A DNA stretch of 34,788 nt. It comes from Bordetella parapertussis. Its GTDB lineage: Bacteria; Pseudomonadota; Gammaproteobacteria; Burkholderiales; Burkholderiaceae_E. The position numbers and the translations under genes were made by a program. The notes under the pieces are model-generated. The model saw only the letters and a list, made by a program, of their open reading frames with translations, was not told where the DNA came from and made no database searches. The DNA lies in assembly GCA_945883285.1 (NCBI GenBank), contig CAMCXH010000011.1, positions 1 through 34,788 on the forward strand, given 5' to 3'. Below are positions 1 through 34,788 of the stretch, piece after piece. Positions within the stretch are counted from its first letter, which is position 1. Every line of letters starts with the position of its first letter.

Positions 1-288
1 GACGAGGACCTGCGTCGTCAGACCCAGATCCTGGGCGATGCCTTTGACGATGTCATCCTTTACCAGGATGCGGCGCAACGTGGACGAAGCGATGGCGAAG
101 TCATTGCCCTGCTGCGCGAAGGACTCGCTGATGCGCGTCGAACACGACGCATCGATGAAATTCGCGGCGAATTCATCGCCATCGACCTGGCGCTCGAACG
201 ATTGCGTCCGGGCGACCTGAGCCTGATCCTGGTCGACCAGGTCCAGGAAGCGCTCGAGCATATTGCAGGGCGCATCGCACAGACCTGA
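1..288 (+). CDS. cphA: Cyanophycin synthetase, C-terminal end (partial)
   Basis: An open frame enters from the left edge and stops at TGA 286-288, leaving the last 95 residues. The segment reads like the end of the Mur-ligase-type C-terminal domain of cyanophycin synthetase: it has ILGDAFDDVILYQDAAQRGR, then DEIRGEFIAIDLAL, then RPGDLSLILVDQVQEAL close to the end. In this family the enzyme is cytoplasmic and uses ATP to build the storage polymer multi-L-arginyl-poly-L-aspartate. The ATP-grasp half and most of the Mur ligase half lie outside the window, so I cannot tell which cphA paralogue this is. Betaproteobacteria often carry two. The family call is from memory of conserved C-terminal wording and is fairly secure. 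Confidence 0.85.
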   Translation, partial: DEDLRRQTQILGDAFDDVILYQDAAQRGRSDGEVIALLREGLADARRTRRIDEIRGEFIAIDLALERLRPGDLSLILVDQVQEALEHIAGRIAQT

Positions 289-301
289 GCGGCGCATTCG
301 C

Positions 302-329
302 TCAGTCAGCCCCTCAGTCAGCCCCTCAA
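302..329. repeat. Short tandem repeat, 12-bp unit
   Basis: Just after the cphA stop the 12-bp unit TCAGTCAGCCCC occurs twice in a row (302-313, 314-325) and is followed by a broken third start (TCAAC). It lies in the 199-base gap before the BON gene. Similar short arrays occur in other gaps of this window. No function can be read from it. Confidence 0.7.
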
Positions 330-487
330 CAGGCTGATCGTCACAAGCCAGCACGCGCCTGATCCGCAAACGCCCGGCGCGAGCCGCATGTTTGCGCATG
401 GTCAATTGCAGCTGATCGCCACGCTTGCAGACTCCTGCTCCCGACATCCGGATCGCCGGATGCAACTCAGCCCTGCAGGAGCCAGCA

Positions 488-1141
488 ATGAAATCCGATG
501 TGCAGATGAAAGCCGATGTCGAAGCCGAACTCGACTGGGACCGCGCCATCAATGCGACGAATGTCGGCGTCAGCGTCAAGGACGGCATCGTCACACTCAG
601 CGGCCATATCGATACCTATGCCGAGAAGTCCGCGATTGAGCGAGCCGCGCAACGGGTCGAAGGCGTCAAGGCGGTTGCGATCGAACTTGATGTGAAGCTT
701 GCACCAGGCCATCACCGCAGCGACTCCGAGATCGCCGCCGCAATCGAAACCGCCTTCAGCTGGCATGCACTGATTCCCGCCGAGCGGCTTAAAGTCAGGG
801 TCGAGAAAGGATGGGTGACGCTGTCAGGCGAGCTCGACTGGGACTATCAGCGCCGCAGTGCAGAAACCGCAGTGCGGGCCCTGACCGGCGTCGTTGGCGT
901 GACCAACAGCGTCGCACTGAAACCGCAGACCACCTCGCCCAATGTGGTCGGCCGAATCCGGGAAGCCCTGACCCGCCGGGCCGAACGCGAAGCCCGCAAC
1001 ATCGACGCGACGATCAACGGCTCGACCGTCACCCTGCACGGCAGCGTGCATACCTGGGCCGATCGCGCGGCGGCCGAAGGCGCCGCCTGGTCGGCGATTG
1101 GCGTCACACGTGTCGTGAACGAACTGAAGGTCGGCGGCTAG
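488..1141 (+). CDS. Triple BON-domain protein
   Basis: The protein has 217 residues made almost entirely of three consecutive BON domains (about residues 4-70, 78-147 and 152-217). Each shows the typical alternation of a helix with VxVxxGxVTLSG-like strands (VSVKDGIVTLSGHID, VRVEKGWVTLSGELD, ATINGSTVTLHGSVH). I chose ATG 488 because CAGGAG lies 6 bases upstream; a longer frame exists to 425 but has no ribosome-binding site and unlikely composition. There is no signal peptide or lipobox, so it should be cytoplasmic unless exported by other means. BON proteins are linked to envelope stress and phospholipid or polymer binding (OsmY, Kbp), but this three-domain form has no certain function. It follows cphA at 199 bases and converges on the Crp/Fnr gene. 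Confidence 0.85.
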   Translation: MKSDVQMKADVEAELDWDRAINATNVGVSVKDGIVTLSGHIDTYAEKSAIERAAQRVEGVKAVAIELDVKLAPGHHRSDSEIAAAIETAFSWHALIPAERLKVRVEKGWVTLSGELDWDYQRRSAETAVRALTGVVGVTNSVALKPQTTSPNVVGRIREALTRRAEREARNIDATINGSTVTLHGSVHTWADRAAAEGAAWSAIGVTRVVNELKVGG

Positions 1142-1211
1142 CGGGCGCGTGCCGCGGACCCGGACCGCGCTGAATGAATACGCCGCAAGCTGTCGGTGCA
1201 TTGAACCGCGT

Positions 1212-1238
1212 GGGTCGCGCCGAATCTCGGTGCGACCC
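1212..1238. terminator. Hairpin between convergent genes, possible terminator
   Basis: GGGTCGCGCCG and CGGTGCGACCC can pair over 11 bases (one G.U) around the loop AATCT. It lies between the stops of the BON gene (plus) and the Crp/Fnr gene (minus). Neither side has a T-run, so it is not a classical intrinsic terminator; it may only protect 3' ends. Confidence 0.4.
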
Positions 1239-1254
1239 AGGGCAGCGCTTGAGG

Positions 1255-2115
1255 TCAGGCCGAAATCCGATTCGGACTGGCGACTTTCGAGCGAGCCCGC
1301 GAACGCTTCTCTTCGCCGCCGCGCGCGCCCCGGTCATCGATCATCCCGCGGGTCATGCGGGCAAAGGTCTTGAGCGCCTCGACATCGAGAATGCCGATTT
1401 CGCGATTGTCGACGCTGATGAATCCCCAGTTCGCGAGTTCGCCGAACGAACGACTGACGGTTTCGTGCGCCACCCCAAGATGACTTGCAATGTCGCGGCG
1501 ACTCATCGGCAGACGCAACTGCCGCGATGACTGCCCATAGACCGCCATTCGGGCCGAGCGCTGCAGCAGGAACCGCGCAAGCCTGACTTCAGAGGCCACC
1601 GCCGCCATCACTTCGGCAATCTCGCTGGCGCGCGCAAGCTGGCTGCTGAGCGCATGCTGCAGGGCAATGTCGAGAGCGCCCACCCGATGCCGCAGTCCAT
1701 CGATTTCGCGAAGGCCCAGGGCGTAAACACTGGCCTCTTCGAGCGCAATCGCACTGGCCGGATGGCGACCGCTGCAAAGTGCATCGAAGCCCAGCACCTC
1801 GGCGCGCCCTGCGAACCCCAGCACCTGCTCGTAGCCGTCCTCGGCAATGCGCAGCGTCTTGAATGTGCCGCAACGCACGATATGCACGGCATCAGACTGC
1901 GCGCCCTCGTGAAAGAGCGTGGATGCGGCGCTGACGCGGCGCAGGGGCACCAGAATCGTGTCGGTCAGTCTGCGGTCATCAGGCTCGACGCCCAGCAGAA
2001 GCAGCAGATCAGTCAATCTGCCCTGCGGTGCTTCGGCCGCCGCCGCGACCGGTCTGACATACCAACCCTGCTGAGGGCCGGTCTGGTTCGTATCCTGTGA
2101 GCGATCCTGGAACAT
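1255..2115 (-). CDS. Crp/Fnr-family transcriptional regulator
   Basis: The product is a 286-residue regulator with an N-terminal cyclic-nucleotide-type sensory barrel (about residues 45-165), a dimerisation helix and a C-terminal winged helix. The recognition helix region reads HLGVAHETVSRSFGEL. Its E..SR pattern is the one E. coli FNR uses to contact TTGAT half-sites, so FNR-like sites (TTGAT-N4-ATCAA) are the likely targets. It lacks the N-terminal cysteine cluster that holds the 4Fe-4S centre in FNR, so it should not sense oxygen that way. The barrel also lacks a clear cAMP-binding RxS signature, leaving the effector unknown. ATG 2115 is preferred; GTG 2121 is an alternative. It lies downstream of the tRNA on the same strand. 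Confidence 0.85.
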   Translation of the reverse strand: MFQDRSQDTNQTGPQQGWYVRPVAAAAEAPQGRLTDLLLLLGVEPDDRRLTDTILVPLRRVSAASTLFHEGAQSDAVHIVRCGTFKTLRIAEDGYEQVLGFAGRAEVLGFDALCSGRHPASAIALEEASVYALGLREIDGLRHRVGALDIALQHALSSQLARASEIAEVMAAVASEVRLARFLLQRSARMAVYGQSSRQLRLPMSRRDIASHLGVAHETVSRSFGELANWGFISVDNREIGILDVEALKTFARMTRGMIDDRGARGGEEKRSRARSKVASPNRISA

Positions 2116-2302
2116 AAGCACCCCGCTGATTGCCTGTCGAGTCGCGCCGGATGACGCATCGCTACAGGCTGTTCCTGCGCGGCCTTCATCGCCATCGGCG
2201 GGATCTGTGACTTGCGGGGGGAAGTACCGCCTCAGGGCAAGGAGAACGCCCCGGAGTCATGGAGGACTGGTCCGACGCCGGCGGCTGCCTGCGTCGAGAA
2301 GA

Positions 2303-2591
2303 TGGTGGGCCTCCCGTGAGTCGAACACGGCACCAACGGATTCGGGTTTGTGTGGCTTTCGCCACTCCCTGGACTTTGCCTTCACCTTATCTGTCCGACT
2401 TAGGTGGGTGCCGTCAAGTCTCTACACCTTCAACGATGCACACGCATCGAAGCTTGGCTCGGCATTGCCCTATGCAGGATACGCACTTAGGTTTCACCGA
2501 CTTTGACACCATCCCATACGCCGTTTCCGAATCGTATGGCACAACTTGCGCTATGAGTCCGCTGCTCTAACCAAGCATGAGCTAGAGGCCC
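2303..2591 (-). tRNA. ileX-like: tRNA-Ile(CAU), interrupted by a group I intron
   Basis: The minus strand reads as a complete tRNA in two exons. Exon 1 (2591-2553) has acceptor GGGCCTC, D-stem GCTC/GAGC and anticodon stem GCGGA, and ends at CAT. Exon 2 (2342-2303) has the rest of the loop, stem TCCGT, T-arm CCGTG-TTCGACT-CACGG, acceptor GAGGCCC and an encoded CCA (2305-2303). Joined, the anticodon loop is CTCATAA with anticodon CAU. The acceptor and loop resemble the betaproteobacterial isoleucine tRNA whose C34 is changed to lysidine by TilS to read AUA, rather than elongator methionine tRNA; this assignment is inferred. The mature length is 79 nt. The D-loop is 11 nt, with five nucleotides between A14 and the GG pair, slightly longer than usual. 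Confidence 0.92.
2343..2552 (-). ncRNA. Group I intron (IC3-like) in the anticodon loop of tRNA-Ile(CAU)
   Basis: This 210-nt insert sits between CAT of the anticodon and AA of the loop. The 3' end is G (2343), as expected for the terminal guanosine, and the 5' exon CAU can pair with an internal guide GUG (2542-2540), giving the required U.G at the splice site. P2 is CCATACG/CGTATGG with a GAAA-containing loop. P3 is GGTGTC/GGCACC, P7 is GACTT (2420-2416)/AAGTC (2376-2372), P8 is CACCT/AGGTG, and P9 is GTGGC-GAAA-GCCAC (2365-2352). From memory, wording and fold match the self-splicing Azoarcus tRNA-Ile(CAU) intron (about 205 nt). P7 seems to differ from Azoarcus by a compensating pair change. 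There is no room for a homing endonuclease, so it is a minimal ribozyme, probably vertically inherited. Confidence 0.92.
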
Positions 2592-2634
2592 GCCGCTGGA
2601 TGATACCGTCTCCGGGCTGCAGCAAGCGACGCGA

Positions 2635-2640
2635 TAGAAT
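2635..2640 (+). promoter_or_regulatory. Possible -10 element for the metallopeptidase gene
   Basis: TAGAAT lies about 40 bases before ATG 2680, in the gap shared with the divergent tRNA. I see no convincing -35, so the call is weak. Confidence 0.3.
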
Positions 2641-2679
2641 CGGGCAGCCGAACAATACTTTTTTTATCAGGGGACTCCG

Positions 2680-3552
2680 ATGCGCTGGGAAGATGGTCGA
2701 CAAAGCAGCAATGTGGAAGATCGAAGGGGGATGAAGATGCCTGGCGGCAGGGCCGGAGGCCTGGGCATCGTCGGTATCGGTATTGCACTGCTGGCCAGCT
2801 GGATGTTCGGCATCAATCCCATGGTCACGCTCGGCCTGGTCCAGGGTGTCAGCAAGCTCGGCAGCCCCAGCGCACCCCAGCAGGTTCAAGGCCAGACCGG
2901 CCCGGTCGCCGATCCCGGCGGCAAGTTCACCTCGGTCATCCTTGCCAGCACTGAAGATGTCTGGACCGACGTCTTCAAGAAGGCGAACCAGCAATACCGC
3001 CCTCCCAAGCTGGTGATCTTCGATGGCGTCACGCCCACCGCCTGCGGCACCGGGCAACAGGCTGCCGGTCCTTTCTACTGCCCCAACGATCAGACGGTCT
3101 ATATCGACCTGAGCTTTTATCGCATGCTGAAGCAGCAGTTCGCGTCGCCCGGCGATTTCGCCCAGGCCTATGTGGTGGCGCACGAGGTCGGCCACCATGT
3201 CCAGAACCTGCTGGGCACCATGAAACAGGTGCAATCGATGCAGCAGCGCGCCGGCGAGCGGCAGGCCAACCAGCTGTCGGTGCGCCTCGAGCTGCAGGCC
3301 GATTGCTATGCCGGTGTGTGGGCGCATCATTCGCAGCAGGCTCGCAACTGGCTCGATCGCGGCGACATCGAGGCCGGCCTGAATGCCGCTTCGCAGATCG
3401 GCGACGACAAGATGATGAAGCGCTCGCAAGGCGTGGTGGTGCCCGATGGCTTCACCCACGGTTCGGGTGAACAGCGCCGCTATTGGTTCGCCGCTGGCAT
3501 GAAGTCGGGACAGCCCGGCGCCTGCGATACCTTCAAGCAGACCTCGCCCTGA
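2680..3552 (+). CDS. ypfJ: Neutral zinc metallopeptidase, YpfJ family
   Basis: This 290-residue protein opens with the family hallmark MRWEDGRQSSNVEDRRG, followed by a glycine-rich stretch and a single membrane helix (about residues 28-45). That predicts an inner-membrane anchor with the catalytic part in the periplasm. The zinc-binding motif HEVGHHVQN starts at H168, and the downstream LELQADCYAGVWAHH supplies the third ligand region. Conserved cysteines (TACGTGQ, FYCPNDQ) fit the family. Length and architecture match the usual 280-300 residues of Pfam family PF04228. Substrates are unknown for the family. ATG 2680 is fixed by the conserved N-terminus, though the upstream SD is weak. It is divergent from the tRNA and 82 bases ahead of the lipoprotein gene. 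Confidence 0.92.
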   Translation: MRWEDGRQSSNVEDRRGMKMPGGRAGGLGIVGIGIALLASWMFGINPMVTLGLVQGVSKLGSPSAPQQVQGQTGPVADPGGKFTSVILASTEDVWTDVFKKANQQYRPPKLVIFDGVTPTACGTGQQAAGPFYCPNDQTVYIDLSFYRMLKQQFASPGDFAQAYVVAHEVGHHVQNLLGTMKQVQSMQQRAGERQANQLSVRLELQADCYAGVWAHHSQQARNWLDRGDIEAGLNAASQIGDDKMMKRSQGVVVPDGFTHGSGEQRRYWFAAGMKSGQPGACDTFKQTSP

Positions 3553-3634
3553 GCGACAATCGGATCCTTCGCTGAGAGCGCCGGCAAACGCCCGATCGCC
3601 GCTACCGATAGCTGACCCAACCCGGAGGATCCCC

Positions 3635-4312
3635 ATGAACGCTTCACGATCGCATCGGTGGCCGATCGCGGCATGCTCCATTGCGCTCGCAGCACTTGCG
3701 GGATGCGCCACACCCGTCCTCGAAGGTCAATGGGCAGACGCGTCCTTCTCCGATCGCTCGCTGCTCAGGTCTCGTGTGCTGGTGAGCTGTCGGGCACCCG
3801 ATGTCAGCCTTGCCCGTATCTGCGAAGACAGCCTGGCCAGCGGACTGCGCGACGCAGGCGTGGTGGTGCTGCGAACGCCCGAACCGATCGAGGCGGCCGG
3901 CGGCCTGCCGGCGGTGCTGAGTGCTGCGAAGGCCTTGTCGGCTGACAGCGCGGTGATTTCATCGGTCTCGATCTCGGCGAATAATCCTTACGGGACGTCG
4001 TCGCCATGGGGCTATCCCGGGGGCCTGTATGGTGGGTTGTATGGCGGCCTGGGTGGGGGCATCGGAGTTGGCCGAGGCGTTGCGCTGGGTGGCGGGCTGG
4101 GGTTTCCGCTCGGCGGCGTCCAGGCCGCAACCGCGTTCAGCGAAGCCACCAGCGTGTTCGAGGTCTCCAGTGGTCAGGAGCTCTGGTCGGTCAGAGTGCC
4201 GCCGCCTGCCAGCGACGACGCTGCGATCCAGGTGGCCAGACTGTCCGGCGCATCGATCGATGCGATGCGCCGCGCAGGGCTGCTCGGGCCGATGGCGACC
4301 CAACCGAAATGA
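3635..4312 (+). CDS. Glycine-rich lipoprotein of unknown function
   Basis: The 225-residue product has a lipoprotein signal: basic N-terminus, hydrophobic core and the lipobox LAGC with Cys24, so it should be a lipid-anchored envelope protein. After Cys24 comes a region with two further cysteines (VSCRAP, RICEDS) and an alpha/beta-looking part. A very glycine/tyrosine-rich stretch follows (about residues 125-162, repeated GGLYGG and GLGGG), then a C-terminal part (SVFEVSSGQELWSVRV) seen in several small lipoproteins that compare expression of envelope components. I do not recognise a named family. GGAGG (3622-3626) precedes ATG 3635 at good distance. Its stop overlaps the next start (ATGA, 4309-4312), implying translational coupling. 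Confidence 0.75.
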   Translation: MNASRSHRWPIAACSIALAALAGCATPVLEGQWADASFSDRSLLRSRVLVSCRAPDVSLARICEDSLASGLRDAGVVVLRTPEPIEAAGGLPAVLSAAKALSADSAVISSVSISANNPYGTSSPWGYPGGLYGGLYGGLGGGIGVGRGVALGGGLGFPLGGVQAATAFSEATSVFEVSSGQELWSVRVPPPASDDAAIQVARLSGASIDAMRRAGLLGPMATQPK

Positions 4313-4629
4313 CGGCGGACATCCCAAGACCGCCGCTCGAGCCGGTGTTCAATGAACCCTGGGAGGCGCGCGCTTTTGCGCTGGTGGTGGCGATGTCGCA
4401 GGCAGGCCATTTCACCTGGGGGCAGTGGGTCGAAACGCTGGCCCAAGTAATCGCCCAGGCCCAGGCCATCGAGGCGGCCGGCGGCAAGCCGGCCTCCTAT
4501 TACGAGCAATGGCAGTCTGCCGCTGAAAAATTGATGATCGACAAAGGGATGACCTCGGTCGATCAGCTGCGAGCCCGGCGATTCGCGATCGCGGTCTCCG
4601 GGCCCACCCATGTCCTGAAGTCGGGCTGA
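4309..4629 (+). CDS. Nitrile hydratase accessory / beta-subunit-like protein
   Basis: The small protein has 106 residues. PVFNEPWEARAFALVVAMSQ, then GHFTWGQWVETLAQVI and YYEQWQSAAEKLMIDKG match the pattern of nitrile hydratase accessory proteins, which resemble the N-terminal half of the beta subunit and help insert the metal into the alpha subunit. No alpha or beta subunit gene is visible in this window, so it is an orphan here. It could act on an enzyme encoded elsewhere, or may have a separate role. The start ATG 4309 overlaps the stop of the lipoprotein gene, so both are probably translated from one mRNA. A hairpin follows 29 bases after the stop. Confidence 0.8.
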   Translation: MTADIPRPPLEPVFNEPWEARAFALVVAMSQAGHFTWGQWVETLAQVIAQAQAIEAAGGKPASYYEQWQSAAEKLMIDKGMTSVDQLRARRFAIAVSGPTHVLKSG

Positions 4630-4658
4630 GCCGACTCAGGACCGGGTGCAGGGCAGCA

Positions 4659-4690
4659 CCGCAGCCTGATGGCTGCGGGACCTTCTCTTA
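4659..4690 (+). terminator. Probable terminator hairpin
   Basis: CCGCAGCC and GGCTGCGG pair perfectly (8 bp) around TGAT (4659-4678). A pyrimidine-rich ACCTTCTCTT follows. It lies between the accessory gene (plus) and the convergent lipoprotein gene (minus). The T-run is poor, so efficiency is uncertain. Confidence 0.5.
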
Positions 4691-6781
4691 CTGAAGCTTG
4701 TAAAGGCCGACCAGCTTGGAGATCTCGACCTGGCGCGAGCTGCGTGCCCACATTTCAAAGGCATCGACTCTCCAGCCCGCAGCGTACTGACCGACTTCGT
4801 TAACCGCCACGGAAGGATCGCAATGCGCATCGTCGATGGACTGCCGACTGCACATGACGCGCGCGCCGCGGACATTGGTCGAGACGGTCACCGAATCGCT
4901 GAAGCGCGGGTTGTTGGCGGTCGGATGCTTGCCAAAGACACTGATCGAGGTGGGTGCCAGGGCGCCCGACGGAACCCGCCAGAACGCGGTGCCACGGAAG
5001 TCGAAGTAGTTTGGCGTTGCCACATCCGGTGACGCGAAAATGAATGCGCCAGCGGCACTCGACTCGGCGATCACTGCGGTGCGGGCGGCCGCGGTGAGGT
5101 CGACAAAGGTACTCGCCGCCACCTCGGCCAGCGTCATCGCGCGGCTGTTGGTGCGATAGGTCTGCACCACGTTCGGCGTGACGCGATCGGCATGGAAGAA
5201 CTCGAGCTTCCAGACCGACTGATCCGGAATGGTCCGGATGATATCGTCGGTCGCGGTCACCGGATCAGAGAAGACGATCGCAGTCTCCTTGTCCTTCGGC
5301 AGGCCGGGCGTCGTCGGGTCGATGTAGCGGCCGGCCAGACGCAGCACGCTGGTCGAAGCGAGCGCTCTGGGATCGGCACACTCGGCAGCTGACTTCTCGA
5401 TCACCAGATACGACAGAGAGCTAGTCGGGCAGTAGGTGACAACATTGCCTTTGGGCGTGGTCACCAGCACTTTGCTGAAGACCGGGTTGCCGCGGACAGT
5501 ACGATTGGCGATCGAGATGTTGTAGCCGGTGTTGATGCTCGAGAAGGCCGGCGAGTTGACCAGATCGCGCGTCTGGGCATAGGGCCTGACGGTGGCGTTG
5601 TACTTGTACTGGTTGCCGATCAGCTTGAGACTGTTGTCGACCTTGCGCGCCACCATGTTCTCGTTGTCGGTGCTGCCGTCGGGCGCGGTCCAGCGATAGG
5701 AAAAGACAAAGTCGCCGTTGACCCGCTTGAATTCAAAGGCGCCGCGATCGAATGTGACGCCGGTGCCACTCTGATAGAACATGCCCTTGAAGGCGGCGGT
5801 GGGGCTGACCCTCGAGCCATTGCTCAGGAAGCCCGCAGGGTCGTTTTCGAGGAAGAGGCTGGTGCAGGCCGGTGAATTGGGCATTGACCCGGTGTTCGAA
5901 CCGTTGGTGACCCGATCGGCCAGCGGCACTGCATAGCAGGCGGTCATCCGCTTGAGCATGTCGCTCACCAGCACGGCCAGATTGTCATTGCCAAGCGATT
6001 CGGCGCTGACCGACCCAGTCGGCAGCGGCGCAATCGAGGTGTCGCTGCTCTTGAAGCTGATCCGAATCGGATCGGAATCGCTCGCGCTCGGCGCAGCTTT
6101 CACGGTGACTTCATTGTTGGCGCCGCTGCCGTCAGGACGCACGCTCACCTGCACCAGATCGAGCAGCCGGTCCTGACCGGTGCCATCGGCCTTGAAGGCG
6201 GTGGTGATCGGATTGCCCTGGGTGCCGAGCGCATCGAGCAGCGGCTTGAGTGCGGTCATGACCCGATCGACCGAGGCCTTGACCTTGGCCGCATCGACGC
6301 TCGCCGGGGTGGATTTGATGTCGTCGACCAGCTGCTGCGGGTCGCCGTTGGAGGACAGGGTCGAGGCAATCAGGTTGGTCAGCGGGGTGATATTGACAGT
6401 GCCGGTGCTTGCATCGGGCGCGACGCTGACCAGCCGGGTGTCATCGAGGGTGGCGACCAGCACGAAGGGCGGCTTCGGCGAGGTGCCGAGATCGCAGGAA
6501 TAGGCGCCGTCCGAGCCGGTCTTGACCTCGCACACCACCGCGCCAGTGGCATCAAAAATTTTCAGCTCGGCATCGGCGAGCGCCGCGCCGGTGGCAGCCG
6601 TGCCAGACAGCACGACCGAACTGGGCGTGGTCGGAATCGTGGTTGTGCCGCCAGTGGCGGTTGTGCCGCCGGTCGACGTGGATCCGGTGGTCGTCGAGGA
6701 ATCTGAGCCGCCGCATCCGGCAAGGGCGATACATCCGGCGCCCACCAGCGCGAGGGTCAGGCGTTTCGGGGTGAAAGTCAA
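4688..6781 (-). CDS. Large putative lipoprotein (697 residues)
   Basis: The N-terminus is a lipoprotein signal with lipobox LAGC (Cys23). A serine/threonine/glycine linker (about residues 24-55) follows, typical of long surface lipoproteins. Residues about 56-125 look like a carboxypeptidase-regulatory-like or Ig-type beta sandwich (SGTAATGAALADAELKIFDA, GSDGAYSCDL). The remaining 570 residues, rich in beta and Ser/Thr, match no family I know. The protein carries several cysteines that could form disulfides outside the cytoplasm (for example TACYAV, SPACTS, VTYCPT, AAECADP, VMCSRQ). The start is TTG 6781, supported by GGAG 6-7 bases upstream; no in-frame ATG fits better. Adhesin, sugar-binding or structural roles are all possible; I assign none. 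Confidence 0.75.
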   Translation of the reverse strand: MTFTPKRLTLALVGAGCIALAGCGGSDSSTTTGSTSTGGTTATGGTTTIPTTPSSVVLSGTAATGAALADAELKIFDATGAVVCEVKTGSDGAYSCDLGTSPKPPFVLVATLDDTRLVSVAPDASTGTVNITPLTNLIASTLSSNGDPQQLVDDIKSTPASVDAAKVKASVDRVMTALKPLLDALGTQGNPITTAFKADGTGQDRLLDLVQVSVRPDGSGANNEVTVKAAPSASDSDPIRISFKSSDTSIAPLPTGSVSAESLGNDNLAVLVSDMLKRMTACYAVPLADRVTNGSNTGSMPNSPACTSLFLENDPAGFLSNGSRVSPTAAFKGMFYQSGTGVTFDRGAFEFKRVNGDFVFSYRWTAPDGSTDNENMVARKVDNSLKLIGNQYKYNATVRPYAQTRDLVNSPAFSSINTGYNISIANRTVRGNPVFSKVLVTTPKGNVVTYCPTSSLSYLVIEKSAAECADPRALASTSVLRLAGRYIDPTTPGLPKDKETAIVFSDPVTATDDIIRTIPDQSVWKLEFFHADRVTPNVVQTYRTNSRAMTLAEVAASTFVDLTAAARTAVIAESSAAGAFIFASPDVATPNYFDFRGTAFWRVPSGALAPTSISVFGKHPTANNPRFSDSVTVSTNVRGARVMCSRQSIDDAHCDPSVAVNEVGQYAAGWRVDAFEMWARSSRQVEISKLVGLYKLQ

Positions 6782-6908
6782 TTTGATCTCCGGTCATTGA
6801 ATTCGCGGAGTCATTCCATCGGACGAGGCTGTTGAAAAACAGGAACTCCTCCCAGACCCCCTCTGCGCGGACAGCGCGGGCCGATGAACGGTACGGCAAG
6901 TCTGGTGA

Positions 6909-8078
6909 TCAGGCAAAACCGCGGTTGTCAGGCTCACCCTGAGTCAGCGCCAGCAGGGCACCCAAGGCCAGGACCAGGGCCGACGCGATCAGCCCCGGTC
7001 GCAGCGATCCCCAGTGATCGGCCACCCAGCCGGTCGCCACCGGGCCCACCATCTGGCTGGCGGCAAAGACGATGGTGAAGGTGGCCATTGCCGAGCCCCA
7101 GGCGGGCTTGGGCAGCCAGTGCTTGATCAGACTGCTGATTGCCGAGGGTGCGCTGAACATCGACAGCCCGAAGAGCACCGCCGAACACAGCAGCGCGATC
7201 GGATGGACCGACACCATCGGCAACATCGCGCCGACCGCCGAAGTGGCCATGATCGCGGCGAGCGGGCGGCCGCCTCGCCAGCGCTCGCAGGGCCCGGCCC
7301 ACACCATCGGTGCCAGCAGGGTCGCAGCACCCAGCACCACCCAGACCGACATCACCAGACCGACGCCCGCGCCATTGATGCGCATCCAGGCGATCACGAA
7401 GGTCATGTAGCCGATGTAGCCCAGACCGAAGCACAGATAGGCAAGCAGCTGCCTCATGAAAGGCAGCACCGCCCAGCGGGCACTGCCGGCGGCCGCACCC
7501 GGCTCGTCGATCTGCCAGGCCGCCCAGATCGCCGCCACCGACATCGCCAGTCCGGCAACCCCCATGGCGCGCCAGGCCAGCGGCCAGGCCGCATCACCGA
7601 CCTGCTGCAGCAGCAGCGGGATCGCCACGCCGCACAGCATCAGGCCGATACCGGCGCCGGCAAAAAACATCGCAATGGTTGTCGTGGCGCGCTCGGGGCG
7701 ACCCGGAAAGACATTGCCCGACAGCGCGCCGCCGCAGATGAAGACGCAGGCGCCACCGATGCCAGACAGCACCCGCAGGAACGACAGCAACGGCACGTCA
7801 CGCACGAAACCGGTAGCCAGCACGGTCAGCGAGGTCAACACCATGCCGATCGCAAAGAGCCGCCGGTTGCCCAGCCGCCCGACCACCGCCCGCACCGCCA
7901 GCGCCCCGATCAGATAGCCGGCGGCATTGGCGGTATTGAGTCCGCCGGCCTGCGACCAGTCGAGCGCAAGGTCGGTGCGCATCGCCGGCAGCACCAGCGC
8001 ATAGGCGAACCGGGCAAAGGAGTTCGAGACCGCGGGGCCGAAGGAGAGCAGGAAGGCAACGAGAAAACCGCGGGTCAT
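6909..8078 (-). CDS. YbfB/YjiJ-type MFS transporter
   Basis: The 389-residue protein is strongly hydrophobic throughout, with about twelve predicted membrane helices and the short arginine/aspartate loops of major facilitator carriers (VVGRLGNRR after helix 2). The N-terminal pattern FGPAVSNSFARFAYALVLPAM resembles the YbfB/YjiJ subgroup, whose members often begin with a G.....GRF.Y...LP motif. The substrate is unknown. No Shine-Dalgarno sequence precedes ATG 8078, but TAGGAT on the coding strand lies 6 bases upstream, which fits a leaderless start. The next gene downstream on this strand is the large lipoprotein after 127 bases; co-transcription is uncertain. Confidence 0.85.
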   Translation of the reverse strand: MTRGFLVAFLLSFGPAVSNSFARFAYALVLPAMRTDLALDWSQAGGLNTANAAGYLIGALAVRAVVGRLGNRRLFAIGMVLTSLTVLATGFVRDVPLLSFLRVLSGIGGACVFICGGALSGNVFPGRPERATTTIAMFFAGAGIGLMLCGVAIPLLLQQVGDAAWPLAWRAMGVAGLAMSVAAIWAAWQIDEPGAAAGSARWAVLPFMRQLLAYLCFGLGYIGYMTFVIAWMRINGAGVGLVMSVWVVLGAATLLAPMVWAGPCERWRGGRPLAAIMATSAVGAMLPMVSVHPIALLCSAVLFGLSMFSAPSAISSLIKHWLPKPAWGSAMATFTIVFAASQMVGPVATGWVADHWGSLRPGLIASALVLALGALLALTQGEPDNRGFA

Positions 8079-8084
8079 GCTGGC

Positions 8085-8090
8085 ATCCTA
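8085..8090 (-). promoter_or_regulatory. Possible -10 of a leaderless transcript (MFS gene)
   Basis: TAGGAT is followed by 6 bases and then ATG 8078; no SD is present. One of five similar arrangements in the window. No clear -35. Confidence 0.3.
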
Positions 8091-8301
8091 GCGGAGCCGC
8101 CCGAATCGCCCCTGCCGCGGGGAACCGGAATCAGCGTTCAGGTCGAATGAGTGCCGCGAATCGATGCAGGCAAAGTGCCAACTTCGACACAAATGCTGAA
8201 AAATGCGATCCGATCGGGCGCAGGACCGCACCGCTTGTCGGTTTGGCGGTTGTTCCGGCTGGTCGGATGACGAAGACTGGCGTGGCCCACGCGGAGAAAC
8301 C

Positions 8302-9264
8302 ATGGCTCAGCCCCAATACCGACTTGTCACCCGATCCGACTTCGACGGACTGGTGTGCGCCGTGCTGCTGCGCGAGATCGGCCTGATCAACGAAATCCTG
8401 TTCGTTCATCCGAAGGACATGCAGGACGGCAAGATCGAGATCACCGAGCGCGACATCACCACCAATGTGCCCTATGTCGCGACAGCACGCCTGGCCTTCG
8501 ACCATCACTCGTCGGAGATCATTCGCAACACCTCACAGGTCGGCAATCATGTGATCGACCCGAACGCCCCCTCGGCGGCGCGCGTGGTGTGGCAGTACTA
8601 CGGCGGGCGTGAAGCGTTTCCGAATGTCAGTGATCAACTGATGCGTGCGGTCGACCAGGCCGACTCGGCGCAGTACACCGTCGAGGAAGTGCTGCACCCG
8701 AAAGACTGGACGATGCTCGGATTCCTGATGGATGCCCGCACCGGGCTCGGGCGCTTTCGCAATTTCAGGATCTCGAACTATCAGCTGATGATGGCGCTGA
8801 TCGATGCCTGTCGCACGCTCACGGTCAAGGAAATCATGGCCTTGCCCGATGTGCGCGAGCGCATCGACCTCTATTTCGAACACGAAGGCAAGGCGGTCGA
8901 CCAGTTGCTGTCGGCATCGACCGTACACGGCAATGTCGTCGTGGTCGACATGCGCGACCAGGATCCGATCTGGGCAACCAACCGGTTCATGATCTATGCG
9001 CTGTTCCCGCAGTGCAATGTCTCGGTCCACCGGATGTGGGGCCTGCACAAACAGAACGCGGTCTTTGCCATCGGCAAATCGATCTTCGAGCGGACCTGCG
9101 CCACCAATGTCGGCGACCTGTGCCTGCGATATGGCGGCGGCGGACATGCGGCTGCCGGCACCTGTCAGGTCGAACACTCGATGTCGGATCGAGTGCTGTC
9201 TGAGCTGCTCTCGAGCATGCAGCGCGACGAGGCCCTGCGCCTTGAGGCGCAGCGCGGCGCCTGA
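8302..9264 (+). CDS. DHH-family phosphoesterase (exopolyphosphatase-like)
   Basis: The 320-residue protein shows the metal-binding motifs of the DHH superfamily: RSDFDG with D13 and D15, DHHSSE with D67-H68-H69, and the C-terminal DHHA1-type glycine motif YGGGGHAAAGTC (277-288). Family members cut phosphodiester or phosphoanhydride bonds: nanoRNA and pAp (NrnA), cyclic dinucleotides (GdpP), inorganic pyrophosphate or polyphosphate. Nothing in the sequence settles the substrate. The start ATG 8302 follows GGAG at 6 bases; the longer upstream frame lacks support. It is cytoplasmic with no membrane segment. It stands alone, divergent from the MFS gene and converging on the FemAB-like gene with a 26-base gap. 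Confidence 0.85.
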   Translation: MAQPQYRLVTRSDFDGLVCAVLLREIGLINEILFVHPKDMQDGKIEITERDITTNVPYVATARLAFDHHSSEIIRNTSQVGNHVIDPNAPSAARVVWQYYGGREAFPNVSDQLMRAVDQADSAQYTVEEVLHPKDWTMLGFLMDARTGLGRFRNFRISNYQLMMALIDACRTLTVKEIMALPDVRERIDLYFEHEGKAVDQLLSASTVHGNVVVVDMRDQDPIWATNRFMIYALFPQCNVSVHRMWGLHKQNAVFAIGKSIFERTCATNVGDLCLRYGGGGHAAAGTCQVEHSMSDRVLSELLSSMQRDEALRLEAQRGA

Positions 9265-9290
9265 ATTTGATGAGCCGCCGCGACCGACAG

Positions 9291-10226
9291 CTAGAAGTAG
9301 GTCCCGGCGAGCGTCAGCACCTCGCCGCCTGAACCGATCTTGAACCGTGCGATGCCGGCACCGCGTGCGGTATCGACACCACCCAGATCGAGCATCCGGA
9401 TCCCCTGCGCCTTGAGAATCTGCATGCCCTGCCACAGCAGCAGATTGTGGGCACCGAGATCGCGACCGGCGTCGCCGACCCAGCCGACCTGATAGGTCGC
9501 CGCTTCGCCGTGGATGAGAAAGAGCATCCCGGCCACCGCATCACGCCCGAGATCGGCCCGCAAGGTGAGCATCGCATCGGTACGCCCATCGCGCCCGGCC
9601 TGCCCGCAGGCCACCTGCCAGGCCTCGACGAAGCCGTCGGGCAGGGCGATGTAGCGCTTTTCGCTTCGCTGGGCGAGTTCGCGATCGAGCAGCCACCGAT
9701 ACTGCCCGGGCTTGCCGCCAACCTTCTGCACCTTGAGCGCCGAACGCTCGGCCGCGGCCAGACGGTTGCGCCACTTGCCATGCATGGCCGCGCGCAAGAC
9801 AGCGGTTTCCTGGGTGAGATCGATGCGGACCGTGGCATGACCGGTCATGACCCGGATCAAGCGGCGAACGCCGGCTGCGTCGGCACTCACCGCATCGGGC
9901 GTGAGCAGGATCGCGCGCGGCCAGCGCACTGGCGCGCTTCGCTTGATCAGGCGACAGGCGCGTTCGCGGTCGGTGGACGACAGATCGGCCGACCAGACCG
10001 GGCCGTGCGAACACAGGGCGAGCGAGGCCACACCGCCGATTCGCCGCTGCAGAAACTGAGCAACGCCGACCAGCCGCTCATCGTGAATGACAGCGGCGCG
10101 CAGACAGTGCGTGCCCAGCGCCTGCATCGCATCGCCATAGGCCCAGTCCTGCTGGAGAGCCGCCGCCGCGGTACGATGCAGCGCATCCCATGTCGTGCGC
10201 TCGAGTCCGGTCCAGATCACCTGCAT
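9291..10226 (-). CDS. FemAB/GNAT-like aminoacyl- or acyltransferase
   Basis: From ATG 10226 the protein has 311 residues. Two GNAT-like halves are visible, and the C-terminal motif DLGGVDTARGAGIARFKIG followed by a GG-EV segment is the hallmark of FemAB/BioF2-like enzymes. These move amino acids from tRNA, or acyl groups, onto peptidoglycan precursors or other acceptors. The substrate cannot be inferred here. A longer frame to 10358 adds 44 residues of poor composition that overlap the divergent small gene; the family pattern begins at MQVIWTGLERTTWDAL. There is no SD, but TACACT lies 6 bases before ATG, suggesting a leaderless message. Confidence 0.75.
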   Translation of the reverse strand: MQVIWTGLERTTWDALHRTAAAALQQDWAYGDAMQALGTHCLRAAVIHDERLVGVAQFLQRRIGGVASLALCSHGPVWSADLSSTDRERACRLIKRSAPVRWPRAILLTPDAVSADAAGVRRLIRVMTGHATVRIDLTQETAVLRAAMHGKWRNRLAAAERSALKVQKVGGKPGQYRWLLDRELAQRSEKRYIALPDGFVEAWQVACGQAGRDGRTDAMLTLRADLGRDAVAGMLFLIHGEAATYQVGWVGDAGRDLGAHNLLLWQGMQILKAQGIRMLDLGGVDTARGAGIARFKIGSGGEVLTLAGTYF

Positions 10227-10232
10227 CGAACA

Positions 10233-10238
10233 AGTGTA
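10233..10238 (-). promoter_or_regulatory. Possible -10 of a leaderless transcript (FemAB-like gene)
   Basis: TACACT on the minus strand, then 6 bases, then ATG 10226. No SD and no clear -35. Confidence 0.35.
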
Positions 10239-10316
10239 CGGCGAACCTGCAGGGCGCCCGACCTTCGCTTGCCGATGCCACGATGAATCACCTGTAATGA
10301 AGCGCTGACCCCAGTT

Positions 10317-10505
10317 ATGCCCCTGCTGATCAAACGCCCGGAAAACGTGCTCGGCCACTCGCTGCCCGAGCCCCGCATCACGCTGGCCGGCGCCCTGCTG
10401 CTGGCATTCGCCGTGAGCATTCCGGTATTGCTGCTGGGATCACTGCTCGATCTGTTCGTGCAGTGGATCTTCGGCGTCTGCGTGGGCTTGTGGTGTCTGA
10501 TCTGA
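10317..10505 (+). CDS. Small hypothetical membrane protein
   Basis: This is a 62-residue frame in the gap between two divergent/parallel genes. It has a polar N-terminus (about 20 residues with three prolines) and then two closely spaced hydrophobic stretches (about 22-43 and 45-62), so it would be a small inner-membrane protein. The protein composition is sensible, while the opposite frame is not. No good SD precedes ATG 10317. It could be a real gene or a chance frame; I lean slightly to real because the hydrophobic helices are uninterrupted and the frame ends properly. Confidence 0.45.
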   Translation: MPLLIKRPENVLGHSLPEPRITLAGALLLAFAVSIPVLLLGSLLDLFVQWIFGVCVGLWCLI

Positions 10506-10551
10506 TCTGATCCGGATCGCCGCCTGATTGCGGGACACCGCTTGCGAGGAC

Positions 10552-10582
10552 CCCTCAGTGAACCCTCAGTGAACCCTCAGTG
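10552..10582. repeat. Short tandem repeat, 11-bp unit
   Basis: CCCTCAGTGAA occurs twice (10552-10562, 10563-10573), followed by a nine-base third copy (10574-10582). It lies 42-72 bases before the acyl-CoA synthetase start, just upstream of TTAAAT (10590-10595), a possible -10. Confidence 0.75.
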
Positions 10583-10623
10583 GCCCGTGTTAAATTCGCC
10601 GCAAACAAAGCTCAGGAGACCCC

Positions 10624-12195
10624 ATGTACGCCGGCCACTACGCTCAACTGAACCCTGACCGCCCCGCCTTCATCATGGCGTCGAGCGGCGAATCGGTGTC
10701 CTACGCCGAGTACGACGCCCGCACCAATCGACTCGCCCATCTGCTGCGCGGGCAGGGCCTCAAGCGGCTCGACCACTACTCGGTGTTCATGGAAAACAAT
10801 TCCCGCTACCTCGAGGCCTGCGGAGCCGGCGAGCGATCGGGGCTTTACTGCACCTGCGTCAATTCGTTTCTGACCGCAGACGAGTTGGCCTACATCCTGA
10901 ACAACAGCGAGTCCCAGGTGCTGATCACGTCGATCGGCAAGGTCGAAGTCGCGCTGAAAGCGATTGCGCAGGCGCCGCGCATCAAGCGCTGCCTGGTTGT
11001 GGATGGCGCGGGTGCCCAACTGCCGGCGCGTGTCGGCGACTGCATCGTGAGTGATTACGCGGCCGCCCTGGCCGAGTTCCCGACCACACCGATTGCCGAC
11101 GAATGGCTCGGTACGCCGATGCTCTACTCCTCGGGCACCACCGGCCGGCCCAAAGGCATTGTCAGGCCCCTGCCCGAATCGCCTCCCTCGCAACCGCTGC
11201 CGCTTTTCGATTTCCTGACCAAGCTGTGGCGTTATCGGCCGGACATGATCTATCTGTCACCGGCGCCGCTCTATCACTCCGCGCCACAGGCGGCGGTGTC
11301 GCTCACGATCCGCAATGGCGGGACCGTGATCATCATGGAGCACTTCGACCCCGAGCAGTACCTGTCCCTGATACCGAAATACAAGGTCAGCCATTCGCAG
11401 CTGGTCCCGACCATGTTCAGCCGCATGCTCAAGCTGCCTCAGGCCACGCGCGAGGCCTTCGATCTGTCCTCGCTTGAAATCGCCGTCCATGCGGCCGCGC
11501 CCTGCCCTGCTCAGGTCAAGGAGCAGATGATCGAATGGTGGGGACCGATCATTCACGAGTACTACGGCGCCACCGAGGGGCTTGGCTTTACCGCCTGCGA
11601 CAGCGCCGAATGGCTGGCGCATCGGGGCAGCGTCGGTCGGGTGCTGATGGGCGATCTGCACATCCTCGACGACAACATGCAGCCCTCGCCGAAAGGCACG
11701 CCCGGCGAGATCTGGTTCAAGAGCGGCTCACCCTTCGTCTATTTCAACGACCCTGAGCGCACCGCCGAGACGCGGTCGGCCGACGGCACGATGAGCACCG
11801 TGGGCGACGTGGGGTATGTCGACGACGACGGCTTTCTCTACCTCACCGATCGATCGACCTTCATGATCATCTCGGGTGGCGTGAACATCTATCCGCAGGA
11901 GTGCGAGAACCTGCTGATCACCCATCCCAAGGTCGCCGACGCCGCGGTATTCGGTGTGCCGAACACCGATCTCGGCGAGGAGGTCAAGGCGGTCATCCAG
12001 CCGATGCCCGGCGTGACGGCCCATGACGAGCTCGCACAGGAACTGATCGCGTTTTGCCAGCAGAACCTGGCCAAGCTCAAGTGCCCGCGATCGATCGATT
12101 TCATCGACGCCATGCCACGGCTGCCGACAGGCAAGCTCTACAAGAAGCCGCTGCGCGAAAAATACTGGGCCGGGCACAAAAGCCGTATCGTCTGA
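10624..12195 (+). CDS. Acyl-CoA synthetase (AMP-forming)
   Basis: The 523-residue enzyme belongs to the ANL superfamily and should join a carboxylic acid to CoA through an acyl-adenylate in the cytoplasm. The P-loop-like motif SSGTTGRPKG lies at 169-178. The A5 motif YYGATEG follows near residue 318, then the A7/A8 hinge (GDVGYVDDDGFLYLTDR) and the C-terminal PTGKLYKKPL with the catalytic lysine. The N-terminal domain is short (FadD-type subgroup without extension). Substrate chain length cannot be told. CAGGAG precedes ATG 10624 at 7 bases. The gene stands alone and ends at a strong bidirectional terminator shared with rpoD. Confidence 0.92.
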   Translation: MYAGHYAQLNPDRPAFIMASSGESVSYAEYDARTNRLAHLLRGQGLKRLDHYSVFMENNSRYLEACGAGERSGLYCTCVNSFLTADELAYILNNSESQVLITSIGKVEVALKAIAQAPRIKRCLVVDGAGAQLPARVGDCIVSDYAAALAEFPTTPIADEWLGTPMLYSSGTTGRPKGIVRPLPESPPSQPLPLFDFLTKLWRYRPDMIYLSPAPLYHSAPQAAVSLTIRNGGTVIIMEHFDPEQYLSLIPKYKVSHSQLVPTMFSRMLKLPQATREAFDLSSLEIAVHAAAPCPAQVKEQMIEWWGPIIHEYYGATEGLGFTACDSAEWLAHRGSVGRVLMGDLHILDDNMQPSPKGTPGEIWFKSGSPFVYFNDPERTAETRSADGTMSTVGDVGYVDDDGFLYLTDRSTFMIISGGVNIYPQECENLLITHPKVADAAVFGVPNTDLGEEVKAVIQPMPGVTAHDELAQELIAFCQQNLAKLKCPRSIDFIDAMPRLPTGKLYKKPLREKYWAGHKSRIV

Positions 12196-12217
12196 GGCAG
12201 GCCAAACGGTCTGCATG

Positions 12218-12258
12218 AAAAAGCCGGCCTGCGTGTGGAACGCAGGCCGGCTTTTTTT
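12218..12258. terminator. Strong bidirectional intrinsic terminator
   Basis: AAAAAGCCGGCCTGCG and CGCAGGCCGGCTTTTT form a perfect 16-base stem around TGTGGAA, with a T-run on both strands. It serves the acyl-CoA synthetase gene (plus) and the end of the rpsU-yqeY-dnaG-rpoD operon (minus). Confidence 0.93.
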
Positions 12259-12291
12259 CAGCTGACAGGGTGCACCAGCACCCCGACCAGA

Positions 12292-15315
<3,024 letters not shown>

Positions 15316-15355
15316 AACCGGTCCTCGCAAGGAAGAGACGTCGGGGAAACCTTTG

Positions 15356-15361
15356 ATTATA
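15356..15361 (-). promoter_or_regulatory. Possible internal promoter (-10) for rpoD
   Basis: A perfect TATAAT lies on the minus strand between the dnaG stop and the rpoD GTG, about 40 bases before the start. No good -35 is seen at 16-18 bases. An internal rpoD promoter would parallel those known inside this operon in E. coli. Confidence 0.4.
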
Positions 15362-15372
15362 ACTTAAGCCGA

Positions 15373-17262
15373 TCATCCGGACGTGAGGGCTTTGCGCATC
15401 GATTGCAAATCCGCATAGCGTTCACGGTCGACCTCCGACTGCAGCCCTGCGGCAGCCAGACGATCGATCTCTTCGCGCACCCTCTGCAGGCGCAGCTGAT
15501 TCAAGGCGCCTTCGAATTCCCGCCGGGCCTCGGCAGGGTCCAGATCCGACAGAAGCCCTCGATCCGCGGCCGCCTCGGCCTCGAGCGCCGCCGCCAGCTG
15601 AGGGTCAGACTCGCGGATCGACTCGATCAGCGCAGCAAAGCTCGCGCCCGACGCCAGGGTTGCCAGTCGCGCCGTCCAGGCGATGATCGGCTCGGGCAGC
15701 AAGTCGTTCGACCAGGACTCCTGGGCCAGAAAAGGATGCAGCGCGAGCAGCAGCCTGGCCCTGCGCTGCAGATCGGGCAGCGCAGCCTGCATCACCGGCA
15801 TCCGGCGCCAGTCGCGAGACGCGGTCCATTCGGACTGGCGGGCGCCGCGCTCGCGGGCCCATCCCGGGCGCTCGGTCGCACTGCCCCGCGCCCCGGTGTC
15901 AGCGCGCGACGGGCCTGCGCGCTGCGCTGGCGCATCGGGCTGGATGAACTGCAGGAGATCTTCAGACCGAATGCCGACCCGGGTGGCAAGCGCCTGGACA
16001 AGCTGCATGCGCAAGGCGGCCGGCGGCAGCGCCAGCAGCAGGGGCCGGGCTTCGGCCTGAAGGCGCGCACGGCCCTCGGGTGTCGACAGGTCGACCCGCG
16101 AAGACAGTTCGCGCAGCAGGAACTCGGACAAGGGCTGCGTGGCCGCCAATTGGGCGACGAAACCCTCGGCACCGTGGGCGCGCACGAAGCTGTCCGGATC
16201 GTGCTCGGCAGGCAGAAACAGGAAATCGATTCGTTTGGTGTCAGCAGCATGGGGCAGACAGCCCTCCAGCGCCCGCCATGCGGCCCGCCGCCCGGCGGCG
16301 TCGCCGTCGAAGGCGAAGACCACCCGATCGACCAGACGCAGCAGCTTTTGCGCATGAAGGGCGGTGGTGGCCGTGCCCAGGGTCGCGACGGCATTGCGAA
16401 CGCCGTGCTGCGCCAGCATGACCACATCCATATAGCCTTCGACGACGATCACGCAATCGGCTGCCCGGATGGCATCGCGTGCCTCGAACAGGCCATAGAG
16501 TTCGCGCCCCTTCGAGAACAGCGCGGTCTCGGGCGAATTGAGGTACTTCGGCTCGCCCTTGCCCATCACCCGTCCACCGAATCCGATCACCTGACCTCGC
16601 GGATTGCGGATCGGGAACATGATCCGGTCACGGAACCGGTCGTAGCGGCGCCGGCGCGGTGCCTCGCGCGCTCCGCCTGCGTCAGGGCTGTCGGCGCCAT
16701 CGGCGTCGGAATCCGGCTCCGACTCGATGACCAGCCCGGTAGCCACCAGGGCCTGGGCCGAGTAATCGGCCACAGCCGCCTCAAGGCCGCGCCATCCGTC
16801 CGGCGCATAACCGATAGCGTAGCGGGCGGCGGTCTCGCCACTCACCCCCCGCCCCTTCAGATAGTCGATGGCAGCACTCGCCTCCCGAAGCCGCGACTTG
16901 TAGAACTTCGCGGCGGCAGCCAGGGTCTCGAGCAGGTCGGGGTCACGTCGGACGGCATCGCCCGGCGACGACTCCTGAGGTACGGTCAGCCCGGCAGACC
17001 GGGCAAGCTCGTGAATGGCATCGACATAGCCGAGGCCGGCCTGCTCCATGAGAAACCCGACCGCCGAGCCATGCACACCGCAGCCGAAGCAGTGATAGAA
17101 CTGCTTGGTGGGGGAAACCGTGAAGGACGGGGATTTTTCGCCGTGAAAAGGGCACAGGCCAAGGAAGTTCGCACCCGCCTTTCTCAGTTTGACGCTGCGA
17201 CCGACCACCTCGACGATGTCGACGCGGGCAAGCAACTCCTGAATGAAGGACTGGGGTATCAC
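15373..17262 (-). CDS. dnaG: DNA primase
   Basis: The product is a 629-residue primase that makes RNA primers at the replication fork and works with DnaB helicase. The N-terminal CHC2 zinc site is complete (C37, H40, C58, C61). The catalytic Toprim domain contains VIVVEGYMDVV with the metal-binding glutamate at 275, then FAFDGDAAGRRA. The C-terminal helicase-binding region is present (about 480-629). Length is slightly above the E. coli enzyme (581). The start is GTG 17262, fixed by the conserved MIPQSFIQELLARVDIVEVV beginning. Only 9 bases separate it from the yqeY stop, so the two are co-transcribed and probably coupled. Confidence 0.96.
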   Translation of the reverse strand: MIPQSFIQELLARVDIVEVVGRSVKLRKAGANFLGLCPFHGEKSPSFTVSPTKQFYHCFGCGVHGSAVGFLMEQAGLGYVDAIHELARSAGLTVPQESSPGDAVRRDPDLLETLAAAAKFYKSRLREASAAIDYLKGRGVSGETAARYAIGYAPDGWRGLEAAVADYSAQALVATGLVIESEPDSDADGADSPDAGGAREAPRRRRYDRFRDRIMFPIRNPRGQVIGFGGRVMGKGEPKYLNSPETALFSKGRELYGLFEARDAIRAADCVIVVEGYMDVVMLAQHGVRNAVATLGTATTALHAQKLLRLVDRVVFAFDGDAAGRRAAWRALEGCLPHAADTKRIDFLFLPAEHDPDSFVRAHGAEGFVAQLAATQPLSEFLLRELSSRVDLSTPEGRARLQAEARPLLLALPPAALRMQLVQALATRVGIRSEDLLQFIQPDAPAQRAGPSRADTGARGSATERPGWARERGARQSEWTASRDWRRMPVMQAALPDLQRRARLLLALHPFLAQESWSNDLLPEPIIAWTARLATLASGASFAALIESIRESDPQLAAALEAEAAADRGLLSDLDPAEARREFEGALNQLRLQRVREEIDRLAAAGLQSEVDRERYADLQSMRKALTSG

Positions 17263-17271
17263 CCCGGGAGT

Positions 17272-17736
17272 CTAGCGCGCAGCAAGCCGGCTCTTGACCA
17301 TCGCCGAAACCGCCGTGAGGTCGGCACGACCGGCGAGCTTGCCCTTGAGAACAGCCATGACCTTGCCCATGTCCTGCGGACCCGCGGCACTGGTGGTGGC
17401 GATTGCTGCAGCGAGCAGCGCTTCGATTTCTGCCGCATCAGCTTGCGCCGGCAGGTAAACCGACAGCACGGCGACTTCTGCTTTTTCCTGGTCGACCAGA
17501 TCGGTACGCCCGGCCTGCTCGAACTGGGCAATGGAATCGCGACGCTGCTTGATCAGCTTGTCGACAATCGCGGCGACCTGAGCATCGTCAAGGGTGATGC
17601 GCTCGTCGACCTCGCGCTGCTTGAGCGCAGCCAGCAACATGCGGATTGCGCCAAGCCGGAGGGTTTCGCGAGCACGCATCGCCGACTTCATGTCGTCGGT
17701 GATGCGGTCTTTCAAGGTGGAGGCCGGAACATTCAT
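17272..17736 (-). CDS. yqeY: GatB/YqeY-domain protein
   Basis: The 154-residue protein belongs to the YqeY family, related to the C-terminal tRNA-binding tail domain of GatB. Typical features are the N-terminal LKDRITDDMKSAMRARET, the central LDDAQVAAIVDKLIKQRRDS and the C-terminal QDMGKVMAVLKGKLAGRAD. It lacks amidotransferase catalytic parts and its role is unsettled; a link to tRNA or translation is inferred from the domain. ATG 17736 is chosen at MNVPASTLKDRI; the frame runs further upstream but only as noise over the rpsU region. It lies between rpsU (64-base gap) and dnaG (9-base gap), its usual place in the operon. Confidence 0.93.
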   Translation of the reverse strand: MNVPASTLKDRITDDMKSAMRARETLRLGAIRMLLAALKQREVDERITLDDAQVAAIVDKLIKQRRDSIAQFEQAGRTDLVDQEKAEVAVLSVYLPAQADAAEIEALLAAAIATTSAAGPQDMGKVMAVLKGKLAGRADLTAVSAMVKSRLAAR

Positions 17737-17800
17737 GCGGTCGTTGTCAGATCGACCCGGGCCAGAGCCGGCCCGGTGAACCGGAAGCCCGGCAGAGCAC

Positions 17801-18013
17801 TCAGTAGAGTTTTTTGGGCAGCATCTGGCTGCGAAGACGCTTGTAGTGGCGCTTGACCGCGGCGGCTTTCTTGCGCTTTCGCTCGGCGGTGGGCTTTTCG
17901 TAAAACTCGCGTGCACGCAACTCCGTGAGGAGGCCGGTTTTCTCGATCGTGCGCTTGAAACGGCGCAAAGCGACGTCGAAAGGCTCGTTCTCTTTCACAC
18001 GGATGGTCGTCAT
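17801..18013 (-). CDS. rpsU: 30S ribosomal protein S21
   Basis: The 70-residue basic protein matches S21 over its full length ([20 protein letters not shown], then lysine/arginine-rich [17 protein letters not shown]). S21 sits near the anti-Shine-Dalgarno end of 16S rRNA and aids initiation. It is the first gene of the operon rpsU-yqeY-dnaG-rpoD, an arrangement that ties translation, replication and transcription start together. ATG 18013 has only a weak SD (GAG nearby). The 268-base upstream gap holds a probable -10 and a leader hairpin listed separately. Confidence 0.97.
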
Positions 18014-18082
18014 AAGCTCGGTTCTCTCTTTGTTCGCTTGCTGTCGGGTGCGTGGTGATGGCTTGGGTTGCTGATTTGTGTC

Positions 18083-18130
18083 GCTGACCTATGGCGCTTT
18101 TTTGTGATGTCAGCTTAGCCCCCCAGTTTA
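18083..18130 (-). promoter_or_regulatory. rpsU operon leader: possible -10 and hairpin
   Basis: On the minus strand TAAACT (18130-18125) could be a -10 for the operon, giving a leader of about 105 nt. Just after it GCTGAC (18114-18109) and GTCAGC (18088-18083) can pair with a 20-nt loop that includes an A6 run. No clear -35 is seen. The rest of the 18014-18281 gap shows nothing I recognise. Confidence 0.3.
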
Positions 18131-18281
18131 GCAGCGGGCGGATCGAAATACCAGCCCCGGGATCAAGGCCGGTCACACACCGCCGGTCTCCGACAGATGG
18201 GCTGGCACGATAGTTGATTGCGACACCCATCTGGGCACAGAATGAATCGTGTCTTTTTTGTTTCTATTCGGGAGGATGTCG

Positions 18282-19268
18282 ATGCACAACCCTCTGACGC
18301 TTCCATCGGGCGGATCGCCGTTTTCGGTCGCCGGTTTCAAGCAGATCTACTCGACCCAGACCGTCGAGACCGCCCTGGAGGAACTCCCGCCAGGCGCCAA
18401 TGAAGGTCTTCGTACGACCTACGAGAAGATGCTCAGGGTGGGGGGCGAACGTTTCAGCGTCAAGCCGGGCAGGATGCCGGACTTCGACGAACTCGAACAT
18501 GAGCTGCCGAATTTCAGCGACGTACTCCACGACTTGCGCAAGCAGCTGGCGCTTTGCATGGCGAGCGACGACTCGCTCGAAGTCTCTCCGATGCTGCTGC
18601 TGGGCGCACCGGGCATCGGCAAAACCCACTTTGCCCGGCGCCTGTCGCAATTGCTCGGCACCGGCTACGGGTTTGTCTCGATGAGCTCGCTCACCGCGGG
18701 CTGGGTGCTGTCGGGCGCCTCGTCGCAGTGGCGAAACTCGCGCACCGGCAAGGTCTTCGACACACTGGTGCATGGCGACTATGCCAATCCGGTGATCGTG
18801 GTCGACGAGATCGACAAGGCGTCGGGTGAGAGCCATTACGACCCGCTCGGCGCGCTGTACTCGCTCCTTGAGCACGATACCGCCCGCAGCTTCACCGACG
18901 AGTTCGCCGATATCCCGCTCAACTGCTCCGATATCGTCTGGATCGCGACCGCAAACGACGCCTCGCGAATCCCCGAACCGATCCTCAACCGGATGAATGT
19001 GTACGAAATCGCGTCGCCCGACGCCAGCGGCGCGCGACGGATTGCCGCCTCGATCTACAGCGATATCCGGGAGTCGCACCACTGGGGGCGCGCTTTTCCC
19101 GAAACGCCGTCGGCAGCGGTGCTCGAACGGCTGTCAGCAATTGCGCCGCGCGAAATGCGGCGCGAACTGGTCGGCGCTTTCGGCAATGCGCGACTCGAAT
19201 CACGCGACGAGATCGCGCCCGACGACCTGGCCGGACGCAATGCAAGACGCCCGAGGATGGGCTTTTAA
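18282..19268 (+). CDS. Stand-alone Lon-like AAA+ ATPase
   Basis: The 328-residue protein has a complete AAA+ core: Walker A GAPGIGKT (108-115), Walker B VIVVDEIDKA with D175-E176, sensor 1 ATANDAS with N225, and then RIPEPILNRMNVYEI. That last segment closely follows the arginine-finger region of Lon proteases. It lacks the Lon substrate-binding domain (only about 100 different N-terminal residues) and the Ser-Lys protease domain, so it should remodel or unfold something rather than cut it, unless it pairs with a separate protease. ATG 18282 has GGGAGG at 6 bases; ATG 18276 would be directly on the SD. Its TAA overlaps the convergent baiN stop by a few bases (19265-19268). Confidence 0.85.
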   Translation: MHNPLTLPSGGSPFSVAGFKQIYSTQTVETALEELPPGANEGLRTTYEKMLRVGGERFSVKPGRMPDFDELEHELPNFSDVLHDLRKQLALCMASDDSLEVSPMLLLGAPGIGKTHFARRLSQLLGTGYGFVSMSSLTAGWVLSGASSQWRNSRTGKVFDTLVHGDYANPVIVVDEIDKASGESHYDPLGALYSLLEHDTARSFTDEFADIPLNCSDIVWIATANDASRIPEPILNRMNVYEIASPDASGARRIAASIYSDIRESHHWGRAFPETPSAAVLERLSAIAPREMRRELVGAFGNARLESRDEIAPDDLAGRNARRPRMGF

Positions 19269-20572
19269 AGTGTGCCGGCTGCCATGGCCCGGGCTGCGCA
19301 ATAGCCGCTCGCCCAGGCCCACTGGAAGTTATAGCCACCCAGCCAGCCGGTTACATCCACCGACTCACCGATGAAGTGAAGCCCGGGTATCCGGTTGACC
19401 TGAAGGGTTCGGGGGTCAAGCTCGGCAGTGGCCACGCCACCCGCGGTGACTTCGGCCTTGCGATAGCCCTCGGTGCCGGCCGGCAGGACACGCCAGTCGT
19501 GAAAGGCCGCTGCCAGCGCCTGCAAGGCCCGGTTGCCGAGCTCGGCCAGACGCCGCTCCGACAGCGGTCGCGCCAGTCCGGCCAGGGGTCCGGTCGTGCC
19601 GAGGTCGGCCTGCGACAACCAGGCCTGCGACAGGCGCTTTGGCACGATCGCGCCCAGCGCGGTGCCGAGCTGCTGGCGGGTGCCTTCGCGCGCCTCGAGC
19701 AGCCGATCGGCGATGGTCTGGTCGGGCGCCAGATTGATTGAAAGCGGCTCGCCGCTGCGCCAGTAACTCGACACTTGCAGCACCGCCGGACCCGACAGAC
19801 CGCGGTGCGTAAAGAGCAGGTCTTCGGTGAAGCGCGGTGCGCCGCGCTGCCCCGGCACCGCGAGATCAACCTCCAGGGCGAGACCGGCCAGCCCTGCAAA
19901 CGGCTGCCAGCCGTGGGCGGTGAAGGTGAGCGGCACCAGCGCGGCGCGCGGCTCGATCACCCTCAGGTCGAACTGGCGGGCGAGCCGGAAAGCCCAGTCG
20001 GTGGCACCGATCTGCGGAATCGACAGCCCGCCGGTGGCCACCACCAGCGAGGCGCAGCGAATCTCGCCGGCATCGGTCTGCAAGGCAAAGCGCGCACGCA
20101 GGCCGGCATTGGTCGAGGTATCGGACGCGCTGGACGCATCGGCCGACGCATCGGCAAGACGCGCGACTTCATGAACCACGCAGGGGCGAAACCACTGGAC
20201 GCCACCACGCTCGCACTCGCTGCGCAGGACATCGATCACCTGCTCGGAGGAGTCATCGCAAAAGAGCTGCCCGCGGTGCTTCTCATGCCATGAGACACCA
20301 TGCGACTTGAGCAGCGCCATGAACTGCGCCGGCCGATAGGTGCGCAGGGCGTGACGCGCAAAACGCGGATCTTCCGACAGGAAGCGCTCGGGCAGATCAG
20401 CCTGCAGATTGGTGAAGTTGCAGCGACCGCCCCCGGAAATACGAATCTTCTCGGCAAGGCGCGCCGAGTGGTCGATCAGGGCGACCCGCAGGCCGAGCTG
20501 GGCCGCAACGCCGGCGCAAAACAGTCCGGCGGCTCCCGCACCGACGATGACCGCGTCAAATTGTTGCGCCAT
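19265..20572 (-). CDS. BaiN/HI0933-family flavoprotein
   Basis: This 435-residue FAD-dependent oxidoreductase has the dinucleotide-binding motif GAGAAG near the start and the family signature RISGGGRCNFTN. The C-terminal FAD-closing segment is FIGESVDVTGWLGGYNFQWA. The family (YhiN, HI0933, BaiN) is widespread, but its substrate in proteobacteria is not established. A short alanine/serine-rich insert with repeated DAS (about residues 139-155) interrupts the middle. ATG 20572 is fixed by the conserved start; it lies inside the end of ybiB (17-base overlap), so the two are translationally coupled. The stop overlaps that of the convergent AAA+ gene. Confidence 0.9.
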   Translation of the reverse strand: MAQQFDAVIVGAGAAGLFCAGVAAQLGLRVALIDHSARLAEKIRISGGGRCNFTNLQADLPERFLSEDPRFARHALRTYRPAQFMALLKSHGVSWHEKHRGQLFCDDSSEQVIDVLRSECERGGVQWFRPCVVHEVARLADASADASSASDTSTNAGLRARFALQTDAGEIRCASLVVATGGLSIPQIGATDWAFRLARQFDLRVIEPRAALVPLTFTAHGWQPFAGLAGLALEVDLAVPGQRGAPRFTEDLLFTHRGLSGPAVLQVSSYWRSGEPLSINLAPDQTIADRLLEAREGTRQQLGTALGAIVPKRLSQAWLSQADLGTTGPLAGLARPLSERRLAELGNRALQALAAAFHDWRVLPAGTEGYRKAEVTAGGVATAELDPRTLQVNRIPGLHFIGESVDVTGWLGGYNFQWAWASGYCAARAMAAGTL

Positions 20573-21557
20573 GAGCCTTCGTTGACCCGAAGGCCTGGTC
20601 GAAAGCGCCAGATGATAGCGGGGTGTGGCGGGCAGAACGAATCCCGAGCGCGAGAAGCACCGCGCCGACCTGCTGGTCGATGGCCTGCGGCACCGGCCGC
20701 TCGCCGGCGAGTGCCGACTGGATCCAGCGTGCCGTCGCGCACGCATCGGACGCATCGGGCAGCGCCGGCAGTCCGCTGCCTGCGATGGACTGTGCGGGGA
20801 CGGCCACCTCGCACTCGCCGTCGTGAACCCAGTCGATCTGAGCGGCTCGACGCGTGCTGGCGACCACCTCACCTTCAGTGCCCCGCATCAGCAAGGCGGG
20901 TCTTCGACTGCCAGTGAAGTAGTCGTGCTGCAGCCGGTTGAATTCGGGATGGGTGAAACTCGTCATCCGCAGGCAGTCGGGTGCGAGGGTCGGATTGATC
21001 AGTTTGGCCAGCGTATGGCCGATGTTGCGAACGCCGAGTCGGGCGCGCAAGCCAAGCAGTCCGGCCAGGGGCGGCGACAGCAGCTCGACCGGCACGAAGG
21101 CCGGCACCCCACGATCGATGACATCGACCGCCTGGCCGATGCTGCGCACCGCACCCAGTCCCATGGCTGACATGACCTCGCCGGTCGTCGTCCGACTTTT
21201 GTCCCAAGCCCCCCCGTGCACGACCACCTGAACCCCGGCATCAGCCAGAAGACAGGCCAGCAAAGGCACGAGGTTGGGGGTGTGGCGGGCGCCGTTGTAG
21301 CTCGGAATCGACACACAAGGGCGCGACATCTCGACCGGCAGGGCATTGAGCCTTGGCTCGAGCACATCGAGCGCTGCGCGCACTTCATCGAGCGACTCGC
21401 CCTTCATCCGCAAGGCAATCAGGATCGCGCCGAGCTCGATGTCGTCGAAGCGCCCTTCAAACAAGGACTCGAACATCTGCATTGCCATGTCGTAAGGCAG
21501 GCTGCGGGCACCCTCGCCACCGCGTCCGATTTCCTTGATGAAGCGCTGGGCATCCAT
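20556..21557 (-). CDS. ybiB: YbiB/TrpD2-type nucleic-acid-binding protein
   Basis: The 333-residue protein has the fold of anthranilate phosphoribosyltransferase (TrpD), with an N-terminal helical domain (ELGAILIALRMKGES) and an alpha/beta domain. The catalytic GTGGD glycine loop of TrpD is replaced by SYNGARHTPNLVPLLA. That swap defines the TrpD2/YbiB branch, whose E. coli member binds nucleic acids rather than making tryptophan. It should not be an enzyme of tryptophan synthesis. AGGAGG precedes ATG 21557 by a few bases, but that site lies inside a perfect hairpin (listed separately). Its 3' end overlaps the start of the BaiN-like gene. Confidence 0.88.
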   Translation of the reverse strand: MDAQRFIKEIGRGGEGARSLPYDMAMQMFESLFEGRFDDIELGAILIALRMKGESLDEVRAALDVLEPRLNALPVEMSRPCVSIPSYNGARHTPNLVPLLACLLADAGVQVVVHGGAWDKSRTTTGEVMSAMGLGAVRSIGQAVDVIDRGVPAFVPVELLSPPLAGLLGLRARLGVRNIGHTLAKLINPTLAPDCLRMTSFTHPEFNRLQHDYFTGSRRPALLMRGTEGEVVASTRRAAQIDWVHDGECEVAVPAQSIAGSGLPALPDASDACATARWIQSALAGERPVPQAIDQQVGAVLLALGIRSARHTPLSSGAFDQAFGSTKAHGATI

Positions 21558-21558
21558 G

Positions 21559-21581
21559 GGACCTCCTGGTATGCGAGGTCC
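21559..21581 (-). promoter_or_regulatory. Hairpin covering the ybiB ribosome-binding site
   Basis: On the mRNA strand GGACCTC (21581-21575), a 9-nt loop, and GAGGTCC (21565-21559) form seven perfect pairs. The 3' arm and last loop bases contain the Shine-Dalgarno AGGAGG, and ATG follows one base later. If the arm is transcribed, ribosome access would be limited. The remaining 21582-21834 gap up to the tsaD promoter shows no convincing gene. Confidence 0.55.
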
Positions 21582-21834
21582 ATTGCAAGCACTGTGCCGG
21601 GCTGACCGCACGATTGCAGCGCACTGGTGTTGGAAAGCCACAACGCCGCCAACCGTTGGTGCAGGAGGGTGACTCGATCGCGCTCACTCATTTGACCCAC
21701 GTCGCGCACGATCCGCAGCCAGTGCCGCATGAGAGTGCAGCATGCACCGCGCTGAGGCTGGGCTCACCGGTGGATTCGATGAAGCCGGTCACCCAGGCGG
21801 CAACCTGAAGGCCGGCTGATGCGACCGCCCTTGG

Positions 21835-21840
21835 TAGACT
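21835..21840 (+). promoter_or_regulatory. Possible -10 of a leaderless tsaD transcript
   Basis: TAGACT followed by 6 bases and ATG 21847. There is no SD, so the predicted start of transcription coincides with the start codon. No clear -35. Confidence 0.4.
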
Positions 21841-21846
21841 CGCCCG

Positions 21847-22878
21847 ATGCTGACGCTCGGAATCGAAACCTCCTGCGACGAAACCGGCGTGGCGCTCTAC
21901 GACAGCGAGCGCGGACTGCTGTCGCAGGCGCTGCACTCCCAGGTGGCGATGCACGAGCGCTTCGGCGGTGTGGTGCCTGAACTGGCCTCGCGCGACCACA
22001 TCCGCCGGCTCCTGCCACTCACCCAGCAGGTGCTCGATGAGGCGGGATTGGCCAAATCGGCCATCGACGCGATCGCCTACACCGAAGGCCCCGGACTGGC
22101 CGGCGCCCTGCTGGTTGGGGCGGCGGTGGCCCAGGCCTTGGGCTATGCGCTGGGCAAACCGGTGCTGGGCGTGCATCACCTCGAAGGGCATCTGCTGTCA
22201 CCGATGCTGTCGGCCGACCCGCCGGCCTTTCCCTTCGTCGCCCTGCTGGTCTCGGGCGGACACACCCAACTGATGCAGGTCGAGGGCATCGGCCGATACA
22301 CGCTGCTGGGCGAATCGGTCGACGACGCTGCCGGCGAAGCCTTCGACAAGAGTGCCAAGCTTCTTGGTCTGGGCTATCCGGGCGGCCCGGCGCTGGCGGC
22401 ACTGGCCGCACGCGGGCAGGCAGGCCGCTTCAACCTGCCGCGCCCAAAACTGCACTCGGGCGATCTCGATTTCAGTTTCTCGGGGCTCAAGACCGCGGTT
22501 GCCACCCGCATCGCCCGCGGCCTGCCCGACGATCAGGCCCGCGCCGATCTGGCCTGCGAAGCGCAGGCCGCCATCGTGGAGGTACTGGTGGCCAAATCAC
22601 TGGCCGCGCTTGGCCAGACCGGACTGAAAACGCTTGTGATCGCCGGCGGCGTGAGCGCCAATCGGCACCTGCGCGAACGTCTGGCCGATGCAGCCCTGCG
22701 CCATGGCCTGCGCGTGCATTGCCCCGAACCCGCGCTGTGCACCGACAACGGCGCGATGATTGCCTTCGCCGGCTCGCTGCGCCTGCAGGCGCTGGTGCGA
22801 GCCGGTGCTGCACTGCCGCAGGCCGGTGCGATCGATGTCCAGCCGCGCTGGCCGCTACGATCGCTCACCGCAGCGTGA
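21847..22878 (+). CDS. tsaD: tRNA threonylcarbamoyladenosine (t6A37) synthesis protein TsaD
   Basis: This 343-residue member of the ASKHA/Kae1 family works with TsaB and TsaE to transfer the threonylcarbamoyl group onto A37 of ANN-decoding tRNAs. Motifs are the N-terminal [13 protein letters not shown], the metal-binding HHLEGH with H111 and H115, the [10 protein letters not shown] segment, [17 protein letters not shown] and the late [10 protein letters not shown]. Length matches the family. In many proteobacteria tsaD is divergent from rpsU; here about 3.8 kb of other genes lie between them. Its tRNA targets include the tRNA-Ile(CAU) in this same window. Confidence 0.97.
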
Positions 22879-22918
22879 CACCGGTCGGGCAGGGTGCGGG
22901 CAACGCGATCGACTGCCA

Positions 22919-22955
22919 GGCTCAAGTCGAAGGCTCAAGTCCATAAGCTCAAGTC
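22919..22955. repeat. Three spaced GCTCAAGTC repeats
   Basis: GGCTCAAGTC at 22919-22928 and 22932-22941 and AGCTCAAGTC at 22946-22955 (spacing 13 and 14) lie between tsaD and the HDOD gene, just ahead of an AT-rich stretch (GATTAAAAAG, GATAACGAT) that may hold a promoter. Confidence 0.65.
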
Positions 22956-23006
22956 TCTGATTAAAAAGCCGATAACGATTTAAGGCGGATTTCCGCAGGA
23001 GACACC

Positions 23007-23849
23007 ATGTTGACGATTGCGCCCACAACGCTGGAGGCCTGGATCGAGGCGATTCATGACGCCGATATTCCGGTGCTTGCCCAGACGGCGATCGCTATCG
23101 AGGCCATGCACGAAAACGAAGACGACATCGCCGCACGCGATATCGCCGAAGTGGTGCTCGACGATCCTCTGATGTCACTCAAGTTGCTGGCCCATGTGGC
23201 CCGCAACCGCCCGGCACGGGTGGTGACCGATACCGAGACGGTGACCGGCGCCATCCTGATGATGGGCATCACCGCCTTCTTTCGCACCTTCGGCCAGCAG
23301 GAAACCGTTGAAACCCGCCTGAGCGCCTTTCCGGGTGCGCTCGAAGGACTCGAGCGCGTGCTGCGCCGCTCGCATCGCGCCGCACGCTTTGCACTCGGGT
23401 TTGCGATCTGCCGGCAGGACACCGATGCTGAAATCATCCAGGAAGCCGCGTTGCTGCACGACTTCGCCGAAGCCCTGCTGTGGTGTCATGCGCCAGGCCT
23501 GGCACTGGACATCGCGCGTCGGCAAGCCAGCGACCCGACGCTGCGCTCGGCGAAGGTCCAGCGCGACGTGCTCAATATCGAACTGACCGATCTCGAACAG
23601 GCCCTGATGAAGGACTGGCGTTTGCCCGAACTGCTCCAGCAGCTGACCGACGACCGCAACGATGCGGTGACCCGGGTACGCAATGTCATGCTGGCCACAG
23701 CGCTGGCCCGTCACAGCCAGAACGGCTGGCGCAATGCCGCGCTGCCTGACGACTTCACCGCAGTCGGTGAATTGCTCAACCTGTCGCCGCAGGCCGCGCG
23801 CGGATTGGTTCGCGACCTTGACGCGACCGCGATGGCCGAACTCGAGTGA
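23007..23849 (+). CDS. HDOD-domain protein
   Basis: This is a 280-residue protein with an N-terminal to central HDOD domain (about residues 15-215). The start IPVLAQTAIAIEAM, the helix DDPLMSLKLLAHV and the segment GAILMMGITAFF are typical. A single HD pair survives in LLHDFAEALLW (about 150-160), but the rest of a metal-dependent HD phosphohydrolase site is not evident, so catalysis is doubtful. HDOD proteins usually act in signalling, often with cyclic-di-GMP or chemotaxis parts; no such partner domain is fused here. GCAGGAG precedes ATG 23007 at 6 bases. It stands alone after the repeats downstream of tsaD and converges on the EamA gene. Confidence 0.85.
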   Translation: MLTIAPTTLEAWIEAIHDADIPVLAQTAIAIEAMHENEDDIAARDIAEVVLDDPLMSLKLLAHVARNRPARVVTDTETVTGAILMMGITAFFRTFGQQETVETRLSAFPGALEGLERVLRRSHRAARFALGFAICRQDTDAEIIQEAALLHDFAEALLWCHAPGLALDIARRQASDPTLRSAKVQRDVLNIELTDLEQALMKDWRLPELLQQLTDDRNDAVTRVRNVMLATALARHSQNGWRNAALPDDFTAVGELLNLSPQAARGLVRDLDATAMAELE

Positions 23850-23887
23850 GGACGATGCGCTGAGGACGGCCCGTGCCCTGCGCGGAC

Positions 23888-24784
23888 TCAGGCCGCAGAC
23901 TCTGGTGCGCGGCGCTGACGCAGCAGGGTCAGATTGGGGCTGATGGCGATCATGACCATGCCGAGCAGCGCAATCGCATCCGGCAGATTGCCGAACACCA
24001 GCCAGCCGATCGGAATCGAGAGCAGCATCTGCAGATAGGACCACGGTGTCAGTCGCGAGGCCGCTGCCAATCGGTAGGCCTGCGCCAGCAGCAGATGCCC
24101 GGTGGCACCGAGCACACCGATCAGGCCGAACACCGCCCAGTCGAGCGTGCGCATGCCGGGAATCTCCCACCAGCCCGGCATCCACCAGAGCGGTGCAGCC
24201 AGCGTCATGATGGCGGCACCCACCAGCCCGCTGTAGAGCACCTGCACCTCGGGCGAATCGGCATGGGCCTGTGCACGCGTCAGCGTCTGATAGGCAGCGT
24301 TGCCCGCGGCCGCCCCCAGCACCAGCAGCGACCCGGCCAGCGGCAGGTCACTGCCCGGCCGGATAATCACGAGCACACCGGCAAATCCGAGCGCCACCGC
24401 TGCCCAGGTCTGCCAGCCCGGCCGCTCCCCGAGAAAGAGGGTGGCAAAAACGGTGACCAGAATCGGGGTGGTAAAAAAGACCGCCGCGCCCTGGGCAAGC
24501 GGCATGGTCTTCAGCGCCGCGAAATAAAGCATGGTGATCGTCACCATCAGCAGGCCGCGCATGCCCTGGCGCAAGGGATGCGCCGTCTTGAGAATCGACA
24601 GTCCGCGGCTTGGCATGAAGACCGCAAGCACCACCAGCAGGTGACCGAAATAGCGCGACCAGGTGATCGCGGCCACCGGCACGCCGCGCATGCCAAGCCA
24701 TTTCCCGCTGGTGTCGAGCAGGATCAGACAAGCGAGTGCTGACAGCATCAGCGCAACGGCGCGACCTTGGGAGGAAGAAGGCAT
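23888..24784 (-). CDS. EamA/DMT-family transporter (first)
   Basis: The 298-residue protein has ten predicted membrane helices arranged as two EamA repeats (about 10-140 and 150-285), typical of drug/metabolite transporters in the inner membrane. Repeat 1 ends with ALGFAGVLVIIRPG, the common family wording. The substrate is unknown. There is no SD before ATG 24784; TAGACT lies 7 bases upstream, and a palindrome with tandem half-sites sits just beyond it. The gene is divergent from the M20 peptidase gene, so both may share this control region. A second EamA protein is encoded 1.5 kb away. Confidence 0.88.
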   Translation of the reverse strand: MPSSSQGRAVALMLSALACLILLDTSGKWLGMRGVPVAAITWSRYFGHLLVVLAVFMPSRGLSILKTAHPLRQGMRGLLMVTITMLYFAALKTMPLAQGAAVFFTTPILVTVFATLFLGERPGWQTWAAVALGFAGVLVIIRPGSDLPLAGSLLVLGAAAGNAAYQTLTRAQAHADSPEVQVLYSGLVGAAIMTLAAPLWWMPGWWEIPGMRTLDWAVFGLIGVLGATGHLLLAQAYRLAAASRLTPWSYLQMLLSIPIGWLVFGNLPDAIALLGMVMIAISPNLTLLRQRRAPESAA

Positions 24785-24791
24785 CTTTGCT

Positions 24792-24797
24792 AGTCTA
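24792..24797 (-). promoter_or_regulatory. Possible -10 of a leaderless EamA transcript
   Basis: TAGACT, 7 bases, then ATG 24784 on the minus strand. TTGAAG 19 bases upstream (24822-24817, within the repeat array) might act as a -35, though the spacing is long. Confidence 0.4.
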
Positions 24798-24799
24798 CC

Positions 24800-24856
24800 G
24801 GCTTGACCTCAAGCCCCTTCAAGCCCCCTCAAGCCCCCTCAAGCCCCCTCAAGCCT
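24800..24856. repeat. Palindrome plus tandem half-sites in a divergent promoter region
   Basis: GGCTTGACCTCAAGCC (24800-24815) is a perfect inverted repeat with 7-base arms. Its right half continues as a 10-bp tandem array, CCTCAAGCCC repeated about five times to 24856 (one copy has CTTCAAG). The array ends 25 bases before the M20 peptidase ATG and 16 bases from the EamA start. It looks like an operator with repeated half-sites, but no regulator is known. Confidence 0.75.
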
Positions 24857-24881
24857 GCCAAGGCATCCCAAGGAGCACACC

Positions 24882-26168
24882 ATGCAGACCCTGGCACAGG
24901 ATGTCGAAAACGATATCGCACAGGCCACCGCCGCCTTGCGCACCGATACCGTGTCGATGCTGTCCGAACTCGTCGCCCTGCCCTCGCTGCTTGGCGCAGA
25001 AGCCGGCGCACAGGACTGGATGGCCGATCGCCTGGGCAGCATGGGGCTTGCAGTCGAGCGCTTCGACATCGACGAGGCCAAGCTGAAAAATCACAAGGGA
25101 TGGTCGCCGTCGATCATCTCCTACGACGGTCGCCCGAATGTGGTGGGCGTTCACCGGCCGAGCGAAGTCAAGGGCCGATCGCTGATTCTCAACGGGCATA
25201 TCGATGTGGTGCCGGTCGGCAACGACTCGATGTGGACCACGCCGCCCTTTTCGCCGCGCGTCGACGGCGACCGGCTCTATGGGCGCGGCGCAGCCGACAT
25301 GAAGGCCGGCATCATCGCCTGGCTCAATGCGTTTCGGGCCCTGCAGTCGATCGGCCTGGAGCCGGCTGCGCCGGTCTATCTGCAGTCGGTGATCGAGGAA
25401 GAGTGCACCGGCAACGGCGCGCTTGCCTGCCTGGTGCAGGGCTATCACGCCGATGCAGCGATCATCACCGAGCCGGGCGACGGCCTGCTGCGCGCCCAGC
25501 TCGGCGTGATGTGGCTGACCCTCGAAGTCACCGGCGTGCCGGTGCACGCGATGGTGGCCCATACCGGCACCAATGCGATCGATGCCGCGCGCAACCTGTT
25601 TGCCGAACTCAAGCTGCTCGAGCGCGAATGGAACGAGCCCGCGAAACGCCACGCCCTGTGGTGCCATCACGATCATCCGATCAACTTCAACCTCGGTCGC
25701 CTGATGGGTGGCGAGTGGCATTCGTCGGTCGCCACCACCGCGCGGGCCGATATCCGACTGTCGTTTTATCCGGGCATGAGCCGCGAGCAGGTGAAGGCCG
25801 CGGTCGAGGCGCGACTGGCCGAAGCGCATGCCGCCTCGCCCTCACGCGCTTCGGTGAACTACCGGGTGATCTATCAGGGCTTTCAGTCGGAAGGCTGCGT
25901 GATGGACGCCGGCGAGCCGGTGCTCACCGAACTGGCCCGCTGTCACCGCGATGTGACCGGCCGCGACATCGAACTGACCGTCAGCACCGGCACGACCGAT
26001 GCACGCACCTTCAATCTCTATGGGCCGATTCCGGCGACCTGCTATGGGCCGATCGGAGAATCGATTCATGGCATCGACGAGTGGGTCTCGATCGACAGCA
26101 CCATGGCCTGCACCGAGGTGCTGGCGCGCTTTATCGCCCGCTGGTGCGGCGTGAACCGGCGCCGCTGA
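24882..26168 (+). CDS. M20-family amidohydrolase/deacetylase (ArgE/DapE type)
   Basis: The 428-residue protein has the M20 zinc-site motifs: NGHIDVVP with H106 and D108, GRGAADMKAG with the bridging aspartate, and the catalytic glutamates in IEEECTGNG (E172-E174). The final zinc histidine is in ESIHGIDEWV near the end. The family removes acyl groups or cuts short peptides (acetylornithine, succinyl-diaminopimelate, carboxypeptidases). The sequence resembles the ArgE/DapE-like group often annotated as acetylornithine deacetylase, but the true substrate is unclear. AAGGAG precedes ATG 24882 at 6 bases. It is flanked on both sides by EamA transporters, suggesting (only by context) use or export of a small amino-acid derivative. 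Confidence 0.9.
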   Translation: MQTLAQDVENDIAQATAALRTDTVSMLSELVALPSLLGAEAGAQDWMADRLGSMGLAVERFDIDEAKLKNHKGWSPSIISYDGRPNVVGVHRPSEVKGRSLILNGHIDVVPVGNDSMWTTPPFSPRVDGDRLYGRGAADMKAGIIAWLNAFRALQSIGLEPAAPVYLQSVIEEECTGNGALACLVQGYHADAAIITEPGDGLLRAQLGVMWLTLEVTGVPVHAMVAHTGTNAIDAARNLFAELKLLEREWNEPAKRHALWCHHDHPINFNLGRLMGGEWHSSVATTARADIRLSFYPGMSREQVKAAVEARLAEAHAASPSRASVNYRVIYQGFQSEGCVMDAGEPVLTELARCHRDVTGRDIELTVSTGTTDARTFNLYGPIPATCYGPIGESIHGIDEWVSIDSTMACTEVLARFIARWCGVNRRR

Positions 26169-26226
26169 CGCGCTGACTGCCGACCGCTGGTGACCACCCG
26201 AGCGGGTCGCCACCGGGGGCGCACGA

Positions 26227-26232
26227 TACAAT
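26227..26232 (+). promoter_or_regulatory. Possible -10 of a leaderless EamA transcript (second)
   Basis: TACAAT, 5 bases, then ATG 26238. There is no SD. No clear -35. Confidence 0.4.
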
Positions 26233-26237
26233 GCCGG

Positions 26238-27206
26238 ATGGCCCGAACGCGCCCTGCGGCAGATTCCTCCCGGCCCGCAAGCTTCACCCATCGACTCAGG
26301 GTCAGAACCCGCGCGATTCGGCGGCAGGCTTCGGGCCTGTCCCCGAGCACCCGCGGCATCCTGTGGGCGCTCGGCGCGGGCCTGTCCTTTTCAGTGGCCA
26401 ACGCGGCGCTGCGCATCCTCACCCTCGAAGTCCATCCGATGCAGGGGCAATTCCTGCGCTATGCCTTCGGCATGCTGCCGGTGCTGCCACTGCTGTGGCG
26501 CGTCGGCCTGCGCGGCCTGCAACCCGAATCGATGAAGGACCAGCTGTGGCGGGCGATGCTGCACACCGTCGGCCTGTCGCTGTGGTTTCTCGCCTTGCCA
26601 CATCTGCCGCTGGCCGACATGACCGCGATCAGCTTCACCAATCCGCTCTTTGTGCTGGTGGGTGCCGCGTGGGTGCTCAAGGAGCCGATGAGCACCGCCC
26701 GCTGGGTGTCGGTGGCGGTCGGCTTCATGGGGGTGCTGGTGGTGGTCGGCCAGGGGCTGTCGGGCAGCGGCGGCTGGTACAGCCTGCTGATGCTGGCCTC
26801 GGCACCGGTCTTTGCCGCTTCTTTCCTGCTCACCAAAGTTCTCACCCGGCGCGACTCGGTCTCGGTGATCGTCTTCTGGCAAACGCTGCTGGTCACGGTG
26901 CTGTCAATGCCGCTGGCGCTTGCCGTCTGGACCGGTCTGTCGGCCTGGCAATGGCTGATGGCCCTGATCGGCGGCATTCTTGGAACCGTCGGTCACTACT
27001 GCCTGACCCGATCCTTCGCCTCGGCCGACATCTCGGCCACGCAGTCGGTCAAGTTTGTCGACCTGCTCTGGGCGGCCGGCATCGGCTGGATTGTCTTCAG
27101 CGACCCGATCCGGCCAAGCACGCTGCTGGGCGGCGCGATCATCGTCGCCTCGATCGCCGGGCTGGCGCGCTATGAGCGCCAGCGGCCGGCAAGTCCGGCA
27201 GCCTGA
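26238..27206 (+). CDS. EamA/DMT-family transporter (second)
   Basis: From ATG 26238 the product has 322 residues: a basic N-terminal stretch of about 35 residues, then ten membrane helices in two EamA repeats (SVAVGFMGVLVVVGQGLSG closes the first). It is distinct from the first EamA protein in the window rather than a recent copy. The substrate is unknown. A frame to ATG 26190 exists, but 26238 lies directly after TACAAT and is a more likely leaderless start; a start still closer to the first helix is also possible. It runs just ahead of the RlmN-like gene (2 bases between stop and ATG), so they are coupled. Confidence 0.85.
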   Translation: MARTRPAADSSRPASFTHRLRVRTRAIRRQASGLSPSTRGILWALGAGLSFSVANAALRILTLEVHPMQGQFLRYAFGMLPVLPLLWRVGLRGLQPESMKDQLWRAMLHTVGLSLWFLALPHLPLADMTAISFTNPLFVLVGAAWVLKEPMSTARWVSVAVGFMGVLVVVGQGLSGSGGWYSLLMLASAPVFAASFLLTKVLTRRDSVSVIVFWQTLLVTVLSMPLALAVWTGLSAWQWLMALIGGILGTVGHYCLTRSFASADISATQSVKFVDLLWAAGIGWIVFSDPIRPSTLLGGAIIVASIAGLARYERQRPASPAA

Positions 27207-27208
27207 CC

Positions 27209-28219
27209 ATGCGTATCGACGCGGTGCGCGAGCAACTGCGCGGCCACGGCGCACGCGAGCCCCATGTCGTGCATCTGCTTCGGCAATGGATCGAGACAAA
27301 GCCCTTGGGCAGCGACGGGCGCAAGCCGGCCGACTTCCTGCCGATGCGGCTGCGACAGGCCCTGCCCGCACTGCAGCGCTCGCTCGACGACATCGCCCGG
27401 GTCAGCTCGAGTCATCGGGCGCGCGACGGCTCGACCCGCCTGCTGATGGCGCTGGCCGACGGCCAGTCGGTCGAGACCGTGCTGCTGCCGCGTGAAGGCG
27501 TATGCGTCTCGACGCAGGTGGGCTGCGCGGTGGGTTGCGTGTTCTGCATGACCGGCCGCGACGGACTGCTGCGACAGGTCGGCAGTGCCGAGATCGTGGC
27601 GCAGGTGATCGCTGCCCGCGCGCGTCAAGCGGTGCGAAAGGTGGTCTTCATGGGCATGGGCGAGCCGGCCCACAATCTCGATAATGTGCTCGAGGCGGTC
27701 GACCTGCTCGGCACGCTCGGCAGCATCGGCCACAAGAGCCTGGTGTTCTCGACCGTGGGCGATGCCAGGGTGTTCGAGCGGCTGCCCACCCAGCGCGTGA
27801 AACCGGCGCTCGCGCTGTCGCTGCACACCACCCGCGCCGAACTGCGCGAAACCCTGCTGCCCCGCGCACCGCGCATCGCACCCGACGAACTGGTCGCGCT
27901 GGCGCAGGCCTATGCGCGCGCCACCGGTTATCCGGTGCAATACCAGTGGACCCTGATCGACGGCATCAATGATGGCGATGACGAGGTCGAGGGCATCGCC
28001 CGTCTGCTGGCAGGCCAGTACGCGGTCATGAACCTGATTCCTTACAACGCAGTCGAGGGCCTGGGCTATGCCCGCCCCTCGAACGAACGAGCCATCACCA
28101 TGGTGCGAATGCTTCGCGAGCGCGGCGTGCTGGCGACCCTGCGTCAGTCGGCCGGCCAGGATGTCGATGCCGGCTGCGGACAGCTCAGGGCAAGGACAAT
28201 TCCGATCGTGGCGGCCTAG
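27209..28219 (+). CDS. RlmN-like radical SAM RNA methyltransferase
   Basis: This 336-residue protein has the radical-SAM cluster C106-x3-C110-x2-C113 (VGCAVGCVFCMTG). It also has the two cysteines used by RlmN/Cfr for methyl transfer: C99, just before the cluster (GVCVSTQ), and C323 in DVDAGCGQLR. So it should be an active methylase acting on C2 (RlmN) or C8 (Cfr) of adenosine in RNA. It is shorter than typical RlmN (about 370-390) at the N-terminus, and its neighbours are not the usual ones (ndk, ispG), so it is more likely a paralogue than the main RlmN. ATG 27209 lies 2 bases after the EamA stop. Confidence 0.85.
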   Translation: MRIDAVREQLRGHGAREPHVVHLLRQWIETKPLGSDGRKPADFLPMRLRQALPALQRSLDDIARVSSSHRARDGSTRLLMALADGQSVETVLLPREGVCVSTQVGCAVGCVFCMTGRDGLLRQVGSAEIVAQVIAARARQAVRKVVFMGMGEPAHNLDNVLEAVDLLGTLGSIGHKSLVFSTVGDARVFERLPTQRVKPALALSLHTTRAELRETLLPRAPRIAPDELVALAQAYARATGYPVQYQWTLIDGINDGDDEVEGIARLLAGQYAVMNLIPYNAVEGLGYARPSNERAITMVRMLRERGVLATLRQSAGQDVDAGCGQLRARTIPIVAA

Positions 28220-28225
28220 CCGCTC

Positions 28226-28261
28226 AGTCAGCTTTCGAGTCAGCTTTCTAGCCGGCTTTCT
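28226..28261. repeat. 12-bp tandem repeat over the plsY stop
   Basis: AGTCAGCTTTCG, AGTCAGCTTTCT and AGCCGGCTTTCT follow each other (28226-28261). The third copy is the coding end of plsY; the others lie in the gap to the RlmN-like gene. It may have arisen by slippage. Confidence 0.65.
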
Positions 28262-28868
28262 TCTTCCCGATGCGGCTCTCAGTGCCAGCCACAAGCTTGG
28301 CGATATTCTGACGATGACGCCAGATCAGCAGCCCGGCCATGATCGCGATCGGCACGATCACCGCATCGGCGCCGAAAAGCCACCATGCGAAGAGCGGTGC
28401 GCACAGTGCTGCCAGCAGCGCGGCCAGCGATGAATAGCGTGTAATCACCGCAACCAGCAGCCAGGTGCCGAGCGTGCACAGACCGAGCGCCGGCGACAAC
28501 GCAAGCAACACGCCGGCGGCGGTCGCCACCCCCTTGCCACCCTGGAAGCGATGAAACACCGGATAGAGATGGCCGATAAACGCGGCCAGCCCGGCGCAAG
28601 TGATCACAAGCCCGGTGAAGCCGAAACGCGCCGCAAAGGCCTGCGCAAGCAGCACCGCGACCGCACCCTTGGCGGCATCGCCCAGCAGCGTGAGGATGGC
28701 CGCAAGCTTGTTGCCCGAGCGCAGCACATTGGTCGCACCGGGGTTGCCCGAGCCGTAGCTGCGCGGATCGGACAGACCCATCGTGCGGCTGACCAGCACT
28801 GCAAACGAGACCGAGCCGATCAGATAGGCCAGCAAGAGGGCAACAAGCGACGGCAGCGTGAAGGACAT
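28248..28868 (-). CDS. plsY: Glycerol-3-phosphate acyltransferase PlsY
   Basis: The 206-residue inner-membrane enzyme transfers an acyl group from acyl-phosphate (made by PlsX) to glycerol-3-phosphate, giving lysophosphatidate. The family's conserved loops are all visible: [31 protein letters not shown] and [13 protein letters not shown]. There are five or so hydrophobic helices, and the C-terminus is basic. It is the last of three co-directional genes (LplT-PlsC fusion, ybaK, plsY), with 66 bases to ybaK. The neighbouring PlsC-type domain would use its product or a related lysolipid. The SD is weak. Confidence 0.95.
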
Positions 28869-28934
28869 GAGGGGATCCGTAGACAGGGGAAGATCACAAA
28901 GTCAGCGACAAAACAGCGGCGCAGCAAACCGCGG

Positions 28935-29423
28935 TCACTCCAGCAGCGCGCAATGGACCGCGGTGGCCTGCAGCAGATCGACCAGCACCTGCGGCGCGAT
29001 GCCCACCAGATAGCCGCGGCGACCGCCGTTGATGTAAAGACGAGGCAACGCGAGCACCGTCGCTTCGACAAAGACCGGCATCGGCTTGCGCACACCGAAA
29101 GGCGAGGTGCCGCCCACCTGAAAACCGGTATGGCGCTGGGCAACTGCCGGCTCGCAGGGGGTAATGGTCTTGCGAGAGGCCTGGCGCGCAAGGTTCTTGG
29201 TCGAGACCTTGCAGTCGCCGTGCATCAGCACGATCAGCGGTTTGCCGGCCTCGTCCTGCATCACCAGCGTCTTGACCACCGCATGTTCATCGAGGCCAAG
29301 CTGACGGGCCGACTCGGCCGTGCCGCCATGCTCGACATAGTCATAGGCATGCTCGGAAAAATCGATGCCGCGGGCGCGCAGCATCGCGGTGGCCGGCGTC
29401 TCGGAAACATGTCGGGTTGCCAT
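28935..29423 (-). CDS. ybaK: YbaK/EbsC-family Cys-tRNA(Pro) deacylase
   Basis: The 162-residue protein matches YbaK over its length: TPATAMLRARGIDFSEHAY at the start, VVKTLVMQ, and GYLVGIAPQVLVDLL at the end. The catalytic lysine region is in the VVKTLVM segment. YbaK hydrolyses cysteine wrongly attached to tRNA-Pro by prolyl-tRNA synthetase, so it is a free-standing editing factor in the cytoplasm. The family also includes related editing domains with other specificities, but the overall match is to YbaK. It lies 36 bases after the fusion gene and 66 before plsY, on the same strand. There is no clear SD. Confidence 0.92.
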   Translation of the reverse strand: MATRHVSETPATAMLRARGIDFSEHAYDYVEHGGTAESARQLGLDEHAVVKTLVMQDEAGKPLIVLMHGDCKVSTKNLARQASRKTITPCEPAVAQRHTGFQVGGTSPFGVRKPMPVFVEATVLALPRLYINGGRRGYLVGIAPQVLVDLLQATAVHCALLE

Positions 29424-29459
29424 GGGCTCGATCGCGAGTCGCTGCGCTGCGCCGGCGCT

Positions 29460-31385
29460 TCAGTGCCTGACCGGCTCGGCGAGCAGTCGGGCCACCTCGT
29501 CATGCAACCCCTGCGGCGTAACCGTGTCGGGCGCCACCGGCGGCCCGGCCACCAGCGCCACCCGATTGAAGAATCCGCGCCGAAAGGGCTTGACCATGGC
29601 CTTGCCGTTCTCGATACGCGAAAAATAGGACCCATAGAGGTTATGCAGCGCGATCGGCACGACCGGCACCGGGTCAGCCTCGAGGATCTTCATCACGCCG
29701 CCGCGAAACTCCTTGAGCTCACCGTCGCGAGTGATGCCACCCTCCGGAAAGATGCCGAGCAGGTCGCCCTCGGCCAGCACGGTGCGCGCGGTCTCGAAAG
29801 CCGCCTCATAGGTTTGGGCATCTTCGCGCTGCGGCGCAATCGGAATGGCCTTGGCCAGCCGAAAGACCGCTCCGAAGCCCGGGATTGCGAAGATCTGATA
29901 GTCCATGATGAAGCGGATCGGACGCGGGCTTGCCGCCATGACCAGCACCGCATCCATGAAACTCACATGGTTGCAGACGACCACTGCCGCGCCCGCCACC
30001 GGGATGTTGTGTTCGCCCTGAACCTTGAAGCGATAGATCAGCCGCGACACGACAAAGGCGATAAAGCGCAGCAGATACTCCGGCACCAGCATGAAAATGT
30101 AGAAAGCGACGACCGCGTTGGCAATGGCCAGGAACAGAAAGATCTGGGGAATGCTGAAGCCCGCACCCAGCAGCAACCCGGCAATCACCGAACTCGCAAT
30201 CATGAAGATCGCGTTCAGGATGTTGTTGGCCGCGATGATGCGGGCGCGATGCGAGGGCTGCGAGCGCATCTGGATGAGGGCATACATCGGCACGCTGTAG
30301 AGGCCGGCCGAAAGCGCCAGCATGCCGAGATCGAAGAGCACTCGCCAGTGGCGCGGCGCGGCCACGAAAGCACCAATCGACTGCATCTCGACCACCGGCA
30401 GGCTGCGCACCGAAAAGTAGAGGTCGAGCGAAAACAGCGACATGCCGATCGCGCCCAGCGGCACCAGACCGATCTCGACATGCCGGCGCGACAGGGTCTC
30501 GCACAGCAGCGAGCCGATCGCAATGCCAACCGAAAACACCACCAGCAGCAGCGAGGCGACCTGCTCGTCGCCATGCAGCACATCCTTGGAGAAGGCCGGA
30601 AAGGTCGACAGAAAGACCGCGCCGAAGAACCACATCCATGAGATGCCGAGCAGCGAGCGAAACACCACCAGGTTTTCGTGCGCAAGCTTCAGATTGCGCC
30701 AGGTTTCGGTAAACGGATTCCAGTTGATCACCAGACCCGGATCAGTCGGAGGCGACACTGGAACGAACTGTGCGCAAAGCCGGCCGATCACCGCGACCGC
30801 GATACAGTGGATCGCAACATAGCGCACACCCTCGCCCGGAATCGCGATCAAGAGGCCGCCGGCGATATTGCCGAGCAGGATCGCCACGAAGGTGCCCATC
30901 TCGACCATGCCATTGCCGCCGGTGAGCTCCTGCTCCGACAGATGCTGGGGCAGATAGGCGTACTTGACCGGCCCGAAGAGCGTCGAATGCAGACCCATCA
31001 GGAAAACGCAGATCAGCAGCGCCGGCACATTGGCGGTGAAAAAGCCCCAGGCCGCAATCAGCATGATCACGATCTCGAGGTCCTTGACCAGCCTGAACAG
31101 ACGACGCTTTTCGAGCTTGTCGGCCAGCTGCCCGCTGGTGGCCGAAAAAAGCAGATAGGGAAGAATGAAGAGCGCACCGATGACCAGCCCTGCCTGCGCC
31201 GGCGGCAGCCAGCTGACCTGCAGCTGATAGGTGATCAGCACGGTGAACGCAAACTTGAACAGATTGTCGTTGCCGGCGCCAAAAAACTGCGTCCAGAAAA
31301 AAGGCGCGAAGCGTCGCTGCCGCATCAGCGCGAACTGGTTGGGATGTTCGGCCTGGGCGTGAGCGGATTGAGCGGGATCAGTCAT
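29460..31385 (-). CDS. LplT-type MFS carrier fused to a PlsC acyltransferase
   Basis: The 641-residue product joins two parts. Residues about 25-420 form a twelve-helix MFS carrier like LplT (FGAGNDNLFKFAFTVLITYQ, LFGPVKYAYLPQHL), which flips lysophospholipids across the inner membrane. Residues about 440-641 are a PlsC/LPLAT domain with the catalytic NHVSFMD (about 471) and the substrate motif FPEGGI (about 545). So it probably imports lysophospholipid and reacylates it, or makes phosphatidate. E. coli has LplT beside Aas, whose third part is an acyl-ACP synthetase; that part is absent here, so the acyl donor must come from elsewhere. ybaK and plsY follow downstream. Confidence 0.9.
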   Translation of the reverse strand: MTDPAQSAHAQAEHPNQFALMRQRRFAPFFWTQFFGAGNDNLFKFAFTVLITYQLQVSWLPPAQAGLVIGALFILPYLLFSATSGQLADKLEKRRLFRLVKDLEIVIMLIAAWGFFTANVPALLICVFLMGLHSTLFGPVKYAYLPQHLSEQELTGGNGMVEMGTFVAILLGNIAGGLLIAIPGEGVRYVAIHCIAVAVIGRLCAQFVPVSPPTDPGLVINWNPFTETWRNLKLAHENLVVFRSLLGISWMWFFGAVFLSTFPAFSKDVLHGDEQVASLLLVVFSVGIAIGSLLCETLSRRHVEIGLVPLGAIGMSLFSLDLYFSVRSLPVVEMQSIGAFVAAPRHWRVLFDLGMLALSAGLYSVPMYALIQMRSQPSHRARIIAANNILNAIFMIASSVIAGLLLGAGFSIPQIFLFLAIANAVVAFYIFMLVPEYLLRFIAFVVSRLIYRFKVQGEHNIPVAGAAVVVCNHVSFMDAVLVMAASPRPIRFIMDYQIFAIPGFGAVFRLAKAIPIAPQREDAQTYEAAFETARTVLAEGDLLGIFPEGGITRDGELKEFRGGVMKILEADPVPVVPIALHNLYGSYFSRIENGKAMVKPFRRGFFNRVALVAGPPVAPDTVTPQGLHDEVARLLAEPVRH

Positions 31386-31537
31386 GAAGGACCATCGGAC
31401 GGGCTAAGGAACGGATACGGGGCAGATGAAAGCGCAGCGCAAGTGTATCGGCTCTGCTCGCCGTGGTAACTTTCCAGCAATCAATCAGGGCTCGCCGCTC
31501 GCGCGATCCTGCCACCACATCAAAGGAGGCGTTCACC

Positions 31538-33169
31538 ATGCACGACTACGTGATCATCGGCGGCGGATCGGCCGGTTGCGTGCTGGCTGGGCGCCTGTCG
31601 CAAGACCCTGCGATCAAGGTCTGCCTGCTCGAGGCCGGGCCCTGGGACCACTCGGTGGCGATTCACTGCCCGGCAGGTCTGGCGCTGATGGCCAAAAGCG
31701 GCCCCTCCTGGCGCTTCGACACCGTGCCGCAAAAGGGGCTCAATGGACGACGCGGCTATCAGCCGCGAGGCAAGGTGATCGGCGGATCGAGTTCGATCAA
31801 CGCCATGGTCTATATCCGCGGCCATCGCGCCGATTACGACCACTGGGCCGCGCAAGGCAATCCGGGCTGGGGCTATGACGATGTGCTGCCCTACTTCAAG
31901 CGTGCCGAACACAATGAGCGCGGGGCAGACGCCTGGCACGGCAGCGGGGGCCCGCTCAATGTCATGGACCTGCGCAGCCCGACCTGGATTTCGGAGGTCT
32001 TCGTGAAGGCCGGCGTGCAGGCCGGCTATCGCGCCAACCCCGACTTCAACGGTGCCGAGCAGGAAGGCGTCGGCGTGTATCAGGTGACGCACAAGAACGG
32101 CGAGCGCTGGAGCGCGGCCAAGGGCTACCTCACACCCTTCCTCTCGCGCCCCAACCTCACCGTCATCACCGAAGCGATGAGCACCCGCATTCTCTTCGAG
32201 GGCCGCAGGGCGGTCGGGGTCGAGTATCTGCAGGGCGGCGAGCGCAAGCAGGTCAAGGCCAGCCGCGAAGTGCTGCTGAGCGCAGGCGCGCTGCAGTCGC
32301 CGCAACTGCTGATGCTCTCGGGTGTGGGGCCGGCAGACCATCTTCGTGAACACGGCATCGAGGTGGTGCTTGATGCACCCGGCGTGGGTGCGCAACTGCA
32401 CGACCACATCGACGTGATCCAGGTGATCGACGCACCGCAGCTCAAGGGCCTCTTCGGGCTTGCCCTGTCGTTTGTGCCGCGCGCGATCGCCGGCATCCTC
32501 GAATGGCGCAACAAACGCTCGGGCCTGCTCACCACCAATTTTGCCGAGGCCGGCGGCTTCATTCGCAGCGCCCCGAGCGAATCAGTGCCCGATCTGCAGT
32601 TTCATTTCACGATTGCCAAGCTGGCCGATCATGGTCGGCAGACCAATTTCGGTTATGGCTATTCGTGCCATGTCTGCCTGCTGCAGCCGAAAAGCCGCGG
32701 CAGCGTGAGGCTGGCCAGCGCCGACCCGCTGGCCGCCCCCCTGATCGACCCGAACTTTCTGGATGATGCCGACGATCTGCGCAAGATGGTCAGCGGCTTT
32801 CGGCAGATGCGAACGATCCTGTCGCAGCCGGCGCTCTCGGGTCTTGGCGGCAAGGAGCTGGCCGCCTCGGCACTGGCCACAAGCGATGCCGAGATTGAGC
32901 AATTCATCCGGAACAACGCCGACACGGTCTATCACCCGGTGGGCAGCGTGCGCATGGGCCCGGGCACGCTCGATCCGGTCGATGCCGAATTGCGCGTCAA
33001 GGGCATCGAGGGTCTGCGGGTGGTCGATGCCTCGATCATGCCGCGGGTGGTGAGCGGCAACACCAACGCGCCGACCATCATGATCGCCGAGCGAGCGGTC
33101 GATCTGATCCGCGCCGCCGCCTCGATCAGGTCGGCTGCAGTCCGCGCGCCTTCGCCATCACACGTGTAA
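31538..33169 (+). CDS. GMC-family FAD-dependent oxidoreductase
   Basis: This 543-residue flavoprotein of the choline/alcohol dehydrogenase group has the N-terminal FAD motif GGGSAG (8-13) and the GMC signature RGKVIGGSSSINAMVYIRG. The catalytic histidine is in YHPVGSVRMG (H466), and an Asn is in SGNTNAPT (N510), matching the usual His/Asn pair. It oxidises an alcohol group; long-chain alcohols (AlkJ) or choline (BetA) are common substrates, but the sequence does not decide. AAGGAGG precedes ATG 31538 at 8 bases; the frame upstream lacks support. Its last 44 bases overlap the end of the convergent ketopantoate-reductase-like gene. Confidence 0.92.
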   Translation: MHDYVIIGGGSAGCVLAGRLSQDPAIKVCLLEAGPWDHSVAIHCPAGLALMAKSGPSWRFDTVPQKGLNGRRGYQPRGKVIGGSSSINAMVYIRGHRADYDHWAAQGNPGWGYDDVLPYFKRAEHNERGADAWHGSGGPLNVMDLRSPTWISEVFVKAGVQAGYRANPDFNGAEQEGVGVYQVTHKNGERWSAAKGYLTPFLSRPNLTVITEAMSTRILFEGRRAVGVEYLQGGERKQVKASREVLLSAGALQSPQLLMLSGVGPADHLREHGIEVVLDAPGVGAQLHDHIDVIQVIDAPQLKGLFGLALSFVPRAIAGILEWRNKRSGLLTTNFAEAGGFIRSAPSESVPDLQFHFTIAKLADHGRQTNFGYGYSCHVCLLQPKSRGSVRLASADPLAAPLIDPNFLDDADDLRKMVSGFRQMRTILSQPALSGLGGKELAASALATSDAEIEQFIRNNADTVYHPVGSVRMGPGTLDPVDAELRVKGIEGLRVVDASIMPRVVSGNTNAPTIMIAERAVDLIRAAASIRSAAVRAPSPSHV

Positions 33170-34127
33170 GGCCCAGCAGCGCATCGAGGCTGGGCGTGGC
33201 CACGCCGGTGCGCCGTCCGAGTTCGCTCACCGACGCGATCAGGGCATTGAGTTCGAGGGGGCGGCCGGCCTCGGTATCCTGCAGCATCGAGGTCCGCACC
33301 GCGCCGAGCTTGCGGGTGATTGCATGGCGGTCCTCCGGTGTCATGCTGATCGGCAACCCGATGCGCGTGCCGATCTCGGCGGCCTCGATCATGGCCCGAG
33401 ACACGAAATCGCGAACCAGCGGATCGTCGAGCAGCAAATCGAGGGTGGCGCCGGTCAGGGCCGAAGCCGGGTTCATGGTCATGTTGCCCCAGAGCTTGAG
33501 CCAGACATCGAGCTCGATGTGCGACGACAGCTCCAGCCCGATGCCCGGCACCCGCAACTGATCGGCCACTGCTGTCAGACGCGGCGTGCTTGCGCCACCC
33601 GGCTCACCCACGATGTAGCGATCGCCGAGAGTCCGGGTCACGATGCCAGGCGCCGGCGAAAACGCCGACATATGCAGCACGCAGCCGATCACCCGGGCCG
33701 GATCGATCGCCCTGGCGAGTTGGCCATCGGCATCGCAGGCATCGAGCCGTGTGCCCTGCCAGGGCGGTGCAAAGCCATGAAAAAACCACCAGGGCAGGCC
33801 GTTCATCGCCGACAGCACGAGGGTGTCGGGCCCCATCAGCGGGGCGATACTGGCCGGCACCGAGGCCAGCGCGGTGGTCTTGACCGTAAGGATGATCAGA
33901 TCCTGCACACCGAGATCTTCGGCGCGGTCGCTGGCCGGCAGCGGCACGCTGCGATCGAGCCGGCGCTGCGGGTCGGTGGCCGCGGCATCGCGCAGCACCA
34001 GGCCGCGTTCACGCACTGCTGCCAGCGTGGCGCCGCGTGCAAGCGCACTCACCTCGCGTCCGCCTTCGATGAGATGGTGGGCCATCAGGCCACCCACGGC
34101 GCCCAGGCCAACAATGCAGATTTTCAT
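33126..34127 (-). CDS. Ketopantoate reductase-like protein (PanE/ApbA family)
   Basis: The 333-residue protein begins with the NADPH-binding motif MKICIVGLGAVGG and has the family's conserved KTTALAS region and WLKLWGNMTMNPASALTG with the lysine and asparagine of the active site. PanE reduces 2-dehydropantoate to pantoate in coenzyme A synthesis. Several paralogues act on other 2-keto acids, so the true substrate is unsure, and I give no gene name. ATG 34127 fits the family start; ATG 34136 is possible and the SD (AAGGA) lies nearer to it. The gene follows xerD by 27 bases and overlaps the GMC gene's end (33126-33169). Confidence 0.88.
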   Translation of the reverse strand: MKICIVGLGAVGGLMAHHLIEGGREVSALARGATLAAVRERGLVLRDAAATDPQRRLDRSVPLPASDRAEDLGVQDLIILTVKTTALASVPASIAPLMGPDTLVLSAMNGLPWWFFHGFAPPWQGTRLDACDADGQLARAIDPARVIGCVLHMSAFSPAPGIVTRTLGDRYIVGEPGGASTPRLTAVADQLRVPGIGLELSSHIELDVWLKLWGNMTMNPASALTGATLDLLLDDPLVRDFVSRAMIEAAEIGTRIGLPISMTPEDRHAITRKLGAVRTSMLQDTEAGRPLELNALIASVSELGRRTGVATPSLDALLGLTRVMAKARGLQPT

Positions 34128-34154
34128 CTGATGCATTTTCCTTTCAGACCGGGC

Positions 34155-34788
34155 TCAGCCGCGGGGATGATGCTGCGCATGCAGCGATTTCAGGCGCTCG
34201 CGCGCCACATGGGTATAGATCTGGGTGGTCGAAATGTCGGCATGGCCGAGCAGCAGTTGCACCACCCGCAGGTCGGCGCCGTGATTCAGCAGGTGGGTCG
34301 CAAAGGCATGGCGCAGGCTGTGCGGCGACAGCGGCGCGGTAATAGCAGCCACCAGTGCATGGCGCTTGATCAGACTCCAGAACATCTGCCGGGTCATCGG
34401 CGCGGCACGCGCGGTCACGAATAGCGCATCGCTCGCGCGTGGCCCGATGAGTTGCGCACGCGCTTCACGCAGATAGCGCTCGATCCAGTGACGCGCCTCT
34501 TCGCCCAACGGCACCAGTCGCTCCTTGTTGCCCTTGCCCACGACGCGAATGACACCATCGACCAGACTGACCGACACGCTGCTCAGGCCGACCAGCTCGC
34601 TCACCCGCAGGCCGGTGGCATAGAGCGTCTCGAGCATCGCGCGGTCGCGCAGACCGAGCGGGGTGGCCAGGTCGGGGGCGGCGAGCAGGGCCTCGACCTG
34701 CCCCTCCGACAAGGTATGCGGAAAGCGCTGCGGCTGGCGGGCCGCGACGATGCGAAGCGTCGGGTCGTCGGTGCGATGGCGTTCGCGT
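34155..34788 (-). CDS. xerD: Site-specific tyrosine recombinase XerD, C-terminal part (partial)
   Basis: The frame continues beyond the right edge; about 210 residues remain. Catalytic residues of tyrosine recombinases are visible: Arg in YATGLRVSELVGL, HSLRHAFATHLL (His and Arg), LLGHADISTTQIYTHV (His and the nucleophile tyrosine). The linker wording before the catalytic domain (PQRFPHTLSEGQVEALLAAP) and the ending match XerD rather than XerC. Together with XerC it resolves chromosome dimers at dif. The N-terminal SAM-like DNA-binding domain is outside the window. No integron or phage context is seen, so this is the housekeeping gene. Confidence 0.93.
   Translation of the reverse strand, partial: RERHRTDDPTLRIVAARQPQRFPHTLSEGQVEALLAAPDLATPLGLRDRAMLETLYATGLRVSELVGLSSVSVSLVDGVIRVVGKGNKERLVPLGEEARHWIERYLREARAQLIGPRASDALFVTARAAPMTRQMFWSLIKRHALVAAITAPLSPHSLRHAFATHLLNHGADLRVVQLLLGHADISTTQIYTHVARERLKSLHAQHHPRG

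Follow-up and report, generated by a model that had tools for sequence, protein, structure and literature searches.

The group I intron in the pre-tRNA-Ile(CAU) of Azoarcus sp. BH72 belongs to subgroup IC3 and is 205 nt long, and its fold is stabilised by two long-range tetraloop/receptor contacts. Reviews list tRNA group I introns in cyanobacteria and in a few alpha- and beta-proteobacteria (PMC4033280), and the tRNAscan-SE 2.0 paper (PMC8450103) mentions introns of this class in the tRNA-Ile2 genes of Acidovorax and Burkholderia. Here we analysed a 34,788-nt stretch of DNA (the window) from an uncultured Burkholderiales bacterium, whose assembly (G000) is 94% complete and consists of 249 contigs. 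The window also carries a match to Burkholderia RNA 11 (RF02835, 94.7 bits) at 30576-30697 on the minus strand.

Positions 2591-2303 of the minus strand read directly as GGGCCTCTAGCTCATGCTTGGTTAGAGCAGCGGACTCAT, a 210-nt intron and AATCCGTTGGTGCCGTGTTCGACTCACGGGAGGCCCACCA (Table 1). With introns allowed, ARAGORN returned identical boundaries, the same 210-nt intron and a normal cloverleaf; at default, without introns, it reported zero tRNAs in the whole window and missed the split gene. The acceptor stem contains C4-G69 and C5-G68, as in other tRNA-Ile2; these pairs are recognition features of TilS. Since initiator (fMet) and elongator tRNA-Met genes are present separately in the genome, and given these two pairs, we assign the split gene to tRNA-Ile2(CAU) and not to tRNA-Met. 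The assignment thus combines a cloverleaf, a CAU anticodon in a tRNA distinct from both Met tRNAs, the C4-G69 and C5-G68 pairs and a TilS gene, encoded on contig C70, with a lysidine that is predicted.

Table 1. Position of the split tRNA gene, the parts of its intron and the flanking gene in the window
Feature	Coordinates	Strand	Description and evidence
tRNA-Ile2(CAU) 5' exon	2553..2591	-	39 nt; 3' end is the anticodon CAU (2555-2553); sequence, ARAGORN with introns, C4-G69 and C5-G68 as in other tRNA-Ile2
Group I (IC3, Azoarcus-type) intron	2343..2552	-	210 nt; after U36; terminal G at 2343
tRNA-Ile2(CAU) 3' exon	2303..2342	-	40 nt, CCA encoded; sequence, ARAGORN with introns; uninterrupted orthologues in congeners
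P1	2540..2555	-	Exon CAU and intron AGC / GUU and guide GUG, GCAA loop; sequence and fold
P2 with GAAA loop (L2)	2514..2539	-	Two-sided covariation in 5/7 outer pairs; 96% of cells paired
P3 5' strand GGUGUC	2505..2510	-	Pairs with 2412-2407; invariant in relatives, partly from the search pattern
P4-P6 domain (P4, P5, P5a, P6, P6a)	2426..2500	-	Double changes in all five helices
P7 5' strand GACUU	2416..2420	-	Covariation alignment
P3 3' strand GGCACC	2407..2412	-	Covariation alignment
P8 with receptor-like CCUAAG/UAAGG	2383..2406	-	Covariation alignment and motif search
P7 3' strand AAGUC	2372..2376	-	Distal pair U-A here; paired in 43/43 introns
P9 with GAAA loop (L9)	2352..2365	-	Two-sided covariation in 4/5 pairs; 100% paired
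KPN_02809/YpfJ-family neutral zinc metallopeptidase gene	2680..3552	+	NF050010.1, 370 bits; marks the orthologous locus

The junction sequence CAUAGC-GCAA-GUUGUG folds into a single 6-bp hairpin, P1 (-4.3 kcal/mol), in which the guide GUG lies opposite CAU with a U.G at the splice site; a terminal G closes the intron. Motif search placed a receptor-like CCUAAG/UAGGG within P5 of the P4-P6 domain, and P9.0 is also present. The initial annotation had described a 210-nt insert without an endonuclease, splitting the anticodon loop after CAU, with a guide GUG, a terminal G, the P3, P7, P8 and P9 pairings and GAAA in the P2 and P9 loops. Direct reading and ARAGORN with introns agree with its boundaries almost to the base, the intron has no protein-coding capacity, and each of the listed parts was recovered from sequence, covariance search and covariation.

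In a local scan, the Rfam group I model RF00028 covered positions 2350-2559 end to end with a significant score of 37.1 bits (E 4.7e-8); genome-wide this was the sole such match (E 9.8e-8). The score is below the curated Rfam cut-off of 50 bits, which is a curation threshold and not a biological feature. A control intron, the 205-nt L118 from a complete genome of the order, scored 49.1 bits and so also fell short of it; its 197 nt from the guide onward are those of the Azoarcus ribozyme, so we take L118 to be the Azoarcus intron. Because the Azoarcus intron itself misses the cut-off, the latter is no argument against membership. A core model built from relatives gave the window intron 147 bits, the window intron being among its training rows.

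To examine the fold in related introns, relatives were collected with an exact 29-base core pattern, which identified 44 such genes in 84,980 GTDB species genomes. The full structure was specified, with P7 as a pseudoknot, and pairs were counted on 43 distinct introns. In total, 98.0% of cells were paired. Changes on both sides were seen in 23 of 51 pairs, compared to 13.6 in shuffles (0/500 as high), and double-change cells numbered 196 versus 53.6 (0/500), with shuffles that ignore relatedness; sliding the partners left only 3-9 double-change pairs. The double changes fall in P2, P5, P5a, P6, P6a, P9 and P9.0, and also in P4. P3, most of P7, and P8 show no variation among the relatives; for P3, the first four P7 pairs and one P8 strand this invariance is partly due to selection, since an exact core pattern was used for the search. 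For the core, with its P3/P7 pseudoknot, P4-P6 and P8, the full-length RF00028 match and the covariation in the 43 introns agree.

The distal P7 pair is A-U in 32 introns and U-A in 11, with zero exceptions among the 43, and the intron tree implies three or more switches between the two states. The guanosine-site pair in P7 (intron positions 133-181) is G-C in 43/43. GAAA caps both L2 and L9 in 44/44 introns, and simple regular expressions found a motif of the 11-nt receptor type in P8 of 43/44 and in P5 of 36/44. Judging by these motifs, the GAAA loops L2 and L9 are predicted to face receptors of the 11-nt type in P8 and P5. Sequence, covariance search and covariation together confirm the element as a group I intron of subgroup IC3 and of the Azoarcus type.

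The proposed splicing pathway follows from these parts. In the precursor, the intron GUG would pair with the anticodon CAU, and the U.G wobble would mark the 5' splice site, which exogenous guanosine bound in P7 would attack. The freed CAU-OH would next attack the bond that follows the terminal G and thereby ligate the exons. In the matured tRNA, TilS would convert C34 to lysidine, allowing it to read AUA. We infer this chemistry, its occurrence in vivo and the dependence of AUA decoding on it from sequence. In the 94%-complete assembly, screening of 36 other tRNA hits revealed no second tRNA-Ile(CAU): the CAU anticodons read among them belong to fMet and elongator Met, and the six lowest-scoring hits are class II tRNAs judging by their length of 82-88 nt. 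An exact search for the 5' half followed by CATAA gave zero matches in this genome. Given a draft assembly of 94% completeness in 249 contigs, which could lack a second intact copy, the gene is likely rather than proven to be the only one. No tRNA-Ile(UAU) was seen in the genome, and AUA is rare: a heuristic set of ORFs from the window uses it for 15 of its 476 Ile codons. From the single copy, the presence of TilS and the lack of a visible tRNA-Ile(UAU), the view of the initial annotation that AUA decoding depends on splicing of the intron is a sound prediction.

Two other accounts of intron activity were weighed against this reading. The intron could be inactive and the gene a pseudogene, if AUA were decoded by an intact tRNA-Ile(CAU) encoded outside the assembled contigs. 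The incompleteness and fragmentation of this metagenome-assembled genome (94%, 249 contigs), the rarity of AUA and the degenerate copies in some relatives (L102, L196) would accommodate such a situation, but the core elements are complete, neither exon is damaged, the exons fold as a tRNA, the 289 nt are 97-98% identical in five species of the genus, and no other copy was found in the assembly; we regard it as highly improbable. Alternatively, excision in the cell could be aided by host proteins rather than proceed by pure self-splicing. Group I introns often use RNA chaperones. A review (PMC3984707) cites studies of RNA chaperones with the Azoarcus ribozyme, and the window intron, taken alone, folds with no more than ordinary energy (z -2.2). 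However, sequence motifs for both long-range tetraloop/receptor contacts are present, and we consider help from host proteins unlikely. The best explanation overall is an Azoarcus-type group I intron in tRNA-Ile2(CAU) that would be spliced as proposed, to which we assign a probability of roughly 96%.

We compared the locus across 12 genomes of the genus. The intron is present in five, which are 97-98% identical over 289 nt, and the exons are contiguous in four. G001-G003 and G005 (loci L033-L036) share the gene, the flanks and the 210-nt intron with the window and differ by a few substitutions. In G006 and G009 the uninterrupted tRNA gene adjoins the same YpfJ-family gene as in the window, so insertion or loss of the intron was exact; the exons are contiguous in G010 and G011 too, with a matching flank. 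The other three (G004, G007, G008) gave no tRNA-Ile(CAU) match, probably owing to assembly gaps. In the intron tree, a clade (98/89) unites the five congeners; it is joined by L071 and next by introns of Gulbenkiania, Azonexus, Limnobacter and Dechloromonas (99/99), which reside in genes of the other exon type. Many introns from named organisms adjoin rpoD. A single mobile island shared by the Gulbenkiania, Limnobacter, Dechloromonas and Azonexus introns was considered and dropped, as their flanks are the ordinary rpoD-tRNA-Ile locus.

The data are compatible with ancient inheritance followed by losses as well as with lateral movement. An ancestral intron that was lost in the intronless congeners, rather than gained within the genus, would agree with the occurrence of the same intron kind in tRNA-Ile(CAU) of many betaproteobacterial families, often beside rpoD. 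The window locus, however, adjoins ypfJ and not rpoD; the nearest introns outside the genus come from other families, some in genes of the other exon type; and the intron tree requires five or more changes of exon label, a pattern suggestive of movement between genes. We hold ancestry with loss to be a real but somewhat doubtful possibility.

Loci of the relatives contain further traces of rearrangement. An orphan 5' half of tRNA-Ile(CAU) lies upstream of 19 of 64 intron-bearing genes versus 2 of 78 intact genes (Fisher P-value 5e-6, ignoring kinship and with an intact set partly chosen by similarity to the window exons). Such halves (L062, L065, L067, L070, L071, L072, L075, L084, L086, L095, L101, L104, L107, L108, L121, L123, L127, L172 and L174) end at the anticodon loop or shortly beyond it and are separated from the downstream gene by about 150-220 nt; beside the window gene there is none. 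In L062, L071, L072, L127 and L172 the orphan and the gene are of different exon types, so simple copying of the orphan does not account for the intron-bearing gene. At L107 and L099 an orphan 3' half lies about 2 kb downstream and joins the inserted DNA in CTCATAA, within the anticodon loop; no integrase lies between the tRNA halves at either locus, which makes them element remnants at best. The 3' half downstream of L070 was rejected as an att scar: it carries the 3' end of the intron and is a partial duplication. In G036, a genome of the same family as the window, a PF00589 tyrosine recombinase (L258, 17487-18536 of G036:C3) sits directly beside an orphan tRNA-Ile(CAU) half, and an intact tRNA-Ile(CAU) lies 56 kb away. 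For the relatives, this arrangement suggests that elements may integrate at the anticodon loop, split the resident gene and leave a foreign intron-bearing tRNA-Ile. That the intron-bearing tRNA-Ile(CAU) would serve these relatives as an integrase-proof spare, its DNA target site gone and its RNA still made, seems improbable to us; disrupted tRNA genes as shields are an earlier proposal by Randau and Soll, cited in PMC4390854.

According to the initial annotation, the class to which the intron belongs is known from Azoarcus and a small number of further bacteria. The Azoarcus type holds, and the spread was understated: besides the 44 genes recovered by the exact pattern in 84,980 genomes, a core covariance model trained on 28 introns and applied to 399 genomes of the order matched in 61 of them, belonging to 46 of 159 genera. 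Strict filters were used, and the counts are therefore minimal. Introns in tRNA-Ile(CAU) after U36, as in the window, were found in 11 genomes, and a second site in this tRNA, between U33 and C34, is occupied in about 18 of the order genomes sampled (L127, L166, L168, L170-L179, L181, L182, L184-L186). The remaining hosts are mostly tRNA-Leu(UAA), tRNA-Leu(CAA), tRNA-Ser(UGA), tRNA-Arg(CCU), tRNA-Thr(UGU) and apparently tRNA-Asn(GUU), with a few unresolved.

Among these hosts, introns in tRNA-Ser(UGA) occur in the order at L125, L131 and L156, and those apparently in tRNA-Asn(GUU) at L165 and L183. Introns with the same core interrupt tRNA-Thr(UGU) at L111 (Roseivivax halodurans), L163 and L164; the Ile(UAU) label that ARAGORN gives to L111 disagrees with the exons, which correspond to tRNA-Thr(UGU). 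A narrow literature search found no publication on group I introns in tRNA-Thr(UGU). Azoarcus-type introns are also present in tRNA genes on eight IMG/VR viral contigs (L188-L195), some of them beside other tRNA genes; according to a 2014 review, all phage group I introns observed to then were in protein-coding genes. Matches to the window intron itself on plasmids and phages were partial only. A Comamonas plasmid carries a decayed intron copy beside an IS3 transposase (L196), and a jumbo phage a tRNA-Leu-like intron (L197).

When compared to the Azoarcus sp. BH72 intron, the window intron resides in the same tRNA, is inserted likewise after CAU and shares the GUG guide, the core and the GAAA loops L2 and L9. 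Its 78.7% identity to L118 bears out the proposed close kinship. The two differ in length (210 nt in the window versus 205 nt), in the tips of P2, P5a, P6a and P8, and in the bulged base of the two receptors (G/A in the window, U in Azoarcus). The matched change in P7 that had been suspected is real: the distal pair is U-A here and A-U in L118. The cyanobacterial tRNA-Leu(UAA) and tRNA-fMet introns are likewise small group I introns of the anticodon loop, in other tRNAs and at other insertion points. The Acidovorax and Burkholderia tRNA-Ile2 introns are of the same kind, in the same tRNA and order, and are missed by standard tRNA finders; the passage of PMC8450103 that names them includes neither sequences nor insertion site, and some may occupy the site after U33. 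We regard the window intron as a well-supported new case of an intron kind that is already known, and whose location in tRNA-Ile2 was reported before (PMC8450103). It adds a clearly defined natural variant of one of the most intensively studied ribozymes; its matched P7 change, and the orthologue that lacks the intron in sister species, make it useful for structure-function work. It comes from a group of genomes in which standard annotation silently misses an essential tRNA gene. With matches in 61 of 399 genomes of the order and in several tRNAs, betaproteobacterial tRNA group I introns are much commoner than the 'few' of the reviews.
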